A stretch of 64,000 bases of DNA from Candidatus Binataceae bacterium (GTDB lineage Bacteria > Desulfobacterota > Binatia > Binatales > Binataceae), in contig JADMIL010000011.1 in NCBI GenBank assembly GCA_015478645.1, positions 1-64,000 on the forward strand, in the 5' to 3' direction. The notes under the pieces were generated by a model, which did not search any database, had not been told where the DNA came from, and saw only the letters and a list, made by a program, of their open reading frames with translations. Shown piece after piece: positions 1-64,000 of the stretch. Each line of letters begins with the position of its first letter. The first letter of the stretch is position 1. The position numbers were made by a program, and so were the translations under genes.

Positions 1-55
1 CAAGGGACAGAGCATGCTGCTCGCGCAGTTCCAGTACAACTTCAACCTGCTCTAA
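1..55 (+). CDS. C-terminal end of an unidentified protein (partial)
   Basis: An open frame enters from the left edge and ends at TAA 53-55. The last 17 residues alternate hydrophobic/aromatic with polar residues (…LLAQFQYNFNLL), like the closing strand of an outer-membrane beta-barrel, although barrels usually end in an aromatic residue and this one ends in Leu. Nothing more can be said without upstream sequence. A hairpin 12 bases downstream probably ends its transcript. Confidence 0.45.
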   Translation, partial: KGQSMLLAQFQYNFNLL

Positions 56-66
56 GTTAACAGTGG

Positions 67-98
67 CCGGCGATGAGCCTTGACGGGCTCATCGCCGG
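67..98 (+). terminator. Strong hairpin after the first gene
   Basis: A perfect 13-bp stem (CCGGCGATGAGCC pairing with GGCTCATCGCCGG) has a 6-base loop and begins 12 bases after the stop codon. It lacks a following T tract, so it is either a non-canonical terminator or an mRNA 3'-end stabiliser. Confidence 0.5.
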
Positions 99-391
99 TC
101 CGCGATCGCCGCAGCGCTCAGATCCCTACCGTGATAGCGTGGCATGAGCGACAGGGAATTTTACCAGTGGCGATCGAAGATGAAGTTGCCCGGGCCGCGG
201 AATGCCGAAGCCGCTCCGCACCGCCGCAGGCTGGTCCCCAAAAATCTACCTGCGGATGGGTCATGCGACCGCAGACCGCTATGATCCTTCGGGGTGATCT
301 CCCTCACTGGCGGAACGGTCAGGGAACTGACTGAGTCCCGTCGGCGCCGCGGACCCGGGCGAATGCCGGGCACGATGATGATTAAATCAGG
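99..391. other. Gene-free interval, possible small RNA
   Basis: No convincing protein gene lies here; the short open frames overlap one another and show no family motif. A TATGAT -10-like hexamer at 280-285 is followed by a partly complementary pair (TCCCTCAC near 299-306, GTCAGGGA near 318-325) and then by the intrinsic terminator at 392-423. That arrangement would fit a roughly 130-base plus-strand transcript. I could not match it to 6S RNA, tmRNA, SRP RNA or a riboswitch I know. Confidence 0.25.
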
Positions 392-423
392 CTGCGGAGG
401 CAAACCCTCCGCAGTCTTTTTTT
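392..423 (+). terminator. Intrinsic terminator, probably bidirectional
   Basis: A 9-bp perfect GC-rich stem (CTGCGGAGG / CCTCCGCAG) has a 5-base loop and is followed on the plus strand by TC and seven Ts. On the minus strand the bases after the stem are also T-rich (CTGATTTAAT), and the hairpin lies 65 bases past the hisG stop. It can therefore serve hisG as well as a plus-strand transcript. Confidence 0.8.
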
Positions 424-487
424 GGACGCGCCCGCCGCGCAATCGGCGGCGCCTGGGATCGCAGCGCTTCACGCGCCGGCGGCCGTT

Positions 488-1408
488 TCAAATGATTTTG
501 TTGAGCGGAAACTCGATGATGCCGACGGCGCCGGCCTCACGCAGCTTCGGATAGAGCTCGCGCACCGTATGCTCGCTGATGACGGTCTCGATCGCGAGCC
601 ATTCAATACCCTTGAGGTTCGGGCTCGGGTAGAGCTGCGAGACGGTCGGCGCGGTGATCGACGGCAGCAGCGCGATGACCGCGTCGAGGTGCTCACGCTT
701 GAGGTTCATCTTGATGCCGACGCGGCTTTCGGCGTCGAGCGCACCTTTCATCAGGACGCCGATCTGGCGGATCTTCTCGCATTTCCATGGGTCGTCCCAG
801 GCGGCGCGATTGGCGACCAGCACGGGCGACGAGGTCAGCAGTTCCTCGACGATACGCAGCCCATTGGCCCGCAGCGACGATCCGGTCTCGGTCACTTCGA
901 CCACCGCGTCGACCAGTCCATCGGCCGCCTTGGCCTCGGTGACGCCCCACGAAAATTCCACTTCGACCTGGACTTTGCGCTCGGCAAAGATGCGCCGCGT
1001 GAAGGCAACCATCTCGGTCGCCACGCGCTTGCCCTCGAGATCCTCGAGCCGCTGCACCGGCGAGGCGTTGGGTACGCACAGCACCCAGCGCGTCGGCGTC
1101 AGCGTGACCTTGGAATAGATGAAGCTCTCGACCTCGACCACGTCGACGTCGTTCTCGACAATCCAGTCGCTGCCGGTGATGCCGGCGTCGAGCGTGCCAT
1201 CGGCGATATAGCGCGGCATCTCCTGCGGCCGCAGGAGCCGGCAGCTCAGCGAGGGATCGTCGACGCGCGGAATATAGGAGCGATCGCCGACCGCGATACG
1301 CCAGCCGGACTTGCGCAGCAACTCGATGGTCTGGGCCTCGAGACTGCCCTTGGGGATGCCTAATTTGAGGACGTTTGCCTTGGTCGCCATTGGCCCGTTG
1401 GTTGCCAT
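488..1408 (-). CDS. hisG: ATP phosphoribosyltransferase, long form
   Basis: HisG catalyses the first step of histidine synthesis, ATP + PRPP to phosphoribosyl-ATP. The 306-residue protein carries the N-terminal KLGIPKGSL start, the GITGSDWI substrate loop and the VVEVTETGSSL PRPP-binding segment. About 85 further residues at the C-terminus form the ACT-like regulatory domain of the long form, the hexameric histidine-inhibited enzyme that needs no HisZ. It lies 71 bases downstream of hisI on the same strand and is probably co-transcribed. An in-frame Met at residue 7 is an alternative start. The terminator at 392-423 lies just past its stop. Confidence 0.96.
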   Translation of the reverse strand: MATNGPMATKANVLKLGIPKGSLEAQTIELLRKSGWRIAVGDRSYIPRVDDPSLSCRLLRPQEMPRYIADGTLDAGITGSDWIVENDVDVVEVESFIYSKVTLTPTRWVLCVPNASPVQRLEDLEGKRVATEMVAFTRRIFAERKVQVEVEFSWGVTEAKAADGLVDAVVEVTETGSSLRANGLRIVEELLTSSPVLVANRAAWDDPWKCEKIRQIGVLMKGALDAESRVGIKMNLKREHLDAVIALLPSITAPTVSQLYPSPNLKGIEWLAIETVISEHTVRELYPKLREAGAVGIIEFPLNKII

Positions 1409-1430
1409 ATCTCGGTGGTAATTTGCTTGA

Positions 1431-1450
1431 GCCGCCGCGCGGGCGGCGGC
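1431..1450 (-). other. GC hairpin between hisI and hisG
   Basis: An 8-bp perfect inverted repeat (GCCGCCGC / GCGGCGGC) with a 4-base loop lies in the 71-base gap between hisI and hisG. It has no T tract on either side, so an attenuating or mRNA-processing hairpin is more likely than a full terminator. Confidence 0.4.
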
Positions 1451-1479
1451 CGTGGGGCGCCTATGCGCCGCGGGGCGCG

Positions 1480-1920
1480 TTAGACGGCCGGCTTCGGATT
1501 ATGCCCGTAGCCGGCGCCGTACTTGGCCGGATCGACTTTGCGTTGGTCGGTCACGCGCCATTGGCCGTCGTCCAGCGCGCGGAAGAAACACGACTCGTAA
1601 CCCTCGTGGCAGGCGGCGCCGTCGCCCGCCTGATCGACGCGCAGCAGGATGGTGTCGCCGTCGCAATCGAGACGGATTTCGCGCACGGTCTGGAAGTTGC
1701 CGGACTCTTCGCCCTTGCGCCAAAGCCGGTTGCGCGAGCGCGAAAAGTAGCAGGCGTGGCCCGTCGCGACGGTCTCGTCGAAGGCCTCGCGATTCATGTA
1801 GGCGACCATCAGGAGCCGTCCGCTGGCATAGTCCTGCGTAACCACCGGCACGATGCCGTCGCCCTTGGCAAAATCGATTTGCGCCGCCGCCGCTGTGTTC
1901 ATAATGCGCGCCGTCATCAC
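1480..1920 (-). CDS. hisI: Phosphoribosyl-AMP cyclohydrolase
   Basis: HisI opens the adenine ring of phosphoribosyl-AMP, the third step of histidine synthesis. The 146-residue protein is the single-domain form without a HisE pyrophosphohydrolase half. Visible motifs are [17 protein letters not shown], the [16 protein letters not shown] segment, and the Mg/Zn ligands of [11 protein letters not shown] followed by [10 protein letters not shown]. It is the first gene of a hisI-hisG pair. The strong promoter at 1938-1966 places the transcript start about 11 bases upstream of the first ATG, so Met1, Met2 or Met7 could be the true start. Confidence 0.95.
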
Positions 1921-1937
1921 TCCAATTTGAATCCCAC

Positions 1938-1966
1938 AGTATCGGCGAATCGGCCGGACGTTTCAA
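1938..1966 (-). promoter_or_regulatory. Sigma-70 promoter of hisI-hisG
   Basis: Read on the minus strand, TTGAAA (1966-1961) is followed after exactly 17 bases by GATACT (1943-1938). The predicted start near 1931 gives a very short leader that still holds a GGAG. Confidence 0.55.
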
Positions 1967-2121
1967 CGCCGTTGGGTGGGCCGCGCGGGGCCCGGACGGC
2001 AATGGCCGTAGCCGACGGTCGGCGAGTTATGGCGGCAAGTTACCGCGGACCCTGGCGCCGTGGTGGCGCGCCGATGACTCCCGTTTCATCTTTGCGCGAT
2101 CCCGCGTAGATTACGAAATCT

Positions 2122-3054
2122 ATGCATGAGACCGGAACGCCGCGGCGTACGGCGTTGGCCGGTGGCCGTCCCTCACGCCCGCACGGCGCGGTCTGGTGCG
2201 GCGCGCTGATGGCGTTCCTGGCGATTGCGATAGCGGCCTGCAGGCAGCCGGCGCCGGTTAAGCCGTCGGCGGTGGGCGTGAAACCGCCGCGCGTCGAGCC
2301 GTTCAATTTCCAGATCTCGTCGGGCGCCGACGAATACCAGATCGAGGGCTTTTTCGCGCGCGCACGCCAGCCGGGCCGTCTGCCCGCGCTGCTGGTGCTC
2401 AACGGCGACAAGGGCAACGCCCGCCAATGTATCAACGATACGCAAGGCTTCACCGAGATGGGCCTGCAGGTCGCATGCATCAGTATTCCCGGCTACGGAC
2501 ATTCGTCGGGGCCGAGCCGTTTTGTTGGACCGCCGTCGGTCGATGCGGCGCGTCATGCGCTCGATCTGCTGGCGGCGCGCGCCGACGTCGATCCGGCGCG
2601 GCTGGCAGTCTGGGGCATGGCCGACGGCGCGGTGGCGGCCGGGCTGCTGATGGACTCCGACGCGCGGCCGCGCGCCGTCATTCTGCAGTCCGGAGCCTAC
2701 GACATGGTCAAGCTCTGGCCCGAGGCGACGATGCGCATGAAGCTCTCGATTCTGCGCCAGGTTTGGCCGTCGAAGAGGGCGCTGAAACAGCGCAGCGTGG
2801 TCGATCATCTGCCGCGGCGATTGACTTGCAGCGTGCTGATTCTGCATGGCGAGCGCGACCGCAAGACGCCTATAATCCAGGCCCAGCAACTGGCGTTGGC
2901 GCTGACCGAACGCGGCGCGCAGGTCGAGACCTATTATTTTCCCCAGGGCTCGCACGAACTGGGTGCGAGCGTCGATCGCCCCTTGCGCGATTTCCTGCGC
3001 GATCATCTGTTGGCCGCCAATGCGGCACCGGCGGCGACTCCGGGGCCGGGCTGA
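2122..3054 (+). CDS. Alpha/beta-hydrolase-fold lipoprotein lacking the nucleophile
   Basis: This 310-residue protein has an alpha/beta-hydrolase (dienelactone hydrolase/acyl-peptidase-like) fold. The N-terminus is a lipoprotein signal: an Arg-rich start, a hydrophobic run ending IAIAAC, and predicted lipidated Cys40. The acid and histidine of the usual triad are visible as Asp246 (HGERDRKTP) and His278 (GSHELG). The nucleophile elbow reads G-M-A-D-G with Ala167 where Ser or Cys should be, read directly from GGC ATG GCC GAC GGC at 2614-2628. It may thus be a non-catalytic binding or scaffolding member, or use another residue. It is divergent from hisI and has no obvious operon partner. The substrate is unknown. 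Confidence 0.75.
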   Translation: MHETGTPRRTALAGGRPSRPHGAVWCGALMAFLAIAIAACRQPAPVKPSAVGVKPPRVEPFNFQISSGADEYQIEGFFARARQPGRLPALLVLNGDKGNARQCINDTQGFTEMGLQVACISIPGYGHSSGPSRFVGPPSVDAARHALDLLAARADVDPARLAVWGMADGAVAAGLLMDSDARPRAVILQSGAYDMVKLWPEATMRMKLSILRQVWPSKRALKQRSVVDHLPRRLTCSVLILHGERDRKTPIIQAQQLALALTERGAQVETYYFPQGSHELGASVDRPLRDFLRDHLLAANAAPAATPGPG

Positions 3055-3150
3055 CGCGCGCGCGGAGGGCGGCGGATCGCGGGCGTCAGCTGTGCTGAAC
3101 GCTGGTGAAGCAGCGCCGCAGTGAATCGAGCGCGACTTGAGCGTGATCGG

Positions 3151-3462
3151 ATGGCTGACGAAGAAACCGCACAGGGGCAACTGGTCTGTTCGTTCTGCGG
3201 CAAGAGTCGGGACGAAGTTCGATCGCTGATTGCCGGTCCCGCGGCCTTCATCTGCGACGAATGTATCGACCTGGGTTGCGAGATGCTGGCCGAGAGTTCC
3301 GAGTCGATCGTGGCGCCGGGCGAACTCGAGCAAGCGCCGTTTTATCGCCGCTACGTGGCGAACGCGATCGATAAGTCGTCGGCGCGAGGCTACACGTCGC
3401 CATTGATAGCGCTCGCCGCCGGAGTCGTGGTCGGGCTGCTATTCGCGCATCTATGGCGCTGA
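3151..3462 (+). CDS. Membrane-anchored ClpX-type zinc-finger protein
   Basis: This is a 103-residue protein if ATG 3151 is used; GTG 3121 would add ten residues. Cys13-x2-Cys16 and Cys35-x2-Cys38 reproduce the spacing and surrounding sequence (CSFCGKS…FICDECI) of the zinc-binding N-domain of ClpX. The AAA+ ATPase that normally follows is absent. Residues 80-102 form one hydrophobic helix ending HLWR, so the protein is likely anchored in the inner membrane with the zinc domain in the cytoplasm. In ClpX this domain dimerises and docks adaptors and substrates. A membrane-bound docking role for the Clp system is inference only. Confidence 0.75.
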
Positions 3463-3532
3463 TTGCCGCGCGCGATCGTCATCGCTCGCAATCGGCATCG
3501 CCGCGCTAATCAAGCTGATCCAATTCGTCGGG

Positions 3533-4180
3533 CTAACGCAATTCCTTGAGCGCGGCGACGACCTCGGTGATGTGGCCGTTGACCTTGACCTTGGGGAAGA
3601 CCTGCTTGACCATGCCGTCCGCGCCGATAATCACGGTAGTGCGCACGATCCCCATGAACTCGCGGCCGTAGAGCGATTTAGTGGTGTAGACGCCGTAAGC
3701 CCTGGTGACCTTGTTTTCGGTGTCGCTGAGCAGCGGGAAGTTGAGCGAATGCCGGGCGATGAACTTCCGATGCGATTCGGCCTTGTCGGCGCTGACGCCC
3801 ACCACCATGGCGCCGAGCGCGCGAATCGGCGCCAGATGGTCGCGGAAGCCGCACGCCTCGACGGTGCATCCGGGGGTCATATCCTTGGGATAAAAATAGA
3901 GCACGACGGGTCCGCGCGCGGTCAGCGATGCGAGCGCGACCGGCGCGCCGTCCTGGTCGGGCAGGACGAAGGCGGGAGCGCGGCGCCCCTCGAGTTCGTG
4001 GCCGGAGGCGCTGGGGCTTTTAGGCGGCGGTTTCGCTTGCGCGGTCGGTTTGCCCACACGTTTAACCTTGGCGACGGGCGTTGCGACTTTCGCCGATTTG
4101 ACTGGGGGCTTGATGGCCGCAGCGGGTTTGACCGTCGGGCGTTGGGCTTTGGCTCCGGGTGATACGGGTTTCGACGGCAT
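3533..4180 (-). CDS. bcp: Peroxiredoxin Q (bacterioferritin comigratory type) with basic N-terminal extension
   Basis: This thiol peroxidase reduces H2O2 and organic hydroperoxides. The TPGCTVEAC motif holds the peroxidatic Cys and, five residues on, the resolving Cys of the PrxQ subgroup (atypical 2-Cys). The start is ATG 4180, preceded by AGGAGCAG; upstream codons in frame look non-coding. The 215-residue product carries about 60 residues rich in Lys, Pro and Ala before the thioredoxin-fold domain, which begins near GHELEGRRAPAF. Such a tail is absent from the usual 150-160-residue enzymes and may bind nucleic acid or be flexible. The gene is divergent from thrB. Confidence 0.93.
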   Translation of the reverse strand: MPSKPVSPGAKAQRPTVKPAAAIKPPVKSAKVATPVAKVKRVGKPTAQAKPPPKSPSASGHELEGRRAPAFVLPDQDGAPVALASLTARGPVVLYFYPKDMTPGCTVEACGFRDHLAPIRALGAMVVGVSADKAESHRKFIARHSLNFPLLSDTENKVTRAYGVYTTKSLYGREFMGIVRTTVIIGADGMVKQVFPKVKVNGHITEVVAALKELR

Positions 4181-4298
4181 CTCTGCTCCTGTCAGTTGAT
4201 GGTGGCTATTTCCGCGGGCCAAGTATGCGCCAATCGCGCTCGCCACTCTAATTGCGGCCGCACGCGGCGCCAGGCGTGGGCTATTCGCGAAGCCGTAG

Positions 4299-4327
4299 TT
4301 GACGCGCCGCCCATTCGGCCCTAGACT
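4299..4327 (+). promoter_or_regulatory. Sigma-70 promoter of thrB
   Basis: TTGACG (4299-4304), a 17-base spacer and TAGACT (4322-4327) make a near-consensus promoter. The predicted start near 4334 gives a 25-base leader to ATG 4360, which supports that start codon. Confidence 0.65.
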
Positions 4328-4359
4328 TGCGGCGGATCGACAAACCCGATTGCACCTCA

Positions 4360-5394
4360 ATGGCTGTATACACCGAGCTTCAAAAAACTTTTCTCGAAGA
4401 ACTAGCCGAGGAATACAGCTGCGGCCGAGTCGCGAGCGTCACCGGGATTCCCGAGGGCTCGGTCAATTCGATCTACTTGCTGGAAGCCGCCAAGGGCAAG
4501 TTCCTGCTGCGGGTCGATGAGGTCAAGACCGAGAGCGAGGTCCGCCGCGAGATCGATCTGCTGACTTTCCTGCGCAAGCACGGCTTCCCCTGCCCGCATC
4601 CGGTGCAGGATCGGATGGGCCGCTACTACCGCGACTACCAGGGCAAATGCGTCTCGATCTACAAGTTCCAGGAGGGGCGGGTGCCGGTGGCGGGGCGCCT
4701 GCGGCCGACCCAGCTCGAGACGATCGGGCGCACGCTGGGCGAGCTGCATGTGATCGGCAAGGGCTACAAGAAGGGCATCGACAATCGCTTCAGCTTCGAG
4801 CGGATCGCCGACCTCTACCTGAGCGTGCGCACGCGGCTGCCCAATTATTTCCGCAAAATCGCACGCACGCTCGAGGACGAAATCGAGTACCTGACGCGCT
4901 ACCTCGAGGGCAAGCTGCCCAAGGGCGTGATCCACGGCGATCTGTTCGCCGACAACCTGCTGTTTCGCGGCGAGAAGCTGACCGCGGTGCTCGACTTCGA
5001 GGCGGCCTGCCGCGGCAAGTTCATTTTCGATATCGCGACCGCGGTCAACGCGCTGTGCTTCGTCGACGGCGGCTATTCGCTGGATAAATTTCGCTTCCTG
5101 CTGCACGGCTACGAATCGGTGCGCACGCTCTCGCTCGCCGAATGGGACGCGTTTCCCAACGAGCTGCGCTATTCGTCGCTGCGCTTCACGGTCACGCGCC
5201 TGCACGATTTCTTTCTCAAGCCGGCGCCCGGCGCGGTGCGCGTCGACCATGACTTCGGCGAGTTCTTCGACCGCCTGCGCGTGCTGCGGCGCGAAAAAGA
5301 GGGCGGCATGGAGGCGCTGCTGATGGCGATGGCGACCGGCTACGACTACCGCAAATATCAGAAGGTCAAGGCCACCGAGCGGCTCAAAGCCTGA
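4360..5394 (+). CDS. thrB: Homoserine kinase, aminoglycoside-phosphotransferase type
   Basis: It phosphorylates homoserine on the way to threonine. The 344-residue protein has the APH/choline-kinase fold rather than the GHMP fold of E. coli ThrB. The catalytic loop VIHGDLFADNLLF gives the catalytic Asp and the Mg-binding Asn, and the metal-binding Asp is in LDFEAACRGKFIFD. The N-terminus MAVYT and the EGSVNSIYLL segment are typical of proteobacterial ThrB of this class. ATG 4360 is supported by the promoter just upstream. A related APH-type sugar or choline kinase is a less likely alternative. Confidence 0.88.
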   Translation: MAVYTELQKTFLEELAEEYSCGRVASVTGIPEGSVNSIYLLEAAKGKFLLRVDEVKTESEVRREIDLLTFLRKHGFPCPHPVQDRMGRYYRDYQGKCVSIYKFQEGRVPVAGRLRPTQLETIGRTLGELHVIGKGYKKGIDNRFSFERIADLYLSVRTRLPNYFRKIARTLEDEIEYLTRYLEGKLPKGVIHGDLFADNLLFRGEKLTAVLDFEAACRGKFIFDIATAVNALCFVDGGYSLDKFRFLLHGYESVRTLSLAEWDAFPNELRYSSLRFTVTRLHDFFLKPAPGAVRVDHDFGEFFDRLRVLRREKEGGMEALLMAMATGYDYRKYQKVKATERLKA

Positions 5395-5529
5395 GGCTCG
5401 CGCACCCTCGCCACCGTTCACTGTCCGCATGGCTACCAGGAATTCGCGCTCCGTGCGTATCGTGGATTGCGGCGCCTGCAGTTTGCGCGCCGCGCGGCCC
5501 CGCCTCGGGGACCGCTGCGGGGCGTATCG

Positions 5530-6432
5530 ATGAGCGCGCTGCTCGAATCGCTGGGCGGCCCGCGGCCCGCCGTATGGCTCGAGACGGCGCCGCCGCGCGG
5601 CATCGCCGCGGCGGCGCTGCTGAGCAAGCTCGCGGCGGTGCGCGAGCATGTCGGCGCGATCAACCTGGTCGACAATGCGCTCGGGCGGGTGAAGATGTCG
5701 GGGCTGGTCTTCGCGTCGCTGATCAAGGCGCGGATGCCGCTTCCGGTGGTGCTGAATTTTTCGTGCCGCGATCGCAACCGCTTCGCGCTGAAATCCGATC
5801 TGCTCGGCGCGGCCGCCCTGGGTATCGACGGCGTGGTGGCGCTGCAGGGCGATCGGATCGCGCCCGACGATGGCGCGGGGCCGAAGACCGTTCACGATCT
5901 CGACACCTTGGGACTCCTGGCGCTGATCGCCGACCTTAATCGTGGCGACACCGGCGAGGGCCGTCCGCCGCTCAAGACCCTGCCGCAACTGCTGGCCGGC
6001 GCGGTCGGTAATCCCAACCGCAAGGCGATCGATCGCGAACTCGACCTGCTCGATCGCAAGGCCGCCGCCGGCGCGCGTTTCGTGATTACGCAGCCGGTCT
6101 TCGCGGCCGCCACGGCGCGTCCGTTTCTGGAGCGGGCGCGGCTGCGCGGGATCAAGGTCGTGCTCGGCATCCTGCCGGTCAAGCGCGCCTCGATGGCCGA
6201 CTATCTCAAGGATCGGATCAAAGATTTGAGCAATGCGCGGGAGCATCTTGAGCGCTACAGCGGGATGAGCGACGAGGATGCGCGGCGCTGGTCGATTGAT
6301 GAAAATATCAGGCTGATGGAGACGCTGGCGCCGGAAGTCGCCGGCTTCAATATCATGAGCGGCGGCGGTCCGTCGCTCGCGATCGAGCTGGCGCAAGCCT
6401 GGAGCCGCCATCAGGGCCCGGCCGGTCCGTGA
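5530..6432 (+). CDS. Methylenetetrahydrofolate reductase family protein
   Basis: The 300-residue TIM-barrel flavoprotein resembles the MetF family, which reduces 5,10-methylene-THF to 5-methyl-THF. Supporting segments are the early LETAPPRG (substrate Glu), [18 protein letters not shown], the [21 protein letters not shown] block and ALQGDR. Later come VITQPVF and GILPVKR. Start ATG 5530 was chosen because the family similarity begins there; an upstream TTG at 5467 would add 21 basic residues. It is followed 20 bases later by folE, also a pterin/folate gene, so a metF-folE-rpiA unit is likely. No SAM-binding regulatory domain is present. Confidence 0.82.
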
Positions 6433-6452
6433 AGCGGCGCGAGGAGGAAACC

Positions 6453-7028
6453 ATGGCTCAAGACTACAAGGCCGTCGAAGAGGCCGTGCGAACTATTCTG
6501 CTCCACTGCGGCGAGGATCCCGAGCGCGAAGGGCTTGCGCGCACGCCGTATCGCGTGGCGCAGTCGCTGGAGTTCCTGACCCGCGGCTATCATCAAGATC
6601 CCAAAGTTGCGATCAACGGCGCGCTCTTCACCGAAGAAGATTACCAGGAGATGATTCTGTGCCGCGATCTCGATTTCTACTCGCTGTGCGAACATCACTT
6701 GCTGCCATTTTTCGGCAAGGCGCACATCGCATACCTGCCCAACCGGCGTATCGTGGGCATCTCGAAAATCGCGCGGATGGTCGAGATCTATGCGCGCCGC
6801 TTGCAGGTGCAGGAGCGCCTGGCGACCCAGATCGCGCGCACGCTGATGGATGAGATCGAGCCGCTGGGCGTCGCCGTGGTGCTCGAGGCCGAGCATCTGT
6901 GCATGCGCATGCGCGGGGTCGAAAAGCAGAATTCCTACGTCACGACCTCCGCGATGCTGGGCGTCTTCCGCACGCATCAGGAGACCCGGCAGGAATTCAT
7001 GAACCTGCTGCGCAATGCGCGGGTCTAG
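6453..7028 (+). CDS. folE: GTP cyclohydrolase I
   Basis: FolE converts GTP to dihydroneopterin triphosphate, the entry to folate synthesis. The 191-residue enzyme has the zinc ligands Cys and His in [11 protein letters not shown] and the second Cys in [12 protein letters not shown]. It also has the conserved GKAHIAYLP and RLQVQERL stretches. ATG 6453 is preceded by GAGGAGG at ideal spacing, so the earlier in-frame GTG is not needed. It lies between the metF-like gene and rpiA on one strand with small gaps. Confidence 0.97.
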
Positions 7029-7055
7029 GGTGAGCGGCCCGCGCCGCGCGATTTG

Positions 7056-7787
7056 ATGGGCCCGCGCAAGACCCCTTCGCCCACCGCCAAGGCCGCTGCG
7101 GGCGCCGTCGATCTCGACGCGCTGGGGCGCCATGCGCTGCGCTTCGTCAAGCCGGGCCAGACGATCGGCCTGGGCACGGGACGCGCGGCGGCGGCCTTTA
7201 TCCGGGCGCTCGGCGCCAGCGGCCTCAAGGTGCGCGGCGTCGCGACGTCGGAGGCCAGTGCGGCGCTGGCGCGGTCGCTGAACATCGAACTCGTCCAATT
7301 GCACGACGTACCGCGGCTTGACACCGATTTCGACGGGGCCGACGAAGTCGATCCGCGCCTGAACATGATCAAGGGGCTGGGCGGCGCGCTGGTGCGCGAG
7401 AAAATTGTCGCGGCATCGGCGCGCCGGAGAATTTTCCTGATCGGCGCCGAAAAGCTGGTCAAACGGCTCGGCGCGCACGGCAATCTGCCGGTCGAGGTGG
7501 TGCCGTTCGCCGAGATCTACGCCGCCCGCGAAATCAGCAAGCACGGACTCAAAGCGAAATTGCGCACGACGGCGAATGGCACGCCGTATATCAGCGACAA
7601 TGGCAACCTGATTCTCGATTGCGGCCTGACTGAGATTCGCAATCCCGCGCGCCTCGAGCGCGACCTGCTGATGATTGCGGGCGTGGTCGGTACGGGACTG
7701 TTCGTCGCGATGGCCGACCTGGTGATCGTCGCGCGCGCCGGTGGCAAAATCGAAATCCTGCGGCGTAAATCGCCGACCAAATCCTGA
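7056..7787 (+). CDS. rpiA: Ribose-5-phosphate isomerase A
   Basis: It interconverts ribose 5-phosphate and ribulose 5-phosphate in the pentose phosphate pathway. The 243-residue protein shows the family's GLGTGRAAAAFI phosphate loop, the DGADEVDP catalytic motif and KGLGGALVREKIVA. It starts 27 bases after folE and is probably co-transcribed; ATG 7056 is preferred over the TTG just before it. It supplies ribulose 5-phosphate, a substrate of the riboflavin pathway genes found at 22-25 kb. Confidence 0.96.
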   Translation: MGPRKTPSPTAKAAAGAVDLDALGRHALRFVKPGQTIGLGTGRAAAAFIRALGASGLKVRGVATSEASAALARSLNIELVQLHDVPRLDTDFDGADEVDPRLNMIKGLGGALVREKIVAASARRRIFLIGAEKLVKRLGAHGNLPVEVVPFAEIYAAREISKHGLKAKLRTTANGTPYISDNGNLILDCGLTEIRNPARLERDLLMIAGVVGTGLFVAMADLVIVARAGGKIEILRRKSPTKS

Positions 7788-7905
7788 CCACGCGCACGCT
7801 GCATTCCGCGCGCGTCGCCGCGGACGCGGATCGGCGGTGCGCACCGTCTGCGCGTAGCGCGCGCAGATGCTGCAAGCTCAGCGCGCGTGGGTTAGGCTCT
7901 GCGCA

Positions 7906-9282
7906 ATGACCTCCACGCCGACCTCACCCGCATCGCAGTCGCGAGCGCGCGCCGACCTGCTACGCATATACGCGGCGGCGGTCGCGGCGGCCGATCCACG
8001 CCGGGTGGTCGCGCGGGCGCTCGCCGGCGAGATCGCCGGCGCCGAAGCGATCGCGCGTCAGGTCGCGGAGTCGCGCGCGATCCGTATTCTCGCCGTGGGC
8101 AAAGCGGCGCGCGGGATGGCGGCCGAGGCCGCGCGCTGGTGCGGCGATCGGCTGATCGACGGACTGGTGATTGCGCCGCCGGCGGAGGAATCCGCGCGTC
8201 CCGCGGCCTCTGTCACTGACGCGCCGGCGACCGCCGAGCGGATACGCGTGATGGTCGCGGCGCATCCGCTGCCCGACGCGACCTCGGCGGCGGCGGGTTG
8301 CGCCGCGCTGGAGTTCGCCGCGCGTGCCGCACCGGGTGAGCTGTTGGTCCTGGCGCTCAGCGGCGGCGCGTCGTCGCTGATGGTGGCGGGGGCCGGCGCC
8401 GTCACGCTGGAGGACAAAAACGCGATCGCGGCGGCGCTGATGCGCGCCGGGGCGACGATTCGCGAGCTCAACATCGTGCGGCGGCATCTGTCGGCGCTCA
8501 AGGGCGGCGGCTTGCTGCGGGCGGTAGCGCCCGCCGTGGCAATCGTCAATCTGATTCTTTCGGACGTCGCCGGCAACGACCTCGCAACCATCGGCTCGGG
8601 TCCGGCGGTGGCCGATCCGTCGACCTACACCGACGCGATCGCGGTGCTCAAGCGCCGCGGCCTGTGGGGCCGCGCGCCCGAGCGCGTGCGCGATCATCTC
8701 GAATGCGGCGCGGCGGGCGAATTCGTCGAGACGCTCAAGCCGGGCGACCCCGCCTTGGCGCGGGTCGCCAGCGTGATCGCCGGCGATAACCGTCTCGCGC
8801 TCGAAGCGGCGGCCGGTGCGGCGGGGACGCTGGGCTATCGCGTGGAGCTCTGGGGCGAACTCAAGGGCGAAGCCAACGACGCGGGCCGCGTGCTGGCGGA
8901 TTACGCCGGCGCGATCGCGGGCGATCGGGTCTGCGTGCTCGCCGGCGGCGAGCCGGTGGTGACGGTCAAGGGCGGCGGCCGCGGCGGGCGCGCGCAGCAA
9001 TGCGCGCTGGCGATGGCGATCGCGCTCGACGCCACCGCGCGCGATCGGCGGATCGTGGCGCTGTTCGCCGGCACCGACGGTATCGACGGTCCGACCGACG
9101 CGGCGGGGGCGATCGTCACGCCGGCTAGCGTGGCGCGCGGCGCGGAGGCGCAGGCCGACGCGGCGGCGTCGCTGATGCGCAACGACGCATACAATTTTTT
9201 CCACGCGCTGGGCGATCTGGTGATCACCGGGCCGACCGGCACCAACGTCGCCGACCTCTTCGTCGGTCTGGTCAACTATTGA
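7906..9282 (+). CDS. Glycerate 2-kinase, MOFRL family
   Basis: The 458-residue protein belongs to the GckA/TtuD family, which phosphorylates D-glycerate to 2-phosphoglycerate. The N-terminal domain shows AVGKAARGMA and the LALSGGASSLMV glycine loop. The C-terminal MOFRL domain, from about residue 330, shows LAGGEPVVTVKGGGRGGRAQQ and LFAGTDGIDGPTDAAGA. ATG 7906 fits the family N-terminus. It is the last gene of the metF-folE-rpiA strand run but is separated by 118 bases, so it may have its own promoter. A palindromic repeat follows it. Confidence 0.9.
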   Translation: MTSTPTSPASQSRARADLLRIYAAAVAAADPRRVVARALAGEIAGAEAIARQVAESRAIRILAVGKAARGMAAEAARWCGDRLIDGLVIAPPAEESARPAASVTDAPATAERIRVMVAAHPLPDATSAAAGCAALEFAARAAPGELLVLALSGGASSLMVAGAGAVTLEDKNAIAAALMRAGATIRELNIVRRHLSALKGGGLLRAVAPAVAIVNLILSDVAGNDLATIGSGPAVADPSTYTDAIAVLKRRGLWGRAPERVRDHLECGAAGEFVETLKPGDPALARVASVIAGDNRLALEAAAGAAGTLGYRVELWGELKGEANDAGRVLADYAGAIAGDRVCVLAGGEPVVTVKGGGRGGRAQQCALAMAIALDATARDRRIVALFAGTDGIDGPTDAAGAIVTPASVARGAEAQADAAASLMRNDAYNFFHALGDLVITGPTGTNVADLFVGLVNY

Positions 9283-9327
9283 AACTCGGCGCCGCCGGAC
9301 CTGGCGGACCTCGGCGCAACGCCCATT

Positions 9328-9404
9328 TTGTCATTCTGAACGCAGGTTGCCGCAGCGAAGAATCCCGGGATTTTTCACGTCGCGGACTCCGTTCAGAATG
9401 ACAA
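9328..9404. repeat. Palindromic intergenic repeat, core type
   Basis: The outer arms TTGTCATTCTGAACG and CGTTCAGAATGACAA are 15-bp perfect inverted repeats about 47 bases apart. The interior holds the CGCAGCGAAGAATCCCGGGA block shared with the copies at 42279, 50545 and 61841. It lacks the outermost GGAACCTCTGC arms of the two full elements. It lies between the glycerate kinase gene and the isocitrate dehydrogenase gene, where it could form an mRNA-terminal hairpin. Confidence 0.8.
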
Positions 9405-9526
9405 CTTGAGTCGCGCAAAGTTTCTTCAGCACAGCGAGTGGCGTGCTTTAAGCGCGCCTCTGCGGCATGATGATAGATTGTCCCTCGTCATGAGGATGCG
9501 GCGGTTATTTTTTTGGCTGAGGATGG

Positions 9527-10600
9527 GTGTTCGTGAGACGTATTCAGAAGTGTGCGACTTTGTCGTTCAACGGGAAGAAAAATGGCCATCATGGAGTACC
9601 GGCGACGCTGATCCCGGGCGATGGCGTCGGTCCCGAGGTGATCGGCGCGGCGGTCACCGTGATCGCGGCAAGCGGCGTGCGGATCGAATGGGACGAGCAA
9701 CTGGCGGGCGCCAGCGCTCTCAAGCGCACCGGCTCGCCGGTGCCGCCGGCACTGCTCACCTCGCTCAAGCGCACCCGGATAGCGCTCAAGGGTCCGCTTG
9801 AGACGCGAGTGGGCGAAGGCTATCGATCGATCAACGTCCACCTGCGCAAGACCTTCAACCTGTTCGCCAATCTGCGTCCCACGCACAGCTTTGAAGGCGT
9901 CAACACGCGCTTCACGGGCGTCGATCTGATCGTCGTGCGCGAGAACACGGAAGATCTTTACGCCGGTATCGAGCATCAGGTGACGCCGGGCGTCGTCGAG
10001 AGCATCAAGATCATCACGGCGCGCGCCTCGACGCGGATCGCGCGCTTCGCCTTTGAGTTTGCGCGGATCAACCAGCGCAAGTCGGTCACCGCGATTCACA
10101 AGGCGAACATCATGAAGCTCTCCGACGGGCTGTTTCTGAAATGCGCCCGCCGGATGGCGACCGCTTACAAGGACATCGAGTACAACGAGCAGATCGTCGA
10201 CGCCGCCTGTATGCGCCTGGTCACCGACCCGGCATCGTTCGACGTGTTGCTGCTGGAAAACCTCTACGGCGATATCGTCTCGGACCTGTGCGCTGGATTA
10301 GTCGGCGGTCTGGGCATGGTGCCGGGCGCGAACTACGGTGATCGCGGCGCGATCTTCGAGGCGGTCCACGGCACCGCACCGGATATCGCGGGCAAGAATA
10401 TCGCCAATCCCGTCGCCGCGATCCTGTCGAGCGCGCTGCTGGTCGAGTACCTGGGGCATCTGAAGGCGGCCACGCAAATCCGCACGGCGGTCAACGACGT
10501 CTTGCGCGCCGGCCGGATCCGCACGCCGGACCTCGGCGGCAAGTCGACCACCGACGAAGTGACCGGCGCGGTCGTCAAAGCGATCAAGCGCTCGGCCTGA
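9527..10600 (+). CDS. NAD-dependent isocitrate dehydrogenase family (isocitrate/isopropylmalate dehydrogenase)
   Basis: The 357-residue beta-decarboxylating dehydrogenase matches the small monocistronic NAD-type isocitrate dehydrogenases. LIPGDGVGPEV opens the fold, ENTEDLYAGIEHQ carries substrate-binding residues, and GDIVSDLCAGLVGGLGMVPGAN carries the metal-binding Asp. AVHGTAPDIAGKNIANP is the nucleotide-binding loop. In the TCA cycle it would give 2-oxoglutarate and NADH. LeuB is less likely, because the early substrate segment NVHLRKTFNLFANLRP is of isocitrate type. Start codons are non-ATG (GTG 9527 or 9533), with a GAGG just upstream. Confidence 0.88.
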   Translation: MFVRRIQKCATLSFNGKKNGHHGVPATLIPGDGVGPEVIGAAVTVIAASGVRIEWDEQLAGASALKRTGSPVPPALLTSLKRTRIALKGPLETRVGEGYRSINVHLRKTFNLFANLRPTHSFEGVNTRFTGVDLIVVRENTEDLYAGIEHQVTPGVVESIKIITARASTRIARFAFEFARINQRKSVTAIHKANIMKLSDGLFLKCARRMATAYKDIEYNEQIVDAACMRLVTDPASFDVLLLENLYGDIVSDLCAGLVGGLGMVPGANYGDRGAIFEAVHGTAPDIAGKNIANPVAAILSSALLVEYLGHLKAATQIRTAVNDVLRAGRIRTPDLGGKSTTDEVTGAVVKAIKRSA

Positions 10601-10678
10601 TTGGCGATCGCCGCGCGTGCGGCGCGCCGGCCGTGAGGCTCTTTCGTTAGACGATGCGCTTCGCTATGTATCATCCCC

Positions 10679-11284
10679 ATGGCCAAGCCGCCGAGCGTTA
10701 TGGACGGGAAGGACCGACTGCCGCCCGGCCAGTACCTGACGACCCAGTTTCCGGTGCTGAGCTATGGTCCGGCGCCAAAGTTTAATCCGGCCAAGTGGGA
10801 TCTGCGCCTGATGGGCATGGTCGAGGAGCCGCTGCGCCTGACCTGGGAGCAGTTGCGCGAGCTGCCCAGGGCGACGCAGGTTACGGACTTCCATTGCGTG
10901 ACGACCTGGTCGCGCTACGACAATCGCTGGGAAGGCGTGATGGTGCGCGATCTGATGCGCCGGGTTAAGCTCAAGCCCGACGCGGGCTACGTCTTTATCC
11001 TGTGCGACGGCGGCTACACCACCAATCTGACACTGGCGGAATTTCTCGACGATGACGTGATGCTCGCGTGGGGGCACGACGGCCACGACCTGCATCCCGA
11101 CCACGGCTTCCCGTTGCGGCTGGTGGTGCCCAAGCTCTATGGCTGGAAGAGCGCGAAGTGGGTGCGCGCGATCGAGTTCGCGATCAACGATCGGCGCGGC
11201 TTCTGGGAGGTGCGCGGCTACCATAATCATGGCGACCCGTGGACCGAAGAGCGCTACTCCTTCCAGGAGGATCCCGAGGACTGA
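10679..11284 (+). CDS. Sulfite-oxidase-like molybdopterin oxidoreductase, cytoplasmic
   Basis: The 201-residue single-domain protein is of the oxidoreductase molybdopterin-binding family (YedY/MsrP and plant sulfite oxidase catalytic core). The molybdenum-ligating Cys is in TDFHCVTTWS. The cofactor-binding segments are FPLRLVVPKLYGWKSAKWV and the ending FWEVRGYHNHGDPW. No signal peptide, heme domain or dimerisation domain is present, so it is probably a cytoplasmic enzyme of unknown substrate. It is followed by glpD on the same strand after 82 bases. Confidence 0.87.
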   Translation: MAKPPSVMDGKDRLPPGQYLTTQFPVLSYGPAPKFNPAKWDLRLMGMVEEPLRLTWEQLRELPRATQVTDFHCVTTWSRYDNRWEGVMVRDLMRRVKLKPDAGYVFILCDGGYTTNLTLAEFLDDDVMLAWGHDGHDLHPDHGFPLRLVVPKLYGWKSAKWVRAIEFAINDRRGFWEVRGYHNHGDPWTEERYSFQEDPED

Positions 11285-11366
11285 GGCCGGCCCGGCGACT
11301 GCGGCCGATCGGGTGACGCCGGCCGCCGAAGGCGCGCGGCGCGGCCGGTCCGTGCGCGAAGCCAGC

Positions 11367-12989
11367 ATGGCGCGCCTGGGCGCCGAGACCTTCGACGTTG
11401 CGATAATCGGCGGCGGCATCAACGGTGCGGCGGTCGCGCGCGATGCGGCGATGCGCGGGCTCAGCGTCGCGATCGTCGAGGCCGGCGACTTCGCCGGCGC
11501 CACCTCTTCACGATCGTCCAAACTGATCCACGGCGGGCTGCGCTACCTGCCGCAGGGCCAATTGCGGCTGGTCTACCATGCGCTGCGCGAGCGCGAGCGG
11601 TTGCGCCACCTCACCGCGCCCCATCTGGTAAGTGCGTTGCAATTCCTGTTTCCCTTCTATCGGGGACGGGCGCCCGGCCGGCTTGCGATTTCGAGCGGAC
11701 TGATATTTTACGATCTTTTTGCGATGACGCCGCGTCCAGAACGCCATCGGCGGCTGGGCGTGGACGCAGTGCGCGCAATCGAGCCGGCGCTCGCGACCGA
11801 CGGATTGCGCGGCGGCGCGCAGTTTATCGATGGATGGGGTGACGACGCGCGGCTCACGCTGGAAAACCTGATCGACGCGGCGGCGCATCGCGCGGCGGCT
11901 GCCAATTATGTCGCGGTCGAGGGTTTCGAGCGTAGCGGCGGACGGATCGCGGCGGCCGGCCTGCGCGATCTGGTCGGTGGCGCGACCATCGAGCTGCGCG
12001 CGCGCCATTTCGTCAATGCCACCGGACCGTGGCTCGATGACCTGCGCCGTCTCGACGATCCGGACATCGCGCCGGGCGTGCGCCTGACCAAGGGCGTCCA
12101 CCTGGTGATTTCGAGTGCGCGCATGCCGGTCCGCAATCCGTTGGTGCTGACCGACGGCGCGGGGCGGATCGTCTTCGTGATGCCGCACGGCAAAGCGGTG
12201 CTGGTCGGCACGACCGACACCGACTTCGCGGGCGAACGACGCGCGGTCGCGGCCGATCGCGCCGACCTCGATTATCTGCTGGCGGTGGTCAACCGCGCGC
12301 TGCCGGCGCTCGGACTCGTACCGGACGACGTCGAGGCGAGCTTCGCCGGACTGCGCGCGCTGCCGCTGGCCGCGGGCGGCCGCGCGCCGTCGGCGGTATC
12401 GCGCGAGGAGATGATCGTCGAGAGCCGCACGGGATTGCTCTCGATCGCGGGCGGCAAGCTCACCACGCATCGCCGCATCGCCGAGCAGATTGTCGACCGG
12501 ATCGTCGCGCGCCTCGGCCGGACGGCCAGCGCCTGCTCGACGCGCGTCACGCCACTGCCCGGAGCGCGTCCGGGGATTGACGATCGCGGGATGCAATTCG
12601 TGCAGCTTCCTGAAGAGGTGCGCGCGAGCCTGAGCGGCCGCTATGGCACACGCGCCGCGATCGTCGCGCGGCTCGCCGGCGAGCGCGCCGAATGGGCCTC
12701 GGCGATTGCCCCGGGATGTGCGGTAATCGGCGCCGAGGTGATTCACGCGATGCGCCACGAATTTGCGGTTTCGCTGAGCGATCTGATCGTGCGGCGGCTC
12801 GGCCTGATATGGCGCGACCCGGTCGCGGCACGCGCGATAGCGGCGGGCGCTGCGCGGATGATGGCGGCTGAAGACGGATGGTTGCGTGAACGGACCGACG
12901 CCGAAGTCAGCGCATTTCTCGCCGGCGCCGGATTTCACGATCGCGATCGATTGCGAGCGCGCGCGGCGGTCGAATCGCTGAGACCATGA
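11367..12989 (+). CDS. glpD: FAD-dependent glycerol-3-phosphate dehydrogenase
   Basis: It oxidises sn-glycerol 3-phosphate to dihydroxyacetone phosphate and passes electrons to quinone at the inner membrane. The 540-residue protein begins with the FAD Rossmann motif VAIIGGGINGAAVARDAA and continues with the TSSRSSKLIHGGLRYL segment characteristic of GlpD. It also shows VFVMPHGKAVLVGTTDTDF and a C-terminal helical domain. ATG 11367 is preferred; GTG 11313 is possible. Its stop overlaps the nth start (ATGA), implying translational coupling. A GDPD at 46.4 kb could supply its substrate. Confidence 0.93.
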   Translation: MARLGAETFDVAIIGGGINGAAVARDAAMRGLSVAIVEAGDFAGATSSRSSKLIHGGLRYLPQGQLRLVYHALRERERLRHLTAPHLVSALQFLFPFYRGRAPGRLAISSGLIFYDLFAMTPRPERHRRLGVDAVRAIEPALATDGLRGGAQFIDGWGDDARLTLENLIDAAAHRAAAANYVAVEGFERSGGRIAAAGLRDLVGGATIELRARHFVNATGPWLDDLRRLDDPDIAPGVRLTKGVHLVISSARMPVRNPLVLTDGAGRIVFVMPHGKAVLVGTTDTDFAGERRAVAADRADLDYLLAVVNRALPALGLVPDDVEASFAGLRALPLAAGGRAPSAVSREEMIVESRTGLLSIAGGKLTTHRRIAEQIVDRIVARLGRTASACSTRVTPLPGARPGIDDRGMQFVQLPEEVRASLSGRYGTRAAIVARLAGERAEWASAIAPGCAVIGAEVIHAMRHEFAVSLSDLIVRRLGLIWRDPVAARAIAAGAARMMAAEDGWLRERTDAEVSAFLAGAGFHDRDRLRARAAVESLRP

Positions 12990-13735
12990 AAGCCAAACCG
13001 GTAAAATCCCGAAACCGCCCGCGCCCCGTCCCGACGCCCAGGCAAGTCGCGATGCGCGAGTCGGCTGCGACGAGGGCCGCCCGCGCCGGCGCGATCGCGG
13101 CGACGCTCGGCGAGGTCTATCCCGTCGCACGCATCAGCCTCGATTTCGCCACCCCGTGGCAATGCCTGGCGGCGACGATCCTGTCGGCGCAATGCACCGA
13201 CGCGCGCGTCAACCTGGTCACGCCGGCGCTGTTTCGCGAGCTTCCCGACCCGGCCGCGATGGCCGCGGCGCCAGCCGTGCGGGTCGAGAAATTGATCGCG
13301 ACGACCGGCTTCTTCCGGCAAAAGACCCGCTCGCTGCAAATGGCTGCGCGCCAGATTCTCGATCGCTTCGGCGGCGAAATTCCGGCCCGGCTCGACGAAC
13401 TGGTGACGCTGACCGGGGTCGGCCGCAAAACCGCCAACGTGATCCTGGGCCACGTCTTCGGCCAACCCGGGATGGTCGTCGATACGCACGTGCGACGGCT
13501 GGCGCGCCGTCTCGGTCTGACGCGCAGCACCGATCCCGAACGGATCGAAATCGATCTGCAAAAGCTCCTGCCGCCCGCGGCCTGGACGGGGTTTTCGATG
13601 CGCCTGATTCTGCATGGACGGCGCGTTTGCGACGCGCGCCGGCCGCGCTGCGGCGTATGTGCGCTCAGCTCCGAATGTCCGCGCGTCGGCGTGGTGGACC
13701 GATCGTCCGCTCAGCCGACCGCGCCGGTCTCGTAG
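12986..13735 (+). CDS. nth: Endonuclease III
   Basis: This base-excision-repair DNA glycosylase/AP lyase removes oxidised pyrimidines. The helix-hairpin-helix LTGVGRKTANVILG carries the catalytic Lys and the following VVDTHVRRLARRLGL carries the catalytic Asp. Four Cys at the C-terminus (C-x6-C-x2-C-x5-C pattern, CDARRPRCGVCALSSEC) bind the 4Fe-4S cluster. The basic N-terminal tail of about 30 residues is longer than in E. coli Nth. It overlaps glpD by four bases. Its 3' end overlaps the convergent PEP carboxylase gene by 25 bases. Confidence 0.96.
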   Translation: MKAKPVKSRNRPRPVPTPRQVAMRESAATRAARAGAIAATLGEVYPVARISLDFATPWQCLAATILSAQCTDARVNLVTPALFRELPDPAAMAAAPAVRVEKLIATTGFFRQKTRSLQMAARQILDRFGGEIPARLDELVTLTGVGRKTANVILGHVFGQPGMVVDTHVRRLARRLGLTRSTDPERIEIDLQKLLPPAAWTGFSMRLILHGRRVCDARRPRCGVCALSSECPRVGVVDRSSAQPTAPVS

Positions 13736-16628
13736 GTGATCGCCGAGCCGATTCGCCGCGCGAGGTCGTAGAGCTGGTTGAGCGGGCCGAACAGCGCGCC
13801 GTGCTCGACCGCGTAGGTCAGCGCCGGCTCGGGCCGATAGTTGGCGGGCTCGCCGAAATCGTCGGCGACCACCACGCCGTTTTCCTGCCGCGGAAAGATT
13901 CGCGCGAGACGCTCGACCGCACTGGCCACGTCGAGCTCGAGGATGCGGCCGAGCAGGTCGTCGCGCGTCACGTCCTGCTGCGAGATGAAGGCGGGAATCT
14001 CGGTGGCGATCAGGCAGATGCGCTGGATCACGGCCATGCGGATGGCGTGGAGCAGGATGAGGCGATCGCGGCGCGGCGTTTCGCTCGGCTGCATCAGCTC
14101 GACCAGCCGCAGATGGTCGGCCTGCAGGCGCCGGATCAACCGCGCGACGCGATCATGCCGCGCCAGATTCTCGGTCAGCCGCGCCAGTTCGCGCAGCGCC
14201 TTGGCTCGCACCGTGCTGCGCGTGCGTCCCGAATGGGTCAGCCAGACGCCGGGATCGAGCGTGTAGGTATAGGCGCGCAGCACGTCGAGGTCGGTGGCGT
14301 CGAGCGCCGCGCCGACCAGTTCCAGTGCGCGCCGGAAGCGCGGCGATCGCTCGCGCATCGCGGCGAACATCTCGGGGTCTTTGGCCGCCGCCCGGCCGAC
14401 GCCGTGGAGCGTGTTGGCGAAAAATCCGAGCTGCTGCAGGATCGCGTTGTTGGGAATCGCGCGCAGTTGCGACGGATGGCCCAGCGCGATTGGCCGCGCC
14501 CAGCCCTCGGTCTCTTCCGCACCGGCCGCGAGCCGGTGCGGAAGAGCAGATTGCCGCGAAACAGCCCGAGCAGCGCGGTGTAGTCGGGATCCTCGACCAG
14601 GCTGGTGAATTCCTGCTGGATCGTGGCAAAGAATTCGGCAGCGTAATCGGGCGCGGCGTAGATCGGATCGTTGATCGCCTCGGGATCGTCGACCAGCGAA
14701 AATTCGAGAATTCTGCGCATGCTGGCGATCGCCGCCGCCGGCGTAAAAAAGCGCAGGTAGCCGTCGCCGCCCTGGAAGCTGACTTCCTCCTTCACGCGGA
14801 TGCCGCGCCGCTCGAATTCCGCGCGGCTGGCCGGCGGCGCGGCGTAGCGCAGGCGGTCGCCGAGGGTCAGCGGATGGCCGCCGCGGCCAATCGACTCGCC
14901 GTGCGTGTTGAACAGGATAATTTCGAGCCCGGCGAGATCGTGCCGTTCGAGCAATTGCGCGAGCCTCAAGCGCAGGCGCTCGATGCGAAAGGTCGCCGCC
15001 ATCTGGCCGATAAAGCGGCCCGAGTCGGAAAAGCCGAACTGCACCGCGATGCGCCCCTGGCGCTTCAGATAGTCGCGGTAGTGCGGGCTCTTGAGCGCTT
15101 CGTCGATCACCCGCTCGCCGCGCTCAAAGGCCTCTTCGGTTTCGAACAGCGGCGACATTTCGATTTGATCGGCGACCCCGAACAGGCGCGCGTAATAGAG
15201 CGCCGTGAGCAGCGTGAAGCCGGTCTCGGTCTCGGCAATCAGGAAGCGAATCGGCGTCGCGGCGTCGACGAACTTGACCATCTGGGCGACCGTCATGATC
15301 AGCCGCTTGGCCGAGGCCTGCTCGTCGATCAGCGTGGCAAAGCTGATTTTGGCCGGCTGCACGCGGTCGAGCAGATCGTTGATCGAATTGAAGTAGGAGC
15401 GGCGATTGGCCGGATCGTTGGGCTCGGTGTCGAGCCGCACCAGGCGGCGCACGGCATTGTGCAACTGCGACGAGTTGAGCCGCACGTGCACATGGGCGAG
15501 GCCCAGCCCGTGGGTGCGCAGGCTCGCGCGCATCGCGAGCAGGGTCTCGCGGCGGAGGTCGTCGGGCGCGCGCGCGCTCGCCGCGTCGACCAGCGCTTCG
15601 AGCGGTTTGGTTACGGCCAGCGCGGCGCTCCGCCCGGCGGCCATCGCACGGCCGAAGGCGGCGGTCTCGGCGCCGTCGTGCTCGGCGGCGGCGAGCAATT
15701 CGGCCTGCCCGTTGACGGTCGTAAGCGCCTCGATGAGCATCGTGGCGATCGGTTCGAGCGCCGCCGCAAAGTCGCCCTCGGCCGCGCCGCTGAGGCCGGC
15801 GATCGTATGCAGGTGCGACTCGAGTGCGGCGCGCTTGTCGGCCAGGCGAAGCGCGAAACTGCGCATCCAGGTGATATCCGTGCGGCCGTCCTGATCGTAG
15901 CCGACCCAGGTCGCCAGCGTGACCATCCGCGGCGTCAGTGTCGTCCAGCGGTCGGGCCAGCGCTGGCGCGCGATGCGCAGCGCGGCGCGATTGACCAGAT
16001 CGAGCGCGGTATGCGCGTGGTGCAGCGCCTCGACCGACCATTGATGCTCGACGGCGAGCGTTAAGTCGGCGGGCGGCCGATGAGCCGTGCGGCGCGCGAT
16101 CGCCAGGCGTGCGGCACGGCCCGCGGCGTCGAGTGGCGTGCCGTCGCGGTCGGCGCCAACTGCCAGTTCGGCCAGCGCGCGGGCCAGTTCGAGCGAAATT
16201 GAAAAGGTCGGATGGGCGGTGAAGACGACCCCGAACGAGGAGCGCTCAACGCGCCGGCGGAATTGATCGAAGGCTGCCGCGGACGCCAGACCCGCACTCG
16301 CGCGGGGCGCCAGTCCCCCGATAATCGCCTTGATCGCGTGCTCGTTGGCGGCCGGATCGGTCTCGCCCAGGTAGCGCCGCAGACTCACCGCGCGGTCGGC
16401 AAAGGCCTCGACGGTCAAATCCTGGACGAGGGTTTCGAGGCCCTCGAGAGTGATCTCGCCGCGGTCGATCCGCCGCGTGAGGTTGAGCGCGAAGAGCAGG
16501 ATCGGATTGCTGAAGGGATCGGCGGCGGCGCGTGCCCGCAAGTCAGCGAGGACGGCTGCCAGAGCGTCGGGATTCGGCGCCGCGGCGCCGCGATCGTTCG
16601 ATTCGCCCGCTTGATCCATCGCGGTCAA
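13711..16628 (-). pseudogene. ppc: Phosphoenolpyruvate carboxylase, reading frame broken
   Basis: This anaplerotic enzyme makes oxaloacetate from PEP and bicarbonate. The first reading frame (from ATG 16628) runs through the FTAHPTFS histidine motif, SDSGRFIGQ and FNTHGESIGRGGHP. It reaches LLFRTGSRPVRK near 14510 and then turns into unrelated sequence. The proper continuation lies in another frame: EGWARPIALGHPSQLRAIPN, then NAILQQLGFFANTLHGVG, on to a stop at 13711. Joining the frames needs one extra base (or loss of two) around 14507-14515 and gives about 972 residues, near family length. The break sits beside a perfect 15-bp inverted repeat. It may be a real mutation or a sequencing/assembly error in a hairpin. 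Confidence 0.88.
14512..14546. repeat. Perfect 15-bp palindrome at the ppc frame break
   Basis: CTCTTCCGCACCGGC and its exact reverse complement are separated by five bases. It encodes the LLFRTGSRPVRK stretch of PEP carboxylase. Such a strong hairpin could promote polymerase slippage, in the cell or during sequencing. Confidence 0.85.
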
Positions 16629-16747
16629 CCGTAGCCGACGCGATTAAACGAGTCATGTTCCCCCCGCGCGCATTTCACCTTTGCCAGGAAAACTTGCTAT
16701 GGCTGCGGGCAAGCGCGTGTCGATCTCGAGGCGCGGGAGGGTCGGCC

Positions 16748-17611
16748 ATGGCGGACTTCGGTATCAGCACGGCGGCGACACAGGTCTCGATTCAACCGAT
16801 CGAAATGGGCCAGTGGTGCGAAGCGCACGGCTTCGAGTCGCTGTGGCTCGGCGAGCATTCGCATATTCCGGCGAGCCGCAAGACCCCGTTTCCGCTCGGC
16901 GGCGAGTTGCCAGAATCGTACAAGCAGTTCTTTGATCCGTATATCGGGTTGACCGCCGTCGCCGCGGTGACCAGCAAACTCAAGCTGGGTACGGCGGTCT
17001 GCCTGGTTCCCGAGCATAACGTGATCAATCTGGCCAAGATGATCGCGTGTCTCGATCGCGTATCCAACGGCCGCTTCCTGTTTGGGATCGGCGCCGGCTG
17101 GAACGTCGAGGAAATGGCCGACCACGGCGTCGATTTCAAGGATCGCTGGAAGGTCACGCGTGAAAGTATCCTGGCGATGCGGGAAATCTGGACCAGAGAC
17201 CTGGCCGAGTATCACGGCAAGTTCGTCAACTTCGATGCGATGTGGTGCTGGCCCAAGCCGATGCAGGCCGGTGGTCCACCGGTGCTGATGGGTGCGTGGT
17301 CGCAATGGGCGCCCAAACGCGCCGCCGAGTACTGCAACGGATGGCTGCCGGTAGACGCGGGAATCGACCTCGCCGCAGGTATCGCCGCGATGCGCGCGGC
17401 GGCCGCCGAGCGCGGCCGCACCGGCGAGCATTTCGATCTCAGCGTGATGACCGCCGAGGAGATGAATCCGCCCGGCGGGCTCGAAGCGCGCATCCGCGAG
17501 TATCTGAAAATGGGTTTCAATCGCGTCATGTTCATGATCCCGGCGCTCGGCCCGGACAAGCAATGGCCGATCCTCGAGCGCTACGCGGCATTGATCCGCA
17601 AGTTCGCTTGA
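16748..17611 (+). CDS. LLM-class (luciferase-like) F420-type oxidoreductase
   Basis: The 287-residue TIM-barrel protein is of the luciferase-like monooxygenase class, in the subgroup that often uses coenzyme F420. Typical segments are GFESLWLGEHSHIP near the N-terminus, LGTAVCLVPEHNVINLAKMIACLD, and RFLFGIGAGWNVEEMADHG. GPPVLMGAWSQWAPKRAAEYCNGW follows in two parts. ATG 16748 follows GGGAGG at suitable spacing and begins at the conserved beta-strand. It is divergent from ppc. Substrate and cofactor cannot be told from sequence alone; no F420 genes lie in this window. Confidence 0.85.
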   Translation: MADFGISTAATQVSIQPIEMGQWCEAHGFESLWLGEHSHIPASRKTPFPLGGELPESYKQFFDPYIGLTAVAAVTSKLKLGTAVCLVPEHNVINLAKMIACLDRVSNGRFLFGIGAGWNVEEMADHGVDFKDRWKVTRESILAMREIWTRDLAEYHGKFVNFDAMWCWPKPMQAGGPPVLMGAWSQWAPKRAAEYCNGWLPVDAGIDLAAGIAAMRAAAAERGRTGEHFDLSVMTAEEMNPPGGLEARIREYLKMGFNRVMFMIPALGPDKQWPILERYAALIRKFA

Positions 17612-17743
17612 GCCCTTAGACGGGGTGCCTCGGGGTTGCGCAGGCGAAGGTGTCCCGCGCCGGGCGATAATCAAGAGCATCGCCGGCTTGTTGCGGGCGA
17701 AAACGTAACCTTGGAGCAAAGCGCGATCCGGGTCCGGGTGTAT

Positions 17744-17771
17744 TGGACCTCGATCGACGAAATGTAATAAT
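17744..17771 (+). promoter_or_regulatory. Promoter of the yceD-rpmF-plsX-fabD run
   Basis: TTGGAC (17744-17749), a 16-base spacer and TAATAA (17766-17771) lie just upstream of yceD, in the 192-base gap after the LLM gene. Confidence 0.55.
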
Positions 17772-17803
17772 CTGCGGTCTCGCCCCCCGCGAGCAGGGGC
17801 GTA

Positions 17804-18349
17804 GTGGCCGTGAAGCTCCGTATTCAAGACATAATGGCCGAGGCCAGGGAGATTTCGTTCCTCGAACCGGAGGCTGAAATCAACCGGTTGCTCGGACTTG
17901 GAGCCACGCGGGAATATCGCCTCGAGGGGCCCGTGGGCGTGGTGCTCGAGCATTACCGTGCGGGCACGGAGTTGTTTCTGGCCGGCGAGCTCAAGGCGGC
18001 GACGGTGGCGCAATGCGCGCGCTGCGCCGAAGAGTTCGTCGGGCCCAACCATCGGAGCTTTCGCTACGTGCTTGCGCCGCGTTCGATCGGCTATGACAAA
18101 AAGGCCGATTTGAGTGCCGAGGATCTGGAGTTTTCGCTCTACGACGGAGAAGATGTCGACTTGACGCCGCTGATTCTCGAACAGACCCTGCTGGCCTTGC
18201 CGACGCGTCCGCTATGCCGCGAGGATTGCCGCGGGTTGTGCCCGCAATGCGGGGTCAACCGCAACGACCATCAGTGCGCCTGTGCGAGCCCGGCAAGCGA
18301 CCCGCGCCTGGCGGTGCTCTCCGCGCTCAAGCTGCGCCGTCCGAACTGA
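17804..18349 (+). CDS. yceD: YceD/DUF177 family protein
   Basis: The 181-residue YceD-type protein is almost always encoded just before rpmF, as here. Homologues are linked to ribosome/23S rRNA metabolism, but the molecular role is not settled. Two zinc-like Cys clusters are visible: CARCAEEF in the middle and CREDCRGLCPQCG followed by HQCAC near the end. GTG 17804 is the best start; its promoter ends 32 bases upstream. It opens a yceD-rpmF-plsX-fabD cluster tying ribosome and membrane synthesis together. Confidence 0.9.
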   Translation: MAVKLRIQDIMAEAREISFLEPEAEINRLLGLGATREYRLEGPVGVVLEHYRAGTELFLAGELKAATVAQCARCAEEFVGPNHRSFRYVLAPRSIGYDKKADLSAEDLEFSLYDGEDVDLTPLILEQTLLALPTRPLCREDCRGLCPQCGVNRNDHQCACASPASDPRLAVLSALKLRRPN

Positions 18350-18413
18350 TCGGAGCGGCGCCAATTTCATCGGAAAATTCGTTATTTCTTAATGCCATCG
18401 GAAGAACATCGCC

Positions 18414-18593
18414 ATGCAAGCACCCAAGCGCCGTACTTCACATTCCAAGCGTAACATGCGCCGCGCCCATGACGCGCTGCGCCCGGTTAATCCGGCCGCC
18501 TGCCCCAATTGCGGCGAGCCGGCCCTGCCGCATCACGTCTGCCGCCATTGCGGCGTCTATCGCGGACGCGAACTCGCTCCGATCAAGGAGTAG
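18414..18593 (+). CDS. rpmF: 50S ribosomal protein L32
   Basis: The 59-residue protein has the family opening [19 protein letters not shown]. Two CxxC pairs (CPNC … CRHC) make it the zinc-binding form of L32. It sits 64 bases after yceD and 17 bases before plsX, the conserved order. ATG 18414 is preceded by GGAAGAA. It is short enough to be missed by length-limited gene calling. Confidence 0.96.
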
Positions 18594-18610
18594 ATGGACC
18601 GGAGCCAACC

Positions 18611-20059
18611 GTGAAAATCGCGCTTGACGCGATGGGCGGCGATCTCGCGCCCAAGGCGGTAATCGAGGGCGCCGTGATCGCGGCGCGCGATCTCGGTGTC
18701 GAGATCATCCTGACGGGTGACCGCGACACGCTCGCCAAGGAGCTTGCGGAGCACGACGTCCGTGGCTTGAAGATCGAAATCGAGCACGCGGCCGAGGTCG
18801 TCGCGATGGACGACGCGCCGCTTGATTCGGTGCTCAACAAACCCGATTCATCGATTCACGTCGGCCTGGAAATGGTCAAGCAGGGCCGTGCCGACGGCTT
18901 TGTGAGCGCCGGTAATTCGGGCGCGATGATGGCTGCGGCGATGGCGATTCTGGGCACGCTGCCGGGCGTCGATCGCCCGGCGATTGCGTCACTGGTGCCG
19001 ACCAGCGCGGGCTTCGCCCTGCTGATCGACGCGGGCGCCAATACCGACGTCAAAGCGGTGCATCTGATGCAGTTCGGCGTGATGGGCAGCGTCTACTGGC
19101 ATCACGTGTTCAACGTCGCACGGCCGCGCGTGGGAATCCTTTCCAACGGCGAGGAATCGTCCAAGGGCACCGAGTTGACGCGGGCCGCGGCGGCGGCGCT
19201 GACCGCGATGGCGGCGCATATCAATTACGTCGGCTACGTCGAAGGGCGGGATATCAATCGGGCGCGGGCCGAGGTCGTGGTGACCGACGGCTTCACCGGC
19301 AACGTCACGCTCAAGACCATGGAGGGGTTCGCCGCCTTCATGCTCGGCAACCTGCGCGAAGTTTTTTCGAGCGGAATGCTGCGCCGCGTGGCGTACCTGA
19401 TGGTGCGCCGCAAGCTCAACGCGCTGCGCGAGCGGCTGGATCCGGCGGAATACGGCGGCGCGCCGCTGCTCGGTGTTAACGGCGTCGCGGTGATCGCGCA
19501 CGGCTCGTCCAACGCCCGCGCGATTCGCAACGCGGTGCGCGCGGCGGCCAACGAATCGCTAGTGCGCCATGTGAATTCCGAGATCGTTGAAATCCTGAGC
19601 CATAGCCCGGCCGAAATGGTCGTGAAGCCGTCGAGCAAGGGCATTCGCGGACTGTTCGGGCGGATGCGCGACCGCCTGCATCTGCATCGTGACGGCCATC
19701 CGGAGCGCAAACCCGACAAGGCCGTGAAGGGCGACAGGCCCGAGAAAATCGACAAGGCCGGCCGGGCCGAGCATGGTGAAGGGATCGAAGCGGCGGGTCC
19801 GCCGGCGCCGAGCGCGGCGGCGGTCACCGATCACGCCGAGCCGCGAAGTGTCATCGGCGTGGCCAACGGTCATCAGGGCGCCGACGCGACGGCGTCGCAC
19901 AACGGCGCGGCCGACGCACATCGGGTTGAAGAACGGCGGGCCGACGGGCCGGCGCACGGCCACGGCGCTCATCCGGAGCCGCCTCACGAGACGATTGAAG
20001 ATGCGGCTGCGGAGCCGGCGCCGCCGGGCGGTAATCCGTTCAAGGGCGGCTCGGCCTGA
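18611..20059 (+). CDS. plsX: Phosphate acyltransferase PlsX with a long disordered tail
   Basis: PlsX makes acyl-phosphate from acyl-ACP for phospholipid synthesis, bound loosely to the inner membrane. GTG 18611 gives VKIALDAMGGDLAPKAVIEG, the usual start. Other motifs are GFVSAGNSGAMMAAA, LIDAGANTDVK, and GVAVIAHGSSNARAI. The family domain ends near residue 350. About 130 further residues are Ala/Pro/Gly/His/acidic-rich, with several His-Gly repeats, and look disordered. Total length is 482 against about 340 usually. The tail is in frame with high-GC codon use and no stop, so it appears genuinely coded. The gene is followed 21 bases on by fabD. Confidence 0.95.
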   Translation: MKIALDAMGGDLAPKAVIEGAVIAARDLGVEIILTGDRDTLAKELAEHDVRGLKIEIEHAAEVVAMDDAPLDSVLNKPDSSIHVGLEMVKQGRADGFVSAGNSGAMMAAAMAILGTLPGVDRPAIASLVPTSAGFALLIDAGANTDVKAVHLMQFGVMGSVYWHHVFNVARPRVGILSNGEESSKGTELTRAAAAALTAMAAHINYVGYVEGRDINRARAEVVVTDGFTGNVTLKTMEGFAAFMLGNLREVFSSGMLRRVAYLMVRRKLNALRERLDPAEYGGAPLLGVNGVAVIAHGSSNARAIRNAVRAAANESLVRHVNSEIVEILSHSPAEMVVKPSSKGIRGLFGRMRDRLHLHRDGHPERKPDKAVKGDRPEKIDKAGRAEHGEGIEAAGPPAPSAAAVTDHAEPRSVIGVANGHQGADATASHNGAADAHRVEERRADGPAHGHGAHPEPPHETIEDAAAEPAPPGGNPFKGGSA

Positions 20060-20080
20060 GCGCTAACCTACACAATCAAT

Positions 20081-21031
20081 ATGAAAATCGCCTATTTGTT
20101 TCCCGGTCAGGGAGCGCAGAAAGTCGGCATGGGTGCCGACCTGGCGCGCGAGTTTCCGGCCGCCCGCGCGGTCTTCGAGGAGGCCGACGAAGCGCTCGGC
20201 ATGGCGCTGTCGCGAATTTGTTTCGAGGGGCCGGAAGAGGACTTGCGGCTGACCGCGAATACCCAGCCGGCGACGCTCGCGGTGTCGATCGCGGCGCTGC
20301 GCGCGTTCGAATCGGCGATTGGCGTGAGGGCGGATCTCGCCGCGGGCCATAGCCTGGGCGAATACAGCGCGCTGGTCGCCGCCGGCGCGATCGCTCTCGG
20401 CGACGCCTTGCGCACGGTGCGCGAACGCGGCCGCCTGATGCAGGCGGCGTGTCCGGCCGGGCAGGGCGCGATGGCTGCGTTAATCGGACTCGATCTCGCC
20501 GCGGTGCGCGAAATCTGCGCCGAGGTCTCGGTTGGCGGCGCAATCGCGGTGCCGGCCAATTTGAATGCGCCGGGCCAGATCGTCGTCTCGGGCGATGCGG
20601 GTGCGGTGCGTCGCGCGCTCGAGATCGCCAAGGCGCGCGGTGCAGGCGCCTCGGTCGAGCTCAAAGTCAGTGCGCCGTTCCATTGTCCGCTGATGCAACC
20701 GGCGCGCGACGGCATGGCGCCGATCCTCGAGCGGCTGACGATCGCGCCGCTGGCCTTCGGCGTGATCGCCAATGTCACCGCCGGGATAAATCGCGACGCC
20801 GCGCGGGTCCGGCCGCTGCTGCTCGAGCAGATTACCGGCTCGGTGCGTTGGGAAGAGTCGATGACCACGCTGGCCGCCACCGGGATCACTGAGACCGTCG
20901 AACTCGGCGCCGGGCGAGTGCTGGCCGGCCTGATGCGCCGGATCAATCGCAACGTCAAGGTGCGCGCGGGCGAAGACGCCGCGGCGATTCGCGCGACTGT
21001 CGCGGCGCTGGAGACGGCCGCCGGCGCCTGA
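20081..21031 (+). CDS. fabD: Malonyl-CoA:ACP transacylase
   Basis: FabD loads malonate from CoA onto acyl carrier protein. FPGQGAQKVGMG opens the fold, GHSLGEYSAL carries the catalytic Ser, and the catalytic His is in KVSAPFHCPLMQPA. At 316 residues it is full-length. It follows plsX in the standard order; the fabG gene that often comes next is absent, and acpP is reached after 293 bases. Confidence 0.97.
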   Translation: MKIAYLFPGQGAQKVGMGADLAREFPAARAVFEEADEALGMALSRICFEGPEEDLRLTANTQPATLAVSIAALRAFESAIGVRADLAAGHSLGEYSALVAAGAIALGDALRTVRERGRLMQAACPAGQGAMAALIGLDLAAVREICAEVSVGGAIAVPANLNAPGQIVVSGDAGAVRRALEIAKARGAGASVELKVSAPFHCPLMQPARDGMAPILERLTIAPLAFGVIANVTAGINRDAARVRPLLLEQITGSVRWEESMTTLAATGITETVELGAGRVLAGLMRRINRNVKVRAGEDAAAIRATVAALETAAGA

Positions 21032-21087
21032 AGATCGCGGGTCGGCGCCGCCCGAAATTATCATTACAAGCGGACCCCCGCTCAGGA

Positions 21088-21116
21088 TTGACGGCGAATC
21101 TGATCCGATGTCGAAT
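21088..21116 (+). promoter_or_regulatory. Possible promoter of acpP
   Basis: TTGACG (21088-21093), a 17-base spacer and TCGAAT (21111-21116) lie in the 293-base fabD-acpP gap. Just downstream is a small perfect dyad GGCAAG-ATAA-CTTGCC (21125-21140). The rest of the gap shows only the AGGAGGA ribosome site of acpP. Confidence 0.35.
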
Positions 21117-21324
21117 CGATCGAGGGCAAGATAACTTGCCTAGCCACTCTCAAGTCCCTAAGCTGCCGGTTCAGGCTGCTTTCGGTGCCCGCGTGAATCC
21201 GCGCTCGGGCCTGCGCACGGCGGCATTGAGAGGGCGAGGCGAACCCGGGTGATGAACCCGGCCGCAGTCAGGAATTTGCACCGCGGCAGACGCTGCCCGA
21301 GCTCGCAGGAGGAACGAAAAGACG

Positions 21325-21564
21325 ATGGCTGGAGATGTCGAATCAAAGGTTCGCGAGATTATCAGCGAGCAACTCGGAGTGGCGGCCGACGAGGTCACGC
21401 CCGAGGCGTCCTTTATTGAAGACCTGGGTGCGGACTCGCTGGATATCGTCGAACTGGTGATGGCACTGGAGGAGGAATACGGGATCGAGATCTCTGACGA
21501 GGACGCGGAGAAAATCCGCACCGTCAAGGATGTCGTGAGCTATATCGAGGCGCACAAAAGCTGA
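21325..21564 (+). CDS. acpP: Acyl carrier protein
   Basis: The 79-residue acidic helical protein carries acyl chains in fatty-acid synthesis. The phosphopantetheine-bearing Ser38 is in [20 protein letters not shown] (helix II), and [13 protein letters not shown] matches helix III. AGGAGGAACG lies just upstream of ATG 21325, a strong site suited to a very abundant protein. It stands alone here, with neither fabG before it nor fabF after it. Confidence 0.97.
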
Positions 21565-21703
21565 AGCTCTCGCCTGGCCCGCCTCCGCCGATCTCCGCCC
21601 CGACCGGCACCGCATGCGCGCGTCGGCTGCGGACAATCCGGCCCGCCAGGCATCGCGCCGGCGGGCACTGCTTTCGGCGGTTCGAAAACGCTAGACTCTA
21701 ACC

Positions 21704-22216
21704 GTGCGATGCCCTTTCTGCCGCGATCGCGGTAACCGCGTGGTCGATTCGCGCATGTCGGGCGACGGCGCGACGATCCGCCGCCGGCGGATGTGCGCCG
21801 CATGCAAGCGGCGCTTCACGACCTATGAACGAGTCGAAGAGGCCGCGCCGGTGGTGGTCAAGAAGGACAGCCGGCGCGAACCCTACGACCGCGCCAAGCT
21901 GACCGCCGGGATCAAGCGCGCCTGCGAGAAGCGGCCGGTCTCGATGGAGACCATCGAGCAGATTGCCGACCGGATCGAGGCCGCGGCCGCCGAGCGCGGC
22001 GGCAAGGAAGTTTCAAGTTCGTTTATCGGCACCGCAGTGATGAACGAACTGCACGCCATCGACCAGGTGGCTTACGTGCGCTTCGCTTCGGTCTACCGCT
22101 CGTTCAAGGATATCGATGAGTTCATGCACGAGCTCGAGGATCTGATCCGCCTGCGCAAGGGCGTAATCGCCGAGGGCGAACGGCTCAAAGAAAAAAAGGG
22201 CGAGTCCGCCGCGTAA
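21704..22216 (+). CDS. nrdR: Transcriptional repressor NrdR
   Basis: NrdR is an ATP/dATP-sensing repressor of ribonucleotide reductase genes. The 170-residue protein has an N-terminal zinc ribbon (MRCPFC … CAACKRRF) and then an ATP-cone domain with [17 protein letters not shown] and [11 protein letters not shown]-like segments. GTG 21704 aligns with the normal MxCPFC start. It begins the run nrdR-ribD-ribBA-nusB, a frequent order in Proteobacteria. No NrdR box was recognised in the window. Confidence 0.96.
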
Positions 22217-22300
22217 TCCCGTCCCGTGGCAAGCGCGAAAAGCCCACCGCGTCCGCCCTCGGGTGTGGCGCATTCTCCGTCGTCCGACGCTGCGCAGCCG

Positions 22301-22346
22301 ACGCGCGACGAGCGCTACATGACTACGCGCGACGAGCGCTACATGA
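22301..22346 (+). repeat. Tandem duplication over the ribD start
   Basis: A 22-base unit (ACGCGCGACGAGCGCTACAT plus GA) occurs twice with a 24-base period at 22301-22322 and 22325-22346. Both copies encode TRDERYM, so each offers an in-frame ATG for ribD. Confidence 0.85.
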
Positions 22347-23443
22347 GCGAAGCGCTCGCACTCGCCGCGCCGCGTCTCGGCCTGACCACGCCCAATCCGG
22401 CGGTTGGATGTGTAATTGTCGCGACCGATCCGCGCGATGGCGCCGAGGCCGTCGTCGGCCGCGGCGCGACCGCTCCTGGCGGTCGTCCGCACGCCGAGAC
22501 CGTCGCACTCGCCGCGGCCGGCGATCGGGCTCGTGACGCGACGGTCTACGTCACGCTCGAACCCTGCGCCCATCGCGGGCAGACGCCGCCCTGTGCGACG
22601 GCGCTGGTGGCGGCGGGCGTCGCGCGCGTGGTCGTCGGATGCCTCGATCCATATCCGCCAGTGCGCGGCCGCGGCCTGACGATCCTGCGCCGCGCGGGCA
22701 TCGCCGTGATCGTTGGCGTGCGCGAAGCGCAATGCCGCCGGCTCAACGAAGGCTTCATCACGCGCGTGACTCGCGGCCGTCCGTTCGTGACGCTCAAGCT
22801 CGCCGCGACGCTCGACGGCCGGATTGCCGCCGACGGAGGCGATTCGCGATGGATCAGTTCGCCCGCGTCGCGCGAGTTGGTCCATCGATGGCGCCGCGAG
22901 GCGGACGCCGTGATGGTCGGTGCGGCGACGGTCGTCGCGGACAATCCACGGCTCACCTGCCGCGTCGCCGACGGACGTGACCCGGCGCGGGTGATTATCG
23001 ACGGGCGGCTCAAGTCGCCGCCTACCGCACGGGTCTTTCACAATCGCTCGGCCGCGCCGGCGATCCTGGTGACGACGCGGGCCAATCTGGCGCGCGCGCG
23101 GCGGCGCTATGCAGATGCGCGCGTCGAAGTGATCGCGGTGGACGGTCGCGGCGGAAAGATCGCGCTCGGCGAATTGATGATCGAGTTAGGCCGCCGCGGA
23201 TGGGCCAAAGTTCTGCTCGAAGGCGGCGCCCATCTGGCCGGGGCGGCGCTGGCCGCCGGCGTCGTCGATCGGGTGGCGTTCTTCCTGGCCCCGCGCATCC
23301 TCGGATGCGGCCTGCCGGCGGTCGCGGGCCTGATCGCGCGCGAGGTGCGCGGTGCGATTCGGCTCGGCGATCTGCGCGCGACGGCGGTTGGCGGCGACTG
23401 GCTGCTCGAAGCGGAAGTGCTTGGGTCGCGCGCGCGGACCTGA
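22319..23443 (+). CDS. ribD: Bifunctional riboflavin deaminase/reductase
   Basis: RibD carries out the deamination and side-chain reduction steps after GTP ring opening. The deaminase domain shows PNPAVGCVIV, the zinc motif HAE (GGRPHAETVAL) and EPCAHRGQTPPC. The reductase domain begins near RPFVTLKLAATLDGRIA and includes ISSPASRELVHRWR and GAATVVADNPRLT. ATG 22319 gives the family-like MTTRDERYMSEALALA; the frame stays open upstream to GTG 22226 because of the tandem duplication, and ATG 22343 is a further candidate. Length from 22319 is 374 residues. ribE and ribH, its usual partners, are missing here. Confidence 0.95.
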   Translation: MTTRDERYMSEALALAAPRLGLTTPNPAVGCVIVATDPRDGAEAVVGRGATAPGGRPHAETVALAAAGDRARDATVYVTLEPCAHRGQTPPCATALVAAGVARVVVGCLDPYPPVRGRGLTILRRAGIAVIVGVREAQCRRLNEGFITRVTRGRPFVTLKLAATLDGRIAADGGDSRWISSPASRELVHRWRREADAVMVGAATVVADNPRLTCRVADGRDPARVIIDGRLKSPPTARVFHNRSAAPAILVTTRANLARARRRYADARVEVIAVDGRGGKIALGELMIELGRRGWAKVLLEGGAHLAGAALAAGVVDRVAFFLAPRILGCGLPAVAGLIAREVRGAIRLGDLRATAVGGDWLLEAEVLGSRART

Positions 23444-23527
23444 ATGAGCCGCGCAAAGATTCCCGGCGCAGGGTGCTTTTGCGATCGCCGGACGCGGTGC
23501 TAGGATTTGCCCCGGAGAGATAGCGAC

Positions 23528-24739
<1,212 letters not shown>

Positions 24740-24796
24740 TGGAGCCGCGCGCGCGCGAGGGAGCCCGGGGCGCATGCCCGCGGGCGGAAACGCAAG

Positions 24797-25249
24797 ATGG
24801 GAATCAGGCATAACGGCCGCGAGCTCGCGCTCAAGGCGCTCTATCAAATCGATCTGCGCGGCGGCGCGTCCAACGAAGACCTGGTGCAGTTCTTCGACGC
24901 CTTTCCGGCCGACGATCGGTCGCGCAAGTTCGCTGTGCAACTGGTCGATGGCGTGCGCACCGAACGCATCGCGCTCGACCGGCTGATTGCGGATGCGCTC
25001 GAGCATTGGTCGATTGGCCGGCTGGCGCGCGTCGACCATAACATTCTGCGGCTCGCGCTCTACGAGTTGCAGCATCTCGACGAGATCCCGGCCCGCGTTA
25101 CGATCGACGAAGCGATCGAGCTGGCCAAGACTTATGGCGACGAGGAATCGGGACGCTTCGTCAACGGCGTGCTCGACCAGATGGCCGGACGGCTGAAGCT
25201 AAAGGAAAAAGGTGAGGAAAGTAATCCCGCCAAGCCCCCTCAGGCTTGA
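24797..25249 (+). CDS. nusB: Transcription antitermination factor NusB
   Basis: NusB binds boxA RNA with S10 and supports rRNA antitermination. The 150-residue all-helical protein begins RHNGRELALKALYQIDL, with the Arg-rich RNA-binding helix. It ends with the family's ARVTIDEAIELAKTYGDEES and FVNGVLDQM. It comes 57 bases after ribBA, where ribH is normally placed between the two. Its last 38 bases overlap the start of lptE. Confidence 0.96.
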   Translation: MGIRHNGRELALKALYQIDLRGGASNEDLVQFFDAFPADDRSRKFAVQLVDGVRTERIALDRLIADALEHWSIGRLARVDHNILRLALYELQHLDEIPARVTIDEAIELAKTYGDEESGRFVNGVLDQMAGRLKLKEKGEESNPAKPPQA

Positions 25250-25874
25250 ATCCGCCGGCCGCGCGCGCCGTTTTTTCGCCGGATGCGCGGCGGCCGTTCG
25301 CAGGCTTATCGTCATCGCGCCGATCGTCGCCGCCGGCTGCGGCTATCATTTCGCCGCCGAGGGCAGCGGATTGCCGCCCGCGGCGAAGTCGATTTACGTC
25401 GCGAAGTTTGCCAACCGGTCGCGCTATACCGGGATCAACGATGAGTTCATGCGCTATCTCGACGACGAAATCGCCGATCGCAAGCGCCTCGCGCTGGTCG
25501 ATAATGCGGCCGACGCCGACCTGGTGCTGACCGGCGAAATCGTGTTCGTGGATCAACTCCCGATTGCCTTCAATTCCGCCAGCGAACCGACCATCTATTC
25601 ACAATCGATCAGCGCCGACGCCACGCTGATCGACACTCACACGCATAAAGTTATCTGGAGCACGCGCGGTGTCAGCAGCACGGAGCAGTCGCCGGTGGTG
25701 GACCAATCGGTCGTCACCACTTCGCCGATTTTTCTGCAGCAGAACCTGCGTTCGCAGGACATCGCGAATCTAACCGATATCCAGGTCGCGCAAACCCAGT
25801 ACGCGGCCTCCAAAGAACAGATGATGCAGACGCTGGCGACCAATCTGTACGCGTCAATGAGCGAGGGCTTCTAG
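25212..25874 (+). CDS. lptE: LPS-assembly lipoprotein LptE
   Basis: LptE plugs the LptD barrel and delivers lipopolysaccharide to the outer surface. The signal peptide ends in a VAAGC lipobox with lipidated Cys43, followed by GYHF, typical of LptE. The remaining 175 residues hold the KSIYVAKFANRSRYTGIND segment, and the C-terminus is helical and Gln-rich, as in the family. GTG 25212 lies inside the nusB reading frame, so the genes are coupled. holA follows after 53 bases, as in many Gram-negatives (lptE-holA). Confidence 0.85.
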   Translation: MRKVIPPSPLRLESAGRARRFFAGCAAAVRRLIVIAPIVAAGCGYHFAAEGSGLPPAAKSIYVAKFANRSRYTGINDEFMRYLDDEIADRKRLALVDNAADADLVLTGEIVFVDQLPIAFNSASEPTIYSQSISADATLIDTHTHKVIWSTRGVSSTEQSPVVDQSVVTTSPIFLQQNLRSQDIANLTDIQVAQTQYAASKEQMMQTLATNLYASMSEGF

Positions 25875-25927
25875 GCCGCCGATGAAGTCGCGCCGCCACC
25901 GCGATTGCCTTCGCGTCAGCGCAGCCG

Positions 25928-27004
25928 ATGGCGGTTGAGAATGCGCTCGCGTTTATGCGCGGCGGTGCGCGCGCCGCGATTTCGGTCTATCTGATTGCCG
26001 GTCCGCATCCTTTTTTGCGCGAATACGCGCTCGAGACCCTGCGCCTGCGCACGGTGCGCGACGGCTATCAATACCGCGCCTTCCAGGTTGGCGCGGGCGA
26101 CGGCTACGGCGCAGTAATCAGCGAGCTCGAGGGCGCCGACCTGTTCGCACCGCGCCGGCTGGTCGCCTGCCGCGTGATGAAAACTCATCGCGCGCGCGCC
26201 ACGGCCGATAGCGACGGCGACGAAGACGACAGCGCGCCGTCGGGCGGTCGCATGGCGGGCGGTGACGAGGCGGCGCTGATCAGTGCAATCGGACGCATCG
26301 GCAGCGCTGTGATTCTGGCGCTGCTCTACGAGCGCGACAATGCGCCGGCCAAAATCCGCCGTGCCGCCGAACAGGCCGGCACGGTGGTCAACTGCATGCG
26401 CCCGTTCGACAATCAGCTCGCGCAATACGCCGCGGTTCTGGCTCGCGACCGCAAGCTTGATCTCACGCCGGGCGCGGCCGAGATGCTGGTCGGGCGCCAC
26501 GGCGGCGACCTCGGCGCGATCGCCAACGCGCTCGCCAAGGCGGCGATTTTCCGCGGCGACGGCGCTCGGATCGATCGCGAGGACTTGAGCGAGCCGGCCG
26601 CGCGGCGTATCCCGGATCTGTTCGAGCTGGCCGAGAGCGTGGCCCGCGGCAATGCCGCCGAGACGATCGCGCTCTTCGACCGTGCGGCCGATACCGGCCG
26701 CGATTCGATCGAGATGCTGGCGGTCGAGATCATCCCGCTGCTGCGCCGGATGCTGGTCGCGGCGGCGGTCCTCAAGCGGCGCAAGAGCATCGCAGAGGTG
26801 GCCGGCGCGCTGGGCCTCGCACCGAGCAGCCAGATGGTCGTGCGGGCGGTCGAGGGCGCGCGGCGTTTCGGCCTCGCGCGGCTCGAGCGGGCCCATCGGC
26901 GCGCGACGGAGCTCGACGCGCAATTCAAAAATGGGACGATTCGTGAGCGCGAACCGGCGGTCGCCGGGTTATTGCTTGACCTGATGGACCCGGCGCGCGG
27001 ATAA
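25928..27004 (+). CDS. holA: DNA polymerase III delta subunit
   Basis: The delta subunit opens the beta clamp within the clamp loader. The 358-residue protein opens with VYLIAGPHPFLREYALETLR, the degenerate ATPase-like fold of HolA. It shows the domain-II stretch FELAESVARGNAAETIALFDRA and a C-terminal collar domain. An acidic insert (DSDGDEDDSAPSGG) near residue 100 is unusual. It is the last gene of the nrdR-to-holA run and converges on rpsT. Confidence 0.92.
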   Translation: MAVENALAFMRGGARAAISVYLIAGPHPFLREYALETLRLRTVRDGYQYRAFQVGAGDGYGAVISELEGADLFAPRRLVACRVMKTHRARATADSDGDEDDSAPSGGRMAGGDEAALISAIGRIGSAVILALLYERDNAPAKIRRAAEQAGTVVNCMRPFDNQLAQYAAVLARDRKLDLTPGAAEMLVGRHGGDLGAIANALAKAAIFRGDGARIDREDLSEPAARRIPDLFELAESVARGNAAETIALFDRAADTGRDSIEMLAVEIIPLLRRMLVAAAVLKRRKSIAEVAGALGLAPSSQMVVRAVEGARRFGLARLERAHRRATELDAQFKNGTIREREPAVAGLLLDLMDPARG

Positions 27005-27064
27005 AGAATTCGCCCGGATCGATTGTGCGCAGTTCGCTTGCGCGGCTGGCCGCGCGGTCGCCGG

Positions 27065-27367
27065 CTAAGCCTGGGTGGCGCCGGCCTTGGCCGCGACCTG
27101 CGAGCGATGGAACCGCTTGGAGAGCCGCGCGACTTTGCGCGCCGCCGTGTTTTTGCGCAGCGTGCCCTTACTCGCGGCCTTGTAGAGAATCTTCATAGCC
27201 TGCTTGAGCGCGGCCTCGGCGGCGGCCTGGTCGCTGCCGGCGATCGCCTCGATGGCACTCTTGGTCACGGTGCGCACGCGGGTTTTGACCGCGTGGTTGC
27301 GAACCCGGCGCTTGAGGCTCTGGCGATGGCGCTTTTCGGCCGACGGATGAACTGGAATATGCGGCAT
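27065..27367 (-). CDS. rpsT: 30S ribosomal protein S20
   Basis: The 100-residue basic helical protein binds 16S rRNA. SAEKRHRQSLKRRVRNHAVKT matches the S20 N-terminus, and the central helix ends in LYKAASKGTLRKNTAARKVAR. It is transcribed alone on the minus strand, facing holA. Pairing of rpsT beside holA is common in Gram-negatives. Confidence 0.96.
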   Translation of the reverse strand: MPHIPVHPSAEKRHRQSLKRRVRNHAVKTRVRTVTKSAIEAIAGSDQAAAEAALKQAMKILYKAASKGTLRKNTAARKVARLSKRFHRSQVAAKAGATQA

Positions 27368-27457
27368 AACCCCATCTAACTAACAGCCGCATCGATTGCG
27401 GTCAATATACCGCCGCGAAAACCTCCGCATTATGCAGTGGTTGCGGTAAATCGCGGG

Positions 27458-28255
27458 CTATTTCCCTTCGGTGATTTTGGCTTCCTGCCAGAGCGCGTCG
27501 ATCGCCGCCGGTGACATCGCGGCGAGCTCCAAGCCACGTGCGCCGGCGATTCGCTCGACGATCGCGAAGCGGCCGGTGAATTTATCGCAGGCGCGCCGCA
27601 GCGTCTCTTCGGCATTGTGGCCCACAAAGCGCGGGGCGTTGGCGAGCGCCAACAGCATGTCGCCCAACTCGGCCGCCGCCGCGTCCGGATCGTTGCTGGC
27701 CAGCGCGCCCTCGACCTCGTCCATCTCCTCGCGCACCTTGGCCAGCACGTCGTGGATATCGCGCCAATCCATCCCGGCCTGCCGCGCGCGCGAACCGAGT
27801 TTTTCCGCGCGCATCAGCGCGGGCAGGGCGCGCGCAACGCCGTCGAGGGCCGACGCGGCGCCGGCTGCGCGGCGCTCGGACTGTTTGATCCGGTTCCAGT
27901 GCTCGACGACTTCGGCCGACGTCGCCGCCGCGGTGTCGCCATAGACGTGCGGATGGCGCCGGATGAGCTTGTCGGCCGCCGCCTGAAAGATCCCGGCGAG
28001 GCGCATCCGCTGCTGCTCCTCCGCGATCACGCCGATCGCCAGGATCTGCGCCGTCAGGTCGCCGAGTTCGTCGGCGATCGCGCGCGGATCGCCCGAGTCG
28101 ATCGCGTCGAGCGCCTCGTATGCCTCTTCGATGAGATGTTTGCCGAGGCTTGCGATACTCTGTTCGCGATCCCAGGGGCATCGCCGGCGCAGATCGCGGA
28201 CGGTTTCCGCCAGGCGCGTGAACTGCCCGGCGAGACGATCGTTTTCGTCGCTCAT
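27458..28255 (-). CDS. mazG: Nucleoside triphosphate pyrophosphohydrolase MazG
   Basis: MazG removes pyrophosphate from (d)NTPs, cleaning nucleotide pools and affecting ppGpp. The 265-residue protein has two MazG domains. The first contains CPWDREQSIASLGKHLIEEA and the metal-binding DELGD. The second contains VREEMDEVEGAL and AELGDMLLAL. ATG 28255 is the chosen start. It lies upstream of rpsT on the same strand with a 90-base gap. Confidence 0.95.
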   Translation of the reverse strand: MSDENDRLAGQFTRLAETVRDLRRRCPWDREQSIASLGKHLIEEAYEALDAIDSGDPRAIADELGDLTAQILAIGVIAEEQQRMRLAGIFQAAADKLIRRHPHVYGDTAAATSAEVVEHWNRIKQSERRAAGAASALDGVARALPALMRAEKLGSRARQAGMDWRDIHDVLAKVREEMDEVEGALASNDPDAAAAELGDMLLALANAPRFVGHNAEETLRRACDKFTGRFAIVERIAGARGLELAAMSPAAIDALWQEAKITEGK

Positions 28256-28324
28256 GCGCAAAATCGTAGCACGCGCGGCGCTCCGATTCCGGCGCGGCCG
28301 GCCTGCGTCCGCATGACGCTCGCC

Positions 28325-28987
28325 TCAGCCTGCGACGATCGGCGGGGCGACCTTTTCAATCAGGAATTGCGAGAGATCGCGCACCCCGTCGGCGGCGACC
28401 TCATGGCCGCAATCGTATTCGCGGAAGTCCACGGGAATCTTGAGTTCGCGCAGCACCGCCACCGATTTCCGCGCCCGCGCCAGTTCGATCGCCTCGTCGG
28501 CCCGGCCGTGCTGGACCAGCGTCGGCAGTTGCGCGAGGGCGGCGTGATTGGTCGCGCGCTCGGCCAGTTGGTCGGGGAACGCCGTGGAAATCGCGACCAG
28601 CGCGGCAAACCGCTCGGGCCATCGGATCGCCAGGTTGTAGGCCATCATGCCACCCTGGCTGAAACCGGCGACCACCAGCTTGCGCTGATCGATCGGATAG
28701 CGCTCGCACGCTTCGTCGAGGAACATGCGCAGGCTCGCGACCGCCGTGTCGACCAGGTCTGGATCGGGCTTCGAGCCCAACCGCATTTTGTACCAGCCAT
28801 AACCGTTGATCGCGCCGATCTCGACCTCGACCGAACCTTGCGGGCACAGGACGAGGAAGCGGCCGTCGGCGATGAATGGCGCAAGCCCATGCAGATCCAT
28901 CGCGTTGGACCCCCACCCGTGCATCGCGAGAATCGTCGGAAACGGGCCGGTGCCCGCGGGTTCGTAGGCGGCGTGGACGAGTTTCAT
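28325..28987 (-). CDS. Alpha/beta-hydrolase, phospholipase/carboxylesterase family
   Basis: This 220-residue serine hydrolase has a complete triad: Ser in VVAGFSQGGMM, Asp in QHGRADEAI, and His in YDCGHEV. It resembles the short carboxylesterase/lysophospholipase group (YpfH, EstB). ATG 28987 follows GGAGGCT at good spacing, so the longer frame to 29020 is not used. No signal peptide is seen, so it is cytoplasmic. It precedes mazG on the same strand with a 69-base gap. Substrate unknown. Confidence 0.88.
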   Translation of the reverse strand: MKLVHAAYEPAGTGPFPTILAMHGWGSNAMDLHGLAPFIADGRFLVLCPQGSVEVEIGAINGYGWYKMRLGSKPDPDLVDTAVASLRMFLDEACERYPIDQRKLVVAGFSQGGMMAYNLAIRWPERFAALVAISTAFPDQLAERATNHAALAQLPTLVQHGRADEAIELARARKSVAVLRELKIPVDFREYDCGHEVAADGVRDLSQFLIEKVAPPIVAG

Positions 28988-29247
28988 GCCTGTAGCCTCC
29001 GTGGCGTGCGAACGCATCATAGATCGTGCATGTGCGCCGCCGCCAGCCGCGCGACGGCCGGATTCGCAGCGCTTCGCGCAACGCCCCGCTGGGCGTTCAT
29101 CTTGGTGCGCCGCTACGATATGTTAATCGCGCGCGTCATGGCGGAGGTCTGGTTTCCGGCGTGGCGATGCGGTGTGGGGGAGTCGATCGGGAGTCCCGTC
29201 GCGGCGGGGCAGGGGAGTTGGCGCGCGCGCCTGGAGCCATTCTGAAC

Positions 29248-32200
29248 GTGTCATTGGGCAATGCGAAGCCGTCGCGTGCGGCGCGATGGGGGTTGGTGCT
29301 GGCGGCGATGGCGATTGCCGCACCCGCGGTCGCCCATGCGGCACCGGCCGCCGAGGCGATCGCCGATCGCAAGCCGGCTGGAGTGCTGGCCGGGCTGATG
29401 ATCGCCGCACTGGCCGGTTACGCGCTGTGGCTGCATGCGCGTCCGCTGCTCGGCACACGCGATCGCGATTTGCGGCGCGCGATTTATCTGCTCGCGGCGC
29501 TCTTCATGATCAAGGCCGCCGCGCTGATCTACTTCGGCGGCTTCGGCGTCGATGTCGGCACTTACGAGGCGTGGGCGCTGAAGCTCGCCGATCTCGGTCC
29601 CGCGCGGATGTACGAGCCGGGTTACTTCATCGATTATCCGCCCGGCTACCTCTATCTATTGTGGGCGGCCGGATGGTTCGCCCATCTGATCGGTGCGGAC
29701 ACCGGCGATTCGCTGCGCATCATCGTCGAAATGCCCGCGCTCATCGGCGATTTCGTCCTTGCGCTGATCGTTTACATCTCGATGCGCCGGCTCGGCCGGC
29801 CGCTGTCGGCGTGGGCCGCGCTCGCGATGGTCGCGCTCAACCCCGCTCTGCTTTTCGATTCAGTGGTGTGGGGGCAGACCGATTCCGTGCTGACTCTGGC
29901 AATGCTCTTGAGCGTCGCGATGATCCTCGAGGCGGAATTTGAAATCGGCTGGGCGCTGGCCGCGCTCGCCGTGTTGATCAAACCGCAGGCTCTGACGCTG
30001 TTACCCGTACTTGGCCTGTGGACGCTGATGCGCCTGCGTCCGCGCGCATGGTGGCGCGCCGGCCTGGCCTTTGCGGCGGTGATCGTCATCGCCGTCGCGC
30101 CGTTTCAGGCCGGTCATCCGTGGACCTGGCTGCCGCAGCTCTATACCTCGGGCGCCGCCTATTACCATGAGACCTCCGTCAACGCGTTCAACCTGATCGC
30201 GCTGCTCGGCGGAATTCGCCAATCCGATACCACTACGTTTCTCGGCGTCTCGTGTTTCACGATCGGCATGGCGCTGCTGGTGCCGCTGTACGGGTACGCG
30301 GCGGCGATACTGCTGCGCAACGCGAGCCCGCGCAATCTCCTCTTCGCATCGTTCATTGCGCTCTACGGATTTTTTATCGTCGCGCCGCGGATGCATGAGC
30401 GCTACCTCTATTCGGCGGTGGTCTTTGCGGTGCCGCTCGCGCTCGAGGAACCCGCGATGCTCGCTATGTTCGCGATCCTCACGATTACCTGTTTCGCCAA
30501 CCTCGCTTATGTACTTCATACGCTGCGCACGGTGGTGTTCATGGATGGGCGCGATCCGTTCGCGATGGCGGTGTCGGCACTCGACGTCATCGCCTTCGCA
30601 TTCGCGGCCGCATACGGCTGGAAGGGCGTCGCCGCTCAGACCACAGGCGATGCAGCGGCCGTCGCTAAGCCACCGGCGGAGCAGACGACGGCGATTGCCT
30701 CGCAGGCCGCGGCGGCGGGCGAGCAATGGCTCCGCGCGCGGCTCGCATCCGGGCAAAGCGGGTGGCGGCCGCAGGCCGCACCGGACGAATTTATGGCGCC
30801 ATTCGCGTGGCGGCGAATCGATAGCGTCATGCTCGCGGTCTTCACGGTGACGGCCGCCGTGCTGCACTTCTGGAATCTCAATCATCCCGCGGAACTGGTC
30901 TTCGACGAGGTCCATTTCGTCGGCCAGGCGCGTCATTACCTGCGCGCGGAGAACTTCCTCGATCCGCATCCGCCGCTGGCCAAGCTGATCAGCGCGCTCG
31001 GCATCATCATGTTCGGCGACCATCCGTGGGCCTGGCGGCTGGGCGTCGCGACGCTCGGCACGATACTCATTCCGGTGACCTATATGCTCGCGCGCCGGAT
31101 GTTTCATTCGCGCCTGGCGGCGGCGTTCGCGGCGGGCTTCGTGATGTGCGACGGACTATACCTGGTTGATTCGCGTATCGCGGTTATCGACATTGTCTAT
31201 TTGACCTTCGCCGCAATTTCCTATTTGCTGCTCTTTCGTTTCATGCAGAATACGGACCTGCCCGATCGCCGCCGCACGTTGCTGGCGATGGGCGTATCGC
31301 TCGGACTGTGTCTTGGATCCAAACTTTACGTGCCGGGAATAACATTTTTGCTGGTGGCGGGATTCGTAGTCTTCACCCTGATGCGGCCCGAGCGGGAATC
31401 GGCGCCGCCAATCGATCGGAGCATCGAGTATCGGCGCGTCGCCGGCGCGCTCATCATCGTCGGATCGGTTGCGTCATTTTTCTACCTCGCATGCTTTCTG
31501 CCGCATTACTATCTCGGATGGTGGGGCGGTATCGAGGACCTTTTACACTACTACAAAGACGTGATGTGGTATGAGAAGAGCGTTTCGACCGCGACTCATC
31601 CGTACTCTTCACCCTGGTGGAGCTGGCCACTGATGCTGCGGCCGGTGGCTTACTGGCAGAATTTCCCAAATAAAGGCGACGTCTCGACCATCTGGGGCGC
31701 CGGCAATCCAATCCTATGGTGGGCCGTAATCCCGGCGATGACGATTACGGCAGTGCGCGCCCTCGAGCATCCCGGCGTCACGCGCGCGTTTATTGTGATT
31801 AGTTATCTTGCCTACTTTGTCATCTGGATACCAATCGGCCGAATACTATTTTTGTATCACTATATGCCATCGGTTTATATTGGCTATCTGGCGCTAGCGG
31901 CAGTGATTGCCGATTTGTGCAGGGGCGAATGCGAGACATGGGAGTCGGCGGCCATACTGCTTTCGATCCTGACCGCGGTCACCGTTGGGTTCGCGCATAT
32001 TGCCGATACCTATAAATTCGCATGGATGCCGATTACGCTATCGATGGGCGCACGGACGATCGCTTCCATAATGGCGGGAATTGGTTATGTGTTCCTGCTC
32101 TTCCGCGATCGGACCAAGACCAACTACGCGTTGCTTTCATTGACGGCGCTACTGCTGGGTGTGCTGTGGTTTATTCCGCCGATATTGGCGGGTTTGTCGC

Positions 32201-32403
32201 CAGCGATCGTCCTGACGTTGATTTATATTGCCACTATCACGTCGAATCGTGCCGCGAACCGGTTCGTGGCGGGCGTTTTCCTCGTTGGCGCCGCTGCCGC
32301 ATTCATATACTTCCTTCCGGTATGGCTGGCACTCCCGATTACTCGGTCCGGTTACTACGCTCGCATGTGGTTAGAAGGACCTGGATTGCGCAATTGGATT
32401 TGA
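29248..32403 (+). CDS. Fused GT-C glycosyltransferase: Gpi18-like module plus PMT (GT39) module
   Basis: This 1051-residue polytopic membrane protein has two glycosyltransferase modules. Module 1 (residues 40-510) has an early Asp102 in VDVGTYEAW, then FIDYPPGYLYLLW, SVVWGQTD and PRMHERYLYS (His383), like Gpi18-type mannosyltransferases. Module 2 (520 to end) is a dolichyl/polyprenyl-phosphate-mannose:protein mannosyltransferase. It has the catalytic FDEVHFVGQA (Asp553/Glu554), DPHPPLAKL, and a C-terminal four-helix PMT region around YHYMPSVYIGYLAL. Both would use lipid-linked sugars at the periplasmic face. GTG 29248 was chosen because a hydrophobic helix follows; longer starts cannot be excluded. 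The next gene begins five bases after its stop. Confidence 0.85.
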   Translation: MSLGNAKPSRAARWGLVLAAMAIAAPAVAHAAPAAEAIADRKPAGVLAGLMIAALAGYALWLHARPLLGTRDRDLRRAIYLLAALFMIKAAALIYFGGFGVDVGTYEAWALKLADLGPARMYEPGYFIDYPPGYLYLLWAAGWFAHLIGADTGDSLRIIVEMPALIGDFVLALIVYISMRRLGRPLSAWAALAMVALNPALLFDSVVWGQTDSVLTLAMLLSVAMILEAEFEIGWALAALAVLIKPQALTLLPVLGLWTLMRLRPRAWWRAGLAFAAVIVIAVAPFQAGHPWTWLPQLYTSGAAYYHETSVNAFNLIALLGGIRQSDTTTFLGVSCFTIGMALLVPLYGYAAAILLRNASPRNLLFASFIALYGFFIVAPRMHERYLYSAVVFAVPLALEEPAMLAMFAILTITCFANLAYVLHTLRTVVFMDGRDPFAMAVSALDVIAFAFAAAYGWKGVAAQTTGDAAAVAKPPAEQTTAIASQAAAAGEQWLRARLASGQSGWRPQAAPDEFMAPFAWRRIDSVMLAVFTVTAAVLHFWNLNHPAELVFDEVHFVGQARHYLRAENFLDPHPPLAKLISALGIIMFGDHPWAWRLGVATLGTILIPVTYMLARRMFHSRLAAAFAAGFVMCDGLYLVDSRIAVIDIVYLTFAAISYLLLFRFMQNTDLPDRRRTLLAMGVSLGLCLGSKLYVPGITFLLVAGFVVFTLMRPERESAPPIDRSIEYRRVAGALIIVGSVASFFYLACFLPHYYLGWWGGIEDLLHYYKDVMWYEKSVSTATHPYSSPWWSWPLMLRPVAYWQNFPNKGDVSTIWGAGNPILWWAVIPAMTITAVRALEHPGVTRAFIVISYLAYFVIWIPIGRILFLYHYMPSVYIGYLALAAVIADLCRGECETWESAAILLSILTAVTVGFAHIADTYKFAWMPITLSMGARTIASIMAGIGYVFLLFRDRTKTNYALLSLTALLLGVLWFIPPILAGLSPAIVLTLIYIATITSNRAANRFVAGVFLVGAAAAFIYFLPVWLALPITRSGYYARMWLEGPGLRNWI

Positions 32404-32408
32404 CGGCG

Positions 32409-33194
32409 ATGCTGATCGGCGAACGGATCCATCGGCGCGCGCGCCCGGTTGCGATTATCTTTGTGATAATCGCCGTATGGCTGAGCGGAGCGCGCCCGGC
32501 GTTTAGTTCTGACGCGGGCAAACCTCTGCTCAACAATGGCGATTTCGCTCGAGGTTCCGGTGATTCATGCGACGGTTGGCGAACCGACGGCTGGATTCAG
32601 TCGCCCGGGACAACAACCTACACCTGGCATCCGGCGGAGCTCGACAAGCCGGCCGAACTCGAGATTAATACGCTGCACGACAATGACGCGCGCTGGGTGC
32701 AGACCATTACCTTGACCGAAGGGTGGTACTATCTCAGTGTGGAAGCGCGTACCGAAAACGTGTCGAAGTACTTCGTCGGCGCCACGATTAGTATTCTCGA
32801 AGATGGTATCATGTCGGCGGACCTTAAAGAGACGCATGATTGGCAGAGGATCGGACTATACTTGCACGTGGGTCCTAAGGGTGGGGACGTCGATGTGGCG
32901 CTCAGGCTGGGCGGCTACATGAATTTGACCCGCGGGCGTGCGCTGTTTCGCGAGGCTGGCGTGACGCGGGTGGCCGGTCCGCCACCGGGTGATGCGCACG
33001 TCTTCGATCTCGCACAGATTCGCATGAGTGAAGTCGCCGGTCCGATCGGACGGACCTGGTCGCTGGTTGCGGTGTTTCTGGCCCTGATTGCCGGAGGCGC
33101 CGCGGGATGGTGGGCGTTCGGTACGACCTTCGCGCCAGCGGTCCCGGTGCGGTCGCCGCGGCAATCGCGCCGCGGCGGTATCGACGCCGCCTGA
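32409..33194 (+). CDS. Membrane-anchored secreted protein of a glycosyltransferase locus
   Basis: I do not recognise this family. The 261-residue protein has an N-terminal hydrophobic segment (VAIIFVIIAVWLSGARPAFS, a signal peptide or anchor). A domain of about 170 residues rich in Trp, Gly and Thr follows. The opening LLNNGDFARGSGDSCDGWRTDGW resembles the start of carbohydrate-binding beta-sandwich domains. A C-terminal membrane helix (LVAVFLALIAGGAAGWWAFG) and a basic tail complete it. It starts five bases after the GT-C fusion gene and ends 17 before the PA14-fused gene, so the three form one unit. A glycan-recognising accessory role is inference. Confidence 0.65.
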   Translation: MLIGERIHRRARPVAIIFVIIAVWLSGARPAFSSDAGKPLLNNGDFARGSGDSCDGWRTDGWIQSPGTTTYTWHPAELDKPAELEINTLHDNDARWVQTITLTEGWYYLSVEARTENVSKYFVGATISILEDGIMSADLKETHDWQRIGLYLHVGPKGGDVDVALRLGGYMNLTRGRALFREAGVTRVAGPPPGDAHVFDLAQIRMSEVAGPIGRTWSLVAVFLALIAGGAAGWWAFGTTFAPAVPVRSPRQSRRGGIDAA

Positions 33195-33211
33195 GCGGGC
33201 CGCGCTATCGT

Positions 33212-35209
33212 ATGCCCGATAGTGACGCGAATGATCGGCGGATCGAGCGAACCATATTCCTCACCGGGTTTTTCAGTTTCGCCTATTTTTACCAGGGTGC
33301 CGATCAGAGTACTGCGGCGCGCTTCGATCTGATGCGCGCGATCATCGAGCGGCACACGCTCTGGATCGATGGCTATTGCGGCTACAACACAGCCGATATT
33401 ATTACCTACGGTGGCCATTACTATTCTGTTAAGGCGCCGGGCGGGTCGCTCACCGGACTGCTCCAATGGCTATTGTTCACCACTGTGCTGTCGCCGGTCG
33501 CCTCGAATCACGAGGCGCTCTATTGGGCCCTGACGACCTGGCTGACGATCGTTTTCTCGACTAGTGCGATCGTCGCACTGCTATGCGTAGTGATGTACCG
33601 ATGCGCGCTGTTTGCCGGCGCCACGCGCGAACGGAGCGTCGCGCTCGCACTGATATTGGCCGTCGCGACGATCATGTTTCCCTACGCAACCGAGATGACC
33701 GGCGAGCCGATCGCGGGCGCCTGCGCGTTTATTTCGTTCTACCTCCTCGCGACCTATCGCGACGACCTTGACGCGGGCCGCTCGCTGATCGCCGGATTTC
33801 TCGCCGGCTGGGCCGTGCTGTGCGATTTCCCCGCGATCGTGATCGCGGTTCCGCTCGCACTCTTTGCGTTGTTCAGAATGCGCAACCTGCGCCACGCGGG
33901 CGCCTTTGCGTTGGGCGCGGGAGTCGTGGCAATGCTGCTGCTGGCGTATAACCGCGGAGCCTTCGGCAGTTTTTTCTTTTTGAGCTATGAGGCCTACAAG
34001 ATGGCCGGCAATAGCCAGTTTCCCGAGCAGGCGGCGGGCTTTGTCGGAGTGAGCTATCCGCAGGCCGGAATTTTGTGGAAGATTCTTTGCGATCCGCAGC
34101 GGGGTCTGTTTTTCTGCAACCCGGTGCTGATCCTTACGATTCCGGCGCTTGGGTTTTTCGCTCTCCGCCGGCGATTACGCGCGGAGTTCTTCGTAACGCT
34201 CTGCGCAATCGTTCTGATGATCCTGTTCAACGCGTCGTATGGCGAATCGATCGTATCGTGGGGCGGCGGCACAGCGGCCGGTCCGCGCCAGATTGTGGCC
34301 GCAATCCCGTTCATGGTATTTACGCTGGCGTTTCTCCCCGCCGAATGGAACTGGCTATTCGGCCTGCTCGCGGTTATTTCGGCATTCGCGATGCTCGCGG
34401 CGACCGCGATCGAACCTCATTTTCCCTATGAGTATGCGAATCCCCTGCGGAAGTTTATCTGGCCTGCCTACTTGCGCGGCGATTTCGCCTATAATCGCGA
34501 CGCGTATTTCGGTGGAAGCGCGATCATGGACGAGTCGACCGCGTTCAACCTGGGCGGAATGCTTGGGCTGCCAGGCCGTGCTCAACTATGGCCGCTCGCA
34601 CTCGTCTGGATCGGCGCGGCGGCACTACTGATTCGCCGCTTCGAGTTCGGCCCGCGCGGATCGCGGCGCCGGCGCGCGACGCTCGCGGGCGCGATCGTTC
34701 TCGTGATCGCGTTAGCCGGCGTGCCGATGCTGGGCGCTCTGACCACGCGAAATCCGATCGCCGCCGATACGCACGGCCTGCTCGGCCGCTACTATCGCGG
34801 GCTCCCGCCGTATCGATTTCCGCCGCATATCGTGCGGGTCGATGCGCAAATCGATTTCGACGATGTGGCTGAGCTTGGCGCGTTGCCGGTGCCGTCGTTC
34901 GTGAGCTGGAGCGGCAAGATTATCGCACCGCGGGCGGGGATTTATGTGTTCGGCATCGTGGTCGATGATTCGGGTTGGCTGTTCATCGATGGCAAAGCGG
35001 TGATCCCTGATCCTGGCGATCAGACCTGGCGCTTCGGCTCGGGGAACATCTATTTGACCGCCGGAGCGCATCGAATTGAAGCCGGCGAGCGCAATCTTGC
35101 CGGCGACGCCGCGATGCATCTGTCGTGGCGGCCGCCGGGTGACCGCGCCGCGATTGTTCCGAGCGCGGTGCTGGTGCCGGATGCGGCGGACGCGGCGGTG
35201 ACGCGCTGA
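33212..35209 (+). CDS. GT-C-like polytopic membrane protein with C-terminal PA14 domain
   Basis: The 665-residue protein has about twelve hydrophobic segments over residues 15-515. The first large loop carries YYSVKAPGGSL, and later come RGLFFCNPVL and WGGGTAAGPRQIVAAIPF. These are typical of bacterial GT-C-type membrane glycosyltransferases. Residues 521-660 form a PA14 domain: GLLGRYYRG, VDAQIDFDD, then SWSGKIIAPRAGIYVFGIVV in the core, then DDSGWLFIDGK. PA14 domains bind carbohydrate in adhesins and glycosidases and would lie in the periplasm here. Third gene of the module begun at 29248. Exact donor and acceptor are unknown. Confidence 0.78.
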   Translation: MPDSDANDRRIERTIFLTGFFSFAYFYQGADQSTAARFDLMRAIIERHTLWIDGYCGYNTADIITYGGHYYSVKAPGGSLTGLLQWLLFTTVLSPVASNHEALYWALTTWLTIVFSTSAIVALLCVVMYRCALFAGATRERSVALALILAVATIMFPYATEMTGEPIAGACAFISFYLLATYRDDLDAGRSLIAGFLAGWAVLCDFPAIVIAVPLALFALFRMRNLRHAGAFALGAGVVAMLLLAYNRGAFGSFFFLSYEAYKMAGNSQFPEQAAGFVGVSYPQAGILWKILCDPQRGLFFCNPVLILTIPALGFFALRRRLRAEFFVTLCAIVLMILFNASYGESIVSWGGGTAAGPRQIVAAIPFMVFTLAFLPAEWNWLFGLLAVISAFAMLAATAIEPHFPYEYANPLRKFIWPAYLRGDFAYNRDAYFGGSAIMDESTAFNLGGMLGLPGRAQLWPLALVWIGAAALLIRRFEFGPRGSRRRRATLAGAIVLVIALAGVPMLGALTTRNPIAADTHGLLGRYYRGLPPYRFPPHIVRVDAQIDFDDVAELGALPVPSFVSWSGKIIAPRAGIYVFGIVVDDSGWLFIDGKAVIPDPGDQTWRFGSGNIYLTAGAHRIEAGERNLAGDAAMHLSWRPPGDRAAIVPSAVLVPDAADAAVTR

Positions 35210-35230
35210 CGATCCATGCGCGCGGCCACA

Positions 35231-35758
35231 CTACCCGGCCGGTGGTTTGAACTCCGGCCGATGCTCCTGGCGCGCCTGCTTTTCAATCGCCTTGAGGATG
35301 CGCGTCTCTTCCACGCCGCGCGATACGCATTGTTCGGCGGCCATCGGATGGATCGGAACCTGCAGCGGCGACGTAAAGACCGCCTGTAAGGTGATGACGG
35401 TCGCTTCGTTGCCGTGCGGCTTGATCGCGAAATTATAGACCGCCGAGGACATCGAGGTGGGCTCGGCGGCGTATTGCAATGCGATCGCACTCAGCTTGCC
35501 GCAATCGGCGTCCTTGAGCGTAAAGCCGCCGGCCGCCTGGGTCTCGATGATCCCGTTGTTGGGATCCTCGGCGATGATGCGATACGCGTTTTCGGCGATT
35601 ACCGTGTGGACGGCGTCCCATGCGAGATCGAACGGAAGCGCCAGCACGACCCGGTCGTGCGTATCGTCGGGAGTCTTGCGCGCCGGCGGATAAAAGCATC
35701 CGGCGGCGGTGCACGCCAGCACGCCGGACAGGATCAGTCGCGGGTACGAAATCTTCAT
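35231..35758 (-). CDS. Lipoprotein of unknown function
   Basis: The 175-residue protein has an N-terminal lipoprotein signal ending TAAGC, with predicted lipidated Cys21. The mature part is mixed alpha/beta, with two Cys (DADCGKL and AEQCVSRG) and a charged C-terminal helix. I do not recognise the family; the ALPFDLAWDAVHTVIAENAY segment recalls the repeated domains of BamC-like and DUF799-like lipoproteins only weakly. It converges on the PA14-fused gene. ATG 35758 has no Shine-Dalgarno, and a perfect TATAAT ends nine bases before it, which suggests an almost leaderless mRNA. Confidence 0.7.
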   Translation of the reverse strand: MKISYPRLILSGVLACTAAGCFYPPARKTPDDTHDRVVLALPFDLAWDAVHTVIAENAYRIIAEDPNNGIIETQAAGGFTLKDADCGKLSAIALQYAAEPTSMSSAVYNFAIKPHGNEATVITLQAVFTSPLQVPIHPMAAEQCVSRGVEETRILKAIEKQARQEHRPEFKPPAG

Positions 35759-35760
35759 CG

Positions 35761-35776
35761 CTGGCGCATTATAATA
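35761..35776 (-). promoter_or_regulatory. -10 element directly before the lipoprotein start
   Basis: On the minus strand TATAAT occupies 35773-35768, overlapping a TATTAT (35776-35771). Either puts the transcript start within about six bases of ATG 35758. No -35 is recognisable at normal spacing. Confidence 0.35.
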
Positions 35777-35919
35777 TCAGCGGGGCGCGCGGCGGCAGCG
35801 GCGTCGAGGGGCTCCGCAGGGCGGTCGCGGCCTCAGCACTCCCACCCGCACTGCCGTGTATGCTACGCTCTCGGCCAGAACGGGATACTGCCCGTAAGGC
35901 GCCCCCGGAGGCTCATTCG

Positions 35920-36672
35920 ATGTCGGGTCATTCCAAGTGGAGTTCGATCAAGCACAAGAAGGCCGACCGCGACGCCAAGCGCGGCAAGCTCTTCACCAAG
36001 CTGATCAAGGAAATCACCATCGCGGCACGCCTCGGCGGCGGCGATCTCAACGCTAATCCGCGCCTGCGCACCGCGGTCACCACGGCCAAGACGCAGTCGA
36101 TGCCCAACGATAATATCGATCGCGCGATCAAAAAGGGCACCGGCGAACTGGGCGGCGGCCAGCTCGAACAGATTACCTATGAAGGCTATGGCGCGGGCGG
36201 CGTCGCGATTATCGCCGACGTCCTCACCGACAATCGCAATCGCGTGGTCGCCGATCTGCGCTTCCTGCTCTCGCGCCACGGCGGCAATCTCGGCGAGTCG
36301 GGATGCGTGGCCTGGATGTTCAAAAAGCGCGGCGTCATTTCGGTCGAGCGCGGCGCCGCCGACGAGGACAAGGTCATCGAGTTGGCGCTCGAGGCTGGCG
36401 CCGACGACGTGCTCAGCGAGGCCGAGGGCTACCAGATAATGACCGCGCCGGAAAATTTCGCGGCAGTGCGCGACGCGGTCGAGAAGGCCGCGATTGCGAT
36501 CGCCAACGCCGAAGTCACCCTGATGCCCGAGAACACCGTGAAGGTCTCCGGCCATGCGGCCGAGCAGGTCCTGAAGCTGATCGAAGAGCTCGAGGATCAT
36601 GACGACGTGCAAAGCGTCGCGGCCAATTACGATATCGACGACGAAGTGATGGCGCAGTTCTCCGCCGCCTGA
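35920..36672 (+). CDS. yebC: YebC/PmpR family regulatory protein
   Basis: The 250-residue protein opens MSGHSKWSSIKHKKADRDAK, the invariant YebC/TACO1 start. It continues with NIDRAIKKGTGE and YEGYGAGGVAIIADVLTDN. Family members act as DNA-binding regulators and, as shown for TACO1-like proteins, as translation factors relieving stalls at proline runs. It is placed just upstream of ruvC-ruvA-ruvB, the usual context. ATG 35920 lies a few bases after CCGGAGGC, a good ribosome site. Confidence 0.96.
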   Translation: MSGHSKWSSIKHKKADRDAKRGKLFTKLIKEITIAARLGGGDLNANPRLRTAVTTAKTQSMPNDNIDRAIKKGTGELGGGQLEQITYEGYGAGGVAIIADVLTDNRNRVVADLRFLLSRHGGNLGESGCVAWMFKKRGVISVERGAADEDKVIELALEAGADDVLSEAEGYQIMTAPENFAAVRDAVEKAAIAIANAEVTLMPENTVKVSGHAAEQVLKLIEELEDHDDVQSVAANYDIDDEVMAQFSAA

Positions 36673-36788
36673 TGGCACGACCATTCGGGCGCGGCATGCA
36701 CGCGGCGCATTGCGGTATTGGTGGAAGTGGCGGCGATGCGGACGCAAGTCCGCGAGGCGGCGGCAAGCGGTGCGGGACGAGGTGGGGT

Positions 36789-37331
36789 ATGCGGATACTC
36801 GGCGTGGACCCGGGCAATGCGCTGACCGGGTACGGTGTGATCGAGCGCGAAGGCGCGTCGCGCTACGTCGCGGCGGGCACGATTCGTCCGCATGCGGCGG
36901 CGCGCGGACCCACGCGCCTGGCCGCCATCTACGACAATCTGATCAAACTCATCGACCAATACTCGCCCGCCGTGATCAGCCTCGAGCGCAGCTTTGTCGC
37001 GCTCAATATCCAGAGCGCGTTTACGCTCGGCGAGGCGCGCGCGATGGCGATGCTGGCGGCGGCGCATCGCGGACTCGAATTGTTCGAATACACCCCCACC
37101 GACGTGAAACTCTCGGTCGCCGGGTACGGCCGTGCCGACAAGCGGCAAGTCAAGCAGATGGTGCGCCGCACGCTCAAACTCGACCCGGCGATCGCGCTCG
37201 CCGATGACGCGTCGGACGCACTCGCGATCGCGCTCTGCCATCTCTATCGCGAGCGTATCCCGCGGCCCGAACCGCGCGTGCGCAAGGCGTGGCCCACGGC
37301 GCGCAAAATAGCGGCGGCGTGCGGCTCATGA
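36789..37331 (+). CDS. ruvC: Holliday junction resolvase RuvC
   Basis: RuvC cuts Holliday junctions after RuvAB branch migration. In the 180-residue protein the acidic catalytic set is visible: Asp7 (ILGVDPG), Glu66 (VISLERSF), and the aspartates of ADDASDALAIALCH near 140-143. ATG 36789 follows GAGGTGGGG. Its stop overlaps the ruvA start as ATGA. The order yebC-ruvC-ruvA-ruvB indicates one operon. Confidence 0.97.
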   Translation: MRILGVDPGNALTGYGVIEREGASRYVAAGTIRPHAAARGPTRLAAIYDNLIKLIDQYSPAVISLERSFVALNIQSAFTLGEARAMAMLAAAHRGLELFEYTPTDVKLSVAGYGRADKRQVKQMVRRTLKLDPAIALADDASDALAIALCHLYRERIPRPEPRVRKAWPTARKIAAACGS

Positions 37332-37945
37332 TCGCTTCGATCGCGGGCCGGGTGAAACTGCGCGAGGCCGGCCGCCTTGTGGTTGAGACCGGCGGCGTTG
37401 GCTACGAGGTTCACGTTCCGCTGCCGACCTTCTATCGCACGCCCGCGCCGGGCGGTGCAGTCGAGCTCGAAATTCGCCAGGTCGTGCGCGAGGACGCGAT
37501 CACCTTGTACGGTTTCGCCAGCGCGCCCGAAAAGCAGGCCTTCGATCTGCTGCTCGGCGTGCAGCACGTCGGCCCGAAGCTCGCGCTGGCGATTCTCTCG
37601 GTGCTCTCGCCCGAAGATCTGGCCAGCGCCGTGACGCATGAGGATGTCGAGCGGATCGACGCGGTGCCGGGCGTCGGTCCGAAGGTCGCCGAGCGCGTGG
37701 TGCGTGAATTGCGCGACAAGATTGCGGCGCTCAAGTTCGCCGTTCCCGCGGCCGCCGCGATCTCCGCCAACGGCCACGCGGGTCCTGACGCGATCCTCGA
37801 CGACGCGCTCTCCGCGTTGGTCAACCTGGGCTACAAGCCGGCCGAGGCCAAGCGCGCGGTCGACGCGGCGGGCGCCGCCGCGACCCATGAAGATCTCGAA
37901 TCGCTCATCCGCAATTCGCTCGCGGTGCTGTTCGGTGAAAAATAG
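37328..37945 (+). CDS. ruvA: Holliday junction DNA helicase subunit RuvA
   Basis: RuvA binds the four-way junction and recruits RuvB. The 205-residue protein has the OB-fold N-domain (MIASIAGRV … DAITLYGFA) and two helix-hairpin-helix motifs: [16 protein letters not shown] and [18 protein letters not shown]-terminal domain that contacts RuvB ([19 protein letters not shown]) follows. It overlaps ruvC by four bases and ruvB by eleven. Confidence 0.97.
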
Positions 37946-39113
37946 CCGCGAGATCGAACCGGAGGTTATCGCGGCGACCGCCGGTCCCGAAGCGCCCGCC
38001 AACGAGCATGATTCCGTCGCCGGCGGCAGTGAATCGGTCGTCGAAGCGGGCGACGCCGGCGACCCGCGAGCCGGCGAGCGCCGCCGCAACGTCAAGCGCG
38101 ATCGCGAAGGTGCCGCGCTCTCCGCACCGCCCGAGGACGCCGAAGAGCGCACCTTCGATCTCTCGCTCAGGCCCCGCGCGCTAGGCGATTTCGTCGGCCA
38201 GGAGCGGCTCAAGAAAATCCTTGGCATGTCGATCACCGCCGCGCGCCAGCGCGCCGAGGTGCTCGACCACGTGCTTTTCTCGGGACCGCCGGGGCTCGGC
38301 AAAACGTCGCTCGCCCATATCATCGCGCGCGAGCTCGGCGTCAACCTGCGCGCCACTTCGGGACCCGCGATCGAGCGTGCCGGCGACCTGGCCGCGATCG
38401 TCAACGATCTCGACGAGGGCGACGTGCTCTTCATCGACGAGATCCATCGCCTCGCGCGCCAGGTCGAAGAGGTGCTCTACCCCGCGATGGAGGACTTCGA
38501 GCTCAATATCGTCGTCGGCAAGGGGCCGGGCGCGCGTTCGATGCGTTTGGCGGTGAAGCCCTTCACGCTGGTCGGCGCGACCACCCGTTCGGGTCTGCTG
38601 AGTTCGCCGCTGCGCGATCGCTTCGGCCAGCATTACCATCTCGATTTCTACGCGCGCGCGGAGCTGACCGAGATCGTCCGGCGATCGGCCAGCCTGCTCG
38701 GCATGCGGCTCGACGACAGCGGTGCGCATGAGATGGCCGGCCGCTCGCGCGGCACGCCGCGGATCGCCAACCGGCTGTTACGCCGGGTGCGCGATTTCGC
38801 CCAGGTCAACCAGGCGCCGATCGTCACGCGCGAAGTCGCCCTTGCCGCGCTCGAGCTGCTGGAAATCGACGAATGCGGTTTCGATGGGATGGACCGCGCG
38901 ATCCTGGCCGCCGTTATCGACAAGTTCGATGGCGGTCCGGTCGGCGTCGAAAGCCTCGCGGCGGCGGTCGGCGAAGAGGCCGACACCATCGGTGAGGTCT
39001 ACGAACCCTATCTGCTCCAGCAGGGCTATATCGCCCGCACCGCGCGCGGCCGCGTCGCCACCCAGCGCGCCTATACCCATCTCGGCCGCACCCGCCGCGG
39101 ACCACTCATCTGA
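37935..39113 (+). CDS. ruvB: Holliday junction DNA helicase RuvB, long N-terminus
   Basis: RuvB is the AAA+ motor of branch migration. [15 protein letters not shown] is Walker A, FIDEIHRL is Walker B, and [17 protein letters not shown] holds sensor 1 and the arginine finger. A winged-helix C-domain ends with [16 protein letters not shown] 37935, overlapping ruvA, gives 392 residues. The family core starts near RTFDLSLRP, leaving about 75 residues of Ala/Glu/Arg-rich, probably disordered extension. An internal start cannot be excluded, but no in-frame ATG is evident in the extension. Confidence 0.96.
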
Positions 39114-39165
39114 GCCGCTTCGCCCGTGCCACCCGCGCTCGTTAAGCGCGATCGCTTAGCGTCGG

Positions 39166-39792
39166 TCAACGTGGCCGCGGGATAAACGCCGTCTCGGAAT
39201 CGACCGTCGTAGCATCACGTGATTGCTCGAGCTCGTTTGCCATGATCAACAGATCGTGCTTATGCCCATAGCGATCCCTGACATGATTGCGCAGCGTCGC
39301 CTCGGCGCTAAAGCCGAGCAGCTCGAAGACCCGGATCGCGCCGGTCTGGTTCGCCATCATCTGAGCGATCATCTTTTCGAGCCCGATCCGCACCGCGATC
39401 GCGAAGATCGTCTCGGCCAGCACGTGGCCCAGGCCCTGGCGGCGCGTCGCCGGATCGGCCACCACGCGGATCTCGCCGACGTGCCGGGCCCAGCCCTGCG
39501 CCTCGCGCCGCAGCACCGCCGTGCCGACGATCGCGCCCGCCGCCGCCGCGACGATCACCGTCTCGGTCGCCGGATCGATCCGGTCGAGCCAGGCTTCGAC
39601 CTCGCGGCGATTGATCACATCCTCCTTGAGAAAGGCGCGATCATCCTCGGGCACGCGCGCGAAGAATTTGCACGCCTCGTCGCGATCGTCCGGCGTGAGC
39701 GGACGCAGGACGATCATCGTACCGTCGCGCAGCTTCGCGCTCTTGGGGAAAGTGGTGCTCATATAGGCGGAGAGCGTCTCCTGGGGCGTCAT
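39166..39792 (-). CDS. GNAT-family N-acetyltransferase
   Basis: The 208-residue protein has the GNAT acetyl-CoA loop in VVADPATRRQGLGHVL and the C-terminal beta-bulge segment IRVFELLGFSAEATLRNHV. It begins with RDGTMIVLRPLTPDDRDEAC, as in ribosomal-protein or protein-lysine acetyltransferase relatives. ATG 39792 follows a perfect GAGGAGGT, so it is preferred; the frame stays open to 39933, which would add 47 residues. It is convergent with ruvB. Acceptor unknown. Confidence 0.85.
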   Translation of the reverse strand: MTPQETLSAYMSTTFPKSAKLRDGTMIVLRPLTPDDRDEACKFFARVPEDDRAFLKEDVINRREVEAWLDRIDPATETVIVAAAAGAIVGTAVLRREAQGWARHVGEIRVVADPATRRQGLGHVLAETIFAIAVRIGLEKMIAQMMANQTGAIRVFELLGFSAEATLRNHVRDRYGHKHDLLIMANELEQSRDATTVDSETAFIPRPR

Positions 39793-40022
39793 GCGCACCT
39801 CCTCGACTGTTAGTTGCGCGGCCATCTCTACCGCTACGCGCGATTCGCGCCATCGGTCAAGCGCGCGCTGATCCGCCGCCGGCTCGTCGGGCGATAGCGC
39901 CGCCTGCGCGACGGCGATTAGCTTCCCATTCATGTCGCTCTTCTGCTATAAAGCCTTTTACTATCTTCTATGGTGGAACGTGCGGCCTGTCTGGCCGCCA
40001 ATCGCCATTTTACGAGGACCGC

Positions 40023-40955
40023 TTGAGCCGATTGCACGAATCGACCGGGCTGGGCCGGATTGTCAACTTCATCCGACGCGCGACGCGTCTCCTCCTGACG
40101 ATCGGCGCCGTCTGGATAGCTGTTGGAACGCGCGCCGCGTCGGCCCAACCGCCCTCGATCACCAGTTGCACCAAGATTACCAAACCCGGCTTCTATCAGG
40201 TCGACAGCGATCTCTTCGCCGAAGCCACGCCCGGCGGCGACTGCCTCGTGATCACCGCGCCCAACGTCGTCCTCAATCTCAATACACACACGATCTCCGG
40301 CAATACCGATGCTGACGGAATACACGTCAAGCCAACGGCGTCGGGGGTCTTCATCGAGGGCGAAGGCGCGACGATCGAGAAATTCGGCGAAGGCATCGAA
40401 ATCGACGCCGCCAACGCCCTGGTGGATAACTTCACGGTGACCGCTAACAGCGACGCCGGCGTGCTGTTGAACCGTGCCCAGCGGGCCGACATTTCATTTT
40501 TTTCGGCGACCTCCAACCTGAATGACGGCGTGAGAATCGCGCGGGGAGCGCAAAATCTGCTGCAGAGCGGCACGATCCTGGATAACGGCCGCTACGGCGT
40601 GTGGATCGACGGTTCGAGCCATAACAGTGTTGGCAATTTTGACGTCGAAAGTAATGGCATGGGCGGCATTTACATCGGATGCTCGCTGGCGGGACCCGGT
40701 CTGCCATGCATCGGCAAGGTGCCAGAAAGCAATTTCAATTACGTGTTCTCCGGTATTGCGAGCGTCAGTAACAGCGTTCCGCAGCAGTATGGAATTGCTA
40801 TCGACCTACACGACAATTACAACCCCGTGGTCAATGTCGAGGCCTCGGGAAACAAACCCTGGGATCTCTTTGACGTCAATCCCGACTGCGCCGGTAACTC
40901 ATGGTTCGCCGAAATCACTCTGTTGAATGTTCAGCCATCCGTCTGCATTAAGTGA
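40023..40955 (+). CDS. Secreted right-handed beta-helix repeat protein
   Basis: The 310-residue protein has a signal peptide of about 42 residues ending ASA. The body shows parallel beta-helix rungs: repeated short strands with Asn/Asp turns such as VLNLNTHTISGNTDADGIHV, VFIEGEGATIEKF and RYGVWIDGSSHNSVG. Members include pectate-lyase-like and mannuronan-epimerase-like proteins and adhesins. No catalytic cluster is recognisable. Six Cys may form disulfides. The start is TTG 40023 after GAGGACC. It would be exported to the periplasm or cell surface and may act on or bind polysaccharide, but that is inference. Confidence 0.75.
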   Translation: MSRLHESTGLGRIVNFIRRATRLLLTIGAVWIAVGTRAASAQPPSITSCTKITKPGFYQVDSDLFAEATPGGDCLVITAPNVVLNLNTHTISGNTDADGIHVKPTASGVFIEGEGATIEKFGEGIEIDAANALVDNFTVTANSDAGVLLNRAQRADISFFSATSNLNDGVRIARGAQNLLQSGTILDNGRYGVWIDGSSHNSVGNFDVESNGMGGIYIGCSLAGPGLPCIGKVPESNFNYVFSGIASVSNSVPQQYGIAIDLHDNYNPVVNVEASGNKPWDLFDVNPDCAGNSWFAEITLLNVQPSVCIK

Positions 40956-41139
40956 TTCGTCGCGCCTGCTCGCCGCAAGTTTTCTTGCGGCCGCGCATCG
41001 CCAGCGCTAATAGAGATGGGGCGGTATCGCGCTACGATGCCGTCAGCCGCCACCGCGCTCGCAGACCGCCGCGCCCGGCGGCTTTGCGTCACGACCGGCC
41101 GCTCGCCGCGCCGGCGCGAACCATCAAGGAGGACAGGGC

Positions 41140-42252
41140 ATGGCCGACTATCGTCTTATCTCCGCCGATTCCCATTTCGTCGAACCACCGAGCATGTGGG
41201 GCGAGCGGATGGACAACCGCTTTCGCGATCGCGCGCCGCGCACCATGAAGGGGCTCGGCGGACGCGAGGGCGAGTTCTTCATTTGTGAGAATATCACCCC
41301 GATGGCCGTGGCCGGTTTCTTCGGCGCCGGCGTACCCTCGGCCGAACTGCCCGAGCATAACAAGCGCGGTTTCGACGCCGCGCCCAAGAGCGTGTGGGAT
41401 CCCGCCTACCGCATCAAGGATCAGGATCGTGACGGCGTGCAGGCCGAAGTGATCTACACCTCGATGGGTATGCCGCTGTTCGGACTCGACGACGCCGAGC
41501 TGCGCGCGGCCTGCTTTCGCGCCTTCAACGACTGGGCGACCGAGTATTGCAGCCACGACTTAAAGCGCCTCGTCCCGCTTGGCCTGATCACCCTCGAAGA
41601 CATCCCCGGCGCGGTCGCCGAGCTCGAGCGCATCGCCCGCCAGGGCATGAAGGGCGCTATGATCTGGGCCGAAGCGCCTGACGATCGGCCGTACAGCCAT
41701 CCCGACTACGAGCCCTTCTGGGCCGCCGCGCAGAGTCTCGCGATGCCGCTGTCGCTGCATATCCTGACTGCGCGCCAGGGCACCGGCGCCAATCCCACCA
41801 GCGGACGCGGCTTCCTGCTCTCGCTCGCCACACTGCATCATCAGATCGAGCGTTCGCTGTCGGTGATGGTCTACGGCGGGGTATTCGAGAAATTTCCCGG
41901 CCTGCGCATCGTCTCGGCCGAGAACGACGTGGGCTGGATGGCCTACTTCATGTACCGGCTCGACACCGTGCAGAACCGGCTCGGCGCGGTCGGCGGGATG
42001 AAGCTGCCGCTGCGCGCCAGCGATTATATCAAGCGCCAGGTCTACGCGACCTTCATCGCCGACCCGATCTTTGTCGACTCGCTGCATCGTTTCGGCGCCG
42101 ACAACATCATGTGGTCGTCGGACTATCCGCATACCGCGGCGACTTTTCCGCGCTCGCAGGAGATCGTCGCCAAGCGCTTCGGTACGTTGCCCGACGAACA
42201 ATTGCGCAAGATCGTCCACGACACCGCCGCCCAGGTCTACGGCCTGGCCTGA
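41140..42252 (+). CDS. Amidohydrolase-2 family metal-dependent hydrolase
   Basis: This 370-residue TIM-barrel protein of the amidohydrolase-2 (ACMSD/decarboxylase-like) family starts with the metal motif ISADSHFVEPP. Further ligands are LSLHILTARQG (His), and near the end WSSDYPHTAATFPRS (Asp). Family members decarboxylate or hydrolyse aromatic and other carboxylic acids. The DxH variant of the first metal site is common in this subgroup. ATG 41140 follows AGGAGGA closely. No neighbouring catabolic genes reveal the substrate. Confidence 0.87.
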   Translation: MADYRLISADSHFVEPPSMWGERMDNRFRDRAPRTMKGLGGREGEFFICENITPMAVAGFFGAGVPSAELPEHNKRGFDAAPKSVWDPAYRIKDQDRDGVQAEVIYTSMGMPLFGLDDAELRAACFRAFNDWATEYCSHDLKRLVPLGLITLEDIPGAVAELERIARQGMKGAMIWAEAPDDRPYSHPDYEPFWAAAQSLAMPLSLHILTARQGTGANPTSGRGFLLSLATLHHQIERSLSVMVYGGVFEKFPGLRIVSAENDVGWMAYFMYRLDTVQNRLGAVGGMKLPLRASDYIKRQVYATFIADPIFVDSLHRFGADNIMWSSDYPHTAATFPRSQEIVAKRFGTLPDEQLRKIVHDTAAQVYGLA

Positions 42253-42278
42253 CGCGCCGCGCAACCGCACTCGGCCCT

Positions 42279-42339
42279 GTCACCCTGAGCGCAGCGAATG
42301 GGTCCCGGATCGGGTTCCTTCGCTGCGCTCACCATGACG
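42279..42339. repeat. Palindromic intergenic repeat, core type
   Basis: GTCACCCTGAGCGCAGCGAA faces TTCGCTGCGCTCACCATGAC across a GGGTCCCGGATCGGG centre. It is the same core as at 50545-50653 and 61841-61947 without the GGAACCTCTGC ends. It starts 27 bases after the amidohydrolase stop. Confidence 0.8.
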
Positions 42340-42358
42340 AACGCGCCAACTATTGCTG

Positions 42359-42400
42359 CCATTCTGAGCGCAAGCTGCCGACGCGAAGAATCCCGTGCGG
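42359..42400. repeat. Half copy of the palindromic repeat
   Basis: CCATTCTGAGCGCAAGCTGC followed by CGACGCGAAGAATCCCGTGC is the left half of the repeat with a 6-7-base insertion, as also seen at 9331-9370. The remaining bases to 42553 contain no gene; only the AGGAG ribosome site of the HAD gene is evident. Confidence 0.65.
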
Positions 42401-42553
42401 AGGATCGTCGCACAGACCGATCGATGAGGGCGCTACACGGACGCGCCCGGCACCTTGCCGCGTTTACTGGTCCGGCCGATAATCCGATAATCATGCGGCG
42501 TCGCGGGCGCATTGGCCCGCGCCAATGGCGCGCCGGCGCGCAGGAGATTGCGG

Positions 42554-43234
42554 ATGCCTTCCGACCAGACGGTTTTTCTTTTCGACGTCGACAACACCCT
42601 GCTCGACAACGACCGCGTGCAGGCCGACCTGATGCGCCATCTCAAGGATGCGGTCGGCCCCGAGCAGAGCAAGCATTACTGGGAGCTATTCGAGGAGTTG
42701 CGCGCGCAACTCGGCTACGCGGATTACCTCGGCGCGCTGCAGCGCTACCGCGTCCAGTATCCGCGCGATTTCCATATTCTCACGGTCTCGGATTTCCTGA
42801 TTAACTATCCTTTTGCCAACCGGCTCTATCCAAACTCGCTCGACGTGGTCGAGCGCTGCCAGGAATTCGGCCGCACCGTCATCGTGAGTGACGGCGACGT
42901 GGTCTTCCAGCCGCTCAAGGTCCATCGCTCGGGCCTTTACGAAATCTTCGACGGCAACGTCCTGATCTATATCCACAAGGAATTGGAGGTCGAAGATATC
43001 GCCGCGCGCTATCCGGCCGCGCATTACGTATTCGTCGACGACAAGGTGCGGATTCTCGGCGCGGTAAAAAAAATCTGGGGCGCGCGAGTGACTACCGTCT
43101 TTCCGCGCCAGGGCCATTACGCGGCCGACGCGGCCGAGGTCGCCAAATATCCCGTGCCCGATGTGACTATCGAGCGGGTCGGCGATCTGCTCGAGCTCGA
43201 CTTGCCCGCCCTGGTCTCCGCCGCAAAAGATTAA
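42554..43234 (+). CDS. HAD-family hydrolase
   Basis: The 226-residue haloacid-dehalogenase-fold protein has motif I FLFDVDNTLLDND (Asp11, Asp13), motif II VIVSDGD, and motif IV YVFVDDK. A helical cap lies between motifs I and II. HAD enzymes of this size are mostly phosphatases. ATG 42554 follows AGGAG nine bases upstream. It stands alone between repeats and tRNA-Phe; the substrate cannot be inferred. Confidence 0.87.
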   Translation: MPSDQTVFLFDVDNTLLDNDRVQADLMRHLKDAVGPEQSKHYWELFEELRAQLGYADYLGALQRYRVQYPRDFHILTVSDFLINYPFANRLYPNSLDVVERCQEFGRTVIVSDGDVVFQPLKVHRSGLYEIFDGNVLIYIHKELEVEDIAARYPAAHYVFVDDKVRILGAVKKIWGARVTTVFPRQGHYAADAAEVAKYPVPDVTIERVGDLLELDLPALVSAAKD

Positions 43235-43314
43235 GCTGGGGGCGCGATTCGTTAGCATTCCCGCCTGAATCCGGCCGGAGTAACTAAACGGATTCGAACT
43301 TGAGCCGGTGATTC

Positions 43315-43390
43315 TGGTGGGCAGGGGCAGAATCGAACTGCCGACACGAAGATTTTCAGTCTTCTGCTCTACCGACTGAGCTACCTGCCC
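43315..43390 (-). tRNA. tRNA-Phe (GAA)
   Basis: On the minus strand a full cloverleaf is seen: acceptor GGGCAGG/CCTGCCC, D-stem GCTC/GAGC, and anticodon stem GAAGA/TCTTC with loop CTGAAAA (anticodon GAA). The T-arm is GGCAG-TTCGATT-CTGCC. The 3' CCA is encoded (76 bases including it). It lies downstream of gshB on the same strand. Confidence 0.97.
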
Positions 43391-43445
43391 ACCGCCATGC
43401 GTATCCGGTTGCGGGGCGCAACGGGAATTCTACGGCCTTTCATTG

Positions 43446-44438
43446 CTACCGATCCAGACCACCGGTTGCAAGCCGGGCGGCGCCGGCGCGCGCGGCGACC
43501 CGCGCCTCGACGAAATCGATCACCCGCGCTTCGAGATTCGCGCCGTCGAGCCGATCGATCTCCTGGATCCCGGTCGGGCTGGTGACGTTCACCTCGGTGA
43601 GAAAATTGCCGATGATATCGAGGCCGACGAAATAGAGCCCGTCGCGCTCGAGGCGCGGCCGCAGCATCCGGCAGATCTCGCGGTCGCGCGGCGTAACCTC
43701 GGCCTTGACGCAATTGCCGCCGACGTGGATATTGCCGCGGTTCTCGTCGTCGCGCGGCACCCGCAGCGTGCCGCCGAGCGGCTCGCCGTTGAGCACGATC
43801 AGGCGCTTGTCGCCGTTGCGGATCTCGGGGATATAGCGCTGGCCCATGATCGCGCGGCGCTCGAAACGGGTCACCGCTTCGAGAATCGGATTCAGATTGC
43901 GGTCGCCCGCGCGGGCCAGAAAAATACTCTCGCCGCCGTGGCCGTCGAGCGGCTTGACGATCATCTCGCCGCCTTGCGCCTCCATGAAGCGTTTGAGTTT
44001 GGCAATTTCGTAAGTGACGATAGTCGGCGGAATAGCGCCGGGAAAGTTGAGCGCGTAGAGTTTCTCGTTGGCCTCGCGCAAGCCGGCCGGCTCGTTGAGC
44101 ACGAAGGTGCGGCGGCGATCGGCGAGACTGAGCAACATCGTGGCGTAAAGATAGTTGTCGTCGGCGGGCGGATCCTTGCGCATGAAGATCGCGTCGAAAT
44201 CCTCCAGCCGGTATTGCGCGCCGTCGTCGAGATAGCGGGTGTGCGGCGCCGTTCGCGCGACCGCGCAGCGCCGGGCGTAGGCGAACCCCTGATGGCCCTC
44301 GGCATGCAGACCGGCCAGACCGAGATGGAAAATCTCGTGGCCCCGGGCGAGTGCCTCGAGCATGAAGACGAAGGTCGTATCCTTCTCGGGCAGCATGGCC
44401 TCGAGCGGATCCATCACAAAGGCGAATTTATAAGCCAC
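43446..44438 (-). CDS. gshB: Glutathione synthetase
   Basis: GshB ligates glycine to gamma-glutamylcysteine with ATP. The ATP-grasp protein opens KFAFVMDPLEAM, the family start, and shows FMRKDPPADDNYLYAT, EMIVKPLDGHGGESIF and VTSPTGIQEIDRLDG. GTG 44438 is chosen because the conserved first strand follows directly and GAGGAT lies ten bases before it; that gives 330 residues. The gshA partner is not in the window. It follows rsmE on the same strand after 64 bases. Confidence 0.94.
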   Translation of the reverse strand: MAYKFAFVMDPLEAMLPEKDTTFVFMLEALARGHEIFHLGLAGLHAEGHQGFAYARRCAVARTAPHTRYLDDGAQYRLEDFDAIFMRKDPPADDNYLYATMLLSLADRRRTFVLNEPAGLREANEKLYALNFPGAIPPTIVTYEIAKLKRFMEAQGGEMIVKPLDGHGGESIFLARAGDRNLNPILEAVTRFERRAIMGQRYIPEIRNGDKRLIVLNGEPLGGTLRVPRDDENRGNIHVGGNCVKAEVTPRDREICRMLRPRLERDGLYFVGLDIIGNFLTEVNVTSPTGIQEIDRLDGANLEARVIDFVEARVAARAGAARLATGGLDR

Positions 44439-44502
44439 CGCGTAACTATCCTCGCACGGCAAAAATCGTTGGGTCAAATTCCCGCGCACCGGACAACTGC
44501 TT

Positions 44503-45288
44503 TTACGCCTCGCGATCGGTTTCGTCGAGCGCGCCGCATGCTATCGCGATCGCCGCAAGCGCGGCGGTCTCGCTGCGCAGACGCCGCGGTCCGAGTCCCA
44601 CCGCGGCGAAGCCCGCCGCGTCGAGCGTGGCCCGTTCGTCGGGAGCGAAATCGCCTTCGGGTCCGCACGCGATCAGAATAGCGCGCGGACGCGCGCGCCG
44701 GATAGCCGCGCCGAGCGCGGCACCGCCCTCGGCACATACCAGGGCCAGCGTCGCGGGCGGGAGCGCGGCGGCCAGCTCCGCGACGGTGCGCGGCGCGCAC
44801 AGATCGGCCGTGCGCGGCGCGAGGCTCTGCTTGGCCGCCGCGACCACGAGGCGCCGCCAGCGCGCGAGGCGCTCCGCGCCGGGATCGCGCACTACCGCGC
44901 GGGTGCAGACGACCGGCCAGATGGCCGCCGCGCCCAACTCCACGGCCTTCTCGATCAGGAAATCCATCCGCGGCCCTTTGATGATCGCGGGCGCCAGAAT
45001 GATCGCGGCCGGGTCCGCGCTCGCCGAAGCGAACGATTCGATTTCGATCGTCGCATAGTCCGGCGCGTAGCCGGTGATCCGGCCGGAGTAATGCGTGCCG
45101 CCTGGCGCGATCAGCACAACCTCCGCGCCCGCGCCGAGCCGCATCACGTCGCGCATATGATGAAGTTCGGCGCCACCGACGCGCACGATCTCGCCGGTGC
45201 CGAATGCGCCGCCAACCATTGCGTCGAACGCGATCGCGAAGTGCGGCGGCCGCCGCCGATTCGTCGCTGGCGAAGGTGGACTGGTCAT
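44503..45288 (-). CDS. rsmE: 16S rRNA (uracil-1498-N3)-methyltransferase
   Basis: RsmE methylates U1498 of 16S rRNA using SAM. The 261-residue protein has the N-terminal PUA-like domain (GAELHHMRDVMRLGAGAEVV). The SPOUT domain has KGPRMDFLIEKAVELGAAAI, the knot segment LIACGPEGDFAPDE, and LGPRRLRSETAALAAI. ATG 45288 overlaps the prmA stop by four bases, the frequent prmA-rsmE pairing of two ribosome-modifying enzymes. Confidence 0.95.
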   Translation of the reverse strand: MTSPPSPATNRRRPPHFAIAFDAMVGGAFGTGEIVRVGGAELHHMRDVMRLGAGAEVVLIAPGGTHYSGRITGYAPDYATIEIESFASASADPAAIILAPAIIKGPRMDFLIEKAVELGAAAIWPVVCTRAVVRDPGAERLARWRRLVVAAAKQSLAPRTADLCAPRTVAELAAALPPATLALVCAEGGAALGAAIRRARPRAILIACGPEGDFAPDERATLDAAGFAAVGLGPRRLRSETAALAAIAIACGALDETDREA

Positions 45289-46199
45289 GCCGGCGCGCGG
45301 GCCATCAGCAACGTGGCCCATCCGCGATCGATCCGCCGCCCGACGCAGCGCAGCTCCGGGCGATACGCGGCGATTACCTGCGGCGCCTCGCGCGCCAGGA
45401 TGCCCGAGAGGATCAGGCGGCCGTGCCGGGCCAGCCGCGGTTTGAGGCGCGGCGCCAATTCGATCAGGGTCGACGAGAGGATGTTGGCGGTGATCAGATC
45501 GAAGCGGCCGCGCAGCGAACTCAACGGGACGTTCGAAAACCGCAGATGCCGACTGACGCCGTTGAGGTCGGCGTTCTCGCGCGCGTTGTCGAGTGCGATC
45601 GGATCGATTTCGAGCGCGACGATGTCGTCCGCCCCGAGCAGGCGCATCGCGATAGCTAGAATCCCCGAGCCGGTGCCGAGGTCGAGCGCGCGTTTGAAGC
45701 GGCTCGCCGCGCACAGCTCGTCGAGCGTCCGTAGCACGCCGTAGGTGGTCGCGTGATGGCCGGTGCCGAAGCCCTGTCCGGGCTGAATCACGAGGCGCAT
45801 CAAACCTGGGCGCCGCTCGCGGCTCCACGGCGGCACGATCAGCAGGCGGCCGACGGTGAACGGCTCGAAGCGCGTCATCCACATGGTCGCCCAGCCGGGA
45901 TCGACGATCGGCTCAGTCTGCAGAGAATCGCGCGCGGCGATCATCCCGGCCGCTTCGAGCGCCTCGCGCACGCGCCTCAGGCGAGCGGCGCCCAGCCGCT
46001 CGAAATAGGTCTTGAGGCGCACGCGCCGCGGGCGCCGCGCGAGCGTTGGACGGGAAGGGTGGATTTTGGCGACCTCGCATCCGAGCGCGCCGTGAGCGAC
46101 GAGGATCGCCGCCGCGCGATCGGCGCTCGCCGCCGGAGTGTCAAAATGGAGCCGCACGTAGATCCGTGGCCGCGAGGGTTTCACCGTAGAGTCCGCCAT
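45285..46199 (-). CDS. prmA: Ribosomal protein L11 methyltransferase
   Basis: PrmA trimethylates lysines and the N-terminus of L11. The 304-residue protein has a substrate-recognition N-domain and a Rossmann methyltransferase domain. Motifs are QPGQGFGTGHHATT, ALDLGTGSGILAIA and LITANILSSTLIELAP. The divergent gap before the GDPD gene (46200-46429) carries its promoter, which I could not place. The order prmA-rsmE-gshB-tRNA-Phe forms a minus-strand run. Confidence 0.95.
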   Translation of the reverse strand: MADSTVKPSRPRIYVRLHFDTPAASADRAAAILVAHGALGCEVAKIHPSRPTLARRPRRVRLKTYFERLGAARLRRVREALEAAGMIAARDSLQTEPIVDPGWATMWMTRFEPFTVGRLLIVPPWSRERRPGLMRLVIQPGQGFGTGHHATTYGVLRTLDELCAASRFKRALDLGTGSGILAIAMRLLGADDIVALEIDPIALDNARENADLNGVSRHLRFSNVPLSSLRGRFDLITANILSSTLIELAPRLKPRLARHGRLILSGILAREAPQVIAAYRPELRCVGRRIDRGWATLLMARAPA

Positions 46200-46323
46200 G
46201 CGCCGCGTTAGTCGAGCGGCGTGCCTTCAAGATAGGCGATATGGCGGGCGCGGGACAGGGCGGGCCGCCGTTGGGCGATTGGCGCGACGCCGCACATCGC
46301 ATACCGGAGGTGAAAAGCTGTTG

Positions 46324-46437
46324 ATGCGTGCGGCGGGAGCCGATTGCGGCTCGGCGGGCCGCATGGTTACATCGGGAGGATGGTGGAGCTTGGGGATCGG
46401 CGGTGGGCCGTGGAGGCTCTGGCGCATCGATGGTTGA
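46324..46437 (+). CDS. Possible Trp-rich small ORF before the GDPD gene
   Basis: A 37-codon frame begins at ATG 46324 (or TTG 46321), 7-10 bases after GGAGGTGA (46306-46313), one of the best ribosome sites in the window. It holds four Trp (GGWWSLGIGGGPWRLWR) and its stop overlaps the GDPD start by eight bases. It could be a leader peptide coupling translation to GDPD. There is no family evidence. Confidence 0.3.
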   Translation: MRAAGADCGSAGRMVTSGGWWSLGIGGGPWRLWRIDG

Positions 46438-47152
46438 GCGCTACGTGTTGAATATCGCGCATCGCGGCGCCAGTGGCCGCTTTCCGGAAAATACTCTCGC
46501 CTCGTTTCGCGCCGCGATCGACGCCGGGGCGCAAATCTGCGAACTCGACGTGCAGGCGACGCGCGACGGGGCGATTGTCGTGATGCATGACGACACGGTC
46601 GAGCGCACGACCGGCGGCACGGGTGCGGTCAAGTCGCTGACGCTCGAGGAGATTCGCCGGCTCGACGCGGGTGTCGGCTGCGGCGGAAAATTTGCCGGCG
46701 AACGGGTGCCGACGCTCGACGAAGTCTTTGCGATCGCCGGCACGCGCTGCGCGCTCAATATCGAACTTAAGGCGGCGGACCTCGAACGGCGCGTAATCGA
46801 GATTATCGAGAAAAATCGCGCGACGGCGACCGCGATCGTCACGAGCTTCGATTGGGACGCGATCGCGATCGTGCGCCATCTGGAACCGCGCGTGCGGGTC
46901 GGCCTGCTGGCCAGCCAATGGCCGGCGCGGCTGGTCGGTACCGCGTTCGCGCTGGGCGCCGCGACGATCAATCCGCGAGTCGATATCGTTACCGAGGATT
47001 TGTGCATCGCGGCCCATCAGCGCAACCTCAACGTCTATGCGTGGGTCGCCGACGAGCCCGGCGAGATGCGCCGGCTGATTGCGATCGGGGTTGACGGTAT
47101 CATGACGAACTATCCCGAGCGGCTGCGGGCGTTGATCGAACTATCCGGATGA
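46430..47152 (+). CDS. Glycerophosphodiester phosphodiesterase
   Basis: This enzyme hydrolyses glycerophosphodiesters to glycerol 3-phosphate and an alcohol. The 240-residue TIM barrel has the catalytic IAHRGASGRFPENTLASF, ELDVQATRDGAIVVMHDDTV, and EL-K (NIELKAAD). No signal peptide is present, so it is the cytoplasmic UgpQ-like form. ATG 46430 is supported by family alignment; GGAGG lies 12 bases before it. It precedes dnaG by 21 bases. Its product could feed GlpD (11.4 kb). Confidence 0.92.
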   Translation: MVERYVLNIAHRGASGRFPENTLASFRAAIDAGAQICELDVQATRDGAIVVMHDDTVERTTGGTGAVKSLTLEEIRRLDAGVGCGGKFAGERVPTLDEVFAIAGTRCALNIELKAADLERRVIEIIEKNRATATAIVTSFDWDAIAIVRHLEPRVRVGLLASQWPARLVGTAFALGAATINPRVDIVTEDLCIAAHQRNLNVYAWVADEPGEMRRLIAIGVDGIMTNYPERLRALIELSG

Positions 47153-47173
47153 GATTGGCCTGATGACGAAATT

Positions 47174-48958
47174 ATGCTGATGGCGGGGTTCGGCGACAAC
47201 AAGATCGAAGAGGTGCGGGCGCGCGCCGATATCGTCGAGATAATCGGGGCGCAGGTGCGTCTCAAGCGTGCGGGGCGCAACTTCACCGGGCTGTGCCCGT
47301 TCCATAACGAGAAGACGCCGTCGTTTTCGGTCAACGCGGAGCGCGGCTTCTTTCATTGCTTCGGCTGCGGCGTGGGTGGCACGGTCTTCGACTTCGTGAT
47401 GCGGGTCGAGGCGCTGACCTTTGGCGAGGCGCTGCAATCGCTGGCCCGGCGCTACCATATCGCGCTGCCCGAACGGCGCGACGGTGCGAGCGGCGGGGCG
47501 CCGGCCGGCGAGCGTGACGCGCTGGTCCAGGCCAATCAGATCGCGGCGGAATTTTTTCAGCACGTGCTGTGGAACACGCATGACGGCACGCTGGCGCGCG
47601 ACTATCTGGTCAAGCGCGCGATCTCGATGGAGACCGCGAAAACTTTTCTAATCGGGTTCGCGCCGGCGCGGCCGGCCAATCTCGCCGCCGTCCTGGACAA
47701 GCGCGGCCTGATCGAAGCGGCGGTCAAGCTCGGCCTGGTCAAGCGCGAGCCGGGCCGCGTGCCCTACGACATGTTTCGCGCGCGACTGATGTTTCCGATC
47801 CGCGACGCGCAGGGGCGGGTGATCGCTTTTGGCGGGCGGGTGCTCGACCAGCGCCTGCCGAAATATATCAACTCGTCGGAGTCGCCGCTCTACTCGAAGG
47901 CGCGCGCGGTGTACGGCGTGTTCGAGGGGCGGCAGGCGATCGCGCGGGCCGATCGGGCGATCGTGGTCGAGGGCTATATCGACGCGATCGCGCTGTGGCA
48001 GGCGGGCTTCAAGGAGACCGTCGCGAGCCTCGGCACCGCGCTGACAGTCGAGCAGTTGCGCCTGCTCACGCGCTATACGCGCAACGTCGTGGCCTGCTTC
48101 GACGGCGACGCGGCCGGGCGCAAGGCGTCGCTGCGGGCGCTCGAGATTTTTTTGGCCGCAGGGCTGCTCGGACGCGGCGCGTTTATTCCGGCGGGCTACG
48201 ATCCCGACACCATGGTGCGCGAGCGTGGCGCGCAAGCCTTCGGCGAACTGATTGACGGGGCGGAATTGCTGGCCGACTATTTTTTGCGCGAGCAGGCGAC
48301 GGCGGCCGGCGCCTCGATGAGTGCGCGGGCGGCGGCGGCCGGGCGGGTCGCGGAGATTCTGCGCATGGTCGCCAATCCGTTCGAGTTCGACCTGCTGGCG
48401 CGCAAGGCGGCCGGGATGCTCGGGGTGGGCGAGGAGATTCTGCGCCGGGAGGCGCGCAAACCGGGACCGACTCAGGCGGGGAATCGGAGCGGGCGGGCGT
48501 CCGTGCCAATCGCGGCGACGGCCGCCGCGCGGGCCGACGGAGTCGCGCAGGCGGGCGTCGGGTTGATCGCGATCGCGCTTGGCTATCCGGCGCTGCGGGC
48601 CGACATCTATGCCCAGGCGGCGCCCGGCGAGATCGAGGATCGGGTCATTGGCGCGCTGCTCGAAGAGATCTGCCTCTCGGATGAAGCTCAAGCGTCACTT
48701 GAAATTCCGGTGATGCTTGCGCTGAACGACGAACAGCGCGGCCGGCTGAGCGCGCTGATGGTCGGGCCGCTCGCCGCCGGCGCGGACGGGGCGCGCAAGC
48801 TGGTGGCCGACTTCAGCGCTGCGCTGGCGCGCGGGCGGCGCCGGCGCGAGGTCGAGAGCCTGCGGCGGGCGGCGGCGAGCGCCGGAGCGGGCGGCGGCGA
48901 CGCCGAGGCGGCCGCTCAGGCCGTGATCGCACTGCGCCGCCAAGTCCACGGCGGATGA
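47174..48958 (+). CDS. dnaG: DNA primase
   Basis: DnaG makes RNA primers at the fork. In the 594-residue protein the zinc domain shows CPFHNEKTPSF and FFHCFGCG (Cys, His, Cys, Cys). The catalytic core shows IRDAQGRVIAFGGRVL, and the TOPRIM domain shows VEGYIDAIALWQAGF and ACFDGDAAGRKAS. The C-terminal region after residue 440 is Ala/Arg-rich and should bind DnaB. ATG 47174 or 47180 may be used. The usual neighbour rpoD is not downstream; a tRNA follows instead. Confidence 0.96.
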   Translation: MLMAGFGDNKIEEVRARADIVEIIGAQVRLKRAGRNFTGLCPFHNEKTPSFSVNAERGFFHCFGCGVGGTVFDFVMRVEALTFGEALQSLARRYHIALPERRDGASGGAPAGERDALVQANQIAAEFFQHVLWNTHDGTLARDYLVKRAISMETAKTFLIGFAPARPANLAAVLDKRGLIEAAVKLGLVKREPGRVPYDMFRARLMFPIRDAQGRVIAFGGRVLDQRLPKYINSSESPLYSKARAVYGVFEGRQAIARADRAIVVEGYIDAIALWQAGFKETVASLGTALTVEQLRLLTRYTRNVVACFDGDAAGRKASLRALEIFLAAGLLGRGAFIPAGYDPDTMVRERGAQAFGELIDGAELLADYFLREQATAAGASMSARAAAAGRVAEILRMVANPFEFDLLARKAAGMLGVGEEILRREARKPGPTQAGNRSGRASVPIAATAAARADGVAQAGVGLIAIALGYPALRADIYAQAAPGEIEDRVIGALLEEICLSDEAQASLEIPVMLALNDEQRGRLSALMVGPLAAGADGARKLVADFSAALARGRRRREVESLRRAAASAGAGGGDAEAAAQAVIALRRQVHGG

Positions 48959-49073
48959 CCACGGCGGGGGCCGATCGCGGCGCCGGGAGCGGCCGGTGGA
49001 CGGCACCGGACGCGGCGCCGCGGGACTCCATTACGGGACGCCATTAGCGGTACTTAATTTCTTCCGCCGATGT

Positions 49074-49082
49074 TGATACAAT
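49074..49082 (+). promoter_or_regulatory. Extended -10 promoter of the CAU tRNA
   Basis: TG-A-TACAAT (TACAAT at 49077-49082) fits an extended -10. TTAATT 17 bases upstream is a weak -35. The predicted start lies about 20 bases before the mature tRNA. Confidence 0.4.
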
Positions 49083-49108
49083 TGTCGCTCGACAGAATGA
49101 TTTCGCAC

Positions 49109-49184
49109 GGGCCCATAGCTCAGCACGGTTTAGAGCTGCCGGCTCATAACCGGCTGGTCCCAGGTTCAAATCCTGGTGGGCCCA
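49109..49184 (+). tRNA. tRNA with CAU anticodon (tRNA-Ile2 or elongator tRNA-Met)
   Basis: The acceptor GGGCCCA/TGGGCCC, D-stem GCTC/GAGC, anticodon stem GCCGG/CCGGC with loop CTCATAA, and T-arm CCAGG-TTCAAAT-CCTGG form a complete 76-base cloverleaf. CCA is not encoded (TAC follows). The GGCTCATAACCGG anticodon arm resembles lysidine-modified tRNA-Ile2 of other bacteria more than elongator Met. It is not an initiator, which would have a mismatch at the acceptor end and three GC pairs at the anticodon loop. Confidence 0.93.
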
Positions 49185-49302
49185 TACTCTTTGGTATCAT
49201 CGAACAGCTCAAAACGATCGCGGCGCGCGCATCCTCCCGGCATCGAAGTAGCCGCAGTGGCGTGGGGCGACGCGATCGGATTTGCATTCAGCGGAGGCCG
49301 CT

Positions 49303-50019
49303 TTGCGTGAAGAGATAACCCGGCTGATGAGTCTTCAGACGATCGACCGGGAACTACGCGAACTCCAGAATTCGCTCTCGTCAATCGCCGGACGAGTTGA
49401 CCTGCTGCGGCTGGAGACCGAAGGCTATCGCAGCGAACTGTCCCGCCTGACGCTCGAGGAGCAACAGAGCACGCTCAATCGCCGGCGGCTCGAAAAGGAG
49501 CTGGCCGAGGGCGAGGCGCGCACGCGGACCAAGCGGATGCGGCTGAACCAGGTAAAGACGGATAAGGAGATGCAGGCGGTGGCAGCCGAGGTCGAGACGC
49601 TCAAGGAGACCACCACGCGGCTCGAGGCCGAACTGATCGCCCTGATGGAGGGGGCCGAGGCGCGCGGTCCCAAGATCAAGGAGTTGGCGGCGCTGACCGA
49701 GCAGCGGCAGGCGGAACTGATCGCCGCCGAAAAGGAGATCGCCGCGCAGGTCGAGGACCTCAAGATTTCGATCGCCAAGCAGAAGGTCGATCGCGATCAG
49801 ATGGCCCAGAATATCGAGGTGCCGCTCCTCCAGCGCTACGAAATGATCTTCAGCCGGCGCGCCGGGCTGGCGGTGTCGGAGGCACGCGACGGTACCTGCC
49901 AGGGCTGCCGGATGCGGTTGCCGCCACAGCTCTTCAACGAACTGCAGAAGCATCTGCAGGTCTACTACTGCCCGAACTGCCAGCGGATCCTTTATTTCGA
50001 GGCGCCAGCCAAGGAATAG
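49303..50019 (+). CDS. Coiled-coil zinc-ribbon protein (CdsZ-like)
   Basis: The 238-residue protein has a long antiparallel coiled coil (residues 5-170, heptads rich in Leu, Glu, Arg, Lys). A C4 zinc ribbon follows: CQGCRMRLPPQLFNEL and YYCPNCQRILYF. This architecture (zf-RING_7, C4-type zinc ribbon) is widespread, and the chlamydial homologue CdsZ belongs to it. Bacterial members outside secretion loci have no settled role. TTG 49303 lies just after GGAGG and is preferred to TTG 49282. It is downstream of the tRNA and upstream of rnpB. Confidence 0.85.
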   Translation: MREEITRLMSLQTIDRELRELQNSLSSIAGRVDLLRLETEGYRSELSRLTLEEQQSTLNRRRLEKELAEGEARTRTKRMRLNQVKTDKEMQAVAAEVETLKETTTRLEAELIALMEGAEARGPKIKELAALTEQRQAELIAAEKEIAAQVEDLKISIAKQKVDRDQMAQNIEVPLLQRYEMIFSRRAGLAVSEARDGTCQGCRMRLPPQLFNELQKHLQVYYCPNCQRILYFEAPAKE

Positions 50020-50055
50020 CGGCGGTTCGCACAAAACCTATTCGCTAATTCCAGA

Positions 50056-50116
50056 CGCAGCGAAAAGCGGGATCCTCCAGGTCGCGGGCGCCGTTCAGAA
50101 TGACGACCTGACTCGC
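50056..50116. repeat. Degraded copy of the palindromic repeat
   Basis: CGCAGCGAAAAGCGGGATCC and CGCCGTTCAGAATGACGACC correspond to the interior and right arm of the repeat at 9328-9404; the left arm is missing. It lies between the zinc-ribbon gene and the rnpB promoter. Confidence 0.6.
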
Positions 50117-50165
50117 GCAGACACTCGATTGCGGCGGATCGGCGCGCGCTTTCGGCTCAGCGCGA

Positions 50166-50174
50166 TGCTACAAT
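50166..50174 (+). promoter_or_regulatory. Extended -10 promoter of rnpB
   Basis: TG-C-TACAAT (TACAAT 50169-50174) places transcription at about 50180, the predicted 5' end of RNase P RNA. No good -35 is seen, as expected for an extended -10. Confidence 0.55.
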
Positions 50175-50179
50175 CCGGA

Positions 50180-50524
50180 GCGCCGGAGTGAGTCGGGCGA
50201 TCGCCCTTTAATCGGGGAGGAAAGTCCGGGCTCCACAGGGCAGGATGGCCGCTAACGGCGGCGCGGAGCGATCCGCGGAAAGTGGCACAGAGAACAGACC
50301 GCCCGCAAGGGTAAGGGTGAAACGGCGGGGTAAGAGCCCACCGGCGCGCGAGTGATCGCGCGCGCATGCCAAACCCCATCCGGAGCAAGACCCAATAGGA
50401 GGATGAGCGGCCCGCTCACGATTCCTCGGGTATGGTCGCTAGAGCCGGCGGGCAATCGCCGGCCCAGAGGAATGATCGCCGCCCGCAAGGGTACAGAACC
50501 CGGCTTATAGACTCACTCCGGCGA
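50180..50524 (+). ncRNA. rnpB: RNase P RNA, bacterial type A
   Basis: The catalytic RNA of RNase P trims tRNA 5' ends. The closing helix pairs CGCCGGAGTGAGTC (50181-50194) with GACTCACTCCGGCG (50510-50523). Conserved cores are present: GGAGGAAAGTCCGGGCTCCA, ACAGAGAACAGACCGCC, and GGTAAGGGTGAAACGG. CAGAGGAATGATCG and the 3' segment ACAGAACCCGGCTTATAGAC follow. The total of about 345 bases is normal for type A. Open frames overlapping it are spurious. A MITE-like hairpin element begins 20 bases past its end and may serve in termination. Confidence 0.96.
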
Positions 50525-50544
50525 TTTCCACCGGCAGGCGTTAT

Positions 50545-50653
50545 GGAACCTCTGCACAAAGTTAGGTTGTCATTCTGAGCGCAGCGAAGAATCCCGGATC
50601 GGGGACCCATGCGCTGCGCTCAGGGTGACAGCAGAGCCTTGTGCAGAGGTTCC
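50545..50653. mobile_element. MITE-like palindromic element, copy 1
   Basis: A 109-bp element has perfect 15-bp terminal inverted repeats GGAACCTCTGCACAA / TTGTGCAGAGGTTCC. An inner pair is TGTCATTCTGAGCGCAGCG against CGCTGCGCTCAGGGTGACA. It encodes nothing. Its right end touches the TAA stop (50654-50656 on the plus strand as TTA) of the ArsA-type gene. On the other side it follows rnpB by 20 bases. It could fold into one long hairpin and terminate both transcripts. Confidence 0.88.
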
Positions 50654-51937
50654 TTAACGAGTAGCGCGGTGCTTGCCGGAGGATTTTTTTGTCTTATGCG
50701 CGGCGGCAGCGGTGGCCGGTGAGGGCGTGACGCCGAGCGCGGCGGCGGCGCGTTCGAGGAAGGTGCGTCCGGCGCCCGCCTCGATCACGATCGTCGCGAC
50801 TTTGGCCAGCGTCGCGAGATCGCGCACGCCGGCGGCGATCTCGGGCGCGGCGGCCAGTTCGATCCGCGCCGGCAGGTCGCGGGCAAAGCGGGTCGCCCGT
50901 TCGATCGCGGCGCGTTGATGGGCGCCGTAACCCTCGAGGAAGCTGACTAGGGCATCGCTGGTATCGGCGGTATCACGTCCGCGTAAAGGCGCGAGCGTCG
51001 CGCGCATTCGCGAAATCGCCGCCAGATGGGCCGGGGCGCGTCCGGGCGCGGCGACCAGCGCGTCGAAGGTCGCCTCGTCGAGCAGGCGATTGAGCACGAT
51101 CGCGCCCAGCCGCAGACCCTCGGTCTCCATCTGATCGACCAGCGCGCGGGCTTCGCGCAGGCGATCTTCCTCGGCGGTCGTGACCAGTACGAACGTCACC
51201 GCGGGCGAATGCAGCAGCGCGTCGACCTTGCGAAAGCGATCGCTGATCGAGTCGGCGGCCTCGGCCGCGGCGCCGAAAAATTCCGAGATGGCGCTGAGCG
51301 TACGAATCCCGGCGAACTGTTCCAGTTGGCCGACGACGAAGCGCGCGGCGCGGTTGGCGATGCCGAGCACGCTCTTGCCCGCCGCCGCGTAAGGTATAAA
51401 AAGCCATCGCGCGGCGCGCGAATCGAGCAGTCGAATCAGGTGCGCGGGGGCCTGGATGAATTCGAAGGCATGCGCGGCGGGCGGCGTATCGACGATCTCG
51501 ACGGCGAAGCCATTGCCGTTATGCAGGTCGTAGAGCTGTTCGAGCGCGGCGTAGGCTTCGGCCCCGGCGAATTGTTCGGTGAGGCTCTGGTAGAACGAAT
51601 TGTCGAGCATCCGCTGGCGTGCGGCGGGAGTTTTGACCAGGCGCGCGACCAGCCCGTCCCAGACGCGCTTGCTGTCGAGGACCATCGCGGAGAGTTGCAG
51701 CGCGGGGTCCAGGCCGGCGGCGCGCAGGCGGCGCGGGTCGAGGCGGGCGGGGCGCGCACTGAGCCGTTCGAGGCCGAGTGCGTCGCGCAGGCGGCGCGCG
51801 GGGTCGAGCGTGATGACGACGGTTTCGAGCGAGGCGCGGGCGGCAGCCAGGCCGAGCGCCGCGGCGATAGTGGTTTTGCCCACGCCGCCGGGTCCGAGCA
51901 GGACGAGAATCGAGCCTTTTCTGAGCAGTTGCTTCAC
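50654..51937 (-). CDS. ArsA/Get3-type anion-transporting ATPase family protein
   Basis: This P-loop ATPase of the SIMIBI class has the deviant Walker A LLGPGGVGKTTIAAALGLAA, the switch ITLDPARRLRDALGL and VDTPPAAHAFEF. Family members drive arsenite export or insert tail-anchored proteins; bacterial chromosomal ones are mostly uncharacterised. It is a single-domain protein of about 427 residues from GTG 51937. The frame stays open to 52030, but the extension is Arg-rich and lies upstream of the family start. No ars genes are nearby. Lys/His-rich C-terminus. Its stop abuts a MITE-like element. Confidence 0.85.
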   Translation of the reverse strand: MKQLLRKGSILVLLGPGGVGKTTIAAALGLAAARASLETVVITLDPARRLRDALGLERLSARPARLDPRRLRAAGLDPALQLSAMVLDSKRVWDGLVARLVKTPAARQRMLDNSFYQSLTEQFAGAEAYAALEQLYDLHNGNGFAVEIVDTPPAAHAFEFIQAPAHLIRLLDSRAARWLFIPYAAAGKSVLGIANRAARFVVGQLEQFAGIRTLSAISEFFGAAAEAADSISDRFRKVDALLHSPAVTFVLVTTAEEDRLREARALVDQMETEGLRLGAIVLNRLLDEATFDALVAAPGRAPAHLAAISRMRATLAPLRGRDTADTSDALVSFLEGYGAHQRAAIERATRFARDLPARIELAAAPEIAAGVRDLATLAKVATIVIEAGAGRTFLERAAAALGVTPSPATAAAAHKTKKSSGKHRATR

Positions 51938-52113
51938 GGGTCGGCGCCCGCGCGCCCGCGCCACGATAGCATTGTGACGCCGCGCACGCATTTCGTCGGC
52001 GGACTGAAGTGCGCGGTGACGCGTGATCAAGCTGGGGATACTCGAACGGCGGCCGGTTACGGCACCGAATTGCGCAGACTACAATAGTAGCCGCGCAGGC
52101 CGGGGGTAGCCGC

Positions 52114-53511
52114 ATGATTGTCGTTCTGATCGCCGCCAACATCATCCTGACGATCGTCTTGATCGCGCTGCACATGGCGCAGCGGGCGCGCATCGGCGCC
52201 GCGATCGGCGGAACGCTCGAACCATTGCTGGCGCGCATCGACGCGCTGCGCGGCAGCCTCGAAGATAAATTCAGCGTGGCGACCGCCGACATGGCGCATC
52301 GGTTGGCCGAGACCAACGGCGCACTGCGCCAGGATCTGAGCGATCGGCTGGAGGCGGCGTTCCGGCAGATGCGCGACGCGGTCGACGCGCAGATGCAGAC
52401 GGGGCGCGTCGAACAATCGCGCGCGCTTGATCAAACCGTCGTGCGGCTGGAGGGCAAGTTCAGCGAATTGCAGCGGGCGACCGAGCAGCGGCTCGAGGGT
52501 TTTGCCGACAGACAGAGCCAGGCGCTGGCGCTCAATCGCAAGGAGCTCAGCGATGCGTTGGCGCTCAACGCCACGGCGATGCGCGAGGATCTGGCGACGC
52601 TGAGCAAACGGATTGGCGACGGGATGGACGCGATTCGCGCGCAGGTCGATCAGAAGCTGCTCGCGATCGGCAGCCAGGTGGCCGAAAAGCTCGACCAGAA
52701 TATCAAGGAGGGTTTCAAGCAATTCGAGAAGGTGCAGGAGCATCTGAGGGCCGCCGAAGAGCAGTTGCGCAACGTCGGGACAATTGGCGTCTCGATCAAC
52801 GAGCTGAACAATCTGCTCAAGCTGCCGCATCTGCGCGGACGCTTTGGCGAAGCCAGTCTCGAGCGCCTGCTGGAGGATTTCCTGCCCGCCGAGATGTACG
52901 AAATGCAATCGGGTGCGGGGCAGAACGGCCTCGGACGAGCCGACGCGATTATCAAGTTTCCCGATCGCGTGCTGCCGATCGACGCGAAATTCCCGCGCGA
53001 GCAGGTGCTGCCGCTGTTCGAGAGCAGCGACCCGGCGACGCTCGCCGCGGCGCGCGTCGAACTCGGCCGGGCGCTCAAGGAGCAGGGCAAGCGGATCGCG
53101 GGATATATCCATCCGGAGAACGGCACCACCGACATGGCGCTGATGTACCTGCCGAGCGAGACGCTTTATATGGAGACGGTGCTCAACGGCGATCTGAGCG
53201 AATGGCTCAATCAGCAGAAGGTCTTTCCGGTGTCGCCGAACACTCTGATCGTGACTCTGCAATCGATTCAGATGGTGTTCAAGATGTACGCGTTCGCCAA
53301 GGGCTTTGAGAAGGCGACCGAAGAGCTGCGCCGGGCGCAGAAATCGTTTGCCTACTTCGAAGACAACTTCGAGAAGATCGGCAAGTCACTCGAAAAAGCG
53401 CAGGACGCCTTTGGTACCGCCCGGCGCCAGCTCTCGACCTATTCGCGGCGGGTGGTCGATTTGACCGGCGCGCCGGTGCCCGAGATCGAGCCACCGGCGG
53501 GCGACGGCTGA
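52114..53511 (+). CDS. rmuC: DNA recombination protein RmuC
   Basis: RmuC limits inversions at short inverted repeats and carries a predicted nuclease domain. The 465-residue protein has an N-terminal membrane helix (IVVLIAANIILTIVLIAL) and a coiled-coil region to about residue 215. The RmuC domain follows: RGRFGEASLERLLEDFL, IIKFPDRVLPIDAKFP, and FPVSPNTLIVTLQSI. It is divergent from the ArsA-type gene; the 176-base gap between them shows no clear promoter. Confidence 0.94.
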   Translation: MIVVLIAANIILTIVLIALHMAQRARIGAAIGGTLEPLLARIDALRGSLEDKFSVATADMAHRLAETNGALRQDLSDRLEAAFRQMRDAVDAQMQTGRVEQSRALDQTVVRLEGKFSELQRATEQRLEGFADRQSQALALNRKELSDALALNATAMREDLATLSKRIGDGMDAIRAQVDQKLLAIGSQVAEKLDQNIKEGFKQFEKVQEHLRAAEEQLRNVGTIGVSINELNNLLKLPHLRGRFGEASLERLLEDFLPAEMYEMQSGAGQNGLGRADAIIKFPDRVLPIDAKFPREQVLPLFESSDPATLAAARVELGRALKEQGKRIAGYIHPENGTTDMALMYLPSETLYMETVLNGDLSEWLNQQKVFPVSPNTLIVTLQSIQMVFKMYAFAKGFEKATEELRRAQKSFAYFEDNFEKIGKSLEKAQDAFGTARRQLSTYSRRVVDLTGAPVPEIEPPAGDG

Positions 53512-53532
53512 CGGCGCCCGCGGCGGGAGTGG

Positions 53533-54747
53533 CTATTCGCTTTCCACGTTGGAGGGAGGCGGCGGCTTCAACTGGCTGCGCTCGTGGCCCTCGGCGATCC
53601 AGGCGCGCACCTCGCGCCGCTCGTGGGTGAGAAAATTGCCCACCGCCTTGCCCAATCCGGCGTGCGCCAGATAGTGCATACTGCGCGTGAGGGCGGGATC
53701 GAAACCGCGCAGCCATTTGTATTCGCCGCCGGCGCCGGGCTCGAAGCGTTGATTGCCGCGCGCGATGCAATGCTCGATCGCGGCGTAGTAACAGACATTG
53801 AAGTGGAGATATTTGACGTCTTCAAAGGCGCCCCAGTAGCGGCCGTAGAGCACGCCCGCCTTCTCGACGTTGAATGTGCCGGCGACCAGTTCGCGTCCGC
53901 GATACGCGCAGACGAAGCATAGGTGGCGCTTGAAGTTGTCACGCATCAGGCCGAAGAATTCGCGCGTCAGATATTGCCGGCCCCAGTAAAGCTTCTCGAG
54001 AGTCGAGAGGTAGATTTTGAACATCGGGCCAAACAGCGCGTCGGGGATTTCGTCGCCGGCGAGCGCGCGCACGATGAGCCCCTGTTCGTCGAGCGCGCCG
54101 CGCTCATGGCGGACGGCGTAGCGGCGCTTGCTTTTGAGCTGGGCGAGATAGTCGTCGAAGGTCGCGAAGCCGGTGTTGCGCCAATGGTACTGGTAGCCGA
54201 GACGCTCGAGGAAACCGAGTTCGCCGAGCGCGGCGGCTTCATCGTCGGCGCAGAAATTGACGTGAACCGAAGAGAGCTTGTTGTCGGCGCAAAGCTGGAC
54301 GATGGCGCGGCCGAGCGTGCGCAGCATCGCGGCGCGATCGTGGCCAGGCGCGACCAGGAAGCGGCGTCCGCTATGCGGGGTGAAGGGCACGCCCGCGACC
54401 AGCTTGGGAAAATAGCGGATGCCGGCGCGCTCGGCCGCATCGGCCCAGCCGTGGTCGAAGACGAACTCGCCCTGGCTGTGGCTCTTGAGATAGAGCGGGC
54501 AGGCGGCGGCAAGGCGGCGTGCGGGACCGACGCGCACGACCACATGGCAGGGCGCCCAGCCGGTGGCGCGAGTGGCGCTCTTGGACTCCTCCATCGCGGC
54601 GAGCCAATCCCAGTCCAAAAAGGGCGAGTCGGCGGGTTCGAGCAGGGCGTTCCAGTCGTCGCGCGGGATATCGCTCAGGCGCTCGACGATCGCGATTTCC
54701 GCATGATCATCCGCGAGGGCTTTTCCCTTGTCACCTTTTGACGCCAT
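53533..54747 (-). CDS. DUF482/FemAB-like GNAT-fold protein
   Basis: The 404-residue protein matches the DUF482 (peptidogalycan-biosynthesis-like) family. Segments are SPFLDWDWLAAMEES, HSQGEFVFDHGWADAAER, and VPFTPHSGRRFLV. KSKRRYAVRHER, KLYWGRQYLTREFF and GGEYKWLRGFDP follow. The fold is a double GNAT domain related to FemAB aminoacyltransferases. The function is unproven. ATG 54747 was chosen over an upstream Met because the extra residues look non-coding. It converges on rmuC and is divergent from clpS. Confidence 0.87.
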   Translation of the reverse strand: MASKGDKGKALADDHAEIAIVERLSDIPRDDWNALLEPADSPFLDWDWLAAMEESKSATRATGWAPCHVVVRVGPARRLAAACPLYLKSHSQGEFVFDHGWADAAERAGIRYFPKLVAGVPFTPHSGRRFLVAPGHDRAAMLRTLGRAIVQLCADNKLSSVHVNFCADDEAAALGELGFLERLGYQYHWRNTGFATFDDYLAQLKSKRRYAVRHERGALDEQGLIVRALAGDEIPDALFGPMFKIYLSTLEKLYWGRQYLTREFFGLMRDNFKRHLCFVCAYRGRELVAGTFNVEKAGVLYGRYWGAFEDVKYLHFNVCYYAAIEHCIARGNQRFEPGAGGEYKWLRGFDPALTRSMHYLAHAGLGKAVGNFLTHERREVRAWIAEGHERSQLKPPPPSNVESE

Positions 54748-54868
54748 TGACGAGCCGACATACCTGGAAGAGATTGAGCTTAGTCGGTGCCCGATAGCGT
54801 GCAAAGCGGCATGCGAAAAAATCTCTCGGCCGGGCGCTGCGCGGCACGATGCCTGATCGTGATTATTT

Positions 54869-54877
54869 TGGTAGAAT
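54869..54877 (+). promoter_or_regulatory. Extended -10 promoter of clpS-clpA
   Basis: TG-G-TAGAAT (TAGAAT 54872-54877) lies in an AT-rich patch, 61 bases before clpS ATG 54938. No -35 is evident. Confidence 0.5.
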
Positions 54878-54937
54878 GTTTTCGAGAATTGGTCGAATGC
54901 CGAGAGGGAGTTGACTGCGGCGACCGCGGAGTTTGCG

Positions 54938-55315
54938 ATGGCTTATCAAATCAGCCGGCCTGCAGAGCATGCGCGCAAGCACGACGGCGGCGCCGGCCGC
55001 AGCGGCGGCGGCACGAATGGAACGGTCACCGAGCGCCGCACCAAGGAGCAGGTCAAGACCAAACGGCCGTCGCTCTACAAATGTATTTTGCTCAACGACG
55101 ACTACACGCCGATGGAGTTCGTGGTCGAGGTGCTCAAGACGATTTTCCACAAGGGGCATCCGGAGGCGACGCGAATCATGCTGCACGTGCATCAGAACGG
55201 CATGGGAGTGGCGGGCGTCTATCCGTTCGAAATCGCGGAGACCAAGGTCAAAACGGTCGAAGAACTCGCACGCGAGAGTCAGTATCCGCTCAAGTGCGTG
55301 ATGGAAAAGGAGTGA
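54938..55315 (+). CDS. clpS: ATP-dependent Clp protease adaptor ClpS
   Basis: ClpS delivers N-degron proteins to ClpAP. The core [19 protein letters not shown] holds the acidic pocket residues and the gatekeeper Met. [21 protein letters not shown] follows with the pocket His. About 45 residues rich in Gly, Lys and Arg precede the core. ATG 54938 has GGAG eight bases upstream. It is the standard partner of the following clpA. Confidence 0.96.
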
Positions 55316-55393
55316 GCCCGCTGGACCTGACAGGCATGGTCCGGCGCGGCGCAGGGCTGGCTCGCCCGAGCCGCGGAGGCCGCTGAGAACGAG

Positions 55394-57721
55394 ATGCCAT
55401 CGTCAGGCGTAATGATCAGCCGCGAGCTGCAGATCACGCTGCAGCTCGCGATGACCGAGGCGCTCAATCGCCGCCACGAATACGTGTGCCTGGAACACGT
55501 GCTGTACGCGATGCTCCACGACGTGACCACCAGCAATGTCCTGCAGCATTGCGGCGCCGACCTCGACGTCTTGCGCAAGAAGCTGCAGAAATATCTCGAC
55601 GACGAAGTTGAACGGCTGCCGCGCGGCGGCACCTTCCAGCCCCATTACGCGGCCGGCGTGCAGCGCGCGCTGCAGCGTGCCGCGTTGCATGCGCAGTCGG
55701 CCGGGCATCCGGAGATCAACGGATCGCAGGTGCTGGTGGCGATGTTCCACGAGACCGAGTCGCACGCGATCTTTTTGCTCCAGGAGCAAGGCGTCACGCG
55801 CTTTGACGTAATCAATTTTATTTCGCACGGCGTATCGAAGACTGGCGCCGACGAGGATCACGAAGTCCACGGGGCGGCCGACGGCGAGCCCGACGGTGAC
55901 CACGATGCGGAACACGAGGGCGAGGAAGGACCGGCCAAGCTCTCGCCGTCGAAGGCGCTGCGGACCTACGCGGTCAACCTGAACGAGCGGGCGGCGAAAG
56001 GCTCGATCGATCCGCTGATCGGACGGCATAACGAGATCGAGCGGGCGATTCATATCCTGCTGCGGCGGCGCAAGAACAATCCGATCTTCGTCGGCGAAGC
56101 GGGCGTGGGCAAGACCGCGCTGGCCGAGGGGCTGGCGCTGGCGATCCATGGCGGGCGAGTGCCTGCGGCTCTCAAGGACGTGCAGATCTATGCGCTGGAT
56201 ATGGGCGCGCTGCTGGCCGGGACGCGCTTTCGCGGGGACTTCGAGCAGCGCCTGAAGGCGGTAATCAAGGCGGCGACCGGCAACCAGAAGATCATTCTAT
56301 TCATCGACGAGATTCATACCATCGTGGGTGCCGGGTCGGCCTCGGGATCGACGATGGACGCGTCGAACCTGCTCAAGCCGGCGCTGGCCTCGGGCGAGCT
56401 GCGATGCGTGGGTTCGACGACCCATCAGGAGTACAAACGCTCATTCGATCGGGACAAGGCCTTGGCGCGCCGCTTCCAGCGGATCGACGTGGGCGAGCCG
56501 ACGCGCGAGGAGGCCGTGCAGATTTTGAACGGCCTCAAGAGCCATTACGAGAAGCATCACCAGGTCCGCTACACCTCGGCGGCGATTCGCTCGGCGGTGG
56601 AACTGTCGGCGCGCTATATCAACGATCGCTACCTGCCGGACAAGGCGATCGACGTGATGGACGAGGCGGGCGTCGCCGGCCATCTGCGAGCCAAAAACGG
56701 CGAGACGGTGACGGTCGGTGCGCGCGACGCCGAGCGCACGGTGGCGCGGATGGCGAAGATTCCAGAGCGCACCGTGTCGTCGACCGATCGGGCGCGGCTG
56801 CAGAACCTCGAGGGCCAGCTCAAGACGGTGGTCTACGGGCAGGACACCGCGATCGACGCGGTGTGCCGGGCGATCAAGCTCGCGCGATCGGGCCTGTCGC
56901 ATCCGGATCGCCCGGTCGGCGCGTTTCTGTTCGCGGGGCCGACTGGAGTCGGCAAGACCGAAGTGGCGCGCCAGTTGGCCAAGGTGATGGGCGTGGAGTT
57001 CCTGCGCTTCGACATGAGCGAATATATGGAGCGGCATACCGTGTCGCGGCTGATTGGGGCGCCGCCAGGTTACGTCGGCTTCGACCAGGGCGGGCTGCTG
57101 ACCGACGCGATCAACAAGACGCCGCATTGCGTGCTGCTGCTCGACGAGATCGAAAAGGCCCATCCAGACCTGTTCAATATCCTGTTGCAGGTGATGGACC
57201 ATGCAACGCTGACCGACAACAATGGGCGCAAGTCGGACTTCCGCAACGTGATCCTGGTGATGACCACCAACGCGGGTGCGCAGGAGCTGTCGCGGGCGAT
57301 GATCGGCTTTGGCGCGGGCATGACCACCGGGTCGCCGCGCGCGATGATCGATCGGATGTTCTCGCCGGAGTTCCGCAACCGCCTGTCGTCGATAATCGAG
57401 TTCGCGCCGCTGGCGCCCGAGGTTATCGAGAAGGTGGTCGACAAGTTTATTCTCGAGCTGGCCGAGCGGCTCGAGGTCAACAAGGTGGCGATCGAGGTGA
57501 CGGCGGCGGCGCGCAAATGGATCGCGTCGCGCGGCTACGACACGCGCTTTGGCGCGCGACCGCTGGGCCGGCTGATCGAAAACGAAATCGCGCGCGTGCT
57601 GGCGGACGATCTGCTGTTCGGGCGGCTGTCGAAGGGCGGCAAGGTGACGGTCGACGCAGCCGACGACAAGCTGACGTTCAATTACGGCGACGAGGCAACG
57701 GCCATCGCGGCGGCTGAGTAA
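55394..57721 (+). CDS. clpA: ATP-dependent Clp protease ATPase subunit ClpA
   Basis: ClpA unfolds proteins for ClpP. In the 775-residue protein the N-domain (1-145) binds ClpS. AAA-1 has Walker [14 protein letters not shown] near residue 233 and Walker [12 protein letters not shown]-2 has [13 protein letters not shown] near 514 and [12 protein letters not shown]. The MIGFGAG loop carries the IGF tripeptide that docks ClpP. No ClpB middle domain is present. It begins 78 bases after clpS. A linker rich in Asp/His/Glu near residues 150-175 is typical. Confidence 0.97.
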
Positions 57722-57815
57722 TCATAACCGCGGCCGCGCAGGCACTCCTATAATCGCGCGGCTGCGCCGACATGCCCGCAGCCCATGCCCGATCGCGCTA
57801 CGCGGCGCGTAAGGA

Positions 57816-60725
57816 TCAGGAATCGGCGGCGGCGCGCATTGCGGACTCGATCGACCGGCGGCCGCCGGCGGTCGGCAAGCCGAACAACTTGCGCAATTCG
57901 AGGCCGGTGGCGGATTTGTCGGAGGCGGCGATCGCGACCGGATCGCCGGCGGCGATCACTTTGCCGCCTTCGTCGCCCCCGCCCGGACCCAAATCAATGA
58001 TGTAGTCGGCGTGCGCGATGAATTCGAGATTGTGCTCGATCACGACCAGCGTATTGCCTTCGGTCACTAGCCGGTCGAGCACGCGCAGCAGGCGCTTGAT
58101 ATCGGTCGAGGCGAGGCCGGTGGTCGGCTCGTCGAGCAAAAACATCCGCGGCAGCGGCTTGCCGTTCTCAGACGTGCGCGGCGGTTCGAGATCGGCGAGC
58201 AGGAAGCGCGCGAGTTTCAGACGTTGGGCTTCGCCACCCGAAAGCGTCGAGGTCGGCTGACCCAATTGCAGGTAGCCGAGGCCGGCGGCGGCGAGCGGTT
58301 CGAGGCGCTTGGCCAGTGCCGGATAGGCGTTGCGATCGAAGAAGGCGCGCGCGTCGTCGACCGTGAGATCGAGCACCTCGCTGACGTTGCGGCCGCGATG
58401 GCGCAGCGCGAGGATATGGCTCTGGAAGCGGCGGCCGTCGCACGAGTCGCATTTGACTTCGAGGTCGGCCATGAAATGCATCTCGATAGTCACGGTGCCG
58501 GTGCCGTGGCAGCGATCGCAGCGTCCGCCGTCGACGTTGAAGGAAAAATCGCGCGCCTTGATGCCGAGGCGTTTGGCGTCAGGGCTCGACGCGAAGATCT
58601 TGCGGATCTCGTCGTAGATTTTCAGATAGGTCGCGGGATTCGAGCGCATCGATCGCGCCGGCATCTCCTGGCCCATGTGCACCATCTCGCCGATCTGCTC
58701 GAGTCCTTCGAGGCGATCGCAGGCGCCGGCGTCGCTGACCGGCTCGCCGGCCCGGCGCAGATAATTATTGTAGAGGACGTTTTCGACCAGGGTCGATTTA
58801 CCGCTGCCGGATACGCCGGTGACGCAGACCAGGCGCCCGAGCGGAATCGCGGCTTTCGCGATACGCAGGTTATGCTCGCGCGCGCCGGTGATGCGCACGG
58901 CGGGGTCGCGCCGGGTAAAGCGGTGCTGGCGCGACAGCGCGCGCATCAGGAGCACGCGGCCGGGAGTTTCGCCGGCGCTGAGCGGGATTACGCGGCGTGC
59001 GTCGCCCGCCCGGATCAGCTTGCCGCCGTCGCGTCCGCCGCCCGGACCCAACTCGACGACGTAATCGGCGCCGGCGATCATCGCCGGGTCGTGCTCGACC
59101 ACGACGACCGTGTTGCCGAGGTCGCGCAGATGGCGCAGCACGCCGAGCAGCTTGCGCGAATCGCCCGCGTGGAGGCCGACGGTCGGCTCGTCGAGCGCGT
59201 AGAGCGTGCTGCAGAGCAGATTGCCGAGCGCGCTCGCCAGATGTATCCGCTGGGCCTCGCCGCCCGAGAGCGTGCGGCCCTGGCGCTCGAGCGTCAGATA
59301 GCCGAGGCCGACCTCATTGAGATAGCCGACGCGATTACCCAGTTCGCGCAGCACGACCGCGGCGCGCGCGACGATCTGCTTGCGCTTGCGCAGTCCCGCG
59401 ATCCATCCGGGCAGATCGCGCACGGCCAGGCGTCCCGCGTCGGCCATCGACTTGCCCTCGATCAGGACGTTGAGCGCCTCGGGGCGCAGCTTGGCGCCGG
59501 CGCAGGCCGGGCAGGTGATGAAGCGGCGGTAGCGCGCGAGCAGAATGCGCACGTGGGTCTTGTAGCGCTTGCGTTCGAGCCAGCGGAAAAAGCCGCGCAC
59601 GCCGGGCCAGGTCTCGTCCCATTTAGCGCCCTCCAGCGGAGTCTCGCCGTCGAGCAGCCAGGCGCGCTCTTCCTCGGTCATCTCGCGGAAGGAGACGGCG
59701 GTCCGCACCTGGCCGGCGCGCGCGCTCTTGAGCATCCACTGATGCATCTCGCGGTAGGCAGGCGTGCGCCACGGCGCGATTAGCCCCTGGCGCAGCGAGA
59801 GATTGGCGTTGGGGATGACCTTTTCGAGATCGAGTTCGACGGTGCGGCCAAATCCTTCGCAAGCGGGACAGGCGCCGATCGGGCTGTTGGCGGAGAATAG
59901 CGCGGGGGTCGGCTCGGGATAGGCGGTGGCGCATTTCGAGCAATTGAAGCGGCGATCGAAATCGATCGCGCCGACGCGCCGGGTCGCCCCGTCCGCGCGC
60001 GCGACGATGATCGCGCGGGCGCGTCCGCCCCCGAGGTAAAAGGCCTTTTCCAGCGCCTCGCGTACGCGTTCGTCGCTGCCGGCGGGCGCCACCGCAACGC
60101 GATCGATCACGACCATCAGCGAGCCGGCGGGCGCGGCGGTGCCATTGTGCGAAAAGCGATCGGCGAAGTCGGCGGTCTCGGCGATCGCGTCGTCGTGGTA
60201 GAGGCGATGGTAGCCGTTTTCGATCAGGTAGGCGGTGGCGTCGGCAAGTGTGCGCGAACCAATCTCGAACGGCGCCAGGAACAGGTAGAGGCCGGGCCGC
60301 GCGATTATCGCCGCTGCCGCGCTTTCGACCGAATCGCGCGTGACCTCGAGACGGCATCGCGGACAGAAGGTGCGCCCCACCGAAGCAAACAGCAGGCGCA
60401 CGTAGTCGTTGATCTCGGTGATCGTGCCGACCGTCGAGCGCGCATTCTTGATGGTGTTTTTCTGGCGCAGGGCGAGCGCCGGCGGAATATCGGAAATCGA
60501 ATCGACGTCCGGCCGTTCCATCCGTTCGAGGAACAGACGGGCGTAAGTCGAGAGGCTCTGCACGTAGCGCCGCTGCCCTTCGGCATAGAGCGTGTCGAAG
60601 ACCAGGCTCGATTTGCCCGAGCCCGACACCCCGGTGACGACGGTCAGCCGGCCGTGCGGCAGGTCGAGGGAAAGATTATCGAGGTTGTGAGTGCGCGCCC
60701 CGCGGATACTGATTGAGCGCTCCAA
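57816..60725 (-). CDS. uvrA: UvrA-family excinuclease ATPase
   Basis: The 969-residue ABC-type ATPase detects DNA damage for nucleotide excision repair. The N-terminal P-loop is [20 protein letters not shown], with the signature [13 protein letters not shown]. The C-terminal P-loop is [20 protein letters not shown], with [17 protein letters not shown] and [14 protein letters not shown]. Zinc modules show [11 protein letters not shown]…CPACEGFG and [10 protein letters not shown]…[28 protein letters not shown] and [16 protein letters not shown] deviate from housekeeping UvrA, and the UvrB-binding region after FCPRC is divergent. It may be a second, UvrA2-like paralogue. Confidence 0.9.
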
Positions 60726-60743
60726 GCTGGGCTCCCGGAAATC

Positions 60744-60965
60744 CTAGCGCGGGTCCGCCAGCGGACGGGCTTTGACCTTGCGCTCGCCGGGGAACTCGTC
60801 GGCCACCTGGGCGTAAAGCTGTTTGAGGCGGATATCGAAGCGCGCCTGCACGCCGGACGCCGCCGCGCGGCGCTCGCCCTCGGGCAGATTCTGGAACTGC
60901 TTGAGTTCGTCCTCGAGTTCGATCATCAGGCGATTGCGCTGAATCAGATATTGATAACCGTTCAT
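60744..60965 (-). CDS. Small helical protein upstream of uvrA
   Basis: A 73-residue charged protein (RNRLMIELEDELKQFQNL and QARFDIRLKQLYAQVADEF) is predicted to be two helices, possibly a coiled-coil hairpin. It ends 18 bases before uvrA on the same strand and is probably co-transcribed. I recognise no family. The start is ATG 60965; no Shine-Dalgarno stands out. Confidence 0.55.
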   Translation of the reverse strand: MNGYQYLIQRNRLMIELEDELKQFQNLPEGERRAAASGVQARFDIRLKQLYAQVADEFPGERKVKARPLADPR

Positions 60966-61002
60966 AGGTGCGTCTGTACGTCCTGCGGCGAAATTCCCAA
61001 AA

Positions 61003-61022
61003 GGTCCAGTATAGTTTATCCT
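61003..61022. promoter_or_regulatory. AT-rich divergent promoter region between the small gene and pgeF
   Basis: TATAGT on the plus strand (61010-61015) and TATACT on the minus strand overlap in AGTATAGTTTAT. Either could be a -10 for pgeF or for the small gene-uvrA unit. The -35 regions are weak. Confidence 0.35.
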
Positions 61023-61042
61023 TGACGCTCAGGCTAACGCCG

Positions 61043-61840
61043 ATGCCCCCTCCCGCTTCGATCATCGCAATGCACGCGCCCGCCGCACCGCTGGCGGTGC
61101 TGTCGCCGTGGGCGATCGACGGGCTGAGCCACGGCTTCATGGGGCGCGCGGGCGGCGTCAGCACGGGGGTTTACGCGAGCCTCAACCTGGCCGAATGGAA
61201 CGGCGACGAGCCGGCGGCGGTAGCTGAGAACTGGCGGCGATGGCGCGTCGCGTATCCGCGCTTCACAGTCGCGCGGCTGAGCCAGGTCCACGGCAAGCTG
61301 GTGCATCGCGTGGACGCGTCGTGGGGCGACGCGCGGCGCGCGGGTGATGGAATGGTGACGGCCGCGGCGGGTGTCGCGCTCGGCATCTTCTCGGCCGATT
61401 GCGTGCCGATCCTGATGGTCGATGCCGAGCGGCGCAGCGTCGGCGCGGTCCACGCCGGATGGCGCGGGACGATCGCGGGAATCGCCGGCGAAGGGGTCCG
61501 TGCGATGGCGGCGCTGGGCGCGCGTCCACATGCGATGCGCGCGGCGCTGGGCCCGTCGATCGGGCTCTGCTGCTTCGAGGTCGATGCGCCGCTGGCCGAC
61601 GATTTCGCCCGCCAGCTACCGGGCGCGCGCGAGCATTGCCGGGCGGGCGGGCCGGGCAAGGCCTATGTCGATCTGCGCGCGATTATCCGCGGGCAGTTGG
61701 AGCGCGCCGGCCTCGACCCCGCGGCGATCGCCAACGTCGGTCCGTGCACGCGATGCACGGCGGACGGCTATTTCTCGCGGCGGGCGGGCGGCGGCGCGGT
61801 CACCGGCTTGCAGATGAGCTTCGTCGGATTCGCCCGCTAA
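61043..61840 (+). CDS. pgeF: PgeF/YfiH-family purine nucleoside phosphorylase (laccase-domain)
   Basis: The 265-residue protein is of the YfiH/DUF152 family; members correct misamidated peptidoglycan or phosphorolyse purine nucleosides. The zinc-binding HCH residues are in LSQVHGKLVHRV, FSADCVPILMVD and VGAVHAGWRGTIAG. It ends with NVGPCTRCTADGYFSRR. ATG 61043 or 61070 may be the start. Its TAA stop is joined directly to a MITE-like element. Confidence 0.92.
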   Translation: MPPPASIIAMHAPAAPLAVLSPWAIDGLSHGFMGRAGGVSTGVYASLNLAEWNGDEPAAVAENWRRWRVAYPRFTVARLSQVHGKLVHRVDASWGDARRAGDGMVTAAAGVALGIFSADCVPILMVDAERRSVGAVHAGWRGTIAGIAGEGVRAMAALGARPHAMRAALGPSIGLCCFEVDAPLADDFARQLPGAREHCRAGGPGKAYVDLRAIIRGQLERAGLDPAAIANVGPCTRCTADGYFSRRAGGGAVTGLQMSFVGFAR

Positions 61841-61947
61841 GGAACCTCTGCACAGGCTCTGCGGTCACCTTGAGCGCAGCGAAGGGGTCCCGGATCCGGG
61901 GTTCTTCGCTGCGCTCAGAATGACAATTTAACTTGCGCAGAGGTTCC
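61841..61947. mobile_element. MITE-like palindromic element, copy 2
   Basis: This 107-bp element begins right after the pgeF stop codon. The ends GGAACCTCTGCACAG and TTGCGCAGAGGTTCC match as inverted repeats at 13 of 15 positions. The interior repeats TTGAGCGCAGCGAAGG and CTTCGCTGCGCTCAGAATGA. It is about as long as copy 1 at 50545 and shares its terminal and core blocks. It has no coding capacity and no clear target duplication. Confidence 0.88.
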
Positions 61948-62057
61948 CTCTAGGGCCGCGGGGTCGGCGCCTTGGTGCTTGCGGCCGGCGTGCGGGGAAA
62001 GCACAATTAAACGATTGCGGTCATCTGAAAATTTCGGACATTCTGAAAACCTCGGTC

Positions 62058-62228
62058 ATGGCGATGGCAACCAATAGCAAACCGCGCAAGCCGCGCTCGC
62101 CCAGGACGGGCGGCCTGATTAAGAAGCTGCGCAAGCCGCTGGCGCCGCCGACCCGCGTCGCCGGCGACGAGCGCAAGTATCTGCGCGCGCGCGAGCGCGA
62201 ACGCATCCAGCGCGGCGATAAAACCTGA
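62058..62228 (+). CDS. Small basic protein, hypothetical
   Basis: A 56-codon frame from ATG 62058 (or ATG 62064) encodes a Lys/Arg/Pro-rich peptide (KPRKPRSPRTGGLIKKLRK, then RARERERIQRG). It has no membrane segment. It lies between a MITE-like element and the acyl-CoA dehydrogenase promoter. A nucleic-acid or ribosome-associated role would fit its charge, but no family is recognised, and GC-rich DNA gives Arg-rich frames by chance. Confidence 0.4.
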   Translation: MAMATNSKPRKPRSPRTGGLIKKLRKPLAPPTRVAGDERKYLRARERERIQRGDKT

Positions 62229-62243
62229 AGTGAAACATTCGAT

Positions 62244-62272
62244 TTGATGTAAACTAATGTATCACATTAATT
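62244..62272 (+). promoter_or_regulatory. Promoter with embedded operator before the acyl-CoA dehydrogenase genes
   Basis: TTGATG (62244-62249), a 17-base spacer and TTAATT (62267-62272) form a sigma-70-like promoter in a sharply AT-rich patch. The perfect dyad TAATGT-ATC-ACATTA (62255-62269) occupies the spacer and -10, where a TetR- or FadR-type acyl-CoA-responsive repressor would sit. No regulator gene is in the window. Confidence 0.6.
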
Positions 62273-62300
62273 TTAGTTCCGGCCAGGAGAGCCGCGCCTG

Positions 62301-63404
62301 ATGGTCAGTTTCGATCTGTCCGAAGAGCAAACGATGATTCGCGACACGGTCGCGGCTTTCGCCCGCGATGAAGTGCGGCCCGCGGCGCGCATGGCCGACG
62401 AGAGCGGTGCGATCCCGCCGGCGCTAATCGCCAAGTCGTGGGATCTGGGGCTGGTGCGCGGCGCAATCCCGGAGCAATTCGGCGGCTACGGCGACACGCG
62501 ATCGGCGGTGACCGGCGCGATCGTGGCCGAGGAGCTGGCCTTCGGCGACCTGTCGATCGCGATCCATATGCTGGCGCCACGGCTCGCGGCGTATCCATTG
62601 ATTGAATTCGGCTCCGACGAGCAGCGCGCGCGTCTGCTCGCGGGCTTTGCGCGCGATGAGTTCGCGGCGGGATCGGCCGCATTGATGGAGCCGCGCTTTG
62701 ACTTCGACGTGGCCGACCTCGCGACGCGGGCCGCGCGCGCGGGCACCGGCTACGTACTTAATGGCGCAAAATGCTACGTGCCGCTCGGCGCCGAGAGCGA
62801 ATGGATTCTGGTTTACGCGGCGTGCGGGAGCGAGGCGGGCGGCGCCGCCGGCTTTATCGTGCCGCGCGCCGCGCCGGGGCTGGTGGTCGCGGCGCGCGAG
62901 CGGAACATGGGCCTCAAGGGTCTCGCGACCTATGAAGTGACGCTTGAGAATTGCAAGCTCGGCGCGGAGGCGCGGATCGGCGGCGACGGCGGGCTGAACT
63001 TCACCCGGATCGTCGGGCAGACGCGCGTGGCGGCCGCGGCGATGGCAACCGGAGTGGCGCGTGCGGCCTATGAATACGCGCGCGCTTACGCCAAGGAGCG
63101 CAAGGCGTTTGGCGTGCCGATCGCGACCAAGCAGGCGATCGCGTTTATGCTGGCCGAAATGGCGATCGAGGTCGACGCGATGCGCCTGCTGACGTGGGAG
63201 GCGGCGGCGCGGCTCGACCGGGGCGAGGACGCGCTCAAAGAGGGCTATCAGGCGCGCAACTATGCCGCGCAGGCGGCGCTGGTGGTGACCGATAACGCGG
63301 TGCAGACGCTGGGCGGCCACGGTTATATCCGCGAGCATCCGGTGGAGTTGTTCCTGCGCAATGCGCGCGGCTTTGCCGTGCTCGAAGGTCTCGCGACGGT
63401 CTAG
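62301..63404 (+). CDS. Acyl-CoA dehydrogenase
   Basis: The 367-residue FAD enzyme introduces a trans-2 double bond in acyl-CoA. It begins with the N-terminal helical domain (FDLSEEQTMIRDTVAAFARDE in two parts). A middle beta domain (NGAKCYVPLGAESEWILVYA) and the C-terminal four-helix domain (KERKAFGVPIATKQAIAFML) follow. VQTLGGHGYIREHPVE is typical, and the near-terminal AVLEGLA supplies a catalytic-position Glu. The promoter and dyad at 62244-62272 lie just upstream. A second dehydrogenase follows after 82 bases, so a pair or heteromer is possible. Chain-length preference cannot be read. Confidence 0.92.
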   Translation: MVSFDLSEEQTMIRDTVAAFARDEVRPAARMADESGAIPPALIAKSWDLGLVRGAIPEQFGGYGDTRSAVTGAIVAEELAFGDLSIAIHMLAPRLAAYPLIEFGSDEQRARLLAGFARDEFAAGSAALMEPRFDFDVADLATRAARAGTGYVLNGAKCYVPLGAESEWILVYAACGSEAGGAAGFIVPRAAPGLVVAARERNMGLKGLATYEVTLENCKLGAEARIGGDGGLNFTRIVGQTRVAAAAMATGVARAAYEYARAYAKERKAFGVPIATKQAIAFMLAEMAIEVDAMRLLTWEAAARLDRGEDALKEGYQARNYAAQAALVVTDNAVQTLGGHGYIREHPVELFLRNARGFAVLEGLATV

Positions 63405-63457
63405 CATTAAGCGCGTCGCGCGGGCTCGGCGATCGGCGGCCCTTCGCGGCGCATCCC

Positions 63458-63483
63458 GAGGAGCATGATTAGAGGAGCATGAT
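63458..63483 (+). repeat. Duplicated Shine-Dalgarno segment before the second acyl-CoA dehydrogenase
   Basis: GAGGAGCATGAT occurs at 63458-63469 and again at 63472-63483, immediately before ATG 63487. Each copy contains a ribosome site and an ATG opening a frame of five or fewer codons. Confidence 0.7.
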
Positions 63484-63486
63484 CAG

Positions 63487-64000
63487 ATGATCGATTTCGA
63501 ATTCGAGCCGCCGGTCGCTGGGCAGCTCAAAATGTATCATGCCGTAGCCAAGCAGATGATGCGGCCAATCTCGCGCGAGTACGACGAACGCGAGCATGAG
63601 AAGCCGTGGCAATTTTACGAGGCGATGTGGGCGGCCGGACAGACGCTCGGACCGGGTACGGAGCCGGCTAAATCCAGCGACGCGGCAAAGGCCGCCACGG
63701 GCACGGCCAAGCTGCGCAATCTGTATACCTGTCTCAGCACCGAGGAGTTGTGCTGGGGCGACGCCGGGCTGTTCCTGTCGATTCCAAATCCGGGTTTGGG
63801 CGGCGCGGCGGTGGCCGCGGCCGGCACGCCCGAGCAGAAGGAGCGTTTCCTCAAGCGCTTTCGCGAGGGCAAGCCGAAATGGGGCGCGATGGCGATAACC
63901 GAGCCCGGCTGCGGATCGGACTCGGCCGCCGTGACCACGACCGCGACCCGCGACGGCGACCATTGGGTGATCAACGGCACCAAGATTTTCTGCACGGCGG
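63487..64000 (+). CDS. Acyl-CoA dehydrogenase, N-terminal part (cut by window end)
   Basis: The frame begins at ATG 63487 and is still open at the window edge after 171 codons. It shows an N-terminal helical domain with a larger loop (residues 58-78, rich in Ala, Thr and Lys) than the preceding paralogue. LSTEELCWGDAGLFLSIPNP follows, then the FAD-binding motif MAITEPGCGSDSAA and WVINGTKIFCTA. It is a different subfamily from the gene at 62301 and is likely co-transcribed with it. Confidence 0.92.
   Translation, partial: MIDFEFEPPVAGQLKMYHAVAKQMMRPISREYDEREHEKPWQFYEAMWAAGQTLGPGTEPAKSSDAAKAATGTAKLRNLYTCLSTEELCWGDAGLFLSIPNPGLGGAAVAAAGTPEQKERFLKRFREGKPKWGAMAITEPGCGSDSAAVTTTATRDGDHWVINGTKIFCTA

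Follow-up and report, generated by a model that had tools for sequence, protein, structure and literature searches.

Two copies of a short palindromic repeat each touch the TAA stop codon of a gene in the window, the whole 64,000-nucleotide stretch of DNA analyzed here (contig 59 of a 65% GC genome assembly of 3.06 Mb in 98 contigs, 92% complete). Why should such a repeat end exactly where a protein ends? The original prediction, made from the sequence of the window, had offered either an insertion preference for stop codons and gene 3' ends or selection of the repeat as a portable terminator or mRNA stabilizer. The two copies and their surroundings are as follows.

50185–50523, plus strand: rnpB (RNase P RNA), convergent neighbor (Rfam RF00010, 286 bits)
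50541–50544: left target-site duplication TTAT, probably a decayed TTAA (family rule YTAR)
50545–50653, plus strand: MITE copy 1, 109 bp, with approximately 98% identity to the consensus of the family
50545–50559, plus strand: left terminal inverted repeat GGAACCTCTGCACAA, its end identical in an IS5-family IS of a relative (L148)
50568–50630, plus strand: inner palindromic core, TGTCATTCTGAGCGCAGCG...CGCTGCGCTCAGGGTGACA, a module that also occurs elsewhere without IS5 ends
50639–50653, minus strand: right terminal inverted repeat, exact reverse complement of the left (perfect 15-bp pairing)
50654–50657: right target-site duplication TTAA, with the stop of the ArsA-type gene in its first three positions (TAA, minus strand; family rule YTAR)
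50654–52030, minus strand: ArsA/GET3-type ATPase gene, its stop the landing site (Pfam ArsA_ATPase, E value 1.4e-26)
60968–61840, plus strand: PgeF gene, domain complete, stop at copy 2 (TIGR00726, Cu-oxidase_4)
61837–61840: target-site duplication CTAA, including the TAA stop of PgeF; the other side has decayed (CTCTAG, 61948–61953)
61841–61947, minus strand relative to the family consensus: MITE copy 2, 107 bp, more diverged, with 11-bp perfect ends

The first copy had been described as a 109-bp element with perfect 15-bp terminal inverted repeats, a second inner inverted repeat and no coding capacity, and its coordinates and ends were confirmed, with no ORF of note inside it. Its last base touches the stop codon of the ORF on the minus strand, as had been claimed, and rnpB on the other side is real, ending at 50523 with 21 bases (20 had been given) before the element. 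The second full copy also adjoins a TAA as described, and the stop is that of PgeF. When folded as single-stranded DNA, both copies were strongly structured (z = −8.8 for 50545–50653 and −6.7 for 61841–61947; neither value was reached by any shuffle). Their target-site duplications are imperfect, slightly so at the first copy (TTAT/TTAA) and more decayed at the second (CTAA/CTCTAG), and by these decayed duplications the window copies are older insertions. In five congeners, the gap between rnpB and arsA is 22 to 40 bases long and the element is absent; the basic C-terminal tails of the ArsA proteins are alike (...KHRATR here, ...GHRAAR in the congener G002). The stop codon of the ArsA gene is ancestral; the insertion made use of it and left the protein untruncated.

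In a genome-wide search, 32 copies had perfect 11-bp sequences at both ends, against none for a reversed-pattern control, and the left arm, when as many as 3 mismatches were allowed, occurred 116 times (62 + 54, against 0 + 0 in the control), which excludes chance; the family comprises about 110 copies. From approximately 427 kb fetched around the left arms, 84 complete copies with both flanks were aligned. They are 108 to 109 bp long with a median identity of 96% to the consensus, and 62 of them reach at least 95%. The family is therefore far larger than the two copies of the window, and the original prediction is not refuted on the ground that they are the only ones. More than 20 contigs begin or stop inside a copy (for example, C3, C13, C18, C35, C38, C55, C61, and C64), so the true copy number is somewhat above the complete count; copies of this MITE break metagenome assemblies. 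Copy number, terminal inverted repeats, target-site duplications and matching IS5 elements all support the classification as a MITE.

A longer variant (approximately 209 bp), present three times, keeps these ends around another interior that is rich in AT (present genome, G000 C55:67140–67348, C61:224610–224818, and C62:28765–28973; loci L050, L088, and L054). The inner core also occurs alone, without IS5-type ends, at 42278–42338 of the window, and is repeated in a genome from another family of the class (G027); it has the look of a repeat module that is older than the MITE, independent of it, and was taken up into it. In a bin assigned to another genus (G022), copies are 100% identical to the consensus. 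They were not counted as cross-genus transfer, the bin being probably contaminated: 4 of its 20 fetched stretches (L181, L183, L186, and L188) are 100% identical to the present genome over 2.9 to 5.6 kb. An IS-bearing contig of the same bin (G022:C218) had no match in the present assembly.

The flanks of the complete copies point to the machinery. Identical 4-bp flanks of the form YTAR, the motif of IS5 target duplications (PMC10359306), border 51 of the 84 copies (30 CTAG, 15 CTAA, and 6 TTAG), and YTAR stands on both sides of 58. A genome of the same bacterial family carries a 1,172-bp IS (L148) with ends GGAACCTCTGCACAAGTT and GGAACCTCTGCACAGGT and a CTAG target-site duplication, whose left end shares 18 identical bases with the MITE. 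The 329-amino-acid transposase of this IS belongs to the IS5 family (NCBIfam NF033581, 324.7 bits against a cutoff of 140; Pfam PF05598 plus PF01609). Searches with PF05598 and with protein queries found IS5-family elements among members of this bacterial family, with complete IS (approximately 1.17 kb) that share the ends of the MITE and have YTAR duplications in L148 and others; 12 IS besides that of L148 have YTAR duplications. Approximately 18 bp of the ends match between the MITE and the IS; the interior is the palindromic module found alone elsewhere, which was not seen at IS ends.

The 92% complete assembly of the genome itself has no PF05598 match, that is, no IS5-subgroup transposase, so the source acting in trans is inferred from relatives; the autonomous IS may have escaped assembly, have been lost, or be present in other strains. 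The one PF01609 match, a DDE transposase fragment near a contig end (L097, G000:C68:53243–53389), lacks the inverted ends of the MITE and is not an obvious partner. Most likely, to judge from the shared ends and duplications, the MITE is mobilized in trans by IS5-type transposases. In an Acidobacteriaceae bin, in Halothiobacillus and in Paracidovorax, unrelated interiors are enclosed by these ends and have YTAR or near-YTAR flanks, whereas the flanks of a Diaphorobacter copy are TCAA and CCAA; ends and target thus travel as a pair across phyla.

For the insertion sites, each element was excised together with one duplication, and genes were called on the reconstructed sequence by codon usage. 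With these calls, made with our own codon-usage caller and not an established program, 43 of the 84 sites fall precisely on the stop codon of a gene and the other 41 between genes, and none lies inside a gene. Among other YTAR sites (n = 809), 79 are at stops (10%) and 270 in coding DNA, and random positions strike a stop codon in 0.11% of cases. The genes whose stops were hit are well supported, with a median coding score of 61 and a median length of 254 codons. In the congeners G001 and G004, a sister MITE has the same core and the ends GGAAGCTCCGCACAA; by our own tally, 15 of its 25 copies abut the TAA or TAG of an ORF with strong coding signal (coding score above 15). An excess of copies at stop codons, without which the original prediction would have failed, is thus present. 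The insertions also gather at 3' ends more widely, since 71 of 84 (85%) lie on a gene end or within 100 bp past it, compared with 214 of 539 non-coding YTAR sites (40%).

Is the stop codon itself preferred? Compared with all YTAR sites, the odds ratio for stops is about 10. The elements favor CTAG in a GC-rich context (flank GC, 0.70 versus 0.56 for intergenic YTAR sites), and non-coding sites matched on tetramer and GC predict 24.5 stops (17 to 33) against the 43 observed, a 1.75-fold excess. When matching was limited to sites on a 3' end or within 100 bp past it, 44.0 stops were expected (37 to 51) and 43 observed. The apparent preference for the stop as such vanished with this matching on context and 3' position and was rejected: the stop codon adds no preference of its own. 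Stops are struck because YTAR contains TAA or TAG, and the duplication restores the stop. What had been predicted as an insertion preference therefore stands for the enrichment at stops and 3' ends and falls for the stop per se.

The same counts bear on whether, beyond YTAR, there is active targeting of gene 3' ends or stops by the transposase or its complex, for example, via transcription or supercoiling. Both the surplus of insertions on or just past 3' ends and the 1.75-fold excess of stops under matching on tetramer and GC alone speak for such targeting, but within 3' flanks the stop is not preferred, the loss of harmful insertions yields the same picture, and only 2 of 13 full-length IS abut the stop of a strongly coding ORF (in other species, scored with the coding model of the present genome). 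Active targeting is thus unlikely. Target choice and GC explain the 3'-flank concentration only in part. We tentatively attribute it to the loss of harmful insertions; the attribution is incomplete, because promoter-proximal intergenic sites are not depleted (15 of 41 insertions versus 183 of 460 sites). It is correspondingly improbable that IS5-type MITEs of this lineage are steered to gene 3' flanks by a factor other than YTAR and selection; if they were, gene ends would truly be a haven for integration, much as in the site choice of Tn7-like elements.

Less probable still is that the hairpin is retained at stops to end transcription or to protect mRNA. The consensus hairpin is very stable (RNA minimum free energy, −80 kcal/mol, besides the DNA z score of −8.8), and half of the copies stand directly after a stop. 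Neither window copy has a terminator-like site, however, and the pattern of an intrinsic terminator, a GC hairpin followed by a U-tract, was not found: no T-tract follows the elements (mean, 1.4 T per 8 bases), with a run of 4 T in 2 of 43. Twenty copies run with the gene and 23 against it, a random orientation, though the two strands differ in pairing. Single substitutions in the copies break pairs in 217 cases and keep them in 59, compensatory double changes number only 4, and variation in stems and ends is roughly equal to that at unpaired positions, the picture given by neutral decay. The stop-codon excess, moreover, is gone in matched sites. The terminator or stabilizer role that had been suggested thus lacks support, with no U-tract, no consistent orientation and no upkeep of pairing. 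That the element is a REP/BIME-like palindromic repeat instead of a classical transposon derivative is scarcely credible, for although the core without IS5 ends (42278–42338 and G027) shows a separate repeat inside, the complete element is bounded by IS5 ends and makes 4-bp YTAR duplications, which do not define REPs, and its size argues against a 20- to 40-bp palindrome tied to a RAYT.

The contact with stop codons is best explained by a non-autonomous IS5-type MITE whose YTAR target, together with purifying selection, brings it about (probability roughly 0.93). In this MITE, a palindromic repeat module lies between the ends of an IS5-family IS. An IS5-family transposase acting in trans would recognize these ends, make a staggered cut at YTAR (CTAG, CTAA, TTAG, or TTAA) and join the ends to it, and those 4 bases would be duplicated upon insertion. 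At 65% GC, YTAR outside coding interiors falls in large part at gene ends; an insertion at a stop regenerates that stop on the gene side, leaves the protein unchanged and so survives, and insertions within genes would be lost, presumably through removal by selection. Abutment on the ArsA-type and PgeF stops would then be a side effect of the choice of target combined with purifying selection.

The closest known system is MITEPsy1 of Pseudomonas syringae pv. phaseolicola, a 100-bp element with target-site duplications CTAG or YTAA that is attributed to an IS5-family IS (PMC3189936). Both elements are non-coding, with IS5-like terminal repeats (GGAAGGTCTGAAAAAGCC in MITEPsy1, GGAACCTCTGCACAAG here) and a 4-bp duplication, but MITEPsy1 has 6 copies against about 110 here, and the interiors are unlike (PMC3189936). 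Two of its 6 copies interrupt loci, a stop-codon pattern is not mentioned in the consulted passages of that paper, and its transposition was shown by trapping, whereas the mobility of the present MITE is inferred from sequence (PMC3189936). IS of the IS5 subgroup (NF033581-type, PF05598 plus PF01609) have ends and YTAR duplication in common with the MITE but carry a transposase gene, which the MITE lacks, its interior being a palindromic module not found at IS ends. Correia elements and RUP resemble it in size (about 107 bp), in their many copies, in encoding no protein and in being thought to be mobilized in trans; they use TA targets, and RUP is linked to IS630-type IS, unlike the YTAR target and IS5 relationship found here (PMC2229807). 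A search of the open-access literature, outside which most subscription journals lie, found no publication on MITEs concentrated at stop codons, and a literature search found none for the inner core sequence. The present element is a new MITE of a known, IS5-derived kind with an unusually clear and explainable stop-codon pattern.

These results caution against inferring function from repeats joined to stop codons. They also explain, simply and in numbers, how a selfish element can build up to about 110 copies although the genome is compact: the stop codons are part of its target tetramer and are restored by the duplication, which leaves approximately half of its surviving insertions invisible to the protein. 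The same logic would be expected in GC-rich bacteria wherever the target of an IS is YTAR-like.
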